From positions 2,232,001 through 2,296,000 of the forward strand of contig NZ_JAEKJZ010000001.1 of the NCBI RefSeq assembly GCF_017309185.1: a stretch of 64,000 nt of DNA. Direction: 5' to 3'. This document shows positions 1-64,000 of this stretch, one piece after another (positions within the stretch are counted from its first letter, which is position 1; each line of letters opens with the position of its first letter). The notes under the pieces were generated by a model that saw nothing but the letters and a program-made list of their open reading frames with translations, did no database searches and was not told where the DNA came from. The DNA comes from Roseibium aggregatum. Lineage in GTDB: Bacteria; Pseudomonadota; Alphaproteobacteria; Rhizobiales; Stappiaceae. A program made the position numbers and the translations under genes.

Positions 1-2
1 AC

Positions 3-1514
3 GACATGATCATGACCGGCAAACGGCATGATTTCAAAGTGGACTGGAAGATCGGTTGCGACAGGTCCGGGCGCATTCGTGCCGTCGATATGGAATTTCT
101 CGCTCGCTGCGGTTACTCGGCCGATCTCTCGCTCGGGGTCAACGACCGGACGATGTTTCATGCGGACTCAAGTTATTTCTATCCGGATGCGTCGATCCGC
201 TCGCGCCGGTTGCGCACCGACACATGTTCGAACACCGCGTTCCGTGGTTTTGGCGGTCCACAAGGCATGCTCGCCGCGGAACGGATGATCGACGCGGTCG
301 CCATCAGCCTCGGCAAGGATCCGCTCGATATCCGCAAGCTGAATTTTTACGACGGCGAACGAAACCTGACGCCCTACGGCATGCCCGTTGAAGAATACGA
401 GGTCATGCACGATCTGATCGCGCAGTTGGAACAAAGTTCCGACTATTGGAACCGGCGTGACGAGGTCAACGATTTCAACGCGGTCAATCCGGTCCTCAAG
501 AAGGGCCTGGCGCTGACGCCCGTCAAATTCGGTATTTCCTTCACTCTGAAGCATCTCAATCAGGCCGGCGCGCTGGTTCATCTCTATACCGACGGCTCCG
601 TGCATCTGAACCACGGCGGCACGGAAATGGGGCAGGGGCTCTATCAGAAGGTTGCGCAGGTGGTCGCCGAGGAATTCGGCGTCACGCTCGACAAGGTCCG
701 GATCACAGCCACCAACACCTCCAAGGTGCCCAACACGGCCCCGACGGCGGCTTCTTCCGGCACCGATCTCAATGCGATGGCCGCGAAGATTGCCGCCGGT
801 GAAATCAAAAACCGGTTGATCACGTTCCTTTGCGAGCAGCATCAGTGCGGACCCGAGGCGATCCTTTTCGTCGACAACAGGGTTCTGGTGGCCGACCGGA
901 GTTTCTCCCTGGCTGAGGTCGCCAATCAGGCCCATATGGCCCGTATTCAACTCTCCCATGCGGGATTTTACGCCACCCCCGGCATTACCTGGGACCGCGA
1001 CAGCGCGACCGGTCGGCCGTTTTACTACTTCGCATTTGGCGGCGCCTGTGCCGAAGTCACCATCGACACCATGACCGGCGAAATGACGATCGACCGGGTG
1101 GATATCCTCCACGATGTCGGCCATTCCCTGAACCCGGCCATCGATCTCGGTCAGATCGAAGGCGGCTTTGTGCAGGGCATGGGCTGGCTGACCACCGAAG
1201 AACTTGTCTGGGACGAGGCCGGCCGGCTGAGGACACATGCGCCTTCGACCTACAAGATCCCTGCGGCCTCCGATATCCCGTCAGATTTCACCGTCAATCT
1301 TTACGAAAGCCAGGGGAACCCACAGGCAACCGTTTACCGGTCCAAGGCGGTCGGCGAACCCCCGGTCATGCTCGCCAACTCGGTCTTCTGTGCGATCACA
1401 GATGCGGTCGCCAGCCTCAACCCTGGCGTTGTCCCGACACTCGACGCTCCGGCTACGCCGGAAGCCATCATGAAAGCCGTTCGGGACATGCGGATGAGAA
1501 AGGCGCCCCAATGA
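3..1514 (+). CDS. xdhB: Xanthine dehydrogenase molybdenum subunit, 3' part
   Basis: This is the C-terminal part (about 503 residues) of the large molybdopterin-binding subunit of xanthine dehydrogenase, which oxidises hypoxanthine and xanthine to urate. The reading frame is open from the window edge, so the true start lies outside. Visible family features are the glycine-rich pterin-binding stretch GGTEMGQGLYQK (about nt 616-651) and the C-terminal VGEPPV motif (about nt 1351), whose Glu is the catalytic base in this family. The next gene, xdhC, overlaps its stop by 4 bp (ATGA), so the two are translationally coupled. Purine transport, urate oxidation and OHCU decarboxylation follow on the same strand. 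This supports a role in purine catabolism rather than another molybdenum hydroxylase. Confidence 0.93.
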   Translation, partial: DMIMTGKRHDFKVDWKIGCDRSGRIRAVDMEFLARCGYSADLSLGVNDRTMFHADSSYFYPDASIRSRRLRTDTCSNTAFRGFGGPQGMLAAERMIDAVAISLGKDPLDIRKLNFYDGERNLTPYGMPVEEYEVMHDLIAQLEQSSDYWNRRDEVNDFNAVNPVLKKGLALTPVKFGISFTLKHLNQAGALVHLYTDGSVHLNHGGTEMGQGLYQKVAQVVAEEFGVTLDKVRITATNTSKVPNTAPTAASSGTDLNAMAAKIAAGEIKNRLITFLCEQHQCGPEAILFVDNRVLVADRSFSLAEVANQAHMARIQLSHAGFYATPGITWDRDSATGRPFYYFAFGGACAEVTIDTMTGEMTIDRVDILHDVGHSLNPAIDLGQIEGGFVQGMGWLTTEELVWDEAGRLRTHAPSTYKIPAASDIPSDFTVNLYESQGNPQATVYRSKAVGEPPVMLANSVFCAITDAVASLNPGVVPTLDAPATPEAIMKAVRDMRMRKAPQ

Positions 1515-2521
1515 AGGTCTGGGCGCAAATAGCCGCCTGTCTGAAGGACGGGGAGGGCTGCGCCCTTGTGACCGTGGCGCAGGCGAAGGGGTCGACTCCG
1601 AGGGAAGCCGGTGCCCGCATGGTTGTCAGGGCCGATGGTGGCTTTTATGGCACGATCGGCGGCGGCACCCTGGAACTGGCGGCAATCCGGCGCGCGGCAC
1701 AAGCGGCTTCCCAGGGGCGATCCGGCTTTTTTTGTCAGAAGGTTTCCCTCGGGCCGGACCTGGGGCAATGCTGCGGTGGCCGGGTCGACCTGGCGATTGA
1801 GGTATTGACCGAAAACGATCGTGCACCCGCCGAAACGCTGGCCCTGAGAGAATCCGAAGGAAAACCGTTCGGAACAGTCTGCACGCTGGAGAACGGAAAA
1901 CTCGGCGCCCGGTCTGTTCTCGATACGCCGCCCGCAGAAATCTTCGGCCTGGACGGTGACGAAGGTGCGAACCGGCGAACTCTTTCGGAACGCTTCGGGG
2001 AACGCGTTCGCCCGCTTTACCTGTTCGGCGCCGGTCATGTGGGCAGGGCACTGGTTCTTGCGCTGGCGTCTCTGCCCTTTGAGGTCGTTTGGGTCGATAG
2101 CCGTGCGGAGCAATTTCCGGCGGCAACGCCCGCAAACACGCGTAAAATTCTGTCCTCAACCCCCGCCGCCGTTCTGGACCGGGCTCCTGACGGCGCTTTC
2201 ATTCTCGCTATGACCCATTCACACGCACTGGATGAGGACATCATGGCATGCGCCTTGCTTCACCAAAGGTTCGGCTACTGCGGGGTTATCGGCTCTGAAA
2301 CCAAGCGAGCCCGGTTTCAGAAGCGTTTGAAGGCACGGGGTTTGAACGACGCACTCATCTCGGGAATGGTCTGCCCCGTTGGCGTGACAGGCATAAGATC
2401 GAAACTGCCGGCAGCCATTGCCGCAGGCATTGCCGTCGATCTTTTGCAGCGGGACGAGACCCGGGAAAATCAAGCAGCCGTGGACGGCTCGCTTGCACAA
2501 ATTATACCAGTTGGTCAATAA
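1511..2521 (+). CDS. xdhC: Xanthine dehydrogenase accessory protein XdhC
   Basis: This 336-residue protein is of the XdhC/CoxI type. In studied relatives it binds molybdenum cofactor, helps add the terminal sulfido ligand and inserts the cofactor into XdhB. The N-terminal domain carries the conserved GSTPREAGARM stretch and GGTLE. A GQCCGGR cysteine pair sits near residue 80. The C-terminal half begins with a Rossmann-like LFGAGHVGRAL at about residue 174. The start ATG overlaps the xdhB stop, which fixes it. The length is typical of the family. It is not a catalytic subunit itself. Confidence 0.95.
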   Translation: MKVWAQIAACLKDGEGCALVTVAQAKGSTPREAGARMVVRADGGFYGTIGGGTLELAAIRRAAQAASQGRSGFFCQKVSLGPDLGQCCGGRVDLAIEVLTENDRAPAETLALRESEGKPFGTVCTLENGKLGARSVLDTPPAEIFGLDGDEGANRRTLSERFGERVRPLYLFGAGHVGRALVLALASLPFEVVWVDSRAEQFPAATPANTRKILSSTPAAVLDRAPDGAFILAMTHSHALDEDIMACALLHQRFGYCGVIGSETKRARFQKRLKARGLNDALISGMVCPVGVTGIRSKLPAAIAAGIAVDLLQRDETRENQAAVDGSLAQIIPVGQ

Positions 2522-2545
2522 AGCAGCATTCTTTTGGGGGGCAAC

Positions 2546-4129
2546 TTGGCAGAGACAGGCCTTGGACAGGCGGAAACAGAGGCGGGGCAAAGCAGCCGAT
2601 CCGGGAGCGAAACGCTGTTGGACGCGCGCGCGCTGACCAAGCGTTTCGGCGATATTCTCGCCAACGACCGTGTTGATCTCGTCATCAACAAGGGCGAAAT
2701 CCATGCCTTGCTCGGCGAGAATGGCGCCGGCAAATCCACCCTGGTGAAGATGTTCTACGGGTCCCTGGAACCGGATGGAGGAGAAATCCTGTGGCAGGGC
2801 AACCGGGTGAAGATCGACAACCCGGCAACAGCCAGGGAACTCGGCATCGGTATGGTGTTCCAGCATTTCTCGCTATTCGAAGCACTGACGGTGGTGGAGA
2901 ACATCGCACTCGCCCTGCCAAATCCAGGCAGGATGGCCGATCTGGCTAAGAGGATTGAAGCGGTCTCGAAGGATTACGGACTGCCGCTTACTCCGACGGA
3001 TGTGGTCGCCGATCTGCCGGTGGGCATCCGTCAACGGATTGAAATCGTCCGCTGCCTGCTGCAGGAACCGAGGCTTATCATTATGGACGAACCGACGTCC
3101 GTGCTGACACCTCAGGAGGCTGATCGACTTTTCCTGACGCTTCAAAGGCTGGCGAAAGAAGGCTGTGCCGTTCTCTACATCAGCCACCGGCTGGAAGAGG
3201 TCAAAAGGATCTGCCACCACGCCACGATCCTGCGCCATGGTCAGGTTGTGCGCGAGTGCGATCCGACCAAGGAAACGCCCGCTTCGCTGGCGAGCATGAT
3301 GGTCGGTGCGGATGTGGCCGCGGTCAGCGCAAGCGAAAAGAAGGCGAACCTCGGCGGCGTCCGTCTGGGCTTGAAGAACCTCTCGGCACCGGCCGCGACA
3401 CCCTTCGCGACCGCCCTTAACAAAATCTCCCTTGACCTCAGAGCCGGAGAAGTCGTTGCGATCGCGGGAGTTGCCGGAAACGGGCAGGGGGAGTTGTTCG
3501 ACGCGATCTCGGGCGAAAGGCCGGTCAGGTCTTTCATGATCGAGATCGACGGCACCGCCTGCGGCACGAAATCGATCACCTGGCGCCGGCGCCAGAACGC
3601 GGCCTTTGTTCCGGAGGAACGCCTCGGGCACGGCGCCGTGCCGGGAATGCTGCTTTCCCAAAACGTTGTGCTGACGCGCCATGCGACATCAGACGGCCTT
3701 TCGTGGGGCGGTCTGGTGTCGTTGCCCAAAGCGGTATCGATCCAGGAACGCATCAAACGGGATTTCGATGTCCGCATGTCCCACGACAATCCGGAAGCCC
3801 GTTCGCTGTCCGGCGGCAACCTGCAAAAATTCGTCGTCGGGCGGGAGCTCGACCGCAAGCCGGGCCTGCTCGTTGTCGATCAACCCACCTGGGGTGTGGA
3901 CGCCGGCGCCGCGGCACTCATTCGACAGGCCCTGATCGACCTTGCGAGATCCGGGTCCGCCGTTCTCGCGATCAGCCAGGACCTCGACGAGATATTTGAG
4001 ATCGCCGACCGGATCGCGGTGATTTCACGCGGATACCTGTCGGAAGCCGAGCCGGCGGAAAAAATGACCCGGGAGCGGGTCGGACTTTTGATGGCCGGTG
4101 GTGCCGAAACCCAGGGAGACGTCGCCTGA
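2546..4129 (+). CDS. BMP-type purine/nucleoside ABC transporter ATPase
   Basis: This duplicated ATPase of about 527 residues energises the import system encoded by the next three genes. The first domain has Walker A GENGAGKST and a degenerate signature (LPVGIRQR). The second has an altered P-loop (GVAGNGQGE) and a good signature LSGGNLQKF. That asymmetry is normal for the BMP/sugar-type importers. A TTG at 2534 opens the frame, but the G-run at 2536-2541 is a better ribosome site for the TTG at 2546, so I prefer the later start. The gene sits 24 bp after xdhC and overlaps the permease by one base. By context it takes up xanthine, hypoxanthine or nucleosides. Confidence 0.9.
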   Translation: MAETGLGQAETEAGQSSRSGSETLLDARALTKRFGDILANDRVDLVINKGEIHALLGENGAGKSTLVKMFYGSLEPDGGEILWQGNRVKIDNPATARELGIGMVFQHFSLFEALTVVENIALALPNPGRMADLAKRIEAVSKDYGLPLTPTDVVADLPVGIRQRIEIVRCLLQEPRLIIMDEPTSVLTPQEADRLFLTLQRLAKEGCAVLYISHRLEEVKRICHHATILRHGQVVRECDPTKETPASLASMMVGADVAAVSASEKKANLGGVRLGLKNLSAPAATPFATALNKISLDLRAGEVVAIAGVAGNGQGELFDAISGERPVRSFMIEIDGTACGTKSITWRRRQNAAFVPEERLGHGAVPGMLLSQNVVLTRHATSDGLSWGGLVSLPKAVSIQERIKRDFDVRMSHDNPEARSLSGGNLQKFVVGRELDRKPGLLVVDQPTWGVDAGAAALIRQALIDLARSGSAVLAISQDLDEIFEIADRIAVISRGYLSEAEPAEKMTRERVGLLMAGGAETQGDVA

Positions 4130-5217
4130 TGCGTATCGAACTGGTCAAACGAAAAGAACAAAGCAAGGCGATGGCTTTACTGTCTCCCGTCATCGCGATC
4201 GCTCTCACGGCCTTGTCCGCTGCGATCATCTTTTCCCTGACGGGCCACAATCCGGCTCTCGGGCTCTACAAGTTCTTCATCGAGCCCCTGACCCAGCAAT
4301 GGTCGCTGGAAGCGACGATCGACAAGGCCACGCCTCTTATCCTGATCGCCTGCGGTCTGGCCATCTGCTACCTGTCGAACAACTGGAACATAGGCGCGGA
4401 AGGCCAGTTCATCATCGGCGCCTTGTTCGGCTCCTTTCTGCCCATCCTGTTTCCGGATTTTGAGAATGGGGCGACGCTGCCGCTGATGCTTGTGTCCGGG
4501 GCGCTTGGCGGAGCCTTGTGGGCGTTGATACCGGCCCTCTTGAAGACCCGGTTCAATACCAATGAAATCCTGACCAGCCTGATGCTGGTCTATGTGGCCA
4601 GTCTGCTTCTCGATTATCTGGTTCGCGGACCCTGGCGCGATCCCGGAGGGTTCAATTTTCCCGAATCCCGCATGTTTTCGGACGCGGCGACACTGCCTGA
4701 GGTCTTCGGAGGCGCCTTGAGCCTGGCTACGCCGATCACGCTGGTGATTGCCATCGTCCTTGCGGTCCTGCTTGCAAAGACCCTCAAGGGGTTCGAGATC
4801 CGCGTCATGGGGCAAAGCCCCAGAGCCGGCAGTTTCGCAGGCTTCTCGGCAAAGGGACTGACCCTTTTCTCCTTCGCGCTTGCCGGTGCATTGGCCGGCC
4901 TTGCCGGCACCATGGAGGTCTCCGGCGCTTTGAACCAGCTCCTGCCGACGATTTCGCCCGGGTATGGCTTTACCGCGATCATCGTCGCGTTTCTGGGACG
5001 TCTCAATCCCCTGGGTATCATCGTTGCCGGATTTGTGCTGGCGCTGTCCTATATCGGCGGCGAGGCCGTCCAGACGGCTTTGGGTGTTTCCAACAAGATC
5101 GCCAGCGTGATCCAGGGGCTTCTGCTCTTTTTCGTTCTCGCCTGTGATACCCTGATCCTGTACCGGGTTCGCGTGATTTCCCGCCGGGCTCCAGGCGGGG
5201 AGGCATCCCATGTTTGA
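4129..5217 (+). CDS. BMP-type purine/nucleoside ABC transporter permease 1
   Basis: This 362-residue polytopic inner-membrane protein belongs to the branched-chain/ribose-like permease fold used by nucleoside importers of the BMP class. It has about ten hydrophobic segments and a conserved NWNIGAEGQF stretch after residue 82. That motif is typical of the first permease in nucleoside importers. The start ATG shares its A with the stop of the ATPase gene. The last 8 bp overlap the second permease. It would form the channel with the next gene product. Confidence 0.9.
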   Translation: MRIELVKRKEQSKAMALLSPVIAIALTALSAAIIFSLTGHNPALGLYKFFIEPLTQQWSLEATIDKATPLILIACGLAICYLSNNWNIGAEGQFIIGALFGSFLPILFPDFENGATLPLMLVSGALGGALWALIPALLKTRFNTNEILTSLMLVYVASLLLDYLVRGPWRDPGGFNFPESRMFSDAATLPEVFGGALSLATPITLVIAIVLAVLLAKTLKGFEIRVMGQSPRAGSFAGFSAKGLTLFSFALAGALAGLAGTMEVSGALNQLLPTISPGYGFTAIIVAFLGRLNPLGIIVAGFVLALSYIGGEAVQTALGVSNKIASVIQGLLLFFVLACDTLILYRVRVISRRAPGGEASHV

Positions 5218-6124
5218 AGCCGTTCTACTGACCGTCATCACCGCCGCGACGCCGCTTTTGATCGCCGCCATAGGAGAGCTTGTCGTCGAGCGGTCCGGCG
5301 TCCTGAATCTGGGCGTGGAAGGCATGATGATCATGGGCGCGGTGATGGGCTTTGCCGTCGCCAATCTGACCGGGTCCGGTGCACTCGGCATTTTCGCGGC
5401 AATCCTCGCCGGCGTCGCCATGTCCGCCCTGTTCGGATTTCTGGTCTTGAACCTGGTGGCCAATCAGGTTGCAACGGGACTGGCGCTGACCATCCTTGGT
5501 ATCGGGTTTTCCGGACTCATCGGTGAAGCCTTTATCGGCGTTCCGGGCCTGAAATTGCCGCAAATCGTAATTCCGGGACTGTCCGACATACCCTTTTTCG
5601 GCCCGGTTTTCTTTCGTCAGGACGCCATCGTCTACATCAGCTTCGCGCTGGTCGCGGCCGTTGCCTATACGCTGTTCAAAACGCGGGTAGGTCTCATCCT
5701 GCGCGCAGTGGGCGACAATCACGGCTCGGCCCATGCGCTGGGGTATTCCGTCATCAGGATCCGTTTCATGGCCGTCCTGTTCGGCGGAGCCTGCTCGGGA
5801 CTGGCTGGCGCCTACCTGTCTCTGGCCTACACGCCGCAGTGGGTGGAAAACATGACGGCGGGTCGGGGCTGGATCGCGCTGGCGCTGGTGGTCTTTTCGT
5901 CCTGGCTGCCGTTGCGCGTAATCGTCGGGGCGTATCTCTTCGGTGCCGTCAACGTCCTGAACCTGCACGCGCAGGCCATGGAGATGGACATACCGTCTCA
6001 GTTCCTGTCGAGCCTGCCGTATCTGGCGACCATCCTGGTCCTTGTCCTCATTTCGGCGAACCGCAGACTGACGCTGGTGAACACGCCGGCCTGTCTCGGC
6101 AAGTCTTTTGTTCCCGACCGGTAG
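5210..6124 (+). CDS. BMP-type purine/nucleoside ABC transporter permease 2
   Basis: This 304-residue integral membrane permease is the partner of the preceding one. It shows the LNLGVEGMMIMGAV motif near residue 30 that marks the second permease of this importer class, followed by repeated hydrophobic helices. The start ATG at 5210 has a GGAGG ribosome site just upstream, inside the end of the first permease gene. The system is complete: ATPase, two permeases and a binding protein follow each other in one operon. Confidence 0.9.
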   Translation: MFEAVLLTVITAATPLLIAAIGELVVERSGVLNLGVEGMMIMGAVMGFAVANLTGSGALGIFAAILAGVAMSALFGFLVLNLVANQVATGLALTILGIGFSGLIGEAFIGVPGLKLPQIVIPGLSDIPFFGPVFFRQDAIVYISFALVAAVAYTLFKTRVGLILRAVGDNHGSAHALGYSVIRIRFMAVLFGGACSGLAGAYLSLAYTPQWVENMTAGRGWIALALVVFSSWLPLRVIVGAYLFGAVNVLNLHAQAMEMDIPSQFLSSLPYLATILVLVLISANRRLTLVNTPACLGKSFVPDR

Positions 6125-6214
6125 TCATGCTCCCGGTCAGCTCCCGGCCCCGAAGCGATCAGGGGCGGGATAATCCGCAAGATCGCGCCTGAGAAAAACA
6201 CAGGGGTAAAACAC

Positions 6215-7279
6215 ATGAAATCTCTTTTGAAAGCCACCGCCGCCGCAGCGGTTCTGGTCGCAGCAGGTTCGGCGGCGAGCGCTGCCGACGTCAAGGCCTG
6301 CTTCATCTATGTCGGCCCGGTCGGCGACTTCGGCTGGTCCTACCAGCACGACCAGGGCCGCCTCGACGCGGTCGAACATTTCGGCGACAAGCTGGAAACC
6401 GCTTTTCTTGAAAGCGTGCCGGAAGGACCGGATGCCGAGCGCGCCCTCGAACGTTTCGCCCGCGAAGGCTGCAACATCATCTTCACCACCTCGTTCGGCT
6501 ACATGAACCAGACCATCAAGGTCGCCAAGAAGTTTCCGGACGTGAAATTCGAGCACGCCACGGGCTACAAGACCGCCGACAACGTCGCGACTTATAATTC
6601 CAAGTTCCATCAAGGCCGTTACATCATCGGCCAGATCGCGGCCAAACAGTCGAAGACCGGCGTAGCGGGCTACATCGCGTCGTTTCCGATTCCGGAAGTC
6701 GTCGCAGGCATCAACGCGTTCCTGCTGGGCGCTCAGTCCGTCAATCCCGATTTCAAGCTGAAGGTGGTCTGGGTCAACACCTGGTTCGATCCGGGCAAGG
6801 AAGCCGATGCCGCCAAGGCGCTGATCGACCAGGGCGTCGACATCATCACCCAGCACACGGATTCCACCGCGCCGCTCCAGGTCGCCCAGGAACGCGGCGT
6901 GCACGGCTTCGGCCAGGCCTCCGACATGATCGAATTCGCTAAGGACGCCCAATACACGGCAATCGTCGACGACTGGGGGCCGTATTACATCGAGCGTATT
7001 CAGGAAGTGCTGGACGGAAACTGGAAATCGGAGAGCACCTGGGACGGCATTGCCGAAGGCCACGTTGTCATGGCGCCCTACACCAACCTTCCGGACGATG
7101 TCGTCGCCATGGCAAAGGCCACCGAAGACAAGATCAAGAGTGGCTGGGAACCCTTCACCGGACCGATCACCAAGCAGGACGGTACGGTTGCGGCGGAAGA
7201 TGGCGTGACGCTCGATGACGGCGCCATTCTGGGCATGAACTGGTACGTCCAGGGCGTCGACGACAAGCTGCCGCAATAA
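6215..7279 (+). CDS. BMP family ABC transporter substrate-binding protein
   Basis: This 354-residue periplasmic binding protein has a clear signal peptide ending in ASAAD at about residue 24. The mature part is of the basic membrane protein (Med/BMP) family: it begins CFIYVGPVGDFGWSYQHDQG, where family members contact the nucleobase or nucleoside. The 90-bp gap before it carries its own ribosome site (CAGGGG). The location between a purine permease pair and urate oxidase suggests a purine ligand, but the exact ligand cannot be read from the sequence. Confidence 0.9.
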   Translation: MKSLLKATAAAAVLVAAGSAASAADVKACFIYVGPVGDFGWSYQHDQGRLDAVEHFGDKLETAFLESVPEGPDAERALERFAREGCNIIFTTSFGYMNQTIKVAKKFPDVKFEHATGYKTADNVATYNSKFHQGRYIIGQIAAKQSKTGVAGYIASFPIPEVVAGINAFLLGAQSVNPDFKLKVVWVNTWFDPGKEADAAKALIDQGVDIITQHTDSTAPLQVAQERGVHGFGQASDMIEFAKDAQYTAIVDDWGPYYIERIQEVLDGNWKSESTWDGIAEGHVVMAPYTNLPDDVVAMAKATEDKIKSGWEPFTGPITKQDGTVAAEDGVTLDDGAILGMNWYVQGVDDKLPQ

Positions 7280-7294
7280 GGTTCTTATGAACGC

Positions 7295-7325
7295 AACCGG
7301 CCCGGGAGCATGTTCCGGGCCGGTC
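7295..7325 (+). terminator. GC-rich hairpin between binding protein and puuD
   Basis: The 9-bp arms CCGGCCCGG (7297-7305) and CCGGGCCGG (7315-7323) are perfect inverted repeats around a 9-base loop. No U-run follows, so this is a processing/stability hairpin or weak terminator rather than a classical one. It would keep the abundant binding-protein mRNA apart from the downstream genes. The ATG at 7310 lies in its loop and is unlikely to be the puuD start. Confidence 0.55.
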
Positions 7326-7342
7326 GACCTTCACCTCTTATC

Positions 7343-8539
7343 ATGGACGCGGACTTCATGACCCTTGCCTTTGCAATGGACTGGCTGAACCTGCTTTTCC
7401 GATGGGCGCATCTGATCGTCGGCATCGGCTGGATCGGCACATCCTTCTATTTCATCGCGCTCGACCTGTCCTTGCGCAAACGGGAAGGCATGAAGGAGGG
7501 GGTTTTCGGAACCGCCTGGGAGGTTCATGGCGGCGGCTTCTATCACGTCGAAAAATTCACCGTTGCGCCCAAGGAACTGCCCGACGACCTGATCTGGTAC
7601 AAGTGGGAAGCCTATCTGACCTGGGTCACGGGGTTTGCGCTGCTGATTGTCCAGTATTATTTCAACGCCACCGCCTATCTGATTGACCCGAATGTCTTGA
7701 AGCTCGTGCCAAGCGAAGCAATTCTCATCTCCGTCGCGTCGCTCGTTGGCGGCTGGCTGATCTACGACCGACTGTGCAAATCGCCCATCGGCAGGAACAC
7801 GCCACTGCTTGCCTTGTGCGTTTTCGTGCTGATCATGGCGGCGGCCTATATGTTCACCCACGTCTTTTCCGGGCGAGGGGCGCTTATCCACGTTGGCGCC
7901 TTTATCGGCACGATCATGGCCGTCAACGTGTTCGGCGTGATCATCCCGAACCAGAAGAAAATTGCCGCCAGCCTGATGGCGGGGGAAGCCCCCGATCCGG
8001 CCCTGGGGGCCATGGGCAAACAGCGCTCGGTCCACAACAACTACCTGACCTTGCCCGTTCTCTTGATGATGGTGTCCAACCATTATCCGATGCTAACCGG
8101 ACATCCGCATTCCTGGCTGCTGGTCGCACTCGTGCTGATCGCCGGTGCAATGATGCGCCATTTCCTCAATCGTCACGACGCGGGCGATGATCTCGGCAAA
8201 TTCTGGTGGTCGCTTCCGGCCGCCGCCATCGCGATTGTCATCGCCATGGTGATGACGGCACCCAGGGATTTTTCAGGCTCCGAAAAGGTCGCCGACAACA
8301 CGGTGCTGCAAATTGCGCAGAAACACTGTGCCGTCTGCCACGCAGCCAATCCGCAATACGAGGGCTTCGACGAACCGCCCAAGGAGATCGAACTGGACAG
8401 CCTGGAAAACCTGCACCGGTATGCCGACCAGATCATGCAGCAGGCCGTTCAATCCGACGCCATGCCACTCGGCAACGAGACCGGCATGACGGAAGAAGAA
8501 CGCGCCACGCTCGGCGCCTGGATCAGCCAGTCGAAATAG
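7343..8539 (+). CDS. puuD: Membrane-bound cytochrome c urate hydroxylase PuuD
   Basis: This protein oxidises urate to 5-hydroxyisourate with electrons leaving through its own C-terminal cytochrome c domain. It begins with a membrane domain (MDWLNLLFRWAHLIVGIGWI) and has about eight hydrophobic helices to residue 310. The C-terminal domain carries a single haem-binding CAVCH at about nt 8332. The longest frame opens at 7310, but that ATG is in a hairpin loop, so I place the start at 7343; 7358 is also possible. The neighbour uraD acts two steps later in the same route. No separate hydroxyisourate hydrolase is in the window. Confidence 0.92.
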   Translation: MDADFMTLAFAMDWLNLLFRWAHLIVGIGWIGTSFYFIALDLSLRKREGMKEGVFGTAWEVHGGGFYHVEKFTVAPKELPDDLIWYKWEAYLTWVTGFALLIVQYYFNATAYLIDPNVLKLVPSEAILISVASLVGGWLIYDRLCKSPIGRNTPLLALCVFVLIMAAAYMFTHVFSGRGALIHVGAFIGTIMAVNVFGVIIPNQKKIAASLMAGEAPDPALGAMGKQRSVHNNYLTLPVLLMMVSNHYPMLTGHPHSWLLVALVLIAGAMMRHFLNRHDAGDDLGKFWWSLPAAAIAIVIAMVMTAPRDFSGSEKVADNTVLQIAQKHCAVCHAANPQYEGFDEPPKEIELDSLENLHRYADQIMQQAVQSDAMPLGNETGMTEEERATLGAWISQSK

Positions 8540-8545
8540 AAGACC

Positions 8546-9055
8546 ATGACCAGCCTTTCAGATGTCAACCGTATGGACAAGGATGCCTTCCTTGCAGCCT
8601 TTGGCGATGTGGCGGAGCATTCGCCCTGGGTTGCGGAAAAAGCTTTTGACGCCGCTCCGTTTCAAACCCGCGAATCCGTGATCTCCGCCTTCGAACAAGC
8701 CATGACCGCAGCCCACCGAAACGAACAACTGGCCCTGATCCGTGCTCACCCGGATCTTGCGGGAAAAGCGGCAATCGCAGGCGATATCGCCGTGGATTCC
8801 AGGAAAGAGCAAGCCGGGGCCGGACTCGACAGGCTTACCGGCGCGGAATTTGAAAGGTTCACTGACCTCAACGGCCGCTACCTGGAGACATTCGGTTTCC
8901 CCTTTATCTTCGCGGTCAAGGGATCGACCAAACACATGATCCTGGCCGCTTTCGAAGACAGAATTGGCAATGATCCGGATAAGGAGTTCCAGGTTGCGTT
9001 GACCCAGATCGCCCGCATTTTCAGGTTTCGCCTGGAAGACCGGATCGCCGAATAG
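8546..9055 (+). CDS. uraD: OHCU decarboxylase
   Basis: This 169-residue protein is of the 2-oxo-4-hydroxy-4-carboxy-5-ureidoimidazoline decarboxylase family, which converts OHCU to S-allantoin. Family features are the early AFGDVAEHSPWVAEKAF stretch with the catalytic His, LIRAHPDLAGKA, and the GFPFIFAVKG motif. It starts 6 bp after puuD and is almost certainly co-transcribed with it. Confidence 0.93.
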   Translation: MTSLSDVNRMDKDAFLAAFGDVAEHSPWVAEKAFDAAPFQTRESVISAFEQAMTAAHRNEQLALIRAHPDLAGKAAIAGDIAVDSRKEQAGAGLDRLTGAEFERFTDLNGRYLETFGFPFIFAVKGSTKHMILAAFEDRIGNDPDKEFQVALTQIARIFRFRLEDRIAE

Positions 9056-9071
9056 ACCGGATCAGGCGACT

Positions 9072-9097
9072 ATCCGTTTGAAGGAGGACAAACGGAT
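9072..9097 (+). promoter_or_regulatory. Perfect hairpin presenting the Shine-Dalgarno in its loop
   Basis: ATCCGTTTG (9072-9080) and CAAACGGAT (9089-9097) form a perfect 9-bp stem. The loop is exactly AAGGAGGA, the only strong ribosome site before the patatin gene. The stem lies between this site and the possible starts at 9103 (TTG), 9112 (GTG) and 9115 (ATG). It may control translation of the lipase gene, or it may be a protein-binding palindrome. Confidence 0.5.
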
Positions 9098-9102
9098 CGC
9101 AT

Positions 9103-10119
9103 TTGCCACCCGTGATGGTAGGATCGGCTCCGATTGGTTTTCCGGTATTCACATCATCATTGGCGCTGCGAACCATGCTGCAAAGACGTGAACTCATGCT
9201 GGCCGCCGTGACCGCGGGCGGAAGCTCGCTCCCGGTTTTATCCGCCGCTCAAGGTCAGGCCTCATCCGAGGAAACTCCATCCGCCTCAGCAAAAAAGAAG
9301 GAAGGTTTCGCACTGGCTCTTGGAGGTGGGGCAGCCAAGGCCTTTGCACATATTCCGATCCTCGAGGCCGTCGACGAACTCGGCGTGATGCCCAAAGAAA
9401 TCGCGGGAACCTCCATGGGTGCAATTCTCGGAGGGCTCTATGCGGGCGGCATGAGCGGACGTGATATCCGCGATTTCGCGGTCGATCTGTTCACCCGCAA
9501 ACCCCAGTTGCTGCAGAAGCTGTTTCTGTCCAACGGCCGGACATGGAGTTCGCTGCTCAACATGACCCGACCGGCGATAATCGATCCGGTTGTTCTGTTT
9601 GAAACCGTCTTTCCAAAAGACCGGCCGGAAACCTTCGACGACTTGCGCCTGCCGTTGAAGATCGTTGCGACGGATTTCTACAATCAGTCCCAGGTGGTCC
9701 TGGAACAGGGCCGTCTGTTGCCGGCCATCGCGGCTTCCTCGGCACTGCCGATGCTGCTGACGCCCGTCCGGATCGACGACCGCGTGCTGATCGACGGAGG
9801 TTTCGTCAATCCGACCCCCTTCGACGTGTTTGACCGGGCTGATCTCGTGACCGTCGGCGTAGACGTAACCGGCAGCACATTTTCGTCCAGAAAGACCTTT
9901 CCCAGCGGGCTGGAAACCTGGATCGGCTCGTTTTCCATCACGCTGCATTCGCTGGTTGCCGCAAAGCTTGCCTGCGCTCAACCGGACCTTTTGATAGAGC
10001 CGCCCATCGGCACTTTCAACACGATGGATTTCTTCAAAATCAAGGACATCGTTAAGGCGGCGGAGCCCGCGAAAGAAGTCTTCAAGCGAGAATTGAGCAC
10101 GCTATTGGACGGCTCATGA
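9103..10119 (+). CDS. Patatin-like phospholipase, probably exported
   Basis: This is a 338-residue serine lipase/acyl hydrolase of the patatin (RssA) family. The nucleophile motif GTSMG follows the oxyanion stretch ALGGGAAKAFAH at about residues 71-82, and the catalytic Asp is in IDGGFVNP near residue 229. The N-terminus has QRRELMLAAVTAGG, which resembles a twin-arginine signal. This fits export, but the Tat consensus Phe/Leu position is imperfect. Start is uncertain: TTG 9103 follows the AAGGAGG site, ATG 9115 is near, and ATG 9175 sits directly before the arginine pair. It is convergent with the next gene, with one base between the stops. Confidence 0.8.
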   Translation: MPPVMVGSAPIGFPVFTSSLALRTMLQRRELMLAAVTAGGSSLPVLSAAQGQASSEETPSASAKKKEGFALALGGGAAKAFAHIPILEAVDELGVMPKEIAGTSMGAILGGLYAGGMSGRDIRDFAVDLFTRKPQLLQKLFLSNGRTWSSLLNMTRPAIIDPVVLFETVFPKDRPETFDDLRLPLKIVATDFYNQSQVVLEQGRLLPAIAASSALPMLLTPVRIDDRVLIDGGFVNPTPFDVFDRADLVTVGVDVTGSTFSSRKTFPSGLETWIGSFSITLHSLVAAKLACAQPDLLIEPPIGTFNTMDFFKIKDIVKAAEPAKEVFKRELSTLLDGS

Positions 10120-10120
10120 C

Positions 10121-11833
10121 TCAGAACGCCGGACCGCGTCTTGAAAAAATCGCCTTCAGTTCGTCGGCCCGGGCTTTCGACCAGCCTTCCGGTTCCACAA
10201 GGGCCGCCCAGGCGTCGATATAGTCCGGTGCGACGTAATAGTGTCCGAACCTCTCGACATCGAGCGCGAACATGGAATCGAGCGCGAGCTGCAACATGGT
10301 GACCACGGGGAACCACGAGAGCTTGTCGGTGACGTCGGGCGCTCGCGGTTCGTTCATCCAGGCCGGCGGTTTGATCGCGCTGTCGAATGTGAAATTCACA
10401 ATGGGGTCGCTGCCGTAATTCAGGAACACCGCCCTGATCGGTCCCCAAGGGGCAAAATTCCCATCAAGCCCACCATACTGGTCGAGAACACGCACCAGCG
10501 ACCCATTGCCGAAAGTCGGTCGCCAGGCGGGGCTGTCTTCGTTGCGACGATCCCTGACTTCCGACCAGTACCTCGAAAAGAACGGCGAACCGGCCCACAT
10601 CGCGCCCTGGATCGGATCGCCGAGCATGTCGAGCAAGGGCAGGGTGGCCTGGGAGTTGAACGCCCCCTGGCTCAGGCCATGCACATAGAGATCGGGCCGA
10701 TCTTCTTTCGGCATGTCCGTCCAATGATCGTAAATGGCGTTGAAAAGAGCTCTGGACTGGTCGACGCCATAGTCCGGATGCGCCAGCAGCGCCAGCATGC
10801 TGGTCAGATAGGAATACTGGACGGAAACGGTCGCCACGTCCCCGGCGAGCATGAAGTCCAGCGTGTCATGTGCGCCTGGATCCATCCAGCCGGTACCGAC
10901 CGGAACCATCACGATCAGAACCGAGCGCTCGAAACCGCCGACACGGATCAGTTCCTTTAGAGCGATTTGTGCCCGTTCCTCGGGCGTGTCCGCCGCCCGG
11001 CGGCCGACATACACCCTGATGGGCTCAATAACGCGGCCATGCTGGAATTCAGAAATTTGCTCTATGGTTGGTGCCGTCGCGACGAAATGGCGTCCCCAGC
11101 GTCCCATTTCCTCCCACTTTACGAGAGAGGCCGGACTTCCGGTCTTTCTGTCTTCTTTCGGTTGAGCAATATCGGCTTCGATCAGCTTGTCCGCCGCCAG
11201 GAAAGACGCATCGGCAGCCTTGAAAAAGTTTCGTACAAGCGCCCCGTCGACGACTGCCCACACGACCCATCCGACGAGCCCGACAGACAGAACCACTCCG
11301 ACGCGCCTCGGTAAAACCCTGTCCAGTTGCACGGCGACGACCCGTCTCAGCATTCCCGCGAGCCTAAAACAGACCCAAAGAGCAAAGCTTGCGAAGGCAC
11401 CGACCAGAAAGATGAAAACCGGTGCGCCGGTTTCCAGGGGCGGAAGCTCCATCGCGGCCCGGGTTGCGTTCTGCCAGCTCCCGGCTTTCAACAGCGAGTA
11501 CAACAAAATGACGCCGCCGGTCAGCAACGCGGCGGTGCTGCACCATCGGTTCAACGCGGTGGGACAGTCCGGCAGTTCCAGATATCTCCACAGCGAACGC
11601 ATCAGAAGTGCGGCCTCGTATCCCAGACTGGCCGCGACTGCCGCCAGGATGCTTTGAACCAGCGGGTCTCGCGGCATCAGGGACGGTGTTAACGCCGCTC
11701 CGAAGAAACTGACTGCGACCACGAAACCGAAAGGGGACCAGCCGTCCCGGAATGCTTTAAAGGGAGCCATCGCGCACACTGCATCAAAGGTTTGAAACAC
11801 CGGTAGTATCGGCCATTTGCGCAAGAATGACAC
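10121..11833 (-). CDS. Membrane-anchored alpha/beta hydrolase (Abhydrolase_9 type)
   Basis: This 570-residue protein has two parts. The N-terminal 200 residues hold several hydrophobic helices, beginning GFVVAVSFFGAALTPSLMPR, typical of the Abhydrolase_9 N-terminal domain. The C-terminal half is a catalytic domain with nucleophile motif GLSQG in VHGLSQGAFNS. Substrates of the family are not well defined; lipid or ester hydrolysis at the membrane is the usual guess. Alternative start: the Met at residue 22. It is divergent from the EAL gene. Confidence 0.8.
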   Translation of the reverse strand: MSFLRKWPILPVFQTFDAVCAMAPFKAFRDGWSPFGFVVAVSFFGAALTPSLMPRDPLVQSILAAVAASLGYEAALLMRSLWRYLELPDCPTALNRWCSTAALLTGGVILLYSLLKAGSWQNATRAAMELPPLETGAPVFIFLVGAFASFALWVCFRLAGMLRRVVAVQLDRVLPRRVGVVLSVGLVGWVVWAVVDGALVRNFFKAADASFLAADKLIEADIAQPKEDRKTGSPASLVKWEEMGRWGRHFVATAPTIEQISEFQHGRVIEPIRVYVGRRAADTPEERAQIALKELIRVGGFERSVLIVMVPVGTGWMDPGAHDTLDFMLAGDVATVSVQYSYLTSMLALLAHPDYGVDQSRALFNAIYDHWTDMPKEDRPDLYVHGLSQGAFNSQATLPLLDMLGDPIQGAMWAGSPFFSRYWSEVRDRRNEDSPAWRPTFGNGSLVRVLDQYGGLDGNFAPWGPIRAVFLNYGSDPIVNFTFDSAIKPPAWMNEPRAPDVTDKLSWFPVVTMLQLALDSMFALDVERFGHYYVAPDYIDAWAALVEPEGWSKARADELKAIFSRRGPAF

Positions 11834-12196
11834 CCTCTTGCGACGGCACGATAGATCGGCAATTCAAATGACCGCTGCCGAATTCAATCGATAAAAATTA
11901 CGCTGCGCATCGTGACATTTAGACAGAATTAACAGTTGCCGGGTCTAAATCGCACCCGGTAGCGGGGAGCCGGAATTCAGACGCGTCTGCGACTTCGGAC
12001 CCCCACAAGCACAGCCAGCCCGCAAGTTTCGTGAAAGTTTAACGGACTAGCGTAAAAGCCGGCTGTGCCTCAGCGGGAAACGGCACGGGCCTGGAGGCCT
12101 GAAATTGTTTCCCTAACGATAACAACCGGGGGGCACCGGTTAACCAAGGCATGCAACACAGACCAGACCGGATTGACCAATCGAACGGATCGGCCG
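11834..12196. other. Divergent intergenic region, 363 bp
   Basis: This stretch lies between the minus-strand hydrolase and the plus-strand EAL gene and must hold both promoters. An A/T-rich patch lies around 11890-11935. I see no RNA gene or convincing ORF. A GTG-initiated frame extension of the EAL gene reaches back to 12065, but its translated residues look non-coding. Confidence 0.5.
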
Positions 12197-14155
12197 ATGT
12201 CATTTGACAGACTGTTGCTGTTTTTATTCCCTGCGCTTTGCGGCGTCTTCGCAGTTTTCCTCGCCTTAAATACCTACGGTCTCATCGAAACCCGCTCGGA
12301 TTTCGAGGAGAACCACCGGCTGGAGTGGTTTTCCTTCCGAGAAGCCATACGGCTGAACACTTCTGATTTCGAGGACTTCTTTTCCCGCTACACGACCCGA
12401 TCGGGACATGGCGAAGGACAGCTCCCGAAGCTAGGTGGAAAGTCGGTTCAAGCCACACTGGAAAACCTTCCGAGCCGTGAATTCAGCACGGTGCTTGACC
12501 GGTCAAACCTTTTTCAGAATTGGGTCGCTGCGCCCGTGGCCGCAATGAACGGCAACACAGCGGCATTTTATGCTTTGGATGCGCTGCTGCCTGTCGATCG
12601 CGCGGTCGTTCTTCCTGAGACCGTCGCGGCCGCGCTTCAAAACATCGCCGAAATGACAACCCGGGAAGCGGACACGCGCGCCGAGACCGCGCGCCGCTCC
12701 TTTCAGATCCGTCAGGGCATGCAAACCGGGCTGGCGCTCGCGACAATCGCCAGCGCTCTTGGCTGGGTTGTGTTGCTCCTAAGCCGGAACTCGGCTCTCC
12801 GAAAGGAATGCCAGGACCGCATGGAAGACACAGACCGCCTTTTGCATATCCAGAGTCACGATCCTCTGACCGGGCTTTTCAATCAGAAGGAATTTTCAGC
12901 CAGGCTGCGACGAACCTATCAACAGCTGTCCGAGGGGCAGGTGCTGAATGTTGTCAGCATCAATCTCGACGCGAAATCTCCGAAAACCGCCGAGTATTGT
13001 CAATCGATCGAAAATGCGATCCTGGTCTCGGCGGCCGACATCTTGCGCCACGCCGCCGGCGTTGCTGTCGGTGCCGTCTGCCTCGCTCGGGCCAACGGCA
13101 AGGGGTTTCTTGCCTATTTCACCACTTCGGAAACAGAGGATCCGGCCGCGCATGACCTGGTTATGCGAATCCGCCGTGGCTTTCAACATCCCGTCGCGAC
13201 CGACAGGGGGGCCTTTCTCCTGCCTCCGGCAATCGGCATCGCCAACACCGAAACCGTTGACAAGGATCCGGCCGAACTCATTCGGAATGCAGACCTTGCA
13301 GCCTACGAAGCACTCGCAAATCCTCTCGCAAGACCGGTTACCTACCAGCCCTCCATGCGCGCGGCTCTGGACCGCACGATATCGATTGAACAAGCTCTAC
13401 CGGATGCCATCGAGAACGGTGAATTTCTCCCTTACTATCAGCCGCAGTTCAATCTGATGTCGGGACGCATCGTGGGCGTCGAGGCACTGGCCCGATGGAA
13501 CCATGCGGACCTTGGCTGGATCTCTCCTTCTGAGTTTATTCCACTTGCGGAAAACAGTGGCGATATTGTTCCGATCGGCTGGCAAATTCTGGAGCGGGCA
13601 TGCCGTGAAATCCTGAAACTGCCAGGCGATCTGACACTTTCCCTCAACCTGTCTGTTTCACAATTGCTCGATGAAGATGTCGTCTTCATGCTGGAAGACT
13701 GCCTCGAGCGGACAGGGTTGCCGGCGAGCCGGCTGAAGATTGAGGTCACGGAAACCACCGTGATGAGCGATCGTGCCCAGATCCAAACAACGCTGTCGTC
13801 CGTTCGATCCCTCGGCATTGCTCTTGTACTCGATGACTTCGGCATGGGCTTTTCGGAACTGTCGTGTCTGACGGATTTTCACTGGGATCTGATCAAGATC
13901 GACGGTGCCTTCGCCACCAGGGCGACCTCCGATGACAAGATCCGGGACATTCTCAAACTCGTACTTGGCATTGCCGCAAAAATGGGCTCGGAGGTTCTTG
14001 TGGAAGGGATCGAAACCGTCGACCAGTGCGATGTTCTCGCGGACCTGGGATGCGCCAACGGCCAAGGGTATCTTTTCGGCGGTCCGATGGCCATCGACGA
14101 TATCAAGACCCTGTTTTTCCAGGGACATCGGCACCCCGATCTGAAGGAGGCCTAA
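12197..14155 (+). CDS. c-di-GMP phosphodiesterase with degenerate GGDEF domain
   Basis: This 652-residue inner-membrane protein has a first TM helix at about residues 5-25, a periplasmic region and a second TM helix near residue 185-205. A diguanylate-cyclase-like domain follows, then a C-terminal EAL domain. The signature loop of the cyclase domain reads NGKGF instead of GGDEF, so it should not make c-di-GMP. The EAL domain keeps its catalytic set: VEALARW, LNLSVSQL, EVTETTVM, LDDFGMG, LIKIDG and VEGIET. It should therefore be an active phosphodiesterase. The open frame begins at GTG 12065. I start at ATG 12197 because the first TM helix begins right there, although its ribosome site is weak. 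Confidence 0.87.
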   Translation: MSFDRLLLFLFPALCGVFAVFLALNTYGLIETRSDFEENHRLEWFSFREAIRLNTSDFEDFFSRYTTRSGHGEGQLPKLGGKSVQATLENLPSREFSTVLDRSNLFQNWVAAPVAAMNGNTAAFYALDALLPVDRAVVLPETVAAALQNIAEMTTREADTRAETARRSFQIRQGMQTGLALATIASALGWVVLLLSRNSALRKECQDRMEDTDRLLHIQSHDPLTGLFNQKEFSARLRRTYQQLSEGQVLNVVSINLDAKSPKTAEYCQSIENAILVSAADILRHAAGVAVGAVCLARANGKGFLAYFTTSETEDPAAHDLVMRIRRGFQHPVATDRGAFLLPPAIGIANTETVDKDPAELIRNADLAAYEALANPLARPVTYQPSMRAALDRTISIEQALPDAIENGEFLPYYQPQFNLMSGRIVGVEALARWNHADLGWISPSEFIPLAENSGDIVPIGWQILERACREILKLPGDLTLSLNLSVSQLLDEDVVFMLEDCLERTGLPASRLKIEVTETTVMSDRAQIQTTLSSVRSLGIALVLDDFGMGFSELSCLTDFHWDLIKIDGAFATRATSDDKIRDILKLVLGIAAKMGSEVLVEGIETVDQCDVLADLGCANGQGYLFGGPMAIDDIKTLFFQGHRHPDLKEA

Positions 14156-14158
14156 GAT

Positions 14159-14193
14159 TGGGGACCGCGCCGGAACCGTCGGCTGGGTCCCCA
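14159..14193. terminator. Bidirectional hairpin between convergent genes
   Basis: TGGGGACC (14159-14166) and GGTCCCCA (14186-14193) are perfect 8-bp inverted repeats with a GC-rich loop that can itself fold. It lies 4 bp past the EAL stop and 20 bp before the end of the minus-strand guanidine operon. This position suits a shared transcription terminator, although the trailing T-run is poor. Confidence 0.5.
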
Positions 14194-14212
14194 TTCAACC
14201 GAACCTGCGCCT

Positions 14213-14713
14213 TTAGCCGGCAATTTCACCGCTTGTCAGCCGAGTTTTCAAGGTGTCGAGCAGGTCGATGTCGGAGCGCTCGGTCAAAGACACATAGGTG
14301 AATGTCATGGTCTCGCGGGCCTGCACCATGGACCCGGGAAACGGCATATAGACCAGTTCCTTGGAGGCGAAGGCGGGCGAGGCCGTGCCGACCTGCCAGT
14401 TGCTTTCGATTTTCGCATCGACGAGATGCTGGACAAGTCCGTCGGAACCCGGGCGGTGGAACGGTACGCCGGCGAGCCTCAGATAGGAGGTCTTGTCCTC
14501 TGCTGCCCGGAACCCGTCGATAAAACTCACACTCAGCGCCTGCAGTTCCTCGGCCCTGTCCGCATCGGAAGACCCGTGTACGTGGGAATGCAGATGATCG
14601 TGGCCTGCGTGATTGTGACCATGCGCATGACCGTGATCATGCGCATGGGAATGGTCGTGAGCAGCGTGACCATGTCCGTGCTGATGAGGGTGATTGTGGT
14701 GGTGATGAGCCAT
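14213..14713 (-). CDS. Histidine-rich protein of the guanidine operon, candidate nickel-handling factor
   Basis: This 166-residue protein starts at ATG 14713, with a GGAG ribosome site and 5 bp after the ureohydrolase stop. It has 23 His within residues 3-46, mostly alternating with Gly, Ala, Asp or Ser. The remaining 120 residues are of no family I recognise; a RAEELQALSVSF helix is followed by a mixed region. Similar His-rich tails occur in nickel chaperones such as HypB and UreE, but there is no P-loop GxxGxGK and no HypA zinc site here. The known guanidine hydrolase is nickel-dependent and needs accessory proteins. I infer a nickel storage or delivery role; the function is unproven. Confidence 0.75.
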   Translation of the reverse strand: MAHHHHNHPHQHGHGHAAHDHSHAHDHGHAHGHNHAGHDHLHSHVHGSSDADRAEELQALSVSFIDGFRAAEDKTSYLRLAGVPFHRPGSDGLVQHLVDAKIESNWQVGTASPAFASKELVYMPFPGSMVQARETMTFTYVSLTERSDIDLLDTLKTRLTSGEIAG

Positions 14714-14718
14714 ATCTG

Positions 14719-15957
14719 TCACTCCACGTCCGGACCGGCCGGGATGGACACCGGCTTGTCGATGATATGCTTGTGCGCGCCCATTTTTCCGTGCGAGACG
14801 AGGGTGCCGAGCACGTCCACGATCACCCTTGTGGCGAGCAGGGCGGTGATGTCGGAACAATCGTAAGGCGGCGAGACCTCGACCACTTCCAGCCCGCAAA
14901 TGCCTTCCTTGGCAACGAGAGAAACAAGTTCGAGCGCCTCGCGCGGCAGGAAACCGCCGGGTTCCGGCCAGCCGGTACCCGGAACGAAGCCGCAGTCGAC
15001 ACTGTCGATGTCGAAGGAAATATAGACCGCGTCCGCATCCTTCCAGGCAAGTTCCAGGGCGCGAGCGGCCGTTTCCGCGAGGCCGAGTTCCTCAACGTCG
15101 CGCATGGTGAAGATGTTGGTGTTGCGTTCGCGCGCCACCTCGACCCCTTCGCGCGGCACCTGCCAGCCTCCGATGCCGATCTGAACGAGGTTCACGGCGG
15201 GCACATTGACCAGATCCGTGGCATGGAACCACGGCGTCGTATGCATGCGTTCGTCGAGATCTTTTTCCTGAATGTCGATGTGCCGGTCGAAATGCACGAT
15301 GCCGATGCGTTTGGAAGTGCAGTTCGCAATGCCACGTACGCAGGGAAAGCCAATGGAGTGGTCGCCGCCGATCATGATCGGCAGGGCGCCGGAGGAGGCC
15401 ACGTGAGACACCGCCCTTGTCACCTGATCGAAGGTCTTTTCGATATTGGCGGGGATCGTGAAGATATCGCCGACGTCGCAAAGCGTCATCTGTTCGCGCA
15501 GATCCACGCCCATCTCGTAATTGTAAGGCGTGTAGAGCGCCGAGATCTTCCGCACGCCCTGGGGACCGAAGCGGGTTCCGGGCCGGTAGGTCGTGCCGCC
15601 GTCGAAGGGAACGCCGATGATGGCGGCATCATAGGCGCCGACCTGGGTCACGTCTTCGATGTAAGGCGCCTTGAGGAAGGTGTTGATGCCCGCATAGTGG
15701 GGGAGTTCGCCGCGCGCGAAGGTCGGGATCGACTTGTCCGTCAGGCTGTCGGAGCCGGTCAGTCCCATGCGCAGCGCCCAGGCCTTTTCCTTTTCCCAGG
15801 CCGCGGAGGGCAGGGTGCCTTCCTTTTCCGCCGACTTCCAGCCGCGCAGTTGAAGCTTGTCGAAATCCGGGTGGTGCTGTCTCTTCGCCGGTTCGCGCGT
15901 CAGCTGGCCGGCGGCGCGATGGCGCGTAGAGGGACCTAATTCGGTTGAAAAACTCAT
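14719..15957 (-). CDS. gdmH: Ureohydrolase, probable nickel-dependent guanidine hydrolase
   Basis: This 412-residue member of the arginase/agmatinase superfamily has the metal-site residues intact: GGDH (His200), DRHID (Asp224, His226, Asp228) and SFDID (Asp316, Asp318). It has about 100 residues before the core, longer than typical agmatinases. The last metal motif runs DSVDCGFVPGTGWPEPGG, differing from the usual DPAF form. It is encoded behind a guanidine-I riboswitch and a matching ABC importer. That makes guanidine the likely substrate, giving ammonia and urea, rather than agmatine. A longer frame opens at GTG 15972, but its GAGGA is the ribosome site for ATG 15957. Chemistry is inferred from context and family; no assay is implied. 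Confidence 0.82.
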   Translation of the reverse strand: MSFSTELGPSTRHRAAGQLTREPAKRQHHPDFDKLQLRGWKSAEKEGTLPSAAWEKEKAWALRMGLTGSDSLTDKSIPTFARGELPHYAGINTFLKAPYIEDVTQVGAYDAAIIGVPFDGGTTYRPGTRFGPQGVRKISALYTPYNYEMGVDLREQMTLCDVGDIFTIPANIEKTFDQVTRAVSHVASSGALPIMIGGDHSIGFPCVRGIANCTSKRIGIVHFDRHIDIQEKDLDERMHTTPWFHATDLVNVPAVNLVQIGIGGWQVPREGVEVARERNTNIFTMRDVEELGLAETAARALELAWKDADAVYISFDIDSVDCGFVPGTGWPEPGGFLPREALELVSLVAKEGICGLEVVEVSPPYDCSDITALLATRVIVDVLGTLVSHGKMGAHKHIIDKPVSIPAGPDVE

Positions 15958-15968
15958 GGGGACGTTCC

Positions 15969-16802
15969 TCACGGATGGTTGGGGTCTGAAGGGATGGCCG
16001 CTTCGGCACTGAAAGGCACGCCGATTACAGTGGCGATGTCCTCCGGCTTTTGCCTGGGGCCGGCGACCGGGGCCGAAAGGGGCAGATCGTAGGTGATGGT
16101 CGCTCCGAAACGCTCGGGCGCTTGCGGATCGTGCCGGATCTTGTCGAAGACGAGCAGGCGCGTGCCGAGCTTGAAAGCCTCGTGAATGTCATGGGTGACC
16201 ATGAAAATGGTCATGCCGAGGTCTTGCCAAAGCCCGAGCAACAGCTCGTGCATGTCGACGCGGATACCGGGATCGAGCGCGCCGAAAGGCTCGTCCAGAA
16301 GCAGGATGGCCGGCTTTTTCACCAGCGCCTGGGCAATCGCCAGCCGCTGCTGCATGCCTCCCGAAAGTTGAGCGGGATAGCGGTTCCTGGCGGCGGTGAG
16401 GCCGATACGCTCGAGGAGCTCCTCGATGTCCGAAAAGGCAGTCCGCCGGCTTGATCCGAAGAACCTGCCGGTGAGGGTGGCTGCTTCGAATTCCTTTGCC
16501 AGAATGAGGTTCTCCGCAACGGTGAGATGCGAGAACACGGAATACTTCTGGAAAACGATGCCCCGATCCGGGGTCGGTTCGTCCGGCAGCGGCCTGCCGT
16601 CCAGCATTATATCGCCTCGGGTTGGGAGTTCCTGGGAGAGGAGCATGCGCAGGAATGTGGATTTGCCGCAGCCCGAGGCGCCCACGATCGTGCAGAAACT
16701 GCCCGGCGCGACATCGAGTTCGACCCGTTCCAGAACCGGCGTGCCGTCATAGTACTTTTCAACTCCCCGAACGGAGAGTTTCGGCTGTTGCGAAACGGTC
16801 AT
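15969..16802 (-). CDS. Guanidine/urea-type ABC transporter ATPase
   Basis: This 277-residue ATPase is of the nitrate/taurine (NitT/TauT) class. Walker A is GASGCGKST, the signature is LSGGMQQR and Walker B is LLLDEPFGALD. The ATG at 16802 overlaps the permease stop (ATGA). Longer in-frame sequence upstream is only the permease gene read in another frame. With the binding protein and permease it forms a complete importer, whose riboswitch points to guanidine as cargo. Confidence 0.9.
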   Translation of the reverse strand: MTVSQQPKLSVRGVEKYYDGTPVLERVELDVAPGSFCTIVGASGCGKSTFLRMLLSQELPTRGDIMLDGRPLPDEPTPDRGIVFQKYSVFSHLTVAENLILAKEFEAATLTGRFFGSSRRTAFSDIEELLERIGLTAARNRYPAQLSGGMQQRLAIAQALVKKPAILLLDEPFGALDPGIRVDMHELLLGLWQDLGMTIFMVTHDIHEAFKLGTRLLVFDKIRHDPQAPERFGATITYDLPLSAPVAGPRQKPEDIATVIGVPFSAEAAIPSDPNHP

Positions 16803-17620
16803 AACGCGTCGCCTCCCAGATGATGCCAGCGGAAGGCCCGGCGGGAGAGCAGCAACAGCAACCGGTCGAGCAGGAAGGCCAGCAGCGTGATCCAGGCGAC
16901 ATAGGGAAGGATCACATCCATTGCCAGATAGCGGCGGACCAGGAAGATCCGGTAGCCGAGCCCTCTGGTCGAGGCGATGGCTTCCGCCGAAATCAGGAAG
17001 ATCCAGGCCGGTACCAGGCTGAGCCGCATGCAGGCGATCAGCTTGGGCAGCACCTGCGGCACGACCAGCCGGGTGACCATCTGCCAGACGGACGCGCCGA
17101 GCGTTTCCGCCTTGATGATCATTTCCCTTGGAATATCGAGCACCGCCTGGGCGGTGTAGCGGATCATCACCGGTGCCGTCCCGACGACGATCAGCGCGAT
17201 CTTCGATACCTCTCCCAGCCCGAACACGATGAACAGGATCGGCAGGACGGTGATCGGCGGGATCAGGGAAAATGTCGCGATATAGGGCGCGAGCGCACTG
17301 CGGACATGCGGGACAAAGCCAATCCCGATGCCGATGAGAAGAGCCAAAACGGTGGCCAGCGCCATGCCCGTGCCCAGGCGCCAAAGGCTGTCGAAGGTAT
17401 CGAGCCAAAGCAACAATTCACCGGACCGTTTGTCCGGAACGGCGGCCATGCGCCAGAAGGCCTGCCCCATGCTTTCAAGGGACGGCAGAAGCTTGTCCGC
17501 CGGGTTTTCAAGACGCCGGTAGTGGCTTGCAACCGCATAGGCAACAATCGTCGCGACAAAGGGCACAAGACCCAGGGCAAGGGCTGTCAGCCGTGAGGGC
17601 GACCGGTTGATGACGCGCAT
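16799..17620 (-). CDS. Guanidine/urea-type ABC transporter permease
   Basis: This 273-residue inner-membrane permease is of the NitT/TauT class, with about six hydrophobic segments. The usual EAA-like loop is around residue 170-190 (AETLGASVWQMVTRLVVPQ). It lies 79 bp after the binding-protein gene and overlaps the ATPase gene. One permease gene is present, so it would act as a homodimer. Confidence 0.9.
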   Translation of the reverse strand: MRVINRSPSRLTALALGLVPFVATIVAYAVASHYRRLENPADKLLPSLESMGQAFWRMAAVPDKRSGELLLWLDTFDSLWRLGTGMALATVLALLIGIGIGFVPHVRSALAPYIATFSLIPPITVLPILFIVFGLGEVSKIALIVVGTAPVMIRYTAQAVLDIPREMIIKAETLGASVWQMVTRLVVPQVLPKLIACMRLSLVPAWIFLISAEAIASTRGLGYRIFLVRRYLAMDVILPYVAWITLLAFLLDRLLLLLSRRAFRWHHLGGDAL

Positions 17621-17699
17621 GGCTCGATCCTGGAAATCTCGAGGGAGGAACCGGCGGGACCCGGCCCGGTTGGAGCGGATCCCGCCGGAGACGTCAGGA

Positions 17700-18770
17700 T
17701 CAGAGAGAACCGCCGGCGGCCATCTCCATGAAGCTCGGGTCGAAACGCAGCTTCACGTTGTTCTTGTCCCCGTAGACGGAGCCGTCCGGGAAGGAGACAC
17801 CGACAAACTCCGGGCTTGGCGCGCCTTCGCCGAGAATGCCCTTGTCGAACAGGAATTCCGCCACGAATTTCATGGTCTTGGGCAGATCCTCCGATTTGGT
17901 GAAATCGACCGCGTCCTTGGGGGTGTAGAACATTTTCGTGGTGGCGAGCTGCGCGTCGTAGCCGGCAAGGTCGGTCCCGGAAGCCTCGGCCATGGCGGTT
18001 TTCGCGGCAATGCCTTCCTCGCTGTCGGAGGCCATCAGCGCCATCAGTTCATACCATGCCCCGACAAGCGCCTTACCGAAATCCGGGTTGTCGGCGAGCG
18101 TGTCGGTGTTGACCATCATGATGTCGATGATCTCGCCCGGAATACCCGCGCTGTCGAAGACCTTGTTGGCATTCGGCTGGGCTTCGATTTCGGAAAGCAG
18201 CGGATTCCAGGTAACGACCGCGGTGACATCCGGTGTCGCGTAGGCGGCGATCATGTCGGCATCCGAGGTGTTGACGACCTTCAGGTCCTTTTCGCTCAGA
18301 TCCACCGTATCGAGCGCGCGCGCCAGCAGATAGTGCGAGACGGACAGTTCCACGAGGTTGACGGTCTGGCCCTTGATATCGGCAAGCTCGGTCTTGTCTT
18401 TCAGGATGATGCCGTCGTTGCCGTTGGAATAGTCGCCGACGATCAGAGCGGTGGTGTCGATGCCGCCGCCGGCCGGGATGGAGAGCGCGTCCATATTGGT
18501 CATGGAGCAACCGTCATACTCGCCGGCGGTATACTGGTTGATGGATTCGACATAATCGTTGATCTGGACGATTTCGATGTCGAGCCCGTATTTGTCGGCC
18601 CATTTCTTCATGATGCCGCTGTCTTGCAGATAGCCCCAGGGCATCCAGCCGACATAGATCGACCAGCAGACCTTGAAGTCTTTCTTTTCCTCCGCCTGGG
18701 CGGCGGAATAGGACAGCGGCATGGAAAGCACTGCGGCGAGTAGGGAAGCTTTGGCAATCGATTTCAGCAT
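17700..18770 (-). CDS. Guanidine/urea-type ABC transporter substrate-binding protein
   Basis: This 356-residue protein has a signal peptide ending in SAAQAEE at about residue 26. Its mature sequence begins KDFKVCWSIYVGWMPW. It resembles the binding proteins found beside urea carboxylase/guanidine carboxylase genes (family TIGR03427 as I recall). That fits guanidine import. The long frame starts at 18824, but ATG 18770 has an AGGAG ribosome site (18781-18785) 10 bp upstream and puts the signal peptide at the very start. Confidence 0.88.
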   Translation of the reverse strand: MLKSIAKASLLAAVLSMPLSYSAAQAEEKKDFKVCWSIYVGWMPWGYLQDSGIMKKWADKYGLDIEIVQINDYVESINQYTAGEYDGCSMTNMDALSIPAGGGIDTTALIVGDYSNGNDGIILKDKTELADIKGQTVNLVELSVSHYLLARALDTVDLSEKDLKVVNTSDADMIAAYATPDVTAVVTWNPLLSEIEAQPNANKVFDSAGIPGEIIDIMMVNTDTLADNPDFGKALVGAWYELMALMASDSEEGIAAKTAMAEASGTDLAGYDAQLATTKMFYTPKDAVDFTKSEDLPKTMKFVAEFLFDKGILGEGAPSPEFVGVSFPDGSVYGDKNNVKLRFDPSFMEMAAGGSL

Positions 18771-18801
18771 CTGTGCGCGTCTCCTGTCTTGGGCCCCTGA
18801 A

Positions 18802-18817
18802 CTCCTCCCGAGAGGAG
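18802..18817 (-). promoter_or_regulatory. Leader hairpin before the guanidine binding-protein gene
   Basis: On the minus strand CTCCTC and GAGGAG form a 6-bp stem closed by a UCGG loop, about 30 nt before the start codon. It lies between the riboswitch and the ribosome site. It could be part of the expression platform, since CTCCTC could also pair with the true AGGAG site further down. This is a structural observation only. Confidence 0.45.
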
Positions 18818-18866
18818 CGCTCAATCTGGGCTTACGTCTTGAGGTTCTTGCGCACGGCCGGGAGCA

Positions 18867-18885
18867 GGTTCGCGCGCGCGAAACC
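18867..18885 (-). promoter_or_regulatory. Hairpin directly after riboswitch P1, candidate expression platform
   Basis: On the minus strand GGTTTCGCGCGCGCGAACC begins immediately after the 3' strand of P1 and can fold on itself. Further down, CGUGC (18852-18856) can pair with GCACG of the P1 3' strand (18887-18891), giving a rival structure. A guanidine-stabilised P1 would block that rival. Which fold is on or off is inferred, and no U-run is obvious. Confidence 0.45.
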
Positions 18886-19020
18886 TCGTGCAGTTGTCTC
18901 CCGGGTTTTTGTCCCGCCGTGTCACCGGGCTATGCAGGCCAAAACGACCCTTCCTGCCCGGCTTGCGCCTCTCGGTCCTGCGTTTTTGAAAAAAACCGGA
19001 TCCCTAGGCGCGCTGCACGA
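18886..19020 (-). promoter_or_regulatory. Guanidine-I (ykkC) riboswitch aptamer
   Basis: This is the 135-nt leader of the guanidine operon. Read on the minus strand it shows the conserved blocks of the ykkC guanidine-I class: CCTAGGGATCCG, then GGACCGAGAG, then ACACGGCGGGACAAAAACCC with CCCGGGAGA. A perfect 8-bp P1 helix joins UCGUGCAG (19020-19013) to CUGCACGA (18893-18886). In studied members guanidine binding turns on the downstream gene. The cargo and enzyme genes that follow fit guanidine use. The assignment rests on conserved sequence and pairing that can be read directly. Confidence 0.92.
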
Positions 19021-19031
19021 AAATTAAGGAA

Positions 19032-19048
19032 AGCAAGCGCAGTGCCAG
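19032..19048 (-). promoter_or_regulatory. Sigma-54 (-24/-12) promoter of the guanidine operon
   Basis: Minus-strand sequence CTGGCACTGCGCTTGCT matches the RpoN consensus TGGCACG-N4-TTGCW with one mismatch and the exact spacing. The -24 GG lies at 19046-19045 and the -12 GC at 19034-19033, so the predicted start is about 19021. That is one base before the riboswitch P1 helix. NtrC, encoded in the window, is the natural activator. I found no clear NtrC-binding palindrome in the 200 bp upstream. Confidence 0.8.
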
Positions 19049-19239
19049 TTTGGGCGGAATGTAAAGCTCTCGAACTATCAATGACTTATTTTGTTCCGGT
19101 AATTTCTTCTCGACGACAGAACGAACTTGCAATCAATGTTCTGGCTAAAAACTGGGCGGCAGGTGAACAGTTTCCGGTCAGTTTCGTTGCCAATTCGCTG
19201 CGAGAGAATTGCTTGTCGCAAAAGAAAATATCTTCACCA

Positions 19240-19266
19240 TGTCACAAACGGTCCGGCTGCCTTGTC
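19240..19266 (+). promoter_or_regulatory. ECF41-type promoter before the sigma gene
   Basis: TGTCACA (19240-19246), 16 bp, then TGTC (19263-19266) is close to the ECF41 recognition motif TGTCACA-N16-CGTC, with one change in the -10 block. It is 123 bp before the ECF41 sigma gene, so self-activation is likely. Confidence 0.6.
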
Positions 19267-19301
19267 TTGTCTATCGAACCGACACTTCGAAGGAGGCAAG
19301 C

Positions 19302-19376
19302 ATGCCGCCAAACCCGTTCACCCGATCCGTCCTGCCCGGCCCTTGCAGGGTCGATGACGCAAATGCCAACGCTTGA
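19302..19376 (+). CDS. Possible 24-codon leader ORF before the sigma gene
   Basis: An AAGGAGG ribosome site at 19290-19296 is followed at good spacing by an ATG. The frame encodes 24 residues beginning MPPNPFTRS and stops at TGA 19374-19376, 12 bp before the sigma ATG and in the same frame. The sigma gene itself has no strong ribosome site. It may be a leader peptide coupling translation, or the true 5' end of the sigma gene interrupted by a stop. There is no family evidence for the peptide. Confidence 0.3.
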   Translation: MPPNPFTRSVLPGPCRVDDANANA

Positions 19377-19388
19377 GAACGACCGAAG

Positions 19389-20267
19389 ATGTCCGATACG
19401 GGTCACGATCCGCTTTTCACCGAACAGAGGCCGCAGCTGATCCGTCTTGCCTACCGCATGCTCGGCTCGGTGGCCGATGCGGAAGATGTGGTGCAGGACG
19501 CGTACATGCGCTGGCTCGATGTGAAGCGCGAAGCGGTGAGCGAACCGAAAGCCTATTTACGGACGATTGTCGCGCGCCTTTGCCTGAATGTGCTCAAGTC
19601 TGCCCGTCGCAAGCGCGAAACCTATATCGGTCCCTGGCTGCCAGAACCGGTGTTCGACCCTGAAGACGAGGACATTGCGGACGATATCACGCTGCCGCTG
19701 ATGATGGCGCTGGAACGCCTGTCGCCCCTGGAGCGGACTGCCTTCCTCCTGCATGACATTTTCGCGGTCGGTTACGGCGAAATCGCCGACACCCTGGGCC
19801 GGGAAGAAGCGGCCTGCCGCAAGCTTGCCAGCCGGGCGCGCGAACACATCCACGCCGCGAGGCAGAGATTTGCCGTCGACAGAAAGGAAGGGCGAAGGCT
19901 GGCCGAAGCGTTCTTCCAGGCCTCCAGGACCGGCGATCTGGACGCGCTTCGCGAGTTGCTGCGCGAAGACGCCACGGCTTATTCCGATGGCGGCGGCAAG
20001 GTTGCCGCCTCGCTTCGGCCAATCGTCGGCATCGACGACGTCATGAGACGCTTTGCGCAACTCGCGATCCTGTTCCGGAAACAACCGTCCCGCCTGGTCC
20101 GATATGCAAGCATCGACGGCCTGCCCGGGTTCGTGACCGTCGAGGGCGGTGACATCCTCCAAACGACCGCGCTGCAGATCGAAGAGGGTGCGGTGTCCGC
20201 CGTCTTTGTCCTGCGCAACCCGGACAAGCTGATCAGTCTTCAACGGAGCCTGGCGCAGCAGACCTGA
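19389..20267 (+). CDS. ECF41 (SigJ-like) RNA polymerase sigma factor
   Basis: This 292-residue extracytoplasmic-function sigma factor has region 2 (RLAYRMLGSVADAEDVVQDA, about residues 15-34), region 4 (about residues 115-160) and a C-terminal SnoaL-like extension. The extension carries YSDGGGK at about residue 198 and NPDKL near residue 277, the two marks of the ECF41 group. In that group the extension regulates activity in place of an anti-sigma factor. The usual ECF41 partner is an oxidoreductase or carboxymuconolactone decarboxylase. Here the following flavodoxin-like gene fills that position. Confidence 0.9.
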   Translation: MSDTGHDPLFTEQRPQLIRLAYRMLGSVADAEDVVQDAYMRWLDVKREAVSEPKAYLRTIVARLCLNVLKSARRKRETYIGPWLPEPVFDPEDEDIADDITLPLMMALERLSPLERTAFLLHDIFAVGYGEIADTLGREEAACRKLASRAREHIHAARQRFAVDRKEGRRLAEAFFQASRTGDLDALRELLREDATAYSDGGGKVAASLRPIVGIDDVMRRFAQLAILFRKQPSRLVRYASIDGLPGFVTVEGGDILQTTALQIEEGAVSAVFVLRNPDKLISLQRSLAQQT

Positions 20268-20304
20268 CATTCCTCCTTCACACCGATTTAAAGGACCGAA
20301 GCTC

Positions 20305-20898
20305 ATGAACACGGAAATCGCCATCGTCTATCACAGCGGCTTTGGACATACCGCCCGGCAGGCCGAAGCGGTGGCAAGGGGGGTCGAAGACGCTGAAGGC
20401 GCAAAGGCAACTTTGCTCTCCGTTGACGCGGCCCCGGCCTCATGGGGCATCTTGAATGCGGCGGACGGGATCATCTTCGGGGCGCCGACCTATGTCGGTG
20501 GACCCTCCGCGCAGTTCAAGGCCTTTCAGGACGCCAGTTCGCGCGAAATCATGACAGGCGGCTATCTCTGGAAGGACAAGATTGCCGCCGGCTTCACCAA
20601 TTCCGGCGCCCAGTCCGGGGACAAGCTGGCGACCCTGATGCAGCTCGTCCTGTTCGCGGCGCAGCACGGCATGCATTGGGTCAATCTCGATCTGCCGCCG
20701 GCCAACAATTCTTCCCTTGGGTCGGCCCGAGACCTGAACCGCCTGGGCTGCTGGCTCGGCGCGACCGCGCAATCGAATACCGACGAAGGGCCGGACACGG
20801 CGCCACCGGCGGCCGATCTGGAAACCGCACGCCATCTCGGCCGGCGCGTCGCCGAGGTGACCGCTCAGTTCGTTCGCGGACGGCAGTTGGCTGCGTAG
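20305..20898 (+). CDS. Flavodoxin/NAD(P)H:quinone oxidoreductase family protein
   Basis: This 197-residue flavoprotein has an FMN phosphate-binding start VYHSGFGHTARQAE and a second FMN loop FGAPTYVGGPSAQFKAF at about residue 58-74. It resembles WrbA-type and NADPH-dependent FMN reductases. It lies 37 bp after the ECF41 sigma gene with an AAGGA ribosome site, so it is likely in the same transcript. Quinone or flavin reduction under stress is the likely role. Confidence 0.82.
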   Translation: MNTEIAIVYHSGFGHTARQAEAVARGVEDAEGAKATLLSVDAAPASWGILNAADGIIFGAPTYVGGPSAQFKAFQDASSREIMTGGYLWKDKIAAGFTNSGAQSGDKLATLMQLVLFAAQHGMHWVNLDLPPANNSSLGSARDLNRLGCWLGATAQSNTDEGPDTAPPAADLETARHLGRRVAEVTAQFVRGRQLAA

Positions 20899-20961
20899 AG
20901 GCTTGCCGTTGAAGCCGGGGCTTGACGTGTCGCACGACATCCGCACCGGTTACGGAAAAGC

Positions 20962-21774
20962 TCAACCGGCTTCGATCCGCACCCGGTAATCCAGGGTGGA
21001 GGTAACGCCATTTCCCCAAAAGCCGCCTTCCACGGGCATTGTCGCCTCCTGATCCGGTGCCGCGGCGAGAGCGACATGGCCGTCGCGGACCGCTATCCCG
21101 TGGGTCGGGTCGTAGCCCCGCCACCCGGCGCCGGGAAACCAGACCTCGGGCCATGCGTGCAGGTGGCGTCCGCCGTCCGCCGTCTCGGAGAAGGCCTGGT
21201 AGCCGCTGACAAAACGCGCCGGAATGCCCTGGCTCCGGCAGGCCGCCATGAAGAGAACCGCCAGGTCGCGGCAAGCCCCACGCCCCAGCGCCAAGGTTTC
21301 CGCCGCGCTCTGGGCATTGCCGTCCATCCGGATATGCCTGTCGAAACGCTCGAAAAGCACCCGCGTGAGGAGATTGAGAAAGGTTTCGGCCTGACCTCCG
21401 CATTCAGCTGCAAGGTCGCCGGCAAAACGGTGCGTTGGCGCGTTTTCTCCCGCGCCGAGATACTCCACCATCGAACCCTGGCTCCATGGCAGGGGCTGAA
21501 GACCGGGTAGGGGCTCCGCGTAGCTGACGGTTTCTCCCTCGAACTTGCTGACAATCCGTAGAACTTGCGTTTCGCCGCTGAACCCGAACCGGGTGACAGG
21601 CGTGCCGTACCGGTCAAGCTCGTCGCGCCGCCAGACCGGCTCCGGGTCGATCTCGAAATTTTGCTGAAGAACTCTGAAGCTGTCCGGACGGGGTGTCAGG
21701 CGAAGCAGATGATCGCCGAGGCTGACCGGCACGGAATATTGATAGCAGGTTTCGTGTTGAACGGAAAAACGCAA
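20962..21774 (-). CDS. Transglutaminase-like cysteine peptidase
   Basis: This protein of about 270 residues has a bacterial transglutaminase N-terminal domain (LRFSVQHETCYQYSVPVS) and a transglutaminase-like core. The catalytic triad is visible: Cys in GRGACRDLAVLF, His in HLHAWPEVWF and Asp in YDPTHG. The frame opens at 21846, but GAGGGG lies 7 bp before TTG 21774, where family members begin. Start is therefore probable, not certain. The stop lies 63 bp from the convergent flavodoxin gene. Substrate unknown. Confidence 0.85.
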   Translation of the reverse strand: MRFSVQHETCYQYSVPVSLGDHLLRLTPRPDSFRVLQQNFEIDPEPVWRRDELDRYGTPVTRFGFSGETQVLRIVSKFEGETVSYAEPLPGLQPLPWSQGSMVEYLGAGENAPTHRFAGDLAAECGGQAETFLNLLTRVLFERFDRHIRMDGNAQSAAETLALGRGACRDLAVLFMAACRSQGIPARFVSGYQAFSETADGGRHLHAWPEVWFPGAGWRGYDPTHGIAVRDGHVALAAAPDQEATMPVEGGFWGNGVTSTLDYRVRIEAG

Positions 21775-21970
21775 GTGTCGTCCCCTCAAACGGTCTCTGA
21801 ATTCGAAAGACTGAAATCTAGGAGGAAAAGGGTGGAGTGACCACACCCTGAGAAATCTTCAGACAGTAGATTGGGGGACGTCGGCGGAAGGGCCGGCGGA
21901 GTGTCGAATGTGTCAAAAAAATCAGCGACCGCTTTGCCTGGCACGGTAAAGTGATCGCCGGAGGATGATA

Positions 21971-22495
21971 TCACCGCGACTCAGGCGTGCGGGCTTTCAG
22001 ACAGGCGCATCCCTGCATATCTCCGGCTGACAGCGCGTCCAGCCAGGCGTCGAGCGCGTCGGACAGGATGCGCTGCTGACTGTGCCCGCTCTGCACGGCG
22101 ACGGTCAGAATCCGGCGCTTCTGTTCCGCCGTCAGCCGCGCTTCGACCCGGTGCAGGCGGTCGACGCCGGCATGGGGATCGGCGGGCCATGTTACCCCGG
22201 CACCTTGACAACAGCCGCGGGCGGCTGCGTCCGCAGAGAGGGGCTGCGCATCCGGTGTGGCCTGTGCGGGTTCACGGGCGGGGGCTCTGGCCGCATCGAT
22301 TGCGGGGGGCTTACTCAGCAGGACGGTCCGGGCTGGCAGGTCGGCGCAGGTGGCGTCGCGACGTTCTTCCGGACCCCGCGGTTCCGGCGCGGGTGCATCG
22401 ACATAGCTGGCACCGGCAAAGGCCGAGGGCTGAGCGGGCGAGGCCTCGCCCTTGCGGGCGAGAAGCCCGGCATGAAGACTGGCGTAGCGGCTCAT
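21971..22495 (-). CDS. Hypothetical protein with a RHH-like C-terminal region, next to ParA
   Basis: This 174-residue protein starts 13 bp after parA. The first 100 residues are low in complexity, rich in Ala, Pro and Arg. Residues about 115-155, beginning VEARLTAEQKRRILTVAVQS, look like a short strand then two helices, as in ribbon-helix-helix DNA-binding proteins. A small DNA-binding partner (ParB/ParG/Omega type) commonly follows a ParA gene, so partition is a fair guess. I do not recognise a named family. Confidence 0.5.
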   Translation of the reverse strand: MSRYASLHAGLLARKGEASPAQPSAFAGASYVDAPAPEPRGPEERRDATCADLPARTVLLSKPPAIDAARAPAREPAQATPDAQPLSADAAARGCCQGAGVTWPADPHAGVDRLHRVEARLTAEQKRRILTVAVQSGHSQQRILSDALDAWLDALSAGDMQGCACLKARTPESR

Positions 22496-22508
22496 CGTAT
22501 CGGTCTCC

Positions 22509-23489
22509 TTATGCTATATGCCGGCGGCCGAAAGGTTGATGGGAGCGGCGGCGATCGGGCTGGCCTGGCGGCGGCCCCGTATCGGCGCGCCGGCGCTCCA
22601 CCCCGTCCCAGTTGGAATTCTCCGCCTCGGCAGGCGGATCGGGCTCGGTGACTGCGACACCGGCGCCGGTGCCCAAGCGCGGCGCCAGGCCGGACAAGGC
22701 ATAGCCGGGCCGGTCTTCCAGCGGGATCTCTTCCTCATCTTCGACATGGGACGACATCCCGGCCGTGGCCGGGCTGAGAATATCATCCTCGAAGGTGCGT
22801 CGCGGCGGCCGGTCGATCAAGTCCAGCCCGTCGCCCCGCATCCGCATCAGCCGGTCCTGAAAATAGGCCCACAACCGGGCGGTCTCCACCGCTGAACGGC
22901 TATCAGGATTGACCTCGCCCACGGTACGGCCATCGATCATCGAGGCGGCAAAATCGACCCGGTGGTGCAGGGTAACCGGCGCCACGGTGCCGTGCTGGGA
23001 CAGGGCCACCGCCGTCTCGCCGGTAATCCGGGCCCGGGACGTGGCCGAATTGACCACAAATACCAGCGGCTTGTTTTGCATCTGCACGATATCCACCGTG
23101 GGACCCACCGCCCGCAGGTCGTGCGGGCTGGGCCGGGTCGGGATCACCACCAGATCGGCATGAATGATCACTTCGGCGATGGTTGAGGTCACCGCCGGCG
23201 GCGTATCGATAACGATAAGCCGGTAGCCGGCCTCCTCGAGCACCGCGATGTCGCGGGCCAGATCGAGCACGGAAATCTGGGCAAAGGCCGGGGTGGCGCT
23301 GGCTCGGGCATTCCACCATTTGGTCATCGAGCCCTGCGGGTCGGTATCGATCAGCGCCACCGGGCCATAGCCGGCCCGTTCGGCTTCCACCGCCATGTGA
23401 GCCGAGACCGTGGTCTTGCCCGATCCGCCCTTTTGCGAGGCAAACACCACCACTTGTGCGGCTGGTCTTGCCTTGTCGTCACTGGACAT
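22509..23489 (-). CDS. ParA-family partition ATPase
   Basis: This 326-residue protein has the deviant Walker A KGGSGKTT near residue 19. DTDPQGS and DTPPAV follow, the usual ParA A' and B motifs. The last 100 residues, after DRPPRR, are an acidic then arginine-rich tail ending in repeated RRR clusters. The tail is not part of the standard ATPase domain. Ribosome site GGGAGAGG precedes the ATG. With the RHH-like gene it could form a partition pair of a plasmid- or island-derived element; no ParB or centromere-like repeat is visible here. Confidence 0.75.
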   Translation of the reverse strand: MSSDDKARPAAQVVVFASQKGGSGKTTVSAHMAVEAERAGYGPVALIDTDPQGSMTKWWNARASATPAFAQISVLDLARDIAVLEEAGYRLIVIDTPPAVTSTIAEVIIHADLVVIPTRPSPHDLRAVGPTVDIVQMQNKPLVFVVNSATSRARITGETAVALSQHGTVAPVTLHHRVDFAASMIDGRTVGEVNPDSRSAVETARLWAYFQDRLMRMRGDGLDLIDRPPRRTFEDDILSPATAGMSSHVEDEEEIPLEDRPGYALSGLAPRLGTGAGVAVTEPDPPAEAENSNWDGVERRRADTGPPPGQPDRRRSHQPFGRRHIA

Positions 23490-23669
23490 GTTTCACCTCT
23501 CCCACCGGCGCCCATTGCAGCCGGTCCTCTGGTGCATCTATGGGCCATGAAAGCAGGGATGTCTTGCCCGTCCGATAATCGAGCGGTGTGTCTTTGAGAC
23601 GAATTCGACGTAGATTTTAATCGATTACGCAGGAGGCGAGGCGGGTTGGGCCGCTGAGAGAGCGGGCGG

Positions 23670-23900
23670 TCATCCGTCCGTTTTTTGGCTCACCGGATCC
23701 ACAATGATCCTATTGATCGTCCGCGCCCTAGCGGCCCAAGGCAATAAAGGGCTGAACTCATCGGCGTAAAAGATATCGAGACGTTGACCGGCGATAGTCA
23801 CGGCTCGGAAACTGTCAGTTTTTGGGCTGTGCTTAATTTTCCGATCGCCGAAAAGCGCATGAAAATCTTTCGGGATCCCGCGCTTGTAAACCTTCGCCAT
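23670..23900 (-). pseudogene. Remnant of a tyrosine integrase N-terminal domain
   Basis: This 76-residue frame has YKRGIPKDFHALFGDRK then KTDSFRAVT near its start, like the N-terminal DUF6538-type arm-binding region of phage integrases. The recombinase core with its R..HxxR..Y residues is missing. The stop is followed by unrelated sequence leading into parA. It starts 97 bp beyond the 3' end of tRNA-Ser on the same strand, the usual place of an integrase after insertion. Codon use is more A/T rich than in the flanking genes. A truncated mobile-element relic is the best reading. Confidence 0.45.
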
Positions 23901-23996
23901 ATATCGCCCGATTGGTAGCCTAGCTTACTCGGTTCGAGGCGCGCCAACCAACCGGAAAATAAAGGGATTTTGAAATAATTGGGCTCTTTAGGGGAG

Positions 23997-24086
23997 TGGC
24001 GGTGAGGGTGGGATTCGAACCCACGGTACGCTCTCACGCACGGCGGTTTTCAAGACCGCTGCCTTAAACCACTCGGCCACCTCACC
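23997..24086 (-). tRNA. tRNA-Ser: tRNA-Ser (anticodon UGA)
   Basis: The minus-strand gene starts GGTGAGG at 24086 and ends CCTCACC-G-CCA at 23997, with encoded CCA. Acceptor arms pair fully. The anticodon loop GGTCTTGAAAACC shows UGA, the variable arm is long as in class II tRNAs, and the T-arm GGTTCGAATCC is complete. Length is 90 nt with CCA. It is a classic integration site for islands, and a relic of an integrase sits just beyond its 3' end. Confidence 0.95.
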
Positions 24087-24841
24087 TGGGCAGCCGGATC
24101 CGGTCTCCGGTCGGCTGCGCTGTCTTCCGTTTCCTTCGTCTCGGCGAGAAAGTCAAGCGCCGGGTGAACGGCCGCGTCGAAGCGGGCGGAGATTCGTGTG
24201 GATGGGGTTTGGATCGGATGGCGCGGAGAGGCGGAAGGCTTTGCCATGTTCCGGGCCCTTGCGCAATCAAGGGGTAGGGGCAGGAGGTGCGCTTGGGCGC
24301 CGGAACATGGACAAAGTTAAGAGGCCGCCGGTCCGGTGTCGTGGGCAGGGTTTTGAACCGGCGGCCGAAGCTGGAGGTGGGGTCCAGCATTGCCGTGACA
24401 GGGCGGTCATCGGCAATAAGGAGACCTTAGGAGCAATCCCGAAACGCGGATGTGACCTATGTCACAACGAGGCTCTTTGCCGATTTTCCCTCGCGTGTGT
24501 TCTACAGGCAACAGTTCGGTGACGGCGGAAGCTGAACGGGAAAATAAAATTAAATCAGCATTCTAGCGATCAAATGAACCTTCTGTCGCTGGCGGAGTCT
24601 TCGTTAAACCGTTGAAAGCCAAAAGGTCGCGCGCCTGAAGCCTCGACGCAAGATTTACTTTGAAGTAAGGAACATGGGATTAAACAGGGCAATGTGGGAC
24701 GCGTAGCGGGGGCAGTGCGTCTTGCGGGGACAGATCGTCGGAGTGTCGATTGCCTTTTTAAACCGGCGCGGATGTAAGCCAGTGTCGGGAAAGTCGCGTG
24801 AGCTGCGGGGCCGCCAACGCGTAAGTGAGTAGGACGGCGAC
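24087..24841. other. 755-bp region with no supported gene
   Basis: This stretch separates the tRNA from rlpA and contains the tRNA promoter on the minus strand and the rlpA promoter on the plus strand. Open frames are short and unlike proteins. It includes the palindrome at 24451-24466. I see no named RNA. Confidence 0.6.
24451..24466. promoter_or_regulatory. CRP/FNR-family palindrome TGTGA-N6-TCACA
   Basis: TGTGACCTATGTCACA has the half-sites of the Crp consensus (TGTGA-N6-TCACA) without mismatch. It is 376 bp before the rlpA start and 365 bp from the tRNA gene. No known target gene is close. A Crp/FixK-type regulator is plausible; function is unproven. Confidence 0.5.
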
Positions 24842-25981
24842 ATGCTAGGGATAGACGGGGAAACTCGCCAGGTGGCGGGAACGTCTTGTGGGGATGAAGC
24901 CGGCGCGCAACGACTAAGTCAGCGCACCGGTAAAACGGTCTGGAGACAGGTTCGTTCCGGATTGGTCGTCATCGCGGCCGTGTCCGCGGTGGCTGCCTGC
25001 AGCAGCGCTCCTCCTGAAAAAGTCAAATTCAGCGAAAAGAAATACGGCGTGAAGGCCAGCCCGCGCATGGTTGCCGCCGGCAAGCCCGTGCCCAAGGGCG
25101 GCGGGCGCTACGTGGTCGGCAAGAAATACAAGATAGCCGGCAAATGGTACTACCCCAAGGAAGATACGAGCTACAAGAAGACCGGACTGGCGTCCTGGTA
25201 CGGTCCGACCTTTCACGGCCGCAAGACCGCGAATGGCGAAGTCTTTGATCGCAACGGCCTGACCGCCGCGCACACCACGATGCCCTTGCCGTCCTATGCG
25301 CGCGTCACAAACGTGGCCAACGGCCGCTCGATGATCGTGCGCGTCAACGACCGAGGCCCGTTCCACGGCAACCGGGTCATCGACTTGTCGGAGCGCGTCG
25401 CCACCCTTTTGGGCACCAAGTCCGCAGGCGTCGGCAAGGTCAAGGTCGAGTATGTCGGCAAGGCGCCGCTCCACGGCCAGGACGAAGCCTATCTTATGGC
25501 ATCCTTGCAGGGCGCAGATTCCGTTGTCCCCGGCGGCACGATGCCCGGAACACTTCTGGCCCAGGCCGATCCCCAAACGCTTCAACCCGCGCCGCGAGTG
25601 GTTTTCGGAAAAGTGCCCGCACCGGGCCCGCGCCCTTACCTGAGCGCCCCAACCACTGTCGCCGCCTATCGTCCGCAGTCTCCGGCGCCGCTGTCCGTTG
25701 CCTTCGACCCGGCCATCGCGTTTGAAGCAGGACGGCCGACGATAGAGGTTGCCTCCAACAACAGGTTCGAACCGTCTCCCTCCGCCTATGCCCCCCAACA
25801 GGCACCGGCGCCGGGCACCTTGGGTATCCTGCCGGCCAGCGCTTTGCAGGGCGGTGGCGCCGTGTCCTCTTTCCGTGCCAACGAACGGGTCTCCGGCGCT
25901 CATGCGCTTTTGGCCACCGCTACTTTTGGCCCGAGCCTTTCCATGCGTGAACTTGCTGCTAATATCCCGTCCGACGAATAA
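24842..25981 (+). CDS. rlpA: RlpA-family septal ring lytic transglycosylase lipoprotein
   Basis: This 379-residue protein has an N-terminal hydrophobic stretch with lipobox VAAC (about residues 53-56), so it is likely an outer-membrane lipoprotein. The double-psi beta-barrel core at residues about 118-215 carries LASWYGPTFHGRKTANGE and RVNDRGPF, the RlpA signatures. RlpA cleaves glycan strands lacking peptide stems. The C-terminal 160 residues are Pro/Ala-rich and lack a SPOR domain, which many RlpA proteins have. Next is a PBP-like gene on the same strand, probably co-transcribed. Confidence 0.9.
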   Translation: MLGIDGETRQVAGTSCGDEAGAQRLSQRTGKTVWRQVRSGLVVIAAVSAVAACSSAPPEKVKFSEKKYGVKASPRMVAAGKPVPKGGGRYVVGKKYKIAGKWYYPKEDTSYKKTGLASWYGPTFHGRKTANGEVFDRNGLTAAHTTMPLPSYARVTNVANGRSMIVRVNDRGPFHGNRVIDLSERVATLLGTKSAGVGKVKVEYVGKAPLHGQDEAYLMASLQGADSVVPGGTMPGTLLAQADPQTLQPAPRVVFGKVPAPGPRPYLSAPTTVAAYRPQSPAPLSVAFDPAIAFEAGRPTIEVASNNRFEPSPSAYAPQQAPAPGTLGILPASALQGGGAVSSFRANERVSGAHALLATATFGPSLSMRELAANIPSDE

Positions 25982-26037
25982 AGGGAATCGAAGGGCCGTT
26001 CACTCTTCGGTTTGACATGGTGCGGACGGATTGAACG

Positions 26038-27243
26038 GTGAGGGCGCGCGCTTTGACTGTGCGACTGCAGCGGAAAGTGTTTCGGGGTGCCGCCCTTCGG
26101 CTTGTACCGATGGTTCTGGGCGCGCTGCTGGCCGCGCCGAGCGACATCAACGCCGCCGAGACGATCGTCACCAAGGCCCCAAAAGCATTTCTCTACGAAC
26201 CTTCCTCAGGCTCTATTCTTTTTGCCAAAGCCCCGCACGACCCGTTCGCCCCGGGCTCGCTGGTCAAGGTCATGACCGCCGCGACCGTCTTTCGCGCCCT
26301 GAAAGACGGGGAGATGCAAACAGATCAGCTTTGCAAAGTCAGCGAACACGCCTGGCGCACCGGCGGCGCACCGTCGCGGGGGTCAACCATGTTCGCCGCG
26401 ATCAAGTCGGAAATCGCCGTTGAAGACCTCCTGAAGGGTCTGCTTGTTCACAACGGCAACGATGCCGCGATCATTCTTGCGGAATGCCTGGACGGATCTG
26501 AGGAAGCCTTTGCCGAGCGCATGACGAAACTGGCTCAGGCCATAGGCATGAAGAACAGCCGCTTCGGCAATCCGACGGGTTACGACACCGTTCCAAGTCA
26601 GACGACTGTGCGCGACCAGGCGCTGCTGGCGGAATATATCCTGGAGAACCATGCAAGCTTCTACCCGCTGTTCGCCCTGCCGGAATTCACCTGGAACAAG
26701 ATTTTTCAGCGCAACAAGAATCCACTCATCGGGGAAATCCGCAACCTGGACGGTCTTGGCGGCGGAATCGACAAGAACGACGGTTATTCCGGCCTTGGAT
26801 CGGTCAACCGCAACGGCCGCAGGATCATCGCCGTAGTCGCGGGCCTGACTTCCGACAAACACCGGCTCCAGACGCTGAAGGAAGTGATCGCCGGCGCATG
26901 GGATTTCTTCAGCATACGCACGGTTTTCAAGGCGGGAGAGCAGGTCGCTGAAGCCCGCGTCTACGGCGGTGTTGAAGGCTCGGTACCTCTCGTTTCAAAA
27001 ACCGATATCGACGTCTTGCTTGCCCGGGGAGATACTCTGGAGTACCGGATCCGGGTGGTTTACAAAGGACCGCTGCGCGCGCCGGTGAAACAAGGCGACA
27101 GGGTCGGAGAAATTCGAGTTCTCGGAAAGCACGGAGTTGTCTATCGCGCACCGCTGGTGACCGGTGCAGACATCGGTCAGGGCGAAATGTTCGGCCGCGC
27201 GCTCGATGGACTGCAGGAATTGCTATTCGGCTGGATCGGCTAG
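26038..27243 (+). CDS. DacF-like D-Ala-D-Ala carboxypeptidase homologue with altered motifs
   Basis: This 401-residue protein is of the S11 low-molecular-mass PBP family. It has the nucleophile motif PGSLVKVMTA (SxxK intact) near residue 75. The SxN triad reads HNGND instead of xSGND. The KTG triad is missing; the aligned stretch is DGLGGGIDKNDGYSGLGS. So two of three active-site motifs are changed and the enzyme may be weak, specialised or inactive. The C-terminal beta domain is present (about residues 305-395). Start GTG 26038 gives a hydrophobic signal ending SDINAAE. Frame is intact, so it is not a simple pseudogene. Confidence 0.82.
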   Translation: MRARALTVRLQRKVFRGAALRLVPMVLGALLAAPSDINAAETIVTKAPKAFLYEPSSGSILFAKAPHDPFAPGSLVKVMTAATVFRALKDGEMQTDQLCKVSEHAWRTGGAPSRGSTMFAAIKSEIAVEDLLKGLLVHNGNDAAIILAECLDGSEEAFAERMTKLAQAIGMKNSRFGNPTGYDTVPSQTTVRDQALLAEYILENHASFYPLFALPEFTWNKIFQRNKNPLIGEIRNLDGLGGGIDKNDGYSGLGSVNRNGRRIIAVVAGLTSDKHRLQTLKEVIAGAWDFFSIRTVFKAGEQVAEARVYGGVEGSVPLVSKTDIDVLLARGDTLEYRIRVVYKGPLRAPVKQGDRVGEIRVLGKHGVVYRAPLVTGADIGQGEMFGRALDGLQELLFGWIG

Positions 27244-27287
27244 AGCGCCGGGAACCACTGTGGAAACTTGGAAAGGCCGCGGACAGG

Positions 27288-27974
27288 GTGCTTGGACACT
27301 TCATAACATTCGAAGGCGGAGAAGGGGCCGGAAAGTCGACACAGATCGAACGGCTCAAGACGTTTCTGGAAAGCTGCGGACAAAGCGTCATCGTCACGCG
27401 TGAGCCAGGAGGGTCGCCCGGAGCGGAAAAGATCCGGACGCTGCTGTTGTCGGGCGAGGCCCGGGAACTGGGCCCCAGGGGAGAAGCAATGCTCTTCGCC
27501 GCCGCACGCGCGGACCACGTCGACACCAAGATCAAGCCGGCGCTGGAACGCGGCGACTGGGTCCTGTGCGACCGCTACGCCGATTCAACCAGGGTCTACC
27601 AGGGCGAGGCCGGCGTCGACACCGATTACCTGAGGCTTCTCGAAACCGCGGCCGTTGCCGGGGTTCGCCCCGAACTGACGGTCCTGATCGACGTTCCGGC
27701 AAAGCTCGGACTTGGCCGCGTGGCCAGCCGCGCCCGTGAGGAAAACTCGGATGGACCGGACCGTTTCGAGGAAGAAGCGCTCGCCGTTCATGAGCGCCGG
27801 CGTCAATTGTTTCTGGACCTTGCGAACGAGGAATCCTACCGTTTCGCCGTGATCGACGGCACGGAAGATCCGGATCGTGTCGAAAGGGCCGTGCGGGACG
27901 CCGTTCTCAAAGCCTTTTCCAGCACGTTGAAGCCGGTGCGCCACGAGTCTGAACACGGGGCGGAGCCCGTCTGA
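27288..27974 (+). CDS. tmk: Thymidylate kinase
   Basis: This 228-residue enzyme phosphorylates dTMP to dTDP. It starts at GTG 27288 with GGACAGG ahead. P-loop FEGGEGAGKST lies at residues 8-18; CDRYADST with the DR motif is near residue 92, and the LID region is around residue 145 with a DGPDRFE stretch. It overlaps holB by one base (TGATG), as in many alphaproteobacteria. Confidence 0.96.
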   Translation: MLGHFITFEGGEGAGKSTQIERLKTFLESCGQSVIVTREPGGSPGAEKIRTLLLSGEARELGPRGEAMLFAAARADHVDTKIKPALERGDWVLCDRYADSTRVYQGEAGVDTDYLRLLETAAVAGVRPELTVLIDVPAKLGLGRVASRAREENSDGPDRFEEEALAVHERRRQLFLDLANEESYRFAVIDGTEDPDRVERAVRDAVLKAFSSTLKPVRHESEHGAEPV

Positions 27975-29044
27975 TGGCGCCGAGACGCGAGCCTGTCGAA
28001 ACACCGGAGGTCGATGCGCTGCCGGGCGTGCCGCTTCCCCATGAACGTGACCGGTTGATCGGCCACACGGCGGCAGAAGCCACCCTGCTTGAAGCCTACC
28101 GGTCGGAACGGTTGCACCACGCATGGATCCTGGGTGGACCGAAGGGGATCGGCAAGGCGACGCTGGCCTTCCGCCTGGCCCGGTTCGCCGTCGCCCATCC
28201 CGATCGTTTCGGACCCGAGACGGCCTCAAAGAACACGCTCCGCGTCCCGGAAGATCACCCGGCTGCGCGACAGTTGAAGGGGGGCGGTCACCCCAACATC
28301 CTGCATCTCCGCCGTCCGTGGGACGAAAAGTCCAAGCGCTTCAAGAGCGATCTGCCGGTGGATGAAATTCGCAGAACGGTGTCCTTTTTCGGAACGACCG
28401 CATCGGCCAATGCCTGGCGCCTTTGCATTGTCGATGCCGCCGACGACATGAACATCAGCTCCGCGAACGCGCTCTTGAAGATCCTCGAGGAACCGCCCGA
28501 ACGCTGCCTTTTTCTGGTGTTGAGCCATGCGCCCGGCCGGCTTCTGCCCACCATCCGTTCCAGATGCCGCAGGCTGGACCTTGCGCCCCTTGAACCGGAG
28601 GAAATCATAACGGGTCTGCGCGAACTCGCGCCGTCCGCGCTGCCGTCCGAAGCGGATCTCATGGAGATCGCGAAAACCGCGGACGGAAGTCTGAGGTCGG
28701 CGTTGACCCTTCTGTCGGGTGACGGTCTGACCATCGCCAAGGGGGTTCGGCAACTGGCTGAAACGGCAAAAGGGCTCGACTTGGCGGCAGTCCACGCTCT
28801 TGCGGATCTGGTCGCGGCACGCGGTCAATCGGACAATTGGGACAGCTTCCAGCACATCGCCGAGACCTGGCTGCATGCCCGTATGCGTCAGGCACTCAAG
28901 AGCGGTATCCCGAACGCCTTTGAATATGTCGGCCTTTGGGAGAAGACCAAAAAAGCCATCGGGGAAAGCGACGCCCTCAACCTCGACCGCAAACAGGTGG
29001 TTCTCGATTTCTTTCTGGCATTGCGTGGCTTGCAGGCGTTTTGA
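27974..29044 (+). CDS. holB: DNA polymerase III subunit delta'
   Basis: This 356-residue clamp-loader subunit has a P-loop GGPKGIGKATLAF near residue 52, the SANALLKILEEPPERCLF sensor region near residue 158 and SRCRRLDLAPL. The length is typical. It shares one base with tmk and is followed by a TatD-family gene; the metG gene often found between these two is not here. Confidence 0.93.
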   Translation: MAPRREPVETPEVDALPGVPLPHERDRLIGHTAAEATLLEAYRSERLHHAWILGGPKGIGKATLAFRLARFAVAHPDRFGPETASKNTLRVPEDHPAARQLKGGGHPNILHLRRPWDEKSKRFKSDLPVDEIRRTVSFFGTTASANAWRLCIVDAADDMNISSANALLKILEEPPERCLFLVLSHAPGRLLPTIRSRCRRLDLAPLEPEEIITGLRELAPSALPSEADLMEIAKTADGSLRSALTLLSGDGLTIAKGVRQLAETAKGLDLAAVHALADLVAARGQSDNWDSFQHIAETWLHARMRQALKSGIPNAFEYVGLWEKTKKAIGESDALNLDRKQVVLDFFLALRGLQAF

Positions 29045-29185
29045 GATTTTTCGAAAGACCCGGCCCGGCCCCCGGTGAGCGCGAAAGTTGGAGACCCGCC
29101 CGGTTGGCAATTCCGAGCATTCCGTCTATCAGACTCACCTGACGTGCAGCTAAATACATAATTTCAAAATCACTGTGGACCTTTC

Positions 29186-29989
29186 ATGATCGTTGACAGC
29201 CATTGCCACCTCGATTTTCCCGATTTCGACGGCGAACGTCAGGACCTGATCGCGCGTGCCCACGACGCCGGCGTCGATCTGATGGTGACCATCTGCACGC
29301 ATATCAGGAATTTCGACCGGGTTCGGGAGATCGCCGAGACCTACCCGGAAGTCTATTGCTCTGTCGGGACGCATCCTCACAATGCGGAAGCAGAGCGCGG
29401 CATACCGGCTGACGAGATCATCCGTCTCGCCGCCCATCCGAAGGTCGTCGCCATCGGCGAGGCCGGTCTGGATTATTTCTACGACAAGGCCCCGCGAGAC
29501 GCACAGGCCGAGGGACTGCGCATCCATATCGAGGCCGCGCGGGAGACCGGCTTGCCGCTCGTCATCCACTCGCGCGATGCCGACGATGACATGGCCGCGA
29601 TCCTGCGAGAGGAAATGGGGAAGGGGGCGTTTCCTGCCCTCCTGCACTGTTTTTCCTCCGGCCGCGACCTTGCCCTGACCGGTATCGAACTGGGTCTTTA
29701 TGTGTCTTTTTCCGGCATTTTGACATTCAAGCGCTCGGAAGAACTGCGCGAGATTGCCAGGGAATTGCCGGCGGACCGTTTGCTGGTGGAAACAGACGCG
29801 CCTTATCTGGCCCCGCAACCGAAGCGCGGCAAACGCAATGAGCCGGCCTATACGGCGATGACCGCCGCCGTACTCGCGGAGACACGGGGCGTTTCGGTAG
29901 AAGACATCGCCCGCCAGACGACGGAAAATTTCTTCCGCCTGTTCAAGAAAGTGCCCAGGTCGCACGTTCGGGAAGAGGCTGCCCACTGA
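29186..29989 (+). CDS. TatD-family metal-dependent hydrolase (YcfH type)
   Basis: This 267-residue hydrolase has the N-terminal metal motif DSHCHLDF, GEAGLDYFYD with a conserved Glu/Asp near residue 93, HSRDADDD, HCFSSG and a final VETDAPYLAPQPKRGKRNEP. These match the TatD/YcfH DNase-like family. It shares one base with the next gene (TGATG), so the two are coupled. Confidence 0.92.
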   Translation: MIVDSHCHLDFPDFDGERQDLIARAHDAGVDLMVTICTHIRNFDRVREIAETYPEVYCSVGTHPHNAEAERGIPADEIIRLAAHPKVVAIGEAGLDYFYDKAPRDAQAEGLRIHIEAARETGLPLVIHSRDADDDMAAILREEMGKGAFPALLHCFSSGRDLALTGIELGLYVSFSGILTFKRSEELREIARELPADRLLVETDAPYLAPQPKRGKRNEPAYTAMTAAVLAETRGVSVEDIARQTTENFFRLFKKVPRSHVREEAAH

Positions 29990-30825
29990 TGGGAACCGTC
30001 CTGACAATACTCGGCTGCGGGTCGTCCGGCGGCGTGCCCCGCGTCGGCAACGACTGGGGTGTGTGCGATCCGCTCGAGCCGAAAAACCGCCGTAAACGCT
30101 GTGCGCTTCTTGTGGAAAAGTTTGGGGAAAACGGGTGCACAACCGTGTTGATAGACACCGGCCCCGACATCCGGGAACAGCTTCTGAACGCTGACGTCGG
30201 CCGTGTCGATGCGGTTCTTTATACCCATGCCCATGCCGATCACCTTCACGGCATCGACGACTTAAGAGCCTTTTGGGTCCACACGGGCAAGAAAGTCCCG
30301 GTTTACATGGATGAGCCGACGTACGAGCGCGCGTTCTCAGCCTTTACCTACTGTTTTCAAACGCCTCACGGGTCGAACTATCCACCCATTCTGGAGCATT
30401 TCCCGATTGACCCGGAGTGTCCCGTGGTCATCTCCGGTGCAGGTGGAAGCATCGCTCTTGAACCGGTCCCCGTCATCCACGGCGATATCACCGCTCTGGG
30501 CTTCCGCATCGAAAACGCGGCCTATATTCCGGATGTCTCGGACATCCACGGTGAGAGTGCCAAGAGATTGAAAAATCTGGACTATCTCATTCTCGACTGC
30601 CTGCGGCGCCGTCCGCATCCGAGCCATTTCTGCCTTGACGATGCCTTGGCCTGGACAAAGGAACTAGCGCCTGAAAAAGCCGTTTTCACCAATCTTCACA
30701 ATGACTTGGACTATAACGCACTCAAATCGGAACTGCCGGAATCGATTGTGCCGGCCTATGACGGCCTGCGCATCAACCTTCAAGATCCTGCCGAAGAGAC
30801 CTTCCTGACAGCCGATGCGGGATAA
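29989..30825 (+). CDS. MBL-fold metallo-hydrolase
   Basis: This 278-residue metallo-beta-lactamase-fold enzyme has the zinc motif YTHAHADHLHGID near residue 79 and starts LTILGCGSSGGVPRVGNDWG. It is of the PhnP/YcbX-like phosphodiesterase branch, commonly found after tatD-family genes in alphaproteobacteria. Substrate is unknown. It overlaps recX by 11 bp. Confidence 0.9.
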   Translation: MGTVLTILGCGSSGGVPRVGNDWGVCDPLEPKNRRKRCALLVEKFGENGCTTVLIDTGPDIREQLLNADVGRVDAVLYTHAHADHLHGIDDLRAFWVHTGKKVPVYMDEPTYERAFSAFTYCFQTPHGSNYPPILEHFPIDPECPVVISGAGGSIALEPVPVIHGDITALGFRIENAAYIPDVSDIHGESAKRLKNLDYLILDCLRRRPHPSHFCLDDALAWTKELAPEKAVFTNLHNDLDYNALKSELPESIVPAYDGLRINLQDPAEETFLTADAG

Positions 30826-31381
30826 GCCGCGTTACAAGCTGCCAACCGAAGACCGGCTGACCAGAGCCGCGGTCCATTATCTTGAGCGTTACCCGTCATC
30901 CGAGGTGAATTTACGCAAGGTTCTGGAGCGCAAGGTTCTCAAGGCCTGTCTGAGTCTCGATGAAGATCTCGAGACGTATTCAGACCTGGTTCGCACAGTC
31001 GTCGAGAAATGCGTGCGCGCCGGTCTGGTGAATGACCGGAGCTTCGCGGAGACCAAAACCGCAAGCCTCAGGCGGCGCGGCGCATCGAGCCGCAAGATCG
31101 AGGCGAAGCTCGCGGCCAAAGGCGTCGACCGGGAAACGATCCGCAGCGTTCTGGATCAGGACGCACAGACCGACGATGACGCCGCCAAGGCGTTCGCACG
31201 GCGAAAACGCCTTGGCCCATACCGCAAGGCAACCGAGCGCGAAGATCGCCGTGACAAGGATCTTGCCGCCATGTGCCGTGCTGGATTTTCATTCGAGCTC
31301 GCGCGCAGGGTCGTGGACGGAGAAATCGACACGGAAGCCGACGCATCCGGCGACGCTCCAGCGGGGGTATCCGCCAAGTGA
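30815..31381 (+). CDS. recX: Regulatory protein RecX
   Basis: This 188-residue, helix-rich protein of the RecX family modulates RecA filaments. It has repeated three-helix units with AVHYLERYPSSEVNLRKVL at the start and LVNDRSFAE and SSRKIEAKLAAKGVD later. Start is inside the MBL gene (11-bp overlap). recA is not in the window. Confidence 0.85.
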   Translation: MRDKPRYKLPTEDRLTRAAVHYLERYPSSEVNLRKVLERKVLKACLSLDEDLETYSDLVRTVVEKCVRAGLVNDRSFAETKTASLRRRGASSRKIEAKLAAKGVDRETIRSVLDQDAQTDDDAAKAFARRKRLGPYRKATEREDRRDKDLAAMCRAGFSFELARRVVDGEIDTEADASGDAPAGVSAK

Positions 31382-31431
31382 CTGATTTTCAGCGCCAAAC
31401 ACCCAATTAAAAATATTCCATAATATTGATT

Positions 31432-31512
31432 ATGCGAATTTCGTTGGTAGGCGCTGTGTCGGTATCGCTTCTGGGGCTCACGTCCACTCTGCCCCGCATA
31501 GCGAATGCCTGA
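31432..31512 (+). CDS. 26-codon ORF that is just a signal peptide
   Basis: The frame encodes a basic N-end (MRIS), a hydrophobic core (LVGAVSVSLLGLTS) and an ANA cleavage-like end, then stops. An A/T-rich, near-palindromic AATATTCCATAATATT lies just upstream. It may be the left-over start of a lost secreted protein, or a real small peptide. There is no known family. It runs opposite to the following serine hydrolase, whose stop is 38 bp away. Confidence 0.3.
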   Translation: MRISLVGAVSVSLLGLTSTLPRIANA

Positions 31513-31549
31513 CCGCACTTTCGGAAAACGGCCAGCGCCAAACCAGATA

Positions 31550-32626
31550 TTATTTTGAGCCGGCGATCAGTTTTCTCACTTCCGGCACGGCAAACTCGAA
31601 CAGAACCTTGATCGATGTCCGCCAGCTCTCCGGATCGTTGTAGCGGCCCGCGAACGATGCGACGACCAGGCCCGGGTCCGGCTCCACCGTCAATCTCTGA
31701 CCGCCGTTTCCGACAGCGATGGCGACGACGTGGTTTTCGGGTCCGGCGATATACCAGAGGTACCCGTACCGGATCTGATCGCTGATCTTGACCTGCGGTT
31801 CGAATGAACGTGCCAGCCAGTCCGAAGACACAATCCTCTGGCCGTCATAAACGCCGTCCTGGGCGACCAGCCGGCCGATTTTCATCAGGTCCGGCAATGT
31901 AAGGCGCAGACCCGAAGCAGCGGAGGCCTCCCCATCCGCTCCCTTGATCCATTCATGGGTCTCGATGCCGAGCGGTTCGAACAACTTCTCCCGGGCATAG
32001 GCATCCAGGTCCAGTCCGGTTCCATCCGCAATCAGCTTTCCGATAAGCGCCGCGGCCCCGCCGCTATATCGCCAGGACTGACCGGGAGGTTCGACGATGG
32101 CTTGTTCGAGAACATAGCGATACCGGTCGGAAGCTCTTTCCATGGCGATTTCGCTGTTGCGCGGGTCCGAATATGGCAGGTCCTCGTTCCACTCCAGACC
32201 CATTTGCATTGACAGAACATGGGCCACGAGAATGCGTTCCCGCCCGGGTTCCCCTGCAAGGTCTGCATACTGCGGAAACAGCTTGTAAAGCGGTGCATCA
32301 GGGTCGGGAACCTTGCCGTCCGCCAAGGCAATCCCGTAGAGCAGTCCGACAACCGATTTCGTGACCGAGCGAAGATCATGGAGTGTTTCCGCCGAGTGCC
32401 TGCGCTCTCCAAGCGGATCGCCCCAGCGTTCGTCGGAGCCGGGAAAATAAACTTCCGCCAGGCGCTTGTCCTTGAAATCGATGATCGCCCCGTGGAGGCC
32501 CGGCAACTCACCCGCCTCGAAACTGTCTTTGAGTTTCCGATTGAGCGTCTCGGCCTGAGACGGATGCAAGACACTGCTCAAGACCAGAAAAACTGGCAGA
32601 AGAAAGTGAACTGACCGTTGAATCAT
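31550..32626 (-). CDS. Beta-lactamase/class C-like serine hydrolase, exported
   Basis: This 358-residue protein has a signal peptide ending PSQAE. The SxxK nucleophile motif is SVTK at about residue 90, the YxN-like motif is YSG near residue 204 and a GNGG motif replaces KTG/HxG. These are found in the class C beta-lactamase/esterase superfamily. Frame opens at 32749; I choose ATG 32626, which is the start of the signal and follows GAGGG. The natural substrate is unclear; an ester or amide hydrolase is more likely than a drug-resistance enzyme. Confidence 0.8.
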   Translation of the reverse strand: MIQRSVHFLLPVFLVLSSVLHPSQAETLNRKLKDSFEAGELPGLHGAIIDFKDKRLAEVYFPGSDERWGDPLGERRHSAETLHDLRSVTKSVVGLLYGIALADGKVPDPDAPLYKLFPQYADLAGEPGRERILVAHVLSMQMGLEWNEDLPYSDPRNSEIAMERASDRYRYVLEQAIVEPPGQSWRYSGGAAALIGKLIADGTGLDLDAYAREKLFEPLGIETHEWIKGADGEASAASGLRLTLPDLMKIGRLVAQDGVYDGQRIVSSDWLARSFEPQVKISDQIRYGYLWYIAGPENHVVAIAVGNGGQRLTVEPDPGLVVASFAGRYNDPESWRTSIKVLFEFAVPEVRKLIAGSK

Positions 32627-32693
32627 TGTGGCCCTCGCCGACCGAAAAAGTTCTGCATGCGTGGCGGCGTGTTTTGGAACGCCATCAACAGGA

Positions 32694-33452
32694 TCAGTGA
32701 TAGGTTTCGTTGCCACCGAACATCCTTTTGAGAAAAGGTCCAAGAACACTTTGCGTCAATTCCCGCGGGATACGATGACCGCAATCGAAAACATTCAGGA
32801 CGGCAGCTACTCCGGCATCCGCCAATGCGTCCGAAAATGCTTCGGCTTGGGTTACCGGAGCGCGGTCGTCGTATCTTCCGTGCAAAAGAAGGACGTCCGA
32901 CCGGATCTTGTGCGCATGGTACAGGGCCGACCGAAGCCGAAAGGCTTCGTTCGACAGACCGGCCTCCGTTCGAATAGCCCGTCGCAGGCCCTCTGAACAA
33001 TGAGCGATAACTTCCTTGAGATCGTAGACGCCGCTGGACAGGACGACGGCCCGCAGCTCCGGGAACCGGGACGCAACCATCGCCGATGCAACGGCGCCGC
33101 GGCTGTTGCCGTAGAGGACAACACGCTCAGGATCGACCGATGGCTGTTCCATCAAAAAAGACAAAGCAGCCATGATCGCCTGTTGAGTTTCGGGTCCGCA
33201 GAAATCTGGCGGTCCGTCGGACGCTCCGAAGCCAGGCTGGGAGACTGCGGCTGCCGTGATGTTCAACCGCGCAGACACACGCGCCAATATCCCGCTATCG
33301 ACGGCTTCCTTAGCACCGATAAGACGACCGCCCTGATTGCCATGAACAAACAGCATGGCACCGCCATGAGGGGTGTTGCCCCCCTTTGCCTGGAACAGTT
33401 CAACCGTGTCGCCACCGTCCCGTTTAATCAGATGTCGTGAAACCACCACCAA
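32694..33452 (-). CDS. Alpha/beta hydrolase (dienelactone/prolyl-oligopeptidase-like)
   Basis: This 252-residue hydrolase has nucleophile elbow GNSRGA, acid in GRYDDRAPV and His in DCGHRIPRE. It has no signal peptide, so it is cytoplasmic. It starts at TTG 33452, or GTG 33449, with a GAGG ribosome site inside the right arm of the hairpin at 33461-33484. It ends 68 bp before the start of the serine hydrolase gene on the same strand, so they may share a transcript. Confidence 0.78.
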   Translation of the reverse strand: MVVVSRHLIKRDGGDTVELFQAKGGNTPHGGAMLFVHGNQGGRLIGAKEAVDSGILARVSARLNITAAAVSQPGFGASDGPPDFCGPETQQAIMAALSFLMEQPSVDPERVVLYGNSRGAVASAMVASRFPELRAVVLSSGVYDLKEVIAHCSEGLRRAIRTEAGLSNEAFRLRSALYHAHKIRSDVLLLHGRYDDRAPVTQAEAFSDALADAGVAAVLNVFDCGHRIPRELTQSVLGPFLKRMFGGNETYH

Positions 33453-33460
33453 AACAAATA

Positions 33461-33484
33461 CCTCGGCCGACGTTGCGGCCGAGG
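33461..33484 (-). promoter_or_regulatory. Hairpin carrying the ribosome site of the alpha/beta hydrolase
   Basis: CCTCGGCCG (33461-33469) and CGGCCGAGG (33476-33484) are perfect 9-bp arms. On the minus strand the 3' arm ends CGAGG, the only ribosome-like site before TTG 33452, and is followed by a T-rich TATTTGTTTT. It could be a terminator in the leader or could hide the ribosome site. Confidence 0.45.
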
Positions 33485-33874
33485 ATATGTTCTGCCGAAT
33501 TCATGTCAATGTCTGGCTCGAGATCCACAGCGCCCCCTCACCGCCAAAATGACCGAAAACCGCCCGGAGCTCGGTTCATTGGCACGGCCGACAAGGATTA
33601 GGACTGACCTGTTCAAGGCAGAATTTCGTTTGCAAGTTCAGGGGACCGATCGTCCGGTCGCTCGATTGAAGCATTTCAAAAATCCAGCGTGACGATCCTG
33701 ATTACGGCCTTCGCGAGCTAACTGTCACAGCACGCGACCTACGGTCTGTGGACATATAGGAGTCACAGACCCTGGGTGAAAACGGCTCCTGCCCCTGTCA
33801 GGACTCGTTGGACAGATCTGATGTTTTCATGGAAATTCTTCTAAACTCATCCGATAGACGTACGGCTGGAAAAC
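33485..33874. other. Intergenic region, about 390 bp
   Basis: This stretch separates the minus-strand hydrolases from the plus-strand GNAT gene. It contains only short frames with no protein-like composition. Promoters for both sides must lie here; I could not place them with confidence. Confidence 0.5.
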
Positions 33875-34357
33875 ATGGAAACGTCTGACCGAATTACCTA
33901 CCGCCGCTCAACCGCCGACGACGCCGAAGCCGTCTTTGCGTTGGTCGGCGCTTCCGTTCGCACTCTGAGCCCGGATCCCTACCCTCGTGAAGTCGTAGCG
34001 ACCTGGATGGCTGGACGTGCGAGTGACGACTATCTCGAAGATTGCAGGAATCAGCAGATCTGGATCGCGGAGCTTGGATCCGTGCCAATCGGGTTTGCCC
34101 ATGGCGTGCCGGGAGAATTGAAACGCCTGTTCGTTGATGCCGATCATGCCGGAAGAGGTGTTGGCGCAGCTCTTTTGGAACGCGCATTGCGCGACACCAC
34201 GCCTGATGGGCACGGGATCGTCAAGATCGAGGCCACTTTGAATGCCGCTCCCTTCTACGAAAAGTGGGGCTTCAAAGAGGTCGGGAGAAGCGTCTTTCCC
34301 GGACGGGATGAGGGCCTTCCCCAGATCGATGTCATCGTGATGTCCAATGACAGATGA
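33875..34357 (+). CDS. GNAT-family N-acetyltransferase
   Basis: This 160-residue acetyltransferase has the acetyl-CoA motif VDADHAGRGVGAALLERAL at about residues 87-105 and the C-terminal FYEKWGFKEVGR. The acceptor is unknown. It is monocistronic, convergent with the efflux operon. Confidence 0.85.
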   Translation: METSDRITYRRSTADDAEAVFALVGASVRTLSPDPYPREVVATWMAGRASDDYLEDCRNQQIWIAELGSVPIGFAHGVPGELKRLFVDADHAGRGVGAALLERALRDTTPDGHGIVKIEATLNAAPFYEKWGFKEVGRSVFPGRDEGLPQIDVIVMSNDR

Positions 34358-34473
34358 TTCCGCCCGGTCCGTTCCTGACCTTCGCGATATGCCTGCCGTC
34401 TGCGTATTCGTGAAAACAGCTTGAGTTCCGCCGGTCCCTCCCGCTGGCGCGGCAAGGTCAGGACCGGCTCGCG

Positions 34474-35946
34474 TCAATTCTGAAAATGCGGCCCCGTGTT
34501 CGTATCGACGACCTCGGGCGTGCTCGTTTCGACTTCCCCGTTCCAGCCGCCGCCAAGTGCCTTTTGAAGAAAGATATAGTAAGTGGTCAGAAGCACCCTG
34601 CTCTGGATCAGCGTATCCTCGGCGGAATACGTCGAGCGTTCGGCATCGAGCACATCCAGGAAGGAAACAGCACCGGTGGTGTAAAGTGAACGGGACAGTT
34701 CCGCAGCCTTCTTGTAGCTTTGCGCCGACTGCCTCTGGCTCGAAAGTCTCCGCCGTTCCTGGTTGAAGCCGACAAGCGCGTTTTCGACATCCTCGAGCGC
34801 TTCGAGTACCGATGCCTTATAGGCCAGGAAGTACTGGTCACGCTGCGCCTTGGTTACCTCCACGGCCGCGGCAAGTTTGCCGGCGTTGAAGATCGGCACC
34901 GAAAGGCTCGGCCCAAACGACCAGCTTATGGAGGAGTTCTTGCCGAGATCGCCGAAATCCGAGGCACTGGTCCCGATGTCCCCGGTCAGGCTGATCGACG
35001 GATACCTGGCGGCTTCCGCCTCACCGATCTGGGCCGTTGCCTGCGCGAGCTGGCGTTCGGCGAGCCGGACGTCCGGCCGGGTCAACAGGATGTTGGCCGG
35101 CACACCCGCCGGTATTGGTATCCGCGGCACCGGGATACGGCTGCTCTTGTTCAACTGCTTCGTCAGTGCCGTCGGCTCCTGTCCGGTCAGCACTCCGAGC
35201 CTGTGCTGTGCCGCGGCAAGCGATGTTTTCAACGTGGGGATGGCCGCCTCCGTGGATGCGGCCTGCCCTTTTGCGTTGGCGAGATCGACTCCGGAAGACG
35301 TGCCTGCATCAAACCGCTTTTGCGTGAGTTCGGCCGTGTCCCACTGCGATTTCGCCGTTCGCTGCGCAAGATGGATCCGCTGCTGGAAACCGCGCGCTTC
35401 CACGTAGTTTGTGGCGACGTCGCCAATCAGCGTCAGCAGCGTCGAGCGAAGATCTTCCTCCGCCGCGTCGATCCCGTATTTTGCGGCTTCCTTGGCCCTG
35501 CGGTTGGCCCCGAAGAGATCGATTTCCCAGGCCGCGTCGAAACCGCCGTTCCAAACCGTGCTGTAGTTTCCGGAGCCGGTGGACGAGCTGCCGGTTGACT
35601 TCGATCGGGTTACCGCCGCCGATCCGTCGAGGCTCGGAAAGAGGGACGCGGTCGTCTGCTTGTAGCTGGCGCGCGCCTCCCGAACCCTGGCCTTGGCCGA
35701 TCTCACATCCAGGTTGTTGTTGATCGCGATCTCGATCAGTTGGTTCAGTTCCGGATCGTTCAGCCGTGTCCACCAGTAGGCCAGTTGCGGCACGCCGGAC
35801 GGCGTCGCCTGGCTGGTGTTCGACCAGCGGCCAGGTACTGAAATATTGGGTTGCTGATAATCCGGACCGACGGCACAGCCGCTCAGCAATCCGGCGATCA
35901 GTAGCCCTGCCCCAACCGATTTAAGCGCCGTCTTAGACATCGCCAC
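34474..35946 (-). CDS. RND efflux outer-membrane lipoprotein, NodT family
   Basis: This 490-residue TolC-like channel has an N-terminal lipobox LLSGC at about residue 20-24, followed by AVGPDYQQP. It has long helical repeats in two halves (near residues 100-200 and 310-420). The frame opens at GTG 35946; ATG 35940 is a likely alternative. It is the last gene of the adaptor-pump-channel operon, 78 bp after the pump. Confidence 0.9.
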   Translation of the reverse strand: MAMSKTALKSVGAGLLIAGLLSGCAVGPDYQQPNISVPGRWSNTSQATPSGVPQLAYWWTRLNDPELNQLIEIAINNNLDVRSAKARVREARASYKQTTASLFPSLDGSAAVTRSKSTGSSSTGSGNYSTVWNGGFDAAWEIDLFGANRRAKEAAKYGIDAAEEDLRSTLLTLIGDVATNYVEARGFQQRIHLAQRTAKSQWDTAELTQKRFDAGTSSGVDLANAKGQAASTEAAIPTLKTSLAAAQHRLGVLTGQEPTALTKQLNKSSRIPVPRIPIPAGVPANILLTRPDVRLAERQLAQATAQIGEAEAARYPSISLTGDIGTSASDFGDLGKNSSISWSFGPSLSVPIFNAGKLAAAVEVTKAQRDQYFLAYKASVLEALEDVENALVGFNQERRRLSSQRQSAQSYKKAAELSRSLYTTGAVSFLDVLDAERSTYSAEDTLIQSRVLLTTYYIFLQKALGGGWNGEVETSTPEVVDTNTGPHFQN

Positions 35947-36024
35947 CCAAGTCCTGTTTTTCTTTCCGCCTTCGACTGAAGCGGTCCATTGTTTGAAAGG
36001 TCGTCATCCGGATTGCGCGTCGCC

Positions 36025-39000
36025 TCAAAGCGTTTCGCTCGACGGTGCACCACCCGGCAACACCGCCTTCTTGCCGCCGAAGACCCGCCGCACCGTCACA
36101 AAAAGCAGCGGCACGAAGAAGATGCCCAGGACGGTCGAAGAGATCATGCCGCCCATGACGCCGATGCCGATGGAGTTCTGAGCACCCGACCCCGCACCGG
36201 TCGCGATTGCGAGGGGCGTGACCCCCAGAATAAAGGCGAAGGACGTCATCAGGATAGGTCTCAGGCGTTGGCGGGCCGCGTCGAGCGTTGCTTCGATCAG
36301 GCCTTTCCCGCGGCTTTGCTGCTCGATCGCGAATTCAACGATCAGGATGGCGTTCTTCGCCGCAAGACCGATGGTGGTCAAAAGACCCACCTTGAAATAG
36401 ACGTCGTTGGTCTGCCCGAAGAGCAACGCGGCCGCCAGCGCGCCGAAGATACCAATGGGCACGGACAGCATCACCGCGAAGGGGATCGACCAGCTTTCGT
36501 AGAGAGCTGCGAGACAGAGGAACACAATCAGGATCGAGATCGCGTAGAGAGAGGTCGCCTGATCTCCCGACAACCGTTCCTGGAAAGAGAGCCCTGTCCA
36601 TTCATGCACGAATCCGGCCGGAAGCTGGGCGACAAGGTTGTCGACCTCGTTCATCCCCTCGCCGGAACTCGCACCGGTGGCCGCCTGCCCCTGCAACTCC
36701 ACGGCCGACGAACCGTTGTAGCGCTCCAGCCGGGGCGAACCGTAGGTCCATCGGCTGGTGGCGAAGGCGGAAAACGGCACCATGTCGCCGTCGTCGTTGC
36801 GCACATGCCAACGGTCGAGATCGGAGGGCTGCATCCGGAAGGGCGCGTCCGATTGCACGTAAACCGGCTTGATCCGCCCCCGGTCCATGAAGTCGTTCAC
36901 ATAATCGGACCCCCAGGCAATCGACAGGGTGTTGTTGATATCGGTGATGGACAAGTCGAAAAGACGTGCCTTTTCCGTATCGATATTCACCTTGAAGAGC
37001 GGCTGGTCCTCCTGACCGTTCGGTCTGGTTGCCGTAAGCTTCGGGGACTGTGCCGCCATCCCGAGAAGCTGGTTGCGCACCTCGATCAGCCGGTCATGGC
37101 CCGCACCGTTGATGTCCTGAAGGTAGAACGTAAAACCATTGGTATTGCCCATGCCCTGAATGGCCGGCGGCGCCAGGGCGAAAACCCGGGCATCCTTCAT
37201 CTGAGAAAACGCGCCCATGGCCCGCCCGGCGACCGCCTGAGCCGACAGCCGCGGGTCCTCGCGTTCCGCGAAATCCTTCATTCGCACGAAGGCGATGCCC
37301 ACGTTCTGCCCCTGCCCGCCAAAGCCGAACCCGGCGACGGTGAAGACACTCTGGACGGCATCGGGCTCGTTTTCGAGATAGTGATTTCGGACCTGGTCGA
37401 GCACGGAGAGCGTTCTTCCCTGGGTCGCGCCGACCGGCAGCGTGATGCTGGTGATCAGGATACCCTGATCTTCCTGCGGCAGGAACGAGCTCGGCAAGCG
37501 GGTGAACATCCAGCCCATTGCGCCGGACACGCCGACAAACAGGATCAGAAAGACAATGCTCCGCTTCAGGATGAATCCGTTCGCGGCACGATAACCGTTG
37601 GCGCTGGCGTCGAATCCCTTGTTGAACCAGGCAAACGGTCCCCGGGCGTGCCCATGACTGCCGGATTTCAGAATTGTCGCGCAGAGCGCCGGCGTCAGGA
37701 TCAGGGCCACCAGGACCGACAGGATCATCGCCGAGACGATAGTGATCGAAAACTGCCGGTAGATCACGCCGACCGAACCGCCGAAAAAGGCCATCGGCAC
37801 GAAGACGGCGGACAGCACGACCGCGATACCGATCAGCGCTCCGGTGATTTCCTTCATCGACTTGCGGGTCGCCTCCCTGGGCGACAGCCCCTCCTCCGCC
37901 ATGACGCGTTCGACGTTCTCGACAACGACAATGGCGTCGTCCACCAGAAGGCCGATGGCAAGCACCATCGCGAACATGGTCAAGGTGTTGATCGAGTAGC
38001 CGAAAAGCGCCAGCACCCCGAACGTGCCGAGCAGCACCACCGGAACCGCGAGCGTGGGAATGAGGGTCGCCCGGATGTTCTGCAAAAACAGGAACATGAC
38101 CAGGAAGACGAGGACGACCGCCTCGATCAGCGTGTGCACCACCTTCTCGATGGACAATTCGACGAAGGGGGTGGTGTCGTAGGGATAGACAACCTCAAGC
38201 CCTGCCGGCAGCGTGGGGGACAAACGCTCGATCGTGTCGCGTACCCGTTCCGCCGTATCGATGGCATTGGCGCCGGTGGCAAGACTAACGGCAAGACCGG
38301 AGGCCGGCATGCCGTTATACGAGGCCAGCGTCGTGTAGCTTTCGTTGGCGATTTCCACCCGTGCGACGTCGTTAAGGCGCACGATGGCCCCCTCCTGGGA
38401 GCTCTTCAGGATGATGTCGCGGAACTGCTGAACCGTCTGCAGGCGGCTCGATGCGGTGACCGTGGCATTGAGCTGCTGGCCCTGGACCTGGGGAAGACCG
38501 CCGAGCTGACCGGCTGAAACCTGTGTATTCTGCGCCTCGATGGCGGAGCTGACATCGCTCGGCATCAAGTTGTATTTCAAAAGCTTTTCCGGATCGAGCC
38601 AGATTCGCATGGCATAGCCGGAGCCGAACAGGCGGGTCTCGCCGACACCTTCGACCCGTTTCAACGTGTCGTTCAGCGTGCTGTCCACATAGTCCGCGAT
38701 GTCGGTAGAGGTCAGACGGCCATCCGACGACACAAATCCGATCACAAGCAGGAAGCCGGTCGTCGACTTGGTCACGGTGATGCCCGTGTTCTGCACGATT
38801 TGCGGAAGCTGACTGGTGACGAGTTGCAGCTTGTTCTGCACCTGCATCTGAGCCACATCCGGATCGGCGTCGTTGGAAAAGACCAGAGAAATCTGTGCCT
38901 GCCCGGTATTGGAGGATGTCGCCGTCATGTAGTCCAGGTGATCGATACCGGACATGCCCTGTTCGATCACCTTCGTGACGGAGTTTTCGACGGTTTCAGC

Positions 39001-39159
39001 GTCCGCCCCCGGATAACTGGCGTTGATGTTGACGGTTGTGGGCGCAATCTGAGGATACTGCGCGACGGACAAGGTGGTGATGGCAAGCGCGCCCGCAAGC
39101 ATCGTCACGATGGCGATTACCCAGGCAAAAATCGGCCGGTCAATGAAAAACGCGGACAT
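36025..39159 (-). CDS. RND multidrug efflux pump, AcrB type
   Basis: This 1044-residue inner-membrane transporter of the HAE1 family begins [20 protein letters not shown]. It has the usual 12-helix pattern and DD in [15 protein letters not shown] for proton relay. Large periplasmic loops lie between helices 1-2 and 7-8. It shares one base (TGATG) with the adaptor gene. A very long antisense frame covers much of it and is a shadow. Confidence 0.96.
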
Positions 39160-40397
39160 CAGTCGGTCGCCTCGCCCGCATTGTCCAGGGTTTCGCCGCG
39201 GCTTCCGACTTCGCCGGTGGTTTCGTCGATGGTGACAAGCACGCCGGTTGCCTCCTGGCCCGCTTTGACGAACAGCGTTCCTTCAACAATCACCCTGTCG
39301 CCGTCGGAAATCCCCTCGCTCACCAGCCAGTTGTTGCCGACATTGCCGCCGACCTGAAGCACGCGCTCTTCAACCTTGCCGTCCCGGCCGAGAAACAACG
39401 CGGTGGGCTCCCCCCTGGCATTGCGAGAGACAGCACGCTGGGGAACGAGATAGGAGTCCTGCGCCACCCCTTCTTCCACGACCGCCTGCACATACATGCC
39501 CGGCAGCAGCAGTCTTTCCGGATTTGCGAATTCAGCGCGCAGGGTATAGGTGCCCGTCGTCGGATTGACATAGGCCTGCGAGAATTCGAGCTTGCCGGCT
39601 TCGGGATAGTCCTCACCCGTCTCAAGAAGCAGACGGACCGTCACATTGTCTCCGTTGAGCTTGATCCGCCCTTCCCTCACCGCCTTCCGCAGATTGAGAA
39701 GGTTGGTGCTTGACTGGGTGACATCGACGTTGATCGGATCGAGCTGACGGATCGTGGTCAGGGCATCGCTCTGGTTGGCCGTGACAAGCGCGCCGACGCT
39801 CAGCGTCGAAGCCTCGATACGTCCGGAAATCGGTGCACGGATGACCGTATGATCCAGGTTGATTTTCGCGGTTTGAACATCGGCCTTTGCCGCCGCGATA
39901 TCGGCTCTCGCCTGGGCAAGGTCGGCCAGCGCGTCCTCAAGTTCCTGTTTGGCAACCGCATTCTGCGTGATCAGTTCCTTGTAGCGGTCGACTTTCGTCT
40001 CGGCGCTTGGCAGAGCCGCCTCGGCCTTTTGCAGGGCGGCAACCGCGCTGTCGTGTGCGGCCTTGTAGAGTTCGTCATCGATCCGGTAAAGCACCGCATC
40101 GGCCTCCACTTCGGAGCCTTCCTTGAACAGGCGTTCCTTGATGATGCCGCTGACCTCGGGCCGGACCTCGGCGTCGAGCGAAGCCACTGTGCGTCCGGAG
40201 AGCTTGGCGGTGATCGCGACGGATTGCGGATGCAACTCGACGACACCGACCTCTGGTTTCGGTGCCGAACCCTGTCCCTGCTGCGCCTGAAGAGGGGCGG
40301 AAGCGGTGATTGCCGAAACAAACAGGCAGGCTGTCAGCGCCGCGCGGGAAAGGGAGGAGAAACGTCCCGAAGCGACGAAAGAGAATGTGCTAAGCAT
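39159..40397 (-). CDS. RND efflux periplasmic adaptor (membrane fusion protein)
   Basis: This 412-residue protein has an N-terminal signal ending QAQQ and no lipobox. A beta-barrel/lipoyl region follows, with a coiled coil in the middle (repeated Ala/Glu/Lys-rich residues at about 100-180) and the typical [14 protein letters not shown] stretch. It is the first gene of the operon. A TetR gene diverges 136 bp upstream. Confidence 0.92.
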
Positions 40398-40435
40398 GTG
40401 TTGGAGCGAATCCTGTCAGGTACGCGACTTTTGTT

Positions 40436-40453
40436 GAGGTTTAGAAAACCCTC
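40436..40453. promoter_or_regulatory. Possible operator between the efflux operon and its TetR regulator
   Basis: GAGGTTTAGAAAACCCTC is an imperfect inverted repeat in the 136-bp divergent gap. TetR regulators usually bind such a site and repress both the pump and themselves. This is a weak assignment from symmetry only. Confidence 0.35.
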
Positions 40454-40533
40454 TGGTACCAATATTATTTGTGCAGTGCGGCAGTCAATCGAATTTCCGC
40501 AACAAAATGTAACGAACTGATTGGGAGGAGAAA

Positions 40534-41217
40534 ATTTCCACGAAACCGAACAGAAATGTTTCGCAGTGTTCCGGTGAAGAGGCCTCCGTTCCTCGCGAAT
40601 GCCGTCCTAGGGGCCGCCAGAAGGTCCATGACACCGAAACGCTCAAGTCAAAAATTCTGGATGTCGCTTTCCGGACGTTTCAAAAACATTCCTACAAGGG
40701 CTCGACCATGCTCAGGGTCGCTGCCAACGCGGGGATATCGAAGCGAACGCTCTACGAGGTCTTTCCGTCCAAACCGGAACTCTTTACGCAAATGGCCATC
40801 CGGCACCGGTCGAACGTGGTCGACCTGACGCAGATGGACGAGGATTGCCCGCTCGATATTGCATTGAGAAAAATCTTCAAGGTCGATCAGACCGACGCCG
40901 AGCATCAAAGACAGATCGATGAAATGCGCCTGTTTTTCGCCGAATCCATCGCGAACCCCGAACTGGGCGATCTGGTCAGGAAACACTGCGGCGCCGGCCT
41001 TCTCGATCTTCTGGCGGACTGGGTCGACACGCAGAAGAAGAAGGGAACGATCGTGACCTCCTCTCCGCGGGATACGGCTAAATACCTCATGGACATTCTC
41101 GTCGGCGCCCGGCTCTACCGGCCTGATTCACCTGAAGGCCCCTCAGGCATCTCCGACATACGAACCTACCTGGAACACAGCATCGCCCATCTGGTCCACG
41201 GCCTGCAGCCGCGCTGA
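40534..41217 (+). CDS. TetR-family regulator of the efflux pump, likely ATT start
   Basis: This regulator has an N-terminal helix-turn-helix (ILDVAFRTFQKHSYKGSTML then VAANAGISKRTLYEVFPSK). The first usable ATG, 40708, would cut off half of the HTH. The frame is open upstream from 40513 but has no ATG, GTG or TTG. GGAGG at 40524-40528 lies 5 bp before ATT at 40534, giving 227 residues. An ATT start (as in infC) is therefore the best reading, but a sequencing error is another explanation. It is divergent from the RND operon, which it probably represses. Confidence 0.75.
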   Translation: MSTKPNRNVSQCSGEEASVPRECRPRGRQKVHDTETLKSKILDVAFRTFQKHSYKGSTMLRVAANAGISKRTLYEVFPSKPELFTQMAIRHRSNVVDLTQMDEDCPLDIALRKIFKVDQTDAEHQRQIDEMRLFFAESIANPELGDLVRKHCGAGLLDLLADWVDTQKKKGTIVTSSPRDTAKYLMDILVGARLYRPDSPEGPSGISDIRTYLEHSIAHLVHGLQPR

Positions 41218-41234
41218 GGGCCACCGAAACGCGC

Positions 41235-41696
41235 TCAATCGTCCCCCCGCCCTGTCCGGCCGCGCAGTTTCTTGACCTGGCCCCTTTGCTTCTTGGCATC
41301 GAGCCTGCGTCGCTTCGATGCCAGTGTCGGGCGCGTCGCCTTACGGGGTTTAGGTTTTTCGCTGGCCCTGCGCAGCAGGTCGAGCAGACGCTCCAGCGCA
41401 TCTTCGCGGTTGCGTTCCCGCGTCCGGTGCCGGTCGGCCTGAAGAACGATTTCGCCCTGAAGCGTCAGCCGGCTGCCGGCAAGTTTCTCCGCACGCGCCT
41501 TAACCTCCTGAGGCAGCGTCTCGTTTCCTGCCAGATTGAACCGGAGCTGGACCGCCGTCGACACCTTGTTGACATTCTGGCCGCCCGGCCCCGACGCACG
41601 AATGAAATCCTCGGTAATATCGTCTTTGAGAATGAACAGGCGACCTGTCACGGAAATCCGCGACGCGGCAAACGGATCTTCCCGGCTGTCCGTCAT
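41235..41696 (-). CDS. arfB: Peptidyl-tRNA hydrolase ArfB (YaeJ)
   Basis: This 153-residue protein has the GGQ motif in SGPGGQNVNKVST near residue 37, used to release peptides from stalled ribosomes. The basic C-terminal tail is rich in Lys and Arg, which anchors in the mRNA channel. The start ATG overlaps the rutR stop (ATGA), so translation is coupled. Confidence 0.93.
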   Translation of the reverse strand: MTDSREDPFAASRISVTGRLFILKDDITEDFIRASGPGGQNVNKVSTAVQLRFNLAGNETLPQEVKARAEKLAGSRLTLQGEIVLQADRHRTRERNREDALERLLDLLRRASEKPKPRKATRPTLASKRRRLDAKKQRGQVKKLRGRTGRGDD

Positions 41697-42373
41697 TCCG
41701 CGCCTTGTTCAGCTTGCGGCCAGGTGATCCCGAGACCGTTTAATACGATCGCCGTGACCGATTGTTCCGTCTCCCGCAGGAAATCCTCGTCGCTCAGGTC
41801 CTTGCCCGTCAGCGCCTTGATCTGAACCGAGAAATCCGCGTAATGCTGGGTCGTTGCCCAGATCGTGAATATCAGATGGACCGGGTCGATGCGCCGTATC
41901 TTGCCCGCCGCGATCCAGTCTTCGATGACCTGGCATTTTTCATCCACCAGACGCTTCAGGTTCGTCTCGAGAATCGGCAGGATTTGCGGGGCTCCCTGCA
42001 TCACCTCGTTGGCGAACAGCCTGGACGCTTCCGGATAGGTCGCGGACATCGCGATCTTTTGCCGGATATAGGCCGCCAGTTCGTCGGCCGGCTCCCCCTG
42101 AGGGTCGAGCGTTTTCAAGGGCGCGAGCCAGACCTCGAGGATGTGCGCCAGCGCCGCATTGTAAATCGCTTCTTTCGAGGGGAAATAGTAAAGCAGGTTG
42201 GATTTCGACATGCCGGCTTCCGCGGCAATCCGTTCAACCGTTGCTCCGGAAAACCCTTTCTTCGAGAATTCGCCCAGGGCGGCTTCCAGGATCAGGGAGC
42301 GGTTCTTTTCCTGAATGCGGCTGATGCCGCCGGTCTTGAAGGGTTCCCTGGACTGCTCGTTGAGACCTGTCAT
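41693..42373 (-). CDS. rutR: TetR-type pyrimidine regulator RutR
   Basis: This 226-residue TetR-family protein has HTH residues VERIAAEAGMSKSNLLYYFPS, then a RutR-type C-terminal domain (YADFSVQIKAL, LNGLGITWP). In E. coli RutR senses uracil and thymine and binds TTGACCAnnTGGTCAA. Two such sites lie just upstream, in the region divergent from the pyrimidine operon. That supports the name strongly. Confidence 0.9.
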   Translation of the reverse strand: MTGLNEQSREPFKTGGISRIQEKNRSLILEAALGEFSKKGFSGATVERIAAEAGMSKSNLLYYFPSKEAIYNAALAHILEVWLAPLKTLDPQGEPADELAAYIRQKIAMSATYPEASRLFANEVMQGAPQILPILETNLKRLVDEKCQVIEDWIAAGKIRRIDPVHLIFTIWATTQHYADFSVQIKALTGKDLSDEDFLRETEQSVTAIVLNGLGITWPQAEQGAE

Positions 42374-42524
42374 CTATAATTCCATTTTCGACCCCCGAAG
42401 GCCGTCCTTTTCATCGCTTTGGCTCAACAGCCGCATTCCTGTGTCAATCCAAAGGCTCCGGCAGCTCTCGATTGCCGCCATTCCTGTTTGACTGGAAATT
42501 AATCATGACGAATGGATTTGCATC

Positions 42525-42540
42525 TTGACCATTTGGTCAA
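42525..42540. promoter_or_regulatory. RutR operator 1
   Basis: TTGACCATTTGGTCAA is an exact palindrome and matches the RutR consensus TTGACCAnnTGGTCAA without error. It lies 152 bp from the rutR start and 300 bp before the aminotransferase. Confidence 0.85.
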
Positions 42541-42557
42541 ATCGTTCCTAGTGTAAA

Positions 42558-42573
42558 TTGACCAGATGGTCAG
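42558..42573. promoter_or_regulatory. RutR operator 2
   Basis: TTGACCAGATGGTCAG matches the RutR consensus with one change in the last base. Its centre is 33 bp from that of operator 1, close to three helical turns, which suits cooperative binding. Confidence 0.8.
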
Positions 42574-42840
42574 AAGCCTAGTCGATCGTTCTGCGGCCTG
42601 CAACGGGTAACGCTTGAAGGTTCGAACGGAAGAGATCATCATAAACAGAACCGGCGTCAACCGGTCCGGGCCATGGGGCCAACCAGAGAAAATCGGCGTT
42701 CGTTTGGAGGGCTACGCCTGCCTGACACGCTAAGGGAAAACACGGGGAGTGGTTCGTGCCGGGTGCCTGCTCGGAGCGGATCTGCAAACCGCTTCAGAAC
42801 CAGCCGCGGCCGAACCTCTTGACGGCCGCAAGGAGGACGC

Positions 42841-44187
42841 ATGTCATCTTCGGCATCTTCAGCTGCACCGAACCAGGCAGCCACAAACAATCTGGAAGCT
42901 TTCTGGATGCCGTTCACCGCCAACCGTCAGTTCAAGAAGGCGCCGCGCATGTTCGTCGCCGCCAAGGACATGCATTACACGACCGCGGACGGCCGCCAGG
43001 TCCTCGACGGAACAGCGGGTCTGTGGTGCTGCAACGCCGGCCATTCCCGGCCCAAGGTCGTCGAGGCCGTGCAGAAGCAGATCGCCGAACTCGACTATGC
43101 GCCCGCCTTCCAAATGGGCCACCCGAAAGCATTTGAATTGGCCGCCCGGCTCGCCGCCAAGATGCCCTCGCCGCTCGACCATGTTTTCTTCACCAACTCC
43201 GGTTCGGAAAGCGTCGATACGGCGCTCAAGATCGCGCTTGCCTATCAGCGCGCCATTGGCCAGGGAACCCGGACGCGCCTGATCGGGCGTGAACGGGGGT
43301 ATCACGGCGTCGGTTTCGGCGGCATTTCCGTCGGCGGCATCGTTTCCAACCGCAAGACCTTCGGCACGCTGCTGACCGGCGTCGACCACATGCGTCACAC
43401 ACACGACCCGGAACGCAACGCTTTCTCGCGCGGCATACCGGAAAACGGTGCCGAATATGTGGAAGATCTCATCCGCATCATCCAGCTTCACGACCCGTCG
43501 ACTATCGCCGCCGTGATCGTCGAGCCCGTGGCCGGATCGACCGGCGTGCTCATTCCGCCGAAAGGCTATCTGGAGCGCCTGCGGGACATCTGCACCGAAC
43601 ACGGCATTCTGCTGATCTTCGACGAGGTCATCACCGGATTCGGACGTCTCGGCTCGCCGTTTGCCACCGACTTCTTCGGCGTAACGCCGGATCTGGTGAC
43701 CACCGCCAAGGGCATTACCTCCGGCGTCATTCCTATGGGCGCGGTCTTCTGCGCCTCCGGGATCTACGACGCCTTCATGACCGGTCCGGAACACATGATC
43801 GAACTGTTCCACGGCTACACCTACTCCGCTCACCCTCTTGCCTGCGCCGCGGCCCTGGCCACGCTCGACACCTATGAGGAAGAAGGTCTGCTCACGCGCG
43901 CGTCCGAGCTTTCCCAGCACTGGGAAGACGGCCTTCACGCCCTCAAGGACTGCCCGCATGTCATCGACATCCGCAACCTCGGCCTGATTGGGGCGGTGGA
44001 GCTGGAACCAATTGCCGGAGAACCGACCAAACGCGCGTTCTCAGCCTTCCTCAAGGCCTACGACGAGGGCCTTCTGATCCGGACCACCGGTGACATCATC
44101 GCGTTGTCGCCGCCGCTGATCATCTCGAAGGAGCAGATCGACGAGCTGTTCGACAAGCTGCGCAATGTACTGAACGCCATCGACTGA
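42841..44187 (+). CDS. Omega-amino acid (beta-alanine) aminotransferase
   Basis: This 448-residue class III PLP enzyme has the PLP Lys in TTAKGITSG, DEVITGFGRLG ahead and the usual NSGSESVDTALK phosphate-binding stretch near residue 118. It resembles beta-alanine:pyruvate transaminases, which make malonate semialdehyde. The first gene of the RutR-controlled operon, it fits the last step of reductive pyrimidine degradation. A strong GGAGGA lies 3 bp before ATG. Confidence 0.92.
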   Translation: MSSSASSAAPNQAATNNLEAFWMPFTANRQFKKAPRMFVAAKDMHYTTADGRQVLDGTAGLWCCNAGHSRPKVVEAVQKQIAELDYAPAFQMGHPKAFELAARLAAKMPSPLDHVFFTNSGSESVDTALKIALAYQRAIGQGTRTRLIGRERGYHGVGFGGISVGGIVSNRKTFGTLLTGVDHMRHTHDPERNAFSRGIPENGAEYVEDLIRIIQLHDPSTIAAVIVEPVAGSTGVLIPPKGYLERLRDICTEHGILLIFDEVITGFGRLGSPFATDFFGVTPDLVTTAKGITSGVIPMGAVFCASGIYDAFMTGPEHMIELFHGYTYSAHPLACAAALATLDTYEEEGLLTRASELSQHWEDGLHALKDCPHVIDIRNLGLIGAVELEPIAGEPTKRAFSAFLKAYDEGLLIRTTGDIIALSPPLIISKEQIDELFDKLRNVLNAID

Positions 44188-44251
44188 TGAATTCCGGCGG
44201 CGGTCCTCAAACCGCCGCCGCTTTCCAGCTTTTGAGTGTGAGAGAGTAACG

Positions 44252-44539
44252 ATGACAAGACCTCAGGCAACGGCCAGCCAGTTGATCGACGACGCGCGTG
44301 TCCGGGTGACTCGCTTCGATTTCGAGCCGGGCGCGGAAACCGGCTGGCACCGTCATGGCATGGACTACGTGATCACAACGCTGACCGAATGCCGCATGGT
44401 GCTTGAGGAGCCGGGTGGAGAGACCCGTGAGGTGCTTATCCCGGCCGGAACCGTCTACCGCCGCGACGAAGGCGTCGAACACAATGTGATCAACGGCGGG
44501 GATGTGCCCATGTCCTTCGTCGAAACCGAACTGAAATAG
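44252..44539 (+). CDS. Small cupin-domain protein
   Basis: This 95-residue single-cupin protein has metal-binding-like residues in ETGWHRHGMDYV and RDEGVEHNV, at the two cupin motifs. Its role in pyrimidine degradation is unknown. Placed between aminotransferase and ureidopropionase genes, it could help handle a reactive intermediate or sense it; this is a guess. Confidence 0.8.
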   Translation: MTRPQATASQLIDDARVRVTRFDFEPGAETGWHRHGMDYVITTLTECRMVLEEPGGETREVLIPAGTVYRRDEGVEHNVINGGDVPMSFVETELK

Positions 44540-44549
44540 GAGAGTGGCA

Positions 44550-45806
44550 ATGGCAGCTCCGGGCGAGAACCTCAGGATCAATGCCGACCGTCTGTGGGAC
44601 AGTCTTATGGAAATGGCGAAGATCGGCCCAGGCGTCGCCGGCGGCAACAATCGCCAGACCCTGACGGATGAGGATGCCGAAGGCCGCAAGCTCTTCCAGA
44701 AATGGTGCGAAGACGCCGGCATGACCATGGCCGTCGACACCATGGGCACCATGTTCATGACCCGTCCCGGCACCGATCCGGACGCCTTGCCCGTCTACGT
44801 CGGCTCCCACCTCGACACCCAGCCCACCGGCGGCAAATATGACGGTGTTCTCGGTGTGCTCGGCGGTCTGGAAGTGATCCGAACCATGAACGACCTCGGG
44901 ATCAAGACCAAACACCCGATCGTGCTGACCAACTGGGCCAACGAGGAAGGCACCCGCTTCGCTCCGGCCATGCTCGCCTCCGGCGTCTTCGCCGGCGTTC
45001 ATACCCAGGACTGGGCCTATGAGCGGGAAGACGCGGAAGGCAAGACATACGGCGACGAACTGAAACGCATCGGCTGGGTCGGCGACGAGGAAGTCGGCGC
45101 GCGCGCGAACCAGATGCACGCCATGTTCGAGCTCCATATCGAGCAGGGCCCGATCCTGGAAGCGGAAGGAAAGGACATCGGCGTGGTCACCCACGGCCAG
45201 GGCCTCTCCTGGACCCAGGTGACGGTGACCGGCAAGGAAGCCCACACCGGTTCGACCCCCATGCCGATGCGCAAGAACGCCGGTCTAGCCATGGCACGCA
45301 TTCTGCAGCTTGTCGATGAAATCGCCTGGTCGCACGCCCCTCATGCGGTCGGCGCCGCCGGCCATATCGACGTCTATCCGAACTCCCGCAACGTGATCCC
45401 GGGCAAGACCGTCTTCACCGTCGATTTCCGCTCGCCGGACATCGCCGTGATCAAGGACATGGAAGACCGGCTCAAGATCGAGGCCAAAAAGATCTGCGAC
45501 GACATGGGTCTTGAGGTGGAATTCGAAAAGGTCGGCGGTTTCGATCCGGTCGAATTCGACAAGACCTGCGTCGAGGCAATCCGCAGCGCTGCAGAACGGC
45601 TTGGCTATTCCCACAAGAATATCATTTCCGGCGCTGGTCACGATGCCTGCTGGGTCAACAAGGTCGCCCCGACGGCGATGATCATGTGCCCCTGCGTCGA
45701 CGGTCTCTCCCATAACGAGGCCGAAGAGATCTCCAGGGACTGGGCCAAGGCCGGAACCGATGTTCTGTTTCACGCGGTGGTAGAGACGGCGGAGATCGTG
45801 GAGTAA
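44550..45806 (+). CDS. Zn-dependent N-carbamoyl-beta-alanine amidohydrolase
   Basis: This 418-residue M20-family enzyme hydrolyses N-carbamoyl-beta-alanine to beta-alanine, CO2 and ammonia. Metal-ligand motifs are GSHLDTQPTGGKYDGVLGV, NEEGTRF, HIEQGP and GAGHDA. It starts at ATG 44550, with AGGAGAG just ahead; GTG 44544 is in frame but overlaps the ribosome site. It is the second step after dihydropyrimidinase, encoded downstream. Confidence 0.93.
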   Translation: MAAPGENLRINADRLWDSLMEMAKIGPGVAGGNNRQTLTDEDAEGRKLFQKWCEDAGMTMAVDTMGTMFMTRPGTDPDALPVYVGSHLDTQPTGGKYDGVLGVLGGLEVIRTMNDLGIKTKHPIVLTNWANEEGTRFAPAMLASGVFAGVHTQDWAYEREDAEGKTYGDELKRIGWVGDEEVGARANQMHAMFELHIEQGPILEAEGKDIGVVTHGQGLSWTQVTVTGKEAHTGSTPMPMRKNAGLAMARILQLVDEIAWSHAPHAVGAAGHIDVYPNSRNVIPGKTVFTVDFRSPDIAVIKDMEDRLKIEAKKICDDMGLEVEFEKVGGFDPVEFDKTCVEAIRSAAERLGYSHKNIISGAGHDACWVNKVAPTAMIMCPCVDGLSHNEAEEISRDWAKAGTDVLFHAVVETAEIVE

Positions 45807-45869
45807 CCGGAACCTTTGAGAGCGTCCCGGTCCTGCGCCGGGACCTCCTATCGAGAAACGGCTGAAGGT

Positions 45870-46649
45870 ATGGGTTTTAACGGAAAAGCTTTGGCGATTG
45901 CCGGCAGCCTGTTTTTGGCGCCCGCATCTGCCCTCGCCTTTTCCGCGGGCGACAGTTGGGACTGGCAACTGACGGAACCCGCCGACCTCAACCGTGCTGT
46001 CCAGGTTCTTGACCTGCATCCGGATCTGGTCACGCCCGAAGATCTTGCCGGATTGCGGGCCAGGGGCATCAAGACCATCTGTTACGTCAGCGTTGGTACC
46101 CTGGAACGAACGGCACCCGACAGGGCCGCCTTCCCGAAAGACGTCGTCGGCAAGATCTACGGCGACTGGCCGGACGAAAAGTTTCTCGACATTCGCCGGC
46201 TCGATGTCCTGCTGCCGATCATGACGGCACGGTTTCAACGCTGCAAGGAAATGGGCTTCGACGCAATCGAGCCGGACAACATGGATGTGCATCACAACGA
46301 CAGCGGGTTTCCGGTGACGGCGAAACATTCCATCGCCTATGTCCGCCTACTGGCTGCAACCGCCCACGGCATCGGCCTGAAGATCGGTCAGAAGAACGTC
46401 CCGGACTTGACCGGAGACCTTGTCGACAGCCTTGACTTCGCGATTGCCGAAAGCTGCTACCAGGACCGGAGCTGCAAGTCCTATCTGGCTTACGCCGACG
46501 CGGGCAAACCGGTCTTCGACGCGGAATATACCGACCGGCCGATCCATTTCAGCAAGGCCTGCACGGTGGCCGAAAAATACGGACTATCAATGATCCTGAA
46601 GGACCGCGACCTCACGGCTCCGGCCCTTTGGTGTCCTGACGAAAACTGA
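45870..46649 (+). CDS. GH114-like secreted TIM-barrel protein
   Basis: This 259-residue protein has a signal peptide (ending LAFS) and a short TIM-barrel sequence resembling the endo-alpha-1,4-polygalactosaminidase (GH114) family. Typical patches are IKTICYVSVGTLE, EKFLDIRRLD, FDAIEPDNMD with the likely catalytic acid, and PVFDAEYTD. A longer frame begins at 45816, but the signal peptide starts at ATG 45870. Its place inside a pyrimidine operon has no metabolic explanation. Enzyme activity is uncertain. Confidence 0.75.
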   Translation: MGFNGKALAIAGSLFLAPASALAFSAGDSWDWQLTEPADLNRAVQVLDLHPDLVTPEDLAGLRARGIKTICYVSVGTLERTAPDRAAFPKDVVGKIYGDWPDEKFLDIRRLDVLLPIMTARFQRCKEMGFDAIEPDNMDVHHNDSGFPVTAKHSIAYVRLLAATAHGIGLKIGQKNVPDLTGDLVDSLDFAIAESCYQDRSCKSYLAYADAGKPVFDAEYTDRPIHFSKACTVAEKYGLSMILKDRDLTAPALWCPDEN

Positions 46650-46705
46650 ACAACATTCCGGTTGCAAGCGCCGGACCTTTAAGCATCGAGAAAAGGGGAA
46701 CGACA

Positions 46706-48163
46706 ATGGCAAGCAAGGTAATCAAGGGTGGCGCGGTGGTCACCGCCGACCTGACCTATGAAGCCGACGTGAAGATCGAGGACGGCAAGATCACCGAGAT
46801 CGGCCCGAACCTTGCCGGTGACGAAACGCTGGACGCAACCGGCTGCTACATCATGCCGGGCGGCATCGACCCGCACACCCACCTGGAAATGCCCTTCATG
46901 GGCACGTTCTCCTCCGACAATTTCGATTCAGGCACGCGCGCGGCGCTGGCCGGCGGCACCACAATGGTGGTTGACTTCGCCCTGCCCTCGCCCGGCCAGT
47001 CGCTACTCGAGGCCCTGCAGATGTGGGACAACAAGTCCAGCCTCGCCCATTGCGACTACTCTTTCCACATGGCGATCACCTGGTGGGGCGAGCAGGTCTT
47101 CGACGATATGCAGACGGTCGTGCAGGAAAAGGGCATCAACACCTTCAAGCATTTCATGGCCTACAAGGGCGCGCTGATGGTCAATGACGACGAGATGTTC
47201 GCGTCGTTCTCCCGCTGCGCCGAACTCGGCGCCCTGCCGCTGGTACATGCGGAAAACGGCGACGTCGTCGCCACGCTTCAGCAGAAGCTGCTCGCCGAAG
47301 GCAACAACGGCCCGGAAGCCCACGCCTATTCCCGTCCGCCGGAAGTGGAAGGCGAAGCCACCAACCGCGCCATCATGATTGCCGACATGGCCGGCGTGCC
47401 GGTCTATATCGTCCACACGTCCTCGGAACAGGCCCACGAGGCGGTGCGCCGCGCGCGCCAGAACGGCATCCGCGCCTATGGCGAACCGCTTATCCAGCAT
47501 CTGACGCTCGACGACAGCGAATACAAGAACGCCGACTGGGACCATGCCGCCCGCCGGGTCATGTCTCCGCCGTTCCGGGACAAGAAGCACCAGGACAGCC
47601 TCTGGGCAGGCCTTGCCTCGGGGTCGCTTCAGGTGGTCGCCACCGATCACTGCGCGTTCACCACGGACCAGAAGCGCACGGGCGTGGGCGACTTCACCAA
47701 GATCCCGAACGGCACCGGCGGCCTTGAAGACCGCTTGCCGATGCTCTGGACTTACGGCGTTGGCACAGGCCGCCTGACACCCAACGAATTCGTTGCGGTG
47801 ACTTCAACCAACATCGCAAAGATCCTGAATATCTATCCGAAAAAAGGAGCTGTTCTGGTCGGAGCCGATGCGGATCTGGTGGTCTGGGACCCGGAAAAGG
47901 AAAAGACGATTTCCGCCTCCAGCCAGGAGTCGGCCATCGATTACAACGTCTTCGAGGGCAAGAAGGTCAAGGGCCTGCCGCGTTACACGCTGAGCCGCGG
48001 CCGCGTCGCGGTGGAAGACGGCACCGTCAACCACAAGCAGGGCCACGGCGAATTCGTTGCCCGCAAGCCTTTCCAGGCTGTCAACAAGGCCCTCAGCACC
48101 TGGAAGGAACTGACCGCTCCGCGTAAGGTGGAGCGCACGGGCATCCCGGCAAGCGGCGTATGA
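46706..48163 (+). CDS. hydA: Dihydropyrimidinase
   Basis: This 485-residue amidohydrolase opens the dihydropyrimidine ring. It has the metal-binding DPHTHLEMPFMG near residue 56, the carboxylated Lys in MAYKGALMV near residue 150, YIVHTSS with His near 232 and ATDHCAF with the catalytic Asp. The AAAGGGG ribosome site lies before ATG 46706. It is step two of reductive pyrimidine degradation, which dihydropyrimidine dehydrogenase (not in the window) begins. Confidence 0.95.
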   Translation: MASKVIKGGAVVTADLTYEADVKIEDGKITEIGPNLAGDETLDATGCYIMPGGIDPHTHLEMPFMGTFSSDNFDSGTRAALAGGTTMVVDFALPSPGQSLLEALQMWDNKSSLAHCDYSFHMAITWWGEQVFDDMQTVVQEKGINTFKHFMAYKGALMVNDDEMFASFSRCAELGALPLVHAENGDVVATLQQKLLAEGNNGPEAHAYSRPPEVEGEATNRAIMIADMAGVPVYIVHTSSEQAHEAVRRARQNGIRAYGEPLIQHLTLDDSEYKNADWDHAARRVMSPPFRDKKHQDSLWAGLASGSLQVVATDHCAFTTDQKRTGVGDFTKIPNGTGGLEDRLPMLWTYGVGTGRLTPNEFVAVTSTNIAKILNIYPKKGAVLVGADADLVVWDPEKEKTISASSQESAIDYNVFEGKKVKGLPRYTLSRGRVAVEDGTVNHKQGHGEFVARKPFQAVNKALSTWKELTAPRKVERTGIPASGV

Positions 48164-48220
48164 CTAAACGACGTTGCTGATCCACCAGGCAAAGCCTTTA
48201 CGGATGGCACGACCAGTGCT

Positions 48221-48331
48221 CCCTCTCCCATCGGGAGAGGGCTGGGGGTGAACGGCTCGAACGTCCAGGAAATGCGAAACGGCCGCCCCCTCACCCGGAG
48301 CTTCGCTCCGACCTCTCCCAACGGGCGAGGT
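48221..48331. repeat. REP/MITE-like palindromic repeat unit
   Basis: This intergenic block has three hairpins. CCCTCTCCC-ATC-GGGAGAGGG lies at 48221-48241, GGAGC-TTC-GCTCC at 48297-48309 and ACCTCTCCC with GGGCGAGGT at 48311-48331. The outer two share CTCTCCC. It looks like a dispersed intergenic repeat, though no second copy is visible in the window. Confidence 0.55.
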
Positions 48332-48447
48332 TAATCAGGAGCTCGCCTCAACGTTTGAAAAAGATTGCAATTGCACCAGTCTTTTCGAATGACACGTCAA
48401 TCGTTGAGTTTGCCGAAACGGACCAGACTCGTGCTACGAGGACTAAA

Positions 48448-49284
48448 ATGAACGCACCAGCCAGCGCAAAGGACACCGCGATGGTGGACACTCCGCAAAC
48501 CGGCCCGAAACGGGTGATCGACATCGACAGGCTCTCGCTTACCTTCGAGACCAATGACGGTCCTGTGCATGCGCTGTCCGATATCGACCTGAAGATCGAC
48601 GAAGGCGACTTCGTGTCCTTCATCGGCCCGTCCGGCTGCGGCAAGACAACGCTTTTGCGCGTCATCGCCGATCTGGAACAGCCAACGGACGGATCGATCA
48701 CGGTCAACGGCGTCTCACCGGAAGACGCCCGTCTGAAACGTGCCTATGGATACGTGTTTCAGGCAGCCGCCCTTTACCCCTGGCGGACCATCGCCAAAAA
48801 CGTCGCCCTGCCGCTTGAGATCATGGGTTTGTCCAAAGCCGAGCAGCAGCAGCGCATTTCCAGGAACATGGAGCTGGTGAACCTCACCGGGTTCGAACAA
48901 AAGTTTCCCTGGCAGCTTTCCGGCGGCATGCAGCAGCGTGCCTCGATCGCCCGTGCGCTCGCAGTCGAACCGGATCTTCTTCTGATGGACGAGCCCTTCG
49001 GGGCCCTGGACGAAATCGTCCGGGACCATCTCAACGAACAGCTTCTGCAGCTTTGGGCCAAGACCAACAAGACAGTCGTCTTCGTCACCCACTCGATACC
49101 GGAAGCCGTTTTTCTCTCCACCAAGATTGTGGTGCTTTGCCCGCGTCCGGGACGGATCTACGATGTCATCGAAAGCGACCTCCCGCGCGACCGGACCCTG
49201 GATGTCCGCGAAACACCGGAATTCCTCAAGATCGCCCACCGGGTGCGCGAGGGGTTGAAGGCGGGACATTCCTATGAGGACTGA
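48448..49284 (+). CDS. NitT/TauT-type ABC transporter ATPase (pyrimidine operon)
   Basis: This 278-residue ATPase has Walker A GPSGCGKTT, signature LSGGMQQR and Walker B LLMDEPFGALD. The frame opens at 48355, but ATG 48448 has GAGGA 6 bp upstream. Genes for two different permeases follow. By location it should import pyrimidines or their breakdown products. Confidence 0.9.
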   Translation: MNAPASAKDTAMVDTPQTGPKRVIDIDRLSLTFETNDGPVHALSDIDLKIDEGDFVSFIGPSGCGKTTLLRVIADLEQPTDGSITVNGVSPEDARLKRAYGYVFQAAALYPWRTIAKNVALPLEIMGLSKAEQQQRISRNMELVNLTGFEQKFPWQLSGGMQQRASIARALAVEPDLLLMDEPFGALDEIVRDHLNEQLLQLWAKTNKTVVFVTHSIPEAVFLSTKIVVLCPRPGRIYDVIESDLPRDRTLDVRETPEFLKIAHRVREGLKAGHSYED

Positions 49285-49632
49285 GGCTATTAAGCTCCCT
49301 CCTCTGGTCAATGCCGGATCCGATCCGGCAATCGAACCCGTTTGCGTTCCCAAAAGGTCCGGGTTCAACACGAGGAACAGCAGAAAAACAAACCCCGTTA
49401 CGAAGCCCGCCACACTACGGTTTCGGTCTCAGCTTATTGGGAAAGCCATTGTCGTCTCCGGTTCTCTCCCATCTTCAGGGGCTGCGCGACACAGCTCGGT
49501 TTCGCAGCTTGCTCCCCTCTCGCCTCAATGGGGGGAACTGCATCAAGGTGCACCGCTCAGGAAACCCGGAGGTAGCCGCGTTACCGGACAGCAATGGATC
49601 ACGCCATGGGATGACCGAGAGGGCAAGAATAG
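49285..49632. other. Intergenic region, 348 bp, between ATPase and permeases
   Basis: Unusually long for one operon. It holds the perfect hairpin TGCCGGAT-CCG-ATCCGGCA at 49312-49330 and no convincing ORF. A binding-protein gene would be expected near here, but none is present and I see no recognisable remnant. Confidence 0.55.
49312..49330. terminator. Hairpin after the ABC ATPase gene
   Basis: The perfect 8-bp arms TGCCGGAT and ATCCGGCA enclose CCG, 28 bp beyond the ATPase stop. There is no T-run. It may end, pause or process the transcript; it would set ATPase and permease expression apart. Confidence 0.4.
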
Positions 49633-50559
49633 ATGACAGACACAGCCCTCACCCCGTCCCGCAGCAGCCTGAATCCCTTTTCCGGCCTATTTTCCGGCAC
49701 CGTCGGGCCGGTGATCGTCGTGGTCGCGGCAATTCTCGCCATCTGGTACATCGCCGCCGTTGCCCTCAACACACCGTTCCAGGAGGAACTCTACAAGCGT
49801 GCAGACCTGACAGACGTGCCGATATCCCAGCTCGTGACAGATACCCTGGCACAGGAGCGGCCGGTTCTGCCGGCGCCGCATCAGGTGATCGTCGAGATCT
49901 GGAACACCACGGTGGAGAAGAAAATCACCTCCAAACGCTCGCTGGTCTATCACAGCGGCATAACGCTTTCGTCCACACTGTTGGGTTTCCTGATTGGCAC
50001 AACGCTCGGCATCCTGCTGGCGGTTGGCATCGTGCACTCGCAGGTTCTGGACAAATCCCTGATGCCCTGGGTGATTTCCTCCCAGACGATCCCGATCCTG
50101 GCGATTGCCCCGATGATCATCGTGGTGCTCAACGCCGTTGGCATCTCCGGACTTCTGCCCAAGGCGATGATTTCCACCTATCTTTCCTTTTTCCCCGTAA
50201 CGGTCGGCATGGTGAAGGGCCTGCGCTCGCCGGAAATCATGCACATGGACCTGATGCACACCTACTCCGCCTCTCGCCTCCAGACATTCTGGAAACTGCG
50301 CCTGCCTTATGCGGTGCCCTACCTCTTCACCTCCATGAAGATCGGCATGGCCGCCTCGCTCGTCGGCGCGATTGTGGGTGAACTCCCGACAGGCGCGGTC
50401 GCCGGTCTCGGCGCCCGCCTTCTGGCCGGGTCCTACTATGGACAGACCGTCCAGATCTGGTCGGCGCTCATCATGGCCGCAATCCTGGCGGGCACGCTCG
50501 TTGCCCTGATCGGACTGCTCGAAACACTGACCCTGAAACGCATGGGAATGGTGCGATGA
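49633..50559 (+). CDS. ABC transporter permease 1 of the pyrimidine operon
   Basis: This 308-residue NitT/TauT-type inner-membrane protein has about six hydrophobic segments. The EAA-like loop is DLMHTYSASRLQTFWKLRLP near residue 212. Its last 4 bases overlap the second permease (ATGA). Confidence 0.9.
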   Translation: MTDTALTPSRSSLNPFSGLFSGTVGPVIVVVAAILAIWYIAAVALNTPFQEELYKRADLTDVPISQLVTDTLAQERPVLPAPHQVIVEIWNTTVEKKITSKRSLVYHSGITLSSTLLGFLIGTTLGILLAVGIVHSQVLDKSLMPWVISSQTIPILAIAPMIIVVLNAVGISGLLPKAMISTYLSFFPVTVGMVKGLRSPEIMHMDLMHTYSASRLQTFWKLRLPYAVPYLFTSMKIGMAASLVGAIVGELPTGAVAGLGARLLAGSYYGQTVQIWSALIMAAILAGTLVALIGLLETLTLKRMGMVR

Positions 50560-51713
50560 CCCCCAGTACCCAAGCCAGCACCACAGCCAAACGCCGGATC
50601 GACATGGCGGCCCTTCTTGCGTGGTTCATCGTTGCCATGGTCATTGCCGGTCTGATTTTTCCGATCTTTAAACCCGATCTCGGCGTCATGGACGTCCCGC
50701 GTCTTTCCGTTTGCCTTGTCATCCTTGCGATCGCCGGTGTGCGCTACGAACTCGGCTTCATGCGCAACCGGATCGGCGACGTTGTTCTCGGACTTGTAAC
50801 GGCCGTTGCCGCCTGGCTTCTGATCGCGACGGCCTCCAACCATGCAGGCGACGCGAAAGCCGGGTTCTGGGCCTTGACGGCGGCGACCTGGGCCTCCGCC
50901 TGGCTGTTCGTGGAACGGCTGGCGACCTGGAAAGTCGGCTCACCCTTCGCAAGGCGTCTCGTCAACCTCGCGATCCCTGCCATATTCGGCATCACGCTTC
51001 TGGTTATCTGGCAGATCGTCGTCACAGGAGCGGGTGTCCCGAAGGTGCTTCTGCCTGCGCCGTCCGAAATCTGGCTGCGCCTGACCTCCTCCGTCCCGAC
51101 CCTATGGGCGGATTTCCGGCAGACCTTTCTGAAAGCGGTTCTCGCCGGATATGTCATCGGCTGCGGTTCGGCGTTCTTCGTCGCCATTCTGGTTGACCGC
51201 ATTCCGTTCCTGCGCCGGGGACTGCTGCCGGTCGGCAACCTTGTCTCTGCCCTGCCGATCATCGGCGTCGCTCCGATCATGGTGATGTGGTTCGGTTTTG
51301 ACTGGCCGTCGAAAGCCGCCGTCGTGATCATCATGACCTTCTTCCCGATGCTGGTGAATACGGTCAGCGGTCTTGCGGCATCGCACGCCATGCAGCGCGA
51401 CCTGATGCGCACCTATGCCTCCAGTTACTGGCAGACCCTCTTCAAGCTGCGTCTGCCGATGGCCATGCCGTTCATCTTCAACGCGCTCAAGATCAACTCG
51501 ACCCTGGCGCTCATCGGAGCCATCGTCGCAGAGTTCTTCGGCACGCCGATCGTGGGAATGGGCTTCAGGATCTCGACCGAAGTCGGCCGCATGAACGTGG
51601 ACATGGTCTGGGCGGAAATCGCCGTCGCAGCACTTGCCGGGTCTCTCTTTTACGGAGCCGTCGCTTTGCTCGAACGGGCCGTGACCTTCTGGCACCCGTC
51701 GATCAGGGGATGA
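50556..51713 (+). CDS. ABC transporter permease 2 of the pyrimidine operon
   Basis: This 385-residue permease is longer than the first, with three extra N-terminal helices. The EAA-like loop is DLMRTYASSYWQTLFKLRLP at about residue 282. The two permeases are related but not identical and should form a heterodimer. No substrate-binding protein gene follows; mazG is next. Confidence 0.9.
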   Translation: MTPSTQASTTAKRRIDMAALLAWFIVAMVIAGLIFPIFKPDLGVMDVPRLSVCLVILAIAGVRYELGFMRNRIGDVVLGLVTAVAAWLLIATASNHAGDAKAGFWALTAATWASAWLFVERLATWKVGSPFARRLVNLAIPAIFGITLLVIWQIVVTGAGVPKVLLPAPSEIWLRLTSSVPTLWADFRQTFLKAVLAGYVIGCGSAFFVAILVDRIPFLRRGLLPVGNLVSALPIIGVAPIMVMWFGFDWPSKAAVVIIMTFFPMLVNTVSGLAASHAMQRDLMRTYASSYWQTLFKLRLPMAMPFIFNALKINSTLALIGAIVAEFFGTPIVGMGFRISTEVGRMNVDMVWAEIAVAALAGSLFYGAVALLERAVTFWHPSIRG

Positions 51714-51749
51714 CTTGAACGCGGAAAAGTCCCTAAGCTACGTGTTCCT

Positions 51750-51856
51750 GTCATTCCTGCGAAGGCAGGAAACCAGTAAACACAGACGTCGGGATCTTAC
51801 AGTCAAGACCAGGGTTACTGGATCCCCGCCTTGCGCTTCGCCTCAACCGGAACGAC
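51750..51856. repeat. Palindromic intergenic repeat, about 107 bp
   Basis: The ends GTCATTCC and GGAACGAC are near inverted copies. Inside, TTCCTGC and GCAGGAA (51754-51771) form a hairpin, and CCAGTAA (51773-51779) pairs with TTACTGG (51815-51821). This resembles MITE-like elements common between genes in Rhizobiales genomes. It lies between the permease and mazG genes. Confidence 0.6.
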
Positions 51857-51895
51857 AAAATCCTATATTGAACTGAAAACGCCAAGGCCTGTTTC

Positions 51896-52717
51896 ATGAC
51901 CCCAAGCCGCGACATTTCCCGTCTCATCGAAATCATGGAAGCCCTGCGCACGCCGGTGACCGGCTGCCCCTGGGATCTTGAGCAGAACTTCGCGACGATT
52001 GCTCCATACACGCTGGAAGAGGCCTACGAGGTCGCGGATGCGATTGCCAAGAACGACCTGGTCGAACTCAAGGAGGAACTCGGCGACCTGCTGCTTCAGG
52101 TGGTCTATCACGCCCGCATGGCGGAGGAAGACGAGCACTTTGATTTCGGCGACATCGTTGAGGGCATCACCAAAAAGCTGATCCGCCGGCACCCGCATGT
52201 CTTCGGAGACGAAAACGGCGACAAGCCGGACCTGGTCAAGGGAATCTGGGAACGGATCAAGGCCGAGGAACGCGCGGAAAAGCGGGCAGCGCGCGCAGCC
52301 CTTGGACTGGCCGAAGCCGAAAAAGGGTTTCTGGACGATGTCCCAACCGCCTTCCCGGCCCTGCAGGAAGCCGACAAGCTTCAGCACCGTGCCTCCAGGG
52401 TCGGTTTCGACTGGAACGATGCACGCCTGGTTCTGGACAAGATCCGGGAAGAAACCCATGAGCTTGACGAGGAACTGGCGAAAGGACAGCCGGACAAGGA
52501 CCGGGTCACCGACGAACTCGGCGATACGCTGTTTGCCCTCGCCAATCTCGCCCGGCACCTGGACATCGATCCGGAAGAAGCCCTGCGCCGGACCAACCGA
52601 AAGTTCCGCCGCCGGTTCGCGGCCATTGAGGATCACGCGAAGGAAAACGGCACGACGCTTGACGACATGAGCCTCGAGGAGATGGAGTCTGCCTGGCAGG
52701 CGGCAAAGGGAAAATGA
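51896..52717 (+). CDS. mazG: Nucleoside triphosphate pyrophosphohydrolase MazG
   Basis: This 273-residue protein hydrolyses NTPs to NMP and pyrophosphate. The MazG motif TGCPWDLEQNFATI is at residue 21, followed by YEVADAI, ELKEELGDLLLQVVYHAR, and a second all-alpha unit at about residues 180-240 with a RVTDELGDTLFALANLAR stretch. It is convergent with hflX at a 0-bp gap. Confidence 0.95.
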   Translation: MTPSRDISRLIEIMEALRTPVTGCPWDLEQNFATIAPYTLEEAYEVADAIAKNDLVELKEELGDLLLQVVYHARMAEEDEHFDFGDIVEGITKKLIRRHPHVFGDENGDKPDLVKGIWERIKAEERAEKRAARAALGLAEAEKGFLDDVPTAFPALQEADKLQHRASRVGFDWNDARLVLDKIREETHELDEELAKGQPDKDRVTDELGDTLFALANLARHLDIDPEEALRRTNRKFRRRFAAIEDHAKENGTTLDDMSLEEMESAWQAAKGK

Positions 52718-54127
52718 TCAGCCTTTGTCGATAAAGGCTCCAAAAGTGTCTCGGAAAGGACCGCGCTGCTTGTCCGATACGCGCACCTCCGCGGAGACAC
52801 AGTCCTCCGCGTCGGTTCGCTCCAGAACTTCCGCCATCTGGTAGAGCTTAGCCAGAAGCGCGCCCTCCTCCACCGGAATACGAACCGAAAGAACATCGTC
52901 GTGCTGGGCGATAAAGGCATCGATGCGTGTCGAAAGCTGATCGATCCCCGCGCCTGTCAGCGCTGAAAGCGCCACCGGCCCTTCGCTGCCGGCGTCACTC
53001 AGCAGCTTGTCCCGGTAGGCAGGATCGAGGCAGTCGATCTTGTTCCAGACTTCTATAATCGGCGCTCCGGTCTGGGCATCGACACCGAGATCATTGAGCG
53101 TTTTCTTGACGTCTTCCGCCTGCGCATCCGTATCGGGATGGGAGATATCGCGTACATGCAGGATCAAGTCGGCTTCCAGAACCTCTTCGAGCGTCGCCCG
53201 GAATGCAGCGACCAGATGGGTCGGCAGATCGGAAATGAACCCCACCGTATCCGAAAGGATCACTTCCCGGCCATGCGGCAGTGTAATCTTGCGCAAGGTC
53301 GGATCGAGCGTCGCGAACAGGAGATCCTTGGCGAACACGTCGGATTCCGTCAGCCGGTTGAAAAGCGTCGACTTTCCGGCGTTTGTGTAACCGACCAGCG
53401 CGACAACCGGCTGCGGGATCTTCTTGCGCTTCTTTCGGTGCAGGTCCCGGGTGCGGCGGACGCTCTCGAGCTGCTTTTGCAGCGCAATGATGCGGTCCTG
53501 GATCTGACGCCGATCGGCCTCGATCTGGGTTTCGCCCGGACCGCCCATGAAACCCGCCCCGCCGCGCTGGCGCTCCAGGTGGGTCCAGGAGCGCACCAGC
53601 CGGCTTTTCTGCCAGGTCAGATGGGCCAGATCCACCTGAAGCCGACCTTCCTTGGTGCGCGCCCTGTCGCCGAAAATTTCCAGAATCAGTCCGGTACGGT
53701 CGATCACCTTGGTTTTCAGGCGCCGCTCAAGGTTGCGCTGCTGCACCGGCGACAGAGGATGGTCGACCACCACGAGGTCGATCTCCTCGCTGGCGACGAT
53801 CCCCGCAAGCTCCGCGACCTTGCCTTCGCCGAACAGGGTGGCCGGTTTGGGACTGTTGACCTTGACGACACCGGAATGAACGATGTTGAGATTGATCGCC
53901 GCACTGAGGCCGACGGCCTCTTGAAGACGAGCCTCGGGGCTGCGGTTCCCACGAAGATCATGGGACGCTGCCTCGCTGCGGATATGCAGCACCGGCTCGA
54001 GAAGGACAGCACGAAACGGCTGGGGCAGACGATCCACCCCAGTGTCTTTCAGTCTCAGCGATGTTTGTCCGGGCTCTTCCGCCCCGTTTGATTTTGAAAA
54101 ATCGTCCGCGCGAGACTTCGGTTTCAA
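52718..54127 (-). CDS. hflX: GTPase HflX
   Basis: This 469-residue ribosome-splitting GTPase has an HflX N-terminal domain, a helical linker (FMGGPGETQIEADRRQIQDR at about residue 192-211) and a G-domain with GYTNAGKST at about 246, DTVGF and NKID. Directly before it lies hfq (0-bp gap), the usual alphaproteobacterial order. Confidence 0.95.
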   Translation of the reverse strand: MKPKSRADDFSKSNGAEEPGQTSLRLKDTGVDRLPQPFRAVLLEPVLHIRSEAASHDLRGNRSPEARLQEAVGLSAAINLNIVHSGVVKVNSPKPATLFGEGKVAELAGIVASEEIDLVVVDHPLSPVQQRNLERRLKTKVIDRTGLILEIFGDRARTKEGRLQVDLAHLTWQKSRLVRSWTHLERQRGGAGFMGGPGETQIEADRRQIQDRIIALQKQLESVRRTRDLHRKKRKKIPQPVVALVGYTNAGKSTLFNRLTESDVFAKDLLFATLDPTLRKITLPHGREVILSDTVGFISDLPTHLVAAFRATLEEVLEADLILHVRDISHPDTDAQAEDVKKTLNDLGVDAQTGAPIIEVWNKIDCLDPAYRDKLLSDAGSEGPVALSALTGAGIDQLSTRIDAFIAQHDDVLSVRIPVEEGALLAKLYQMAEVLERTDAEDCVSAEVRVSDKQRGPFRDTFGAFIDKG

Positions 54128-54382
54128 TCAGTTAGCCTTTTCAGCGTTTTCCTCAGCCTGATCGAACAGTTGAACAGGTCCGTTTGGCATAATTGTGGAA
54201 ATCGCATGTTTGTAGACCAGCTGGGAATGCCCGTCTCTGCGCAGCAAGACACAAAAGTTGTCGAACCAAGTTACGACACCCTGCAATTTCACACCATTGA
54301 TGAGAAATATCGTCAGGGGCGTTTTTTGTTTGCGAACGTGATTAAGAAAAGTGTCTTGAAGATTTTGTGCGCGCTCAGCCAT
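54128..54382 (-). CDS. hfq: RNA chaperone Hfq
   Basis: This 84-residue Sm-like protein has the Sm1 region [19 protein letters not shown] and Sm2 [10 protein letters not shown], the latter with the YKHA signature. It binds small RNAs and mRNAs. Its tail is short, with an acidic end. The stop directly adjoins hflX. Confidence 0.97.
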
Positions 54383-54509
54383 CAGTCTTTTTATCCTGTT
54401 TTATCCGGATGCGGCCGAGCATCCGGTTTTTAAGCAGCTTACCGTCAAAATCCGTTCAATTTCAAACTCTAAGGTTTGACGTCCGCCCACTTCTTTCTGC
54501 CCACCAGAC

Positions 54510-54530
54510 AGAGCCGGCTCTTCCGGCTCT
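54510..54530. terminator. Hairpin between dat and hfq
   Basis: AGAGCCGG (54510-54517) and CCGGCTCT (54523-54530) are perfect arms of a hairpin after the dat stop on the minus strand. The run following it is not T-rich, so it may be a weak terminator or a stability element before hfq. Confidence 0.45.
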
Positions 54531-54568
54531 GATTCTCTTCCCATAAACGACCGATTGCGGCCACCGAA

Positions 54569-55432
54569 TCATACTGCCTGCAAATCAGTAGCAGTATGGA
54601 ACATTTCGCGCAATCGGGTTGCAACCGTACCCGGATGACCGTTCCCGACAATTCTATCGTCGATCCGTGTCACCGGCATGGCGATTGTCGTGGCAGCCGT
54701 CACAAACGCTTCCTTGGCGTCATAGGCTTCCGCCAGACTGAAGGGCCGCTCCTCGAACGTCAGCCCTTCCCTTGCTACAAGTTCCAGTATGGCCTGCCGG
54801 GTAATGCCTCGCAAGATACCGCTTTCGGCCGGCCTTGTAACCAGCACACCTGCCTTGGTCACGATCCAGGCATTCGTCGACCCACCTTCGGTCACATTGC
54901 CGTCTTTGTCCACGTACCAGGCTTCCTTCCCGCCATTTTCCTTGGCGTTCTGTTTGGCAAGCACGTTCGGCAACAAGGCGACGGTCTTGATGTCCACCCT
55001 TGGCCAACGGTTTTCCGGATAGCTTACGACTGCGATACCTTTTTCGGCCTGAGCCTGCGCGGCTTTCGGATCGGCCGAACGCGCGGTCACGACAATGGAC
55101 GGCGCGACATCGTCCGACGGAAAGAAATGATCCCGGCGGGCGACGCCCCGGGTAACCTGGATATAGACCAGCCCGTTGACCACCCTGTTGCGCCGAACGA
55201 CCTGGCGCAGGACAAACTGCACCGCGGACCGGGCCATCGGCCAGTCGATCCGGAGTTCCTTCAAGGATCTGTCGAGCCTGTCCAGATGCCGGGGAACATC
55301 GACGATATTGCCTTGCCAGACCTCACAAACCTCGTAGACACCGTCCGCGAACTGATAACCGCGGTCTTCAACGTGCACCGCAGCATCAGCGTGACGCACA
55401 TATTGCCCGTTGACATATGCAATCCGGCTCAT
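54569..55432 (-). CDS. dat: D-amino acid aminotransferase
   Basis: This 287-residue fold-IV PLP transaminase has the PLP Lys in RVDIKTVALLPN, and EDRGYQFADGVYEV near residue 23. It converts D-alanine and D-glutamate with their keto acids, which are peptidoglycan building blocks. The start is ATG 55432 with a GGAGGG site; an earlier frame begins at 55456. It is placed between trkA and hfq. Confidence 0.9.
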   Translation of the reverse strand: MSRIAYVNGQYVRHADAAVHVEDRGYQFADGVYEVCEVWQGNIVDVPRHLDRLDRSLKELRIDWPMARSAVQFVLRQVVRRNRVVNGLVYIQVTRGVARRDHFFPSDDVAPSIVVTARSADPKAAQAQAEKGIAVVSYPENRWPRVDIKTVALLPNVLAKQNAKENGGKEAWYVDKDGNVTEGGSTNAWIVTKAGVLVTRPAESGILRGITRQAILELVAREGLTFEERPFSLAEAYDAKEAFVTAATTIAMPVTRIDDRIVGNGHPGTVATRLREMFHTATDLQAV

Positions 55433-55534
55433 AAGCCCTCCAGAAGCACAGTTCAATTTGAACCGTTTGGTATAATTTATATTTTTGGCCGTTCAGCGCG
55501 ACAAATGCAAGGCCTGAAACCGACATGGAAAGCG

Positions 55535-56911
55535 TTAAAAGAAATCCAGGCTGACGCGGAACATCTGTTCCACCTGACGCACGCGGTTCGCGACTGCGAA
55601 AATGACGATGCGGTCCTGCGCCTGGATCTGCAGCTCGCCGTCTGGGGTCAGCACCTCACCGGCCCTGAACACCGCACCGACCCGAATGCCGGTCGGCAGA
55701 TCGATTTCCCTGAGCGGCTTCCCGACCAGCGGAGACGTGTCGAGCGCCTCTGCCTCGACGATTTCCGCGGCACCGTTTTGAAGCGAATGCACGCCACGGA
55801 TGCGGCCCCGGCGGACATGCTGCAGGATGCGCGATATGGTGACCGCCCGCGGATTGATGAAGGCGTCGATCCCGAGCGCATTGGCAAATGCCGGGTAGCT
55901 CGGATTGTTCAAAAGCGACAGGGAGCGCCTGCAGCCCAGCTTCTTGGCCATGACCGAAGACAGGATATTCACCTCGTCCTCATTGGTCAGGGCGACCATC
56001 GTATCCGCGTCACCGGCATCGGCTTCGTTCAGGATGGTCTGATCCAGGGCGCTGCCATGCAGGATGACCGACCGTTTCAGATCGTCGGCAACCGCCATCG
56101 CCCGCTCGCGGGACGCCTCGATCAGCTTGATCTTGGTGCCGCTCTGGCGCTGTTCCAGCGCTTTTGCCACGTAAAGACCGATATTGCCGCCACCGGCGAT
56201 GACAACCTTTCCGGCTTCCGGTTCCTCGTGCCCGAAAATGCTCAGCGTTCTGCGGACCTGGTCGCGGCGCGCGACCACATAGGCCAGATCGCCGGTCAGG
56301 ATGCTGTCGCTGCTTTTGGGAACAAACAGCCGGTTGTTCCGGTAAAGCCCGACGACGACCGCACCCAGATCCGGAAACAGTTCGGTGAGCTGTCGCAACG
56401 GTGTGTCGACCACCGGACAGTCCTCTTCGCACATGATGCCGACCACCACCACATTGTCGTCGGCAAAGCGGACCGTTTCGACAGCGCCCGGCAGCGCAAG
56501 CCGGCGCAACACCATTTCCCCGACCTCGATCTCCGGCGAGATGATCACGTCGATCGGCATGTTGTCTCTTGAAAACAGGTTCCGCCAGCGGCCCTGCAGA
56601 TAGGATTGCGCCCGGATACGGGCAACCTTGGTTGGAACATTGAACAGCGAATGCGCCACCTGACAGGCCACCATGTTGACCTCGTCGTAGAGCGTGACCG
56701 CGACAATCATGTCCGCCTCTTCCGCTCCGGCCTGAGCGAGCACATCCGGATGGGCGCCGTGCCCGACAAAACCGCGCACATCGAGCTGGTCGCCGATGGC
56801 ATTGATCAGCTGCGGGGAGGAATCGATCACCGATACATCGTTTTGTTCGGCGGCGAGACGTTCGGCGATGCCGTATCCAACCTGCCCGGCGCCGCAAATA
56901 ACGATTTTCAT
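55535..56911 (-). CDS. trkA: Trk system potassium regulatory protein TrkA
   Basis: This 458-residue cytoplasmic regulator of potassium uptake has two RCK-N/RCK-C pairs. The first Rossmann stretch is MKIVICGAGQVGYGIAERLA and the second, near residue 230, is VVIAGGGNIGLYVAKALE. It is directly downstream of ntrX, a common arrangement in alphaproteobacteria. Confidence 0.95.
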   Translation of the reverse strand: MKIVICGAGQVGYGIAERLAAEQNDVSVIDSSPQLINAIGDQLDVRGFVGHGAHPDVLAQAGAEEADMIVAVTLYDEVNMVACQVAHSLFNVPTKVARIRAQSYLQGRWRNLFSRDNMPIDVIISPEIEVGEMVLRRLALPGAVETVRFADDNVVVVGIMCEEDCPVVDTPLRQLTELFPDLGAVVVGLYRNNRLFVPKSSDSILTGDLAYVVARRDQVRRTLSIFGHEEPEAGKVVIAGGGNIGLYVAKALEQRQSGTKIKLIEASRERAMAVADDLKRSVILHGSALDQTILNEADAGDADTMVALTNEDEVNILSSVMAKKLGCRRSLSLLNNPSYPAFANALGIDAFINPRAVTISRILQHVRRGRIRGVHSLQNGAAEIVEAEALDTSPLVGKPLREIDLPTGIRVGAVFRAGEVLTPDGELQIQAQDRIVIFAVANRVRQVEQMFRVSLDFF

Positions 56912-56959
56912 GGGAAGACCCCTTTACCGCCCGAAGATGACCGTCCGCGCCCGACCGCC

Positions 56960-58327
56960 TCAGGTCATGCCCAAGGTTTTCAGCTTCCGGTGAAGCGCAG
57001 AACGTTCCATACCGACAAATTCGGCCGTACGCGAGATATTCCCGTCAAATCTTTTGATCTGCGCCTGAAGATACTCCCGCTCGAAGATTTCGCGCGCCTC
57101 GCGAAGCGGGACGGACATGAGATGCTCTCCGGTCCCGGACGACGGCAGGCTGGGAAGCGTCTCGCCGATTTCGGACGGCAGAAGGTCTGCGGTGATGGTG
57201 CTGTCCGGATCGCCGCGGCTCAAGATGAGCAGCCGTTCCACGTTATTGCGCAACTGGCGTACGTTGCCGGGCCAGTCGTGGGTCTGCAGCACCGCCATTG
57301 CGTCGTCGCCGATCGGCCGCAGGGGAATGCCTGAAGCAGCCGAAATCTGTTCCATGAAATGCGCCACCAGCACGGGAATGTCTTCCCGGCGTTCGGCGAG
57401 CCCCGGGACGCGCAAGGGAACCACGCTCAGCCTGTGATAAAGGTCCTGCCTGAAGAGGCCCGAGGCGATATGCTCCTCAAGGTTTTTCGACGTCGAGGAC
57501 AGGATGCGGATATCGACCTGGACCTTCTGGGTGCCGCCGACCCTGGAAAAACTCTGGTCGACCAGCACACGCAGAATTTTTCCTTGGGTTTCCGCCGGCA
57601 TATCCGCGACTTCGTCGAGATAGAGCGTGCCTCCGTGGGCTTCTTCCAGCGCCCCGATCTTCCTCAGATTGCCGTGCTCGTCTTCGATCCCGAAGAGCTC
57701 TTCCTCCATGCGCGCCGGCGTGATCGTGGCGGCGTTCAGGACGACAAACGGGCTTTTGATCCGCGGCGACAGATCGTGAATCATCCGCGCGGCCCGTTCC
57801 TTGCCCGCACCGGAAGGGCCGACGATGAGGATACGACTGTTCGTGCCGGCGATCTTCTGGATTGTCTGACGAAGATTATGGGCCGCGGAGGAATTTCCGA
57901 CGATATCGCTCGTCTCGCCGCTCCGCTGACGGAGGTCGCGGACCTCCCGTTTCAGGCTCGAGGCCTCAAGGGCCCGTTCGACGATCAGGATCAGCCTGTC
58001 CGATTTGAACGGCTTCTCGATATAGTCATAGGCACCGCGCTTGATCGCCGAGACGGCGGTTTCGATGTTGCCATGACCGGAAATGATCACGACCGGCAGG
58101 TCCGGATCGGTTTCCTTGAGGACGTCGAGCAAAGCCAGCCCGTCGAGCCGGCTGCCCTGGAGCCAGATGTCGAGAACCACAAGCGAAGGCTTGCGCTCCT
58201 TGACGGCAGCAAGCGCGCTGTCGGAATCGTGGGCGGTCCGGGTGCCGTAGCCCTCGTCATCCAGAATACCGGCGATCATTTCGCGAATATCGGTTTCGTC
58301 GTCTACGACAAGAATATCATGCGCCAT
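56960..58327 (-). CDS. ntrX: Nitrogen/redox response regulator NtrX
   Basis: This 455-residue sigma-54-type response regulator has a receiver (phosphorylated Asp in LDIWLQG), an AAA+ domain (Walker A GPSGAGKE near 167) and a C-terminal Fis-type HTH (ISRTAEFVGMERSALHRK). The sigma-54 contact loop GAFTGA is missing: the aligned stretch reads FGIEDEHGNLRKIGALEEA. This loss is known in other alphaproteobacterial NtrX proteins, so it may not activate sigma-54 promoters directly. It overlaps ntrY by 11 bp. Confidence 0.94.
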   Translation of the reverse strand: MAHDILVVDDETDIREMIAGILDDEGYGTRTAHDSDSALAAVKERKPSLVVLDIWLQGSRLDGLALLDVLKETDPDLPVVIISGHGNIETAVSAIKRGAYDYIEKPFKSDRLILIVERALEASSLKREVRDLRQRSGETSDIVGNSSAAHNLRQTIQKIAGTNSRILIVGPSGAGKERAARMIHDLSPRIKSPFVVLNAATITPARMEEELFGIEDEHGNLRKIGALEEAHGGTLYLDEVADMPAETQGKILRVLVDQSFSRVGGTQKVQVDIRILSSTSKNLEEHIASGLFRQDLYHRLSVVPLRVPGLAERREDIPVLVAHFMEQISAASGIPLRPIGDDAMAVLQTHDWPGNVRQLRNNVERLLILSRGDPDSTITADLLPSEIGETLPSLPSSGTGEHLMSVPLREAREIFEREYLQAQIKRFDGNISRTAEFVGMERSALHRKLKTLGMT

Positions 58328-60581
58328 GAGCTGTCACTGTCTGCTCTTCGATTTCGGTTTCCGGTTCAATTTTAGCGTCCGCGGCCAGGGTCAACCGCAC
58401 GAGCGTACCCGTGTCGTCCGGACCGGACTTGGGCGCATCGAGCAACTCGATGCCGCCGCCATGGTCTTCGAGAATTTTCCGGACAATGGCGAGACCGAGG
58501 CCAGTGCCCTTTTCCCGTGTCGTCATATAGGGCTCAAGCAACCGGCTGCGGTTTTCTTCCGGCAGACCGACACCATTGTCAATCACGTCGATCACGATCC
58601 GCCCGCCGCTGTCCTGTGTTTCGCCGCGCAGATAAACCGTGACCTTGCCCTTCGGCAGCTCATCCCCGGTTCGCGCGGCGACAGCCTCGGTCGCGTTTTT
58701 CACCACATTGGTCAGCGCCTGACCGACCAGACGGGCATCGAACACGGCTTTGACGGGAGCCTCGGGCACCTGGGCGGTCACGCTGATCTCCGGATTTGCA
58801 ACCGACTGCATGAAGGCGGCGTCCCGGACGGCTTCCCTGAGGTCGCCCGCGGACTTCGTCGGTTTGCGCATGCGCGCGAAGGATGAAAATTCATCCACCA
58901 TTTGCCCGATATCGCCGACCTGACGGACAATCGTGTCGATACACTGATCGAACACCTGCCGGTCTTCCTCGATCCGTTTGCCGTAACGCCGCCGGATCCG
59001 CTCCGCGGAAAGCTGGATCGGTGTCAGGGGGTTCTTGATCTCATGCGCGATGCGGCGGGCCACATCGGCCCAGGCGGAGTTGCGCTGGGCCGACACGAGG
59101 TCCGTGATATCGTCGAGCGTGACCACGAACCCATGTTCCCGACGCGTTGACTGCTCTTGAGTGATTCTCACGTTGATCGTCCGCAGGCGCCCTTCCCGCG
59201 TGATCTCGATTTGCGTTTCCGGAAGACGGTCCGTGTCGTTTTTCAGGGCATCGGAGATGCAGTCGGCCAGTTCCGGCACGACTTCGATCAACGACCGGTT
59301 CAGGATCTGCACCTCGTCAAGCTGAAGAAGTTCCAGGGCGGACCTGTTGATCAGCATGATCGACGCCTCGTCGTCCACGCCGATCACACCGGTGGAAACC
59401 CCCGACAGAACCGCTTCGTTGAACCGGCGCCTTCGGTCGATCTGCTCGTTTGCCGCCAGCAGGGCATCGCGCTGACCGAGCAACTGACCGGTCATCTTGT
59501 TGAAGGTGAGCCCGAGATTGGACAGATCGCCTCCGGCCTTGTCCGTTTCGACCTTTACCGCCAGATTGCCCTTGGACACTTCGTCAGCCGCGGAAATCAG
59601 GGTTCTGATGGGCGAGACCAGGCTGTTGGCGAATCCGAACCCGATCCAGATCGCGGACAGAAGCAGAACCAGGGCGACACCGAGATAGACAAGCGCGAAG
59701 GCCACCTGCACCCCGAACCGGCTGTTTTCCATCTGCTGATACTGGGAGGCGCCCTGTTCGGTCAGGCGCAGATAGTCGAGAACCCTCGGATCGATCGCCC
59801 GGACCGCGTAGAGATAATAATTGTCGTAGGCGGACAGTTTCATGATTCCGCCGACCAGGTTGGAACTCCCTGGCGCAATCAGGACCGGCGCGCCTTCCTT
59901 GGCCTTCGAAAAACTGTCATTTGGCGGCAGAGGTATCTTCGCGTTTGGATCGTGAACAACCCTTGTCACCACCTCTCCGTCTTCATTCAGGATAAAGGCG
60001 GCGAGGATCCCGCGTAAGGACACCTGCGTGGAAAAAAACTGATCGAACCGGCTGGGCTCGAAGTCATAGACGGCCTTGGCCCTGTCGATATCGTTGGTCA
60101 TGGCGATGAGATCGCCGCGCAACACCCTTGCATGCTCCTGGAGATAGGCCTGGGCAACGGTCAGGGCGTTATCGACAATCTGCCGGGTCCGTTCCTCGAA
60201 CCAGCGGTCCAGTCCCCGGTCAAGCGTGATTGCCGCAAGGATTGCCATCAGGACCGCGGGAACCGCGGCGACGATACTGAAGAGTGCGACGACCCTGACA
60301 TGGAGCCGTGCCGCGGCTCGGCCGCGGCGCCGCGCTTGCCAGAGCTTCACGATCTCAAAGGCGATCAGGCACAGGAGGATCGCGGCCAAGGCACCGTTGA
60401 TCGCCATGGCCTTCAAGATCACGTCGCGGGTCGGATCGATGGTGGTCAGCCCCATCAGGATCGCGAAGGTCACCCCGATGGAGACGAGCGCGATCACCAT
60501 GATGGCGAGGCCGGCTCGCCGCCAGAGTTTTCCCCGTCCGCCCGACCGTGCGCCGGCTCTCTCGCTCACTCCAAGGATCAT
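58317..60581 (-). CDS. ntrY: Sensor histidine kinase NtrY
   Basis: This 754-residue membrane kinase has three or four N-terminal hydrophobic helices, a HAMP (about residues 310-360), a PAS region, HisKA with [20 protein letters not shown], and a C-terminal ATPase (DNGVGLPEENRSRLLEPY). It phosphorylates NtrX. It is downstream of ntrC with a 220-bp gap. Confidence 0.95.
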   Translation of the reverse strand: MILGVSERAGARSGGRGKLWRRAGLAIMVIALVSIGVTFAILMGLTTIDPTRDVILKAMAINGALAAILLCLIAFEIVKLWQARRRGRAAARLHVRVVALFSIVAAVPAVLMAILAAITLDRGLDRWFEERTRQIVDNALTVAQAYLQEHARVLRGDLIAMTNDIDRAKAVYDFEPSRFDQFFSTQVSLRGILAAFILNEDGEVVTRVVHDPNAKIPLPPNDSFSKAKEGAPVLIAPGSSNLVGGIMKLSAYDNYYLYAVRAIDPRVLDYLRLTEQGASQYQQMENSRFGVQVAFALVYLGVALVLLLSAIWIGFGFANSLVSPIRTLISAADEVSKGNLAVKVETDKAGGDLSNLGLTFNKMTGQLLGQRDALLAANEQIDRRRRFNEAVLSGVSTGVIGVDDEASIMLINRSALELLQLDEVQILNRSLIEVVPELADCISDALKNDTDRLPETQIEITREGRLRTINVRITQEQSTRREHGFVVTLDDITDLVSAQRNSAWADVARRIAHEIKNPLTPIQLSAERIRRRYGKRIEEDRQVFDQCIDTIVRQVGDIGQMVDEFSSFARMRKPTKSAGDLREAVRDAAFMQSVANPEISVTAQVPEAPVKAVFDARLVGQALTNVVKNATEAVAARTGDELPKGKVTVYLRGETQDSGGRIVIDVIDNGVGLPEENRSRLLEPYMTTREKGTGLGLAIVRKILEDHGGGIELLDAPKSGPDDTGTLVRLTLAADAKIEPETEIEEQTVTAHGA

Positions 60582-60801
60582 TCGGCCTCTAAATACCTGT
60601 CACCGTTCAACTCTTGGCGACGCGCCTCAACATTTGCGGCAAAGTTACCACACAATGTTGCGAAATTGAGACAGATTTGACGGCCTGGGAAAAAATGCGG
60701 TGGATGACTGAAACCGGCGGTGAAAGCCAGAGCACCGGGAGCATTGGACGAGTTGCGGCGGCCGCTGCCGCTCCATGGTGTTGACGACCACCGGTCTTGG
60801 C

Positions 60802-62241
60802 CTAACGCGTGGAACGCATGACCTGAATGTCGAGATCCCGGATCTTCTTGCGCAGGGTGTTCCGGTTCACGCCAAGCAGTTCCGCCGCCTTGATCTGATT
60901 GCCGCGCGTCGCCGCAAGCGCGGCACTGATCAGGGGGTACTCCACCTCCCGAAGGATGCGATGGTAAAGTCCCGGCGGCGGCAAAGCATCCCCGAAGGTT
61001 TCGAAATAGCCCGCCAGATAACGTTCGACGGCGCCGCCGAGATTGACCGTCTCGGGCGTTTCATCCTCGATCGGACTGGTGGTCGGCTGGCTCAGTTCAT
61101 GATCCAGCAGGCTTTCGCTGATCACGTCCTGCGGATAGAGCGCAGCCAGTCGCCGGACCAGGTTTTCAAGCTCGCGAACGTTGCCGGGCCAGCGGTAACG
61201 GCGCAGCAGGTTGAGCGCGCCCTGGTCGATCTGTTTGGCCGGAAGGCCTTCCTTTTCCACGAGCGAGAAGAAATGACGCACCAGATCAGGAATGTCTTCC
61301 ACGCGTTCGCGCAACGGCGGCAGACGGATCGGAACGACATTCAGCCGGAAATAAAGGTCTTCGCGGAAAAGACCCTGATTGATCAGGTGACGCAAATCCT
61401 TGTTGGTCGCGGCGATAATCCTGACATCGGTCTTGATCGGCGTCCGCCCGCCGACGGTCGTGTATTCGCCCTGCTGCAGAACGCGCAGCAGACGCGTCTG
61501 GGCCTCCATCGGCATGTCGCCGATTTCATCCAGGAACAATGTGCCCCCGTCCGCCTGCTCAAAGCGGCCTGAACTGCGGTTCTGAGCACCGGTGAAGGCG
61601 CCTTTTTCGTGCCCGAAGAGTTCCGCTTCAATCAGGTCGCGCGGGATCGCTGCCATGTTGATGGCCACGAACGGACCGTTGCGGCGCTTGCCGTAGTCGT
61701 GCAGGGCTCTTGCGACCAGTTCCTTGCCGGTTCCGGATTCCCCGTTGATCATGACCGTCAGGTCGGTCTGCATCAGCCGGGCCAGAACCCGGTAGATTTC
61801 CTGCATGGCCGGAGACCGTCCGACCAGCGGCATTCCCTCTCCCGCATCGTCGAGATCGACCGCCGGACGCTTCTTGGGTTCTTCCAGCGCCCGCTGGACA
61901 ATGCTGGTCAGTTCCTTGAGATCGAACGGCTTGGGAAGATATTCGTAAGCCCCCTTCTCCGACGCCTTGATTGCCGTCATGAACGTGTTTTGGGCGCTCA
62001 TCACCAGAACGGGCAGTTCCGGACGCATTTTCTTCATGCGCGGCAAAACGTCGAAGATGTTCTCGTCCGGCATCACCACATCGGTGATCACCAGGTCGCC
62101 GTCGCCCGACGACACCCATCGCCAGAGCGTCGACGCGTTCGAGGTCAGTCTGACGGTGTAACCGGCCCGGGACAGGGCCTGATTGAGGACGGTGCGAATG
62201 GCCGCGTCGTCGTCCGCAACTAAGATCGTGCCTGTCGGCAT
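60802..62241 (-). CDS. ntrC: Nitrogen regulator NtrC
   Basis: This 479-residue response regulator activates sigma-54 promoters under nitrogen limitation. The receiver Asp is in [13 protein letters not shown]. The AAA+ domain has GESGTGKE, the full sigma-54 contact loop GAFTGA, and LFLDEIGD. The C-terminal HTH is [19 protein letters not shown] 62241 is preferred to TTG 62247, which is nearer to the ntrB stop. A sigma-54 promoter is present on this window at 19032-19048. Confidence 0.96.
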
Positions 62242-62243
62242 GG

Positions 62244-63395
62244 TCAATCAGTTCCTTTTCTGGTCCGCTCGGAAGTCGTCGCAGCGGCATCCGTGAAAGC
62301 TGGCATTAAGATCCGGAAAACGGTTTTCTGACGCTGGCTGTCACATTCGATAACGCCGCCATGATCTCCGATGATCTTGGCAACGAGCGCCAGTCCAAGG
62401 CCGGATCCGTTGGTCTTGGTCGTGATGAATGGCTCGAAAAGATGAGGCAGGAGATCGTCCGGGACGCCCGGGCCGTTATCCTGAACGCAAAACTCGAGCG
62501 GCAGGCTGACCTTCTCGTCCGTTCCGGGAACGGAGAGACGCACGCCCGGCCGGAAAGCGGTCGAAATGCGGATCTCGCCGTCCGGATCGTCGCCTATGGC
62601 CTCGCTGGCATTCTTTATCAGATTGAGAAAGACCTGAATCAACTGGTCCTTGTTCGCGTAGACCGGCGGAAGCGAGGGATCGTATGTCTCGACAATCCGT
62701 TTTCCCCGGGCAAATCCGCTGTCGGCCAGCCGTTTCACGTGATCCAGAACGACGTGAATATTGACCGGCTCCCGCTCGATCGGCCGTTCGTCTGAAAAAA
62801 CCTCCATCCGGTCGACCAATTTCACGATCCGGTCGGTCTCGTCCATGATCAAACGGGTCAGCGCCCGGTCCTCGTTCGGGACGGACTGCTCGAGAAGCTG
62901 GGCCGCGCCGCGAATTCCAGAAAGCGGGTTCTTGATCTCATGTGCCAGCATCGCCGCCAGCCCGGTCACCGTGCGCGCCGCGCCGCGCGACGTCAGTTGC
63001 CGGTCGATCTTTTCCGCCATCGTGCGTTCTTGGAACATCAGCACAACGGCCCCGGGTCGCTCAGCGACGGGCGCCGCGTTGATGTCGACCACCTTTGGCG
63101 CTCCGATCCGCGGGGAACCGATATCCACCTTGTATTCATTGACCGGAGCGCTGCGCTCGCGCACTTGCTCGATGAGCGTCAGCAAGGGACTGCCGAAGGG
63201 GACAAATTCGCTGATAGGATAGCGGCGCAGAACCGACACGCTCGAGCGCATGAAGATTTCGGCCGCCATATTGGCCGATTCGATGACGCCGTCTGGGGCG
63301 ACCAGTAAAACCGGATGCGGAAGGGCATCCAGGATGGTCGGCCCGTCACTGGCAAGTGCGGCTGTCCGGCCCGTCGGGGACTTTGTCGTCGTCAC
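62244..63395 (-). CDS. ntrB: Nitrogen sensor kinase NtrB
   Basis: This 383-residue soluble kinase has a PAS domain (about residues 30-130), HisKA with [20 protein letters not shown] and an ATPase domain with [17 protein letters not shown]. The start is GTG 63395, which overlaps the dusB stop (GTGA). The frame opens earlier at 63455, inside dusB. It phosphorylates NtrC when glutamine is low. Confidence 0.94.
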
Positions 63396-64000
63396 GCGGC
63401 TTCCCGTTCGTTTGAGGAGGAAAACCAATCGGTCGCAAGGCGCAACACCTCGCAAGGCTGATTGGAACTCATAAGCGTTTTCCTGAGCGACGTCGGCATT
63501 GGATCCGCGCCTTGAGTAACGGCTTCGTCGATGTACCAGCCGATGTGCTTGCGCGCGATGCGCACGCCCGCAACGGGCCCGTAATGCTGAAGCATGTCTT
63601 CGTAGTGACCGCCGACAAGGTCGGAGAGCTCACGCCCGCCGGGTGGTGAAAGCCGTTCCCCCGTCGCCAGGTAATGCCCGATGTGCCCGGGCAGCCACGG
63701 GCGTCCGTAGGCCCCACGGCCAATCATCACACCATCGGCTCCGGACTGTTCCAGCATGCTGACCGCGTCCCGAGCCTCCTTGCAGTCACCGTTGGCGATG
63801 ACCGGAATTGTCACCGATTGCTTCACTTTCGAAATCGCGGCCCAATCCGCCTTGCCCTTGTAGAACTGGCACCGCGTACGTCCGTGAACCGTAATCAGCT
63901 GAACCCCTGCATCTTGCGCGCGCCGCGCCAGCTCCGGCGCGTTAAGGGACGTCTCGTCCCAGCCGAGGCGCATCTTCAGGGTGACAGGGACATCCACCGC
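63392..64000 (-). CDS. dusB: tRNA-dihydrouridine synthase DusB (NifR3), 5' end outside window
   Basis: This is the C-terminal part (203 residues) of the flavin enzyme that reduces uridine in tRNA. It shows [10 protein letters not shown] at the window edge, [25 protein letters not shown] and [12 protein letters not shown], typical of the family. The stop overlaps the ntrB GTG. dusB before ntrB is the classic alphaproteobacterial order. Confidence 0.93.

Follow-up and report, generated by a model that had tools for sequence, protein, structure and literature searches.

The leader of an operon in Roseibium aggregatum raises the question of whether two nitrogen signals, general starvation and the presence of a specific substrate, can be read one after the other in a single stretch of DNA and RNA. 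The initial annotation of the window (the whole 64,000 nt stretch that was analysed) proposed that a minus-strand sigma-54 promoter there starts transcription almost exactly at a guanidine-I (ykkC) riboswitch, and that expression would require both nitrogen limitation and guanidine.

The Roseibium leader and its operon

A covariance-model search of the window places the guanidine-I aptamer at 18896–19018 on the minus strand (Rfam RF00442, 73.3 bits against a gathering score of 63). The match is full length (model positions 1–107, E 4e-11), and at E ≤ 0.001 it is the sole match in the whole 6.12 Mb genome. In the predicted fold, the 5′ strand of an 8 bp P1 helix, UCGUGCAG (19013–19020, minus strand), pairs with the 3′ strand CUGCACGA (18886–18893, minus strand). 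The sigma-54 −24/−12 element, TGGCACTGCGCTTGC, lies at 19047–19033 on the minus strand, has GG-N10-GC with consensus flanks and is perfect and unique in the window, being the only zero-mismatch site among 54 matches to TGGCACN5TTGC with at most two mismatches. The usual distance from the −12 box to +1 places the predicted transcription start at 19021 (minus strand), 12 nt past the C at −12 and one base ahead of the 8 bp P1. The close fit of start and first helix, on which the annotation was built, is thus borne out in its coordinates and pairing by the fold, with the start itself a prediction.

Such an element could be a chance match or inherited background, the riboswitch alone being of importance. 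Window matches with up to two mismatches are indeed common and at chance level, 54 found against 66 expected. The Roseibium site, however, is perfect and stands in a fixed register. Across its 6.12 Mb the genome has perfect TGGCAYN5TTGC sites at 37 places, as opposed to 17 for a reversed-pattern control; at this density, the chance of a perfect one in a given 10 nt register is about 3e-5. The genome also has one copy of rpoN (C1:46952–47431, E 8.8e-69).

One candidate for how guanidine would act on this leader is an alternative stem. The segment CUCCCGG (18858–18864, minus strand) complements CCGGGAG at 18904–18898, the 3′ end of the aptamer, and the leader containing it is conserved in the genus. 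Forced folds give −100.1 kcal/mol for the P1 state and −99.1 kcal/mol for the alternative stem (unconstrained, −101.2 kcal/mol); the two states differ little, within about 2 kcal/mol. A scan of 18700–19400 finds no terminator-like site, and a T-run is present in 3/32 leaders of the genus, 273 nt from the core. A ribosome-site helix, GUGCGC/GCGCAC, was considered as the switch and rejected, since it forms in both forced states and therefore fails to explain switching. With guanidine-I riboswitches, downstream transcription is reported to be permitted only with guanidine (PMC11410670, in the part available).

The leader is followed on the minus strand by genes for an ABC importer and a hydrolase. 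The substrate-binding protein (17700–18770) is NMT1-like and matches TIGR03427 with 570.6 bits (cut-off 333.9), a family named ‘putative urea ABC transporter’. A permease (16799–17620; PF00528, 72.8 bits) is followed by an ATPase at 15969–16793, whose start is approximate; the mechanical open reading frame extends to 17408, and PF00005 is matched at residues 226–375 of this long frame. The fourth gene (14719–15972) encodes a GdmH-like member of the arginase superfamily, a predicted guanidinase as judged from solved structures. Its best matches, with the query taken from 15924, are 7esr/7oi1 (E 4e-162) and 9fek (E 2e-157), which we take to be the guanidinases of Synechocystis and Nitrospira; proclavaminate amidinohydrolase comes next (E 3e-51). 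In view of the importer genes and the closeness to these structures, the predicted function of the operon at 14719–18770 is most likely guanidine import and hydrolysis. Elsewhere in the window, a tRNA gene with a long variable arm is found at 24000–24086 on the minus strand (RF00005, 63.4 bits).

Distribution among guanidine-I loci

The annotation suggested looking at other ykkC leaders for −24/−12 elements. RF00442 matches were present in 39/87 genomes of the family, 101/397 genomes drawn from the order and 57/397 drawn from the phylum. After removal of duplicates 216 places were examined (86 loci and 130 further stretches), and for an element to be counted, GG and GC had to be intact and no more than one position could differ from TGGCAY-N5-TTGC, within a region from −90 to +15 relative to the aptamer. 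By this measure, among the 186 guanidine-I loci scoring 50 bits or more, 154 have the element and 96 have it in perfect form; the 30 weak RF00442 places below 50 bits, which are excluded from the 186, have none. The family, order and phylum sets contribute 34/35, 76/90 and 44/61, respectively, and at ≥63 bits 75/87 loci of the order have the element. Within the genus of the window, 32/33 loci with ≥50 bits have it at the same place, and 32 of the 154 element-bearing loci thus come from one genus.

The controls are low. With spacers of N3, N4, N6 or N7 in place of N5, matches occur in 2, 1, 12 and 3 of the same loci (vs 154), and with the search region moved 200, 300, 400 or 500 nt upstream, in 4, 3, 1 and 0. 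In the same order, the element occurs in 0/30 guanidine-II and 0/30 TPP loci, 30 loci being listed per class; at the sequence level it is specific to guanidine-I relative to these two other riboswitch classes. In the alignment of the genus, the −24/−12 element is kept while upstream DNA diverges. The survey contradicts a chance or background origin, which can hardly be credited any longer, and the sigma-54 promoter at the guanidine-I leader is almost certainly real.

The register of promoter and aptamer is also conserved. In 87 perfect proximal cases the predicted start is 6–16 nt ahead of the CTAGGG core, and in 55 of these the distance is 12 nt. A loose joint pattern applied to contigs of GTDB species finds at least 118 stretches. 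Mesorhizobium, Rhizobium, Devosia, Bradyrhizobium, Azospirillum, Thalassospira, Acinetobacter and Solimonas are among the genera in the matches listed; there, a gap of 20–26 is found in 101/119, though 12–40 was allowed. Positions that the pattern left free are A followed by C or T in 102/105 of the matches listed with gaps of 20–28, compared with 5/14 outside this range.

The phylum set differs in geometry. Only nine of its 44 elements are perfect, and it holds all of a distal class, 43 of the 154, in which the element is 45–75 nt from the core; 26/43 of these have TCGC in the −12 box and 9/43 are perfect. Therefore, a start at P1 is not universal; as predicted from sequence it prevails in the family and the order, but not everywhere. 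Both Alpha- and Gammaproteobacteria appear to share the design, some with the promoter predicted further upstream, and its scope is far wider than the window. The aptamer is present in 4/4 named plasmid records, and the element is perfect in those of Rhizobium etli and Pantoea. A Caballeronia plasmid, the only named betaproteobacterial record (L365), has an element with two mismatches and is counted as a miss, and a Rhodobacteraceae record has riboswitch and operon with the element absent.

Gene labels for the surveyed loci were taken from tblastn seeds because first-gene clusters 3–5 contain wrong-frame open reading frames. Sorted by first recognised gene, the element is found in 8/14 loci with UAAP, 0/2 with arginase and 6/9 with permease, numbers too few to compare; an SMR exporter gene was recognised in none of the first genes.

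Several loci depart from the usual gene content. In cluster 1, 26 loci (including L264 and L266–L273) have mostly weak RF00442 matches (33–58 bits), have the element in none, and share a first gene that looks DMT/EamA-type, judged from one protein examined; these loci are possibly another ykkC subtype. One locus (L177, genome G260) has a guanidine-I leader and a perfect element before a substrate-binding protein that looks peptide/opine-type and replaces the usual one, and its transporter is a candidate for uptake of another guanidino compound. Another (L243, genome G429) has a guanidine-I aptamer of 76 bits, without the sigma-54 element, before a hydrolase of apparent metallo-beta-lactamase fold. 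In ten genomes (G138, G234, G087, G183, G260, G109, G304, G268, G213 and G008) guanidine-I is followed on its own strand, after about 2.9–5 kb, by a guanidine-II riboswitch, and in an eleventh, G312, the downstream guanidine-II is below the cut-off. In Rhizobium etli CIAT 652 (L366:5133–5182) guanidine-II lies just ahead of the fourth gene, such that two classes of guanidine riboswitch are present in one operon.

Candidate activator sites and co-occurrence with rpoN

A sigma-54 promoter calls for an activator, and the annotation pointed to ntrBC in the same window. This holds: the gene at 60802–62247 (minus strand) matches TIGR01818 with 714.4 bits (cut-off 558.6). The kinase gene beside it (62244–63455, minus strand), which also adjoins a dusB-like gene, is ntrB-like; NR(II) is its best match, but its 184 bits are below the cut-off of 240. 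Also on the minus strand are ntrX (56960–58327; NF051870, 751 bits) and an adjoining histidine kinase (58317–60581), by its position probably ntrY. It should be pointed out that the presence of ntrBC in the window is little proof, since NtrC works in trans from anywhere.

The dyad TGC-N11-GCA occurs upstream of 82 of 240 distinct elements, compared with 20/240 in the control region; with the remaining spacings between 3 and 19 the count is 15–34 of 240, and shuffles average 22. This signal first arose in a looser dyad test and was then tested at all spacings from 3 to 19; a generic search for 5-mer dyads has no single winner. NifA was rejected as activator, as its motif TGT-N10-ACA is at chance (4/240). 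TGC-N11-GCA is the published NtrC motif (PMC10746234, in part) and its sites here are most frequent between about −75 and −150; enterobacterial NtrC sites are usually 100–150 nt upstream (PMC5491218, in part). The leader on plasmid pC of Rhizobium etli CIAT 652 combines an exact box with its perfect element.

At the Roseibium locus, a candidate NtrC-type activating site, CGCCCAGTTTTTAGCCA (19142–19158, minus strand), is centred at about −129. It scores 8.8 with a matrix built from TGC-N11-GCA sites, and is weak by itself because 37/240 control windows reach a score of 8. When 32 loci of the genus are aligned, three blocks before P1 stand out as conserved: one is a T-rich site of TGCC type, the next the IHF-like TAA-TCATTGA and the last the −24/−12 element itself. 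A pattern for the T-rich site, devised after viewing this alignment, matches 23/32 loci of the genus, most of them between −120 and −152, and 0/32 shifted windows. The tentative IHF-like block, AATAAGTCATTGAT (19077–19090, minus strand), lies between activator site and promoter and is conserved in the genus; its complement fits the IHF consensus, WATCAANNNNTTR. The exact IHF consensus is weakly enriched, in 15/240 loci vs 2/240 upstream.

Perhaps another enhancer-binding protein, e.g. NtrX, opens the sigma-54 promoter. The weakness of the Roseibium site against the matrix would agree with this, as would the location of ntrX within the window and the absence of an exact TGC-N11-GCA from the tested region in 158/240 loci. 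Against it, the sole enriched dyad spacing matches the published NtrC box, with most sites at −75 to −150, NifA boxes are not enriched, and NtrC dependence has been published for a similarly labelled operon (PMC5491218, in part). A different activator is therefore unlikely, and NtrC is very probably the activator. Of the 37 sigma-54 sites in the genome, 30 were examined, and four of them (L343, L345, L362 and L363) have strong boxes (13.6–18.0) at −108 to −154. Three of these precede a likely substrate-binding protein, as read from the protein start, and the four are candidates for further NtrC operons.

The element is also associated with rpoN itself, scored as an RpoN DNA-binding domain above the cut-off. 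The sample was taken from 116 order and phylum genomes, with 11 element-bearing ones left out, and the family set was represented by two genomes (G000 and G036). Every one of the 85 tested genomes with the element has rpoN, as opposed to 16/21 of those that have guanidine-I at ≥63 bits and no element (Fisher 2e-4). The rpoN-less, element-less genomes are G634, G708, G781 and G807, together with G786, where a fragment is below the cut-off. These five belong to a single family, f60, and the losses may thus be one event. Another member of this family, G751, has two copies of rpoN, yet no element. The element is absent from 32/186 loci, only five of which are in genomes found without rpoN; two of the 16 with rpoN (L004 and L168) retain the −24 box but have a change in the last C of the −12 box.

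In these f60 relatives the riboswitch operon persists although both rpoN and the element are missing, so other promoters can serve it. This leads to the question of whether the Roseibium operon is also read from an additional promoter of sigma-70 type, with sigma-54 merely boosting expression, in which case the signals would be additive and not an AND. A consensus scan, which weak or unusual promoters would escape, detects no sigma-70-like site in 18700–19400, and the upstream blocks conserved in the 32 genus loci are those of an activator-type site, an IHF-like block and −24/−12. An additive scheme is thus improbable, slightly more so than a different activator.

The preferred reading is a promoter and a riboswitch in series. 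Sigma-54 RNA polymerase would bind −24/−12, and phosphorylated NtrC, sitting at an enhancer about 75–150 bp upstream, would open the promoter only under nitrogen shortage. The RNA would begin directly with the guanidine-I aptamer; binding of guanidine would stabilize P1, and otherwise downstream expression would stop. With the two gates in series, production of importer and guanidinase would require both a scarcity of nitrogen and the presence of guanidine. It is highly probable that an NtrC/sigma-54 promoter and a guanidine riboswitch act here one after the other, as an AND gate for guanidine nitrogen. The two-signal interpretation of the annotation is therefore supported; the AND logic is something we infer, and its strict form is probable, if with somewhat less assurance.

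Guanidine as a probable nitrogen source and comparison with known systems

Given how widespread its riboswitches are, the role of guanidine for bacteria has been called an open question (PMC12186494, in part). A conserved sigma-54/NtrC gate before the aptamer suggests that in these lineages guanidine is an emergency nitrogen food, handled as a secondary nitrogen source and not only as a poison. Guanidine use would then belong to the nitrogen regulon in rhizobia, Acinetobacter, Azospirillum, Pantoea and others, and the leader offers a directly testable two-signal gate. More broadly, it is likely that most guanidine-I assimilation leaders in rpoN-bearing Pseudomonadota act as a second stage after an NtrC/sigma-54 promoter, often with a start at the first helix of the aptamer in Alphaproteobacteria and Acinetobacter. 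Guanidine would then be a regular member of the nitrogen starvation response, and loss of rpoN would remove the first gate while the riboswitch stays.

The annotation knew of no described sigma-54 plus ykkC leader. Likewise, the literature searched, whose coverage is incomplete, yielded no description of sigma-54 or NtrC together with a guanidine riboswitch, and no arrangement in which sigma-54 transcription starts at the opening helix of an aptamer. Related operons have been described. The guanidine-I operons of Synechocystis (gdmH) and comammox Nitrospira combine, as here, the same aptamer family and a guanidinase (PMC12186494 and PMC11410670, each in part). An ABC importer is found downstream in Synechocystis, as in Roseibium (same sources), whereas comammox Nitrospira has an APC permease in its place. 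The available parts of the two reports do not mention a sigma-54/NtrC promoter; in Roseibium, −24/−12 feeds the aptamer directly.

Published transcriptomes may already contain operons of this kind under other labels. In Burkholderia cenocepacia H111, genes I35_7283–7286 (‘urea carboxylase’ and transporter) are NtrC-activated; I35_7286 is down 6.0 log2 in the ntrC mutant, and sigma-54 also regulates 95% of the top 150 NtrC genes (PMC5491218, in part). Similarly, 102 COG3665 genes are predicted to be under sigma-54, and 59% of these are named ‘urea carboxylase’ (PMC12316311, in part). Both sets are similarly named and sigma-54/NtrC-controlled, but are labelled as urea genes. The main text of PMC5491218, as available, contains neither ‘guanidin’ nor ‘riboswitch’, and in the available text of PMC12316311 ‘guanidine’ is absent and ‘riboswitch’ occurs solely in a reference title. 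Such transcriptomes under urea labels are consistent with the two-switch reading, and their ‘urea carboxylase’ matches are possible guanidine genes and worth re-reading.

NtrC/sigma-54 scavenging promoters, such as those of glnA, glnK and the nitrate and urea operons, share with this leader the −24/−12 element and have an enhancer box, usually 100–150 nt upstream (PMC5491218, in part), for which the leader offers the weak candidate at about −129. Unlike at these promoters, the substrate-specific gate in the guanidine leader would come after the general starvation gate. We know of no ligand-sensing RNA at the transcript start of the glnA, glnK, nitrate or urea promoters. The glutamine riboswitch of gifB is cyanobacterial and is not known to involve sigma-54. 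Like the guanidine leader, it senses a nitrogen compound from within the 5′ untranslated region of a nitrogen metabolism gene (PMC9731577, in part), but gifB encodes an inactivating factor of glutamine synthetase, whereas the Roseibium leader precedes a catabolic operon.
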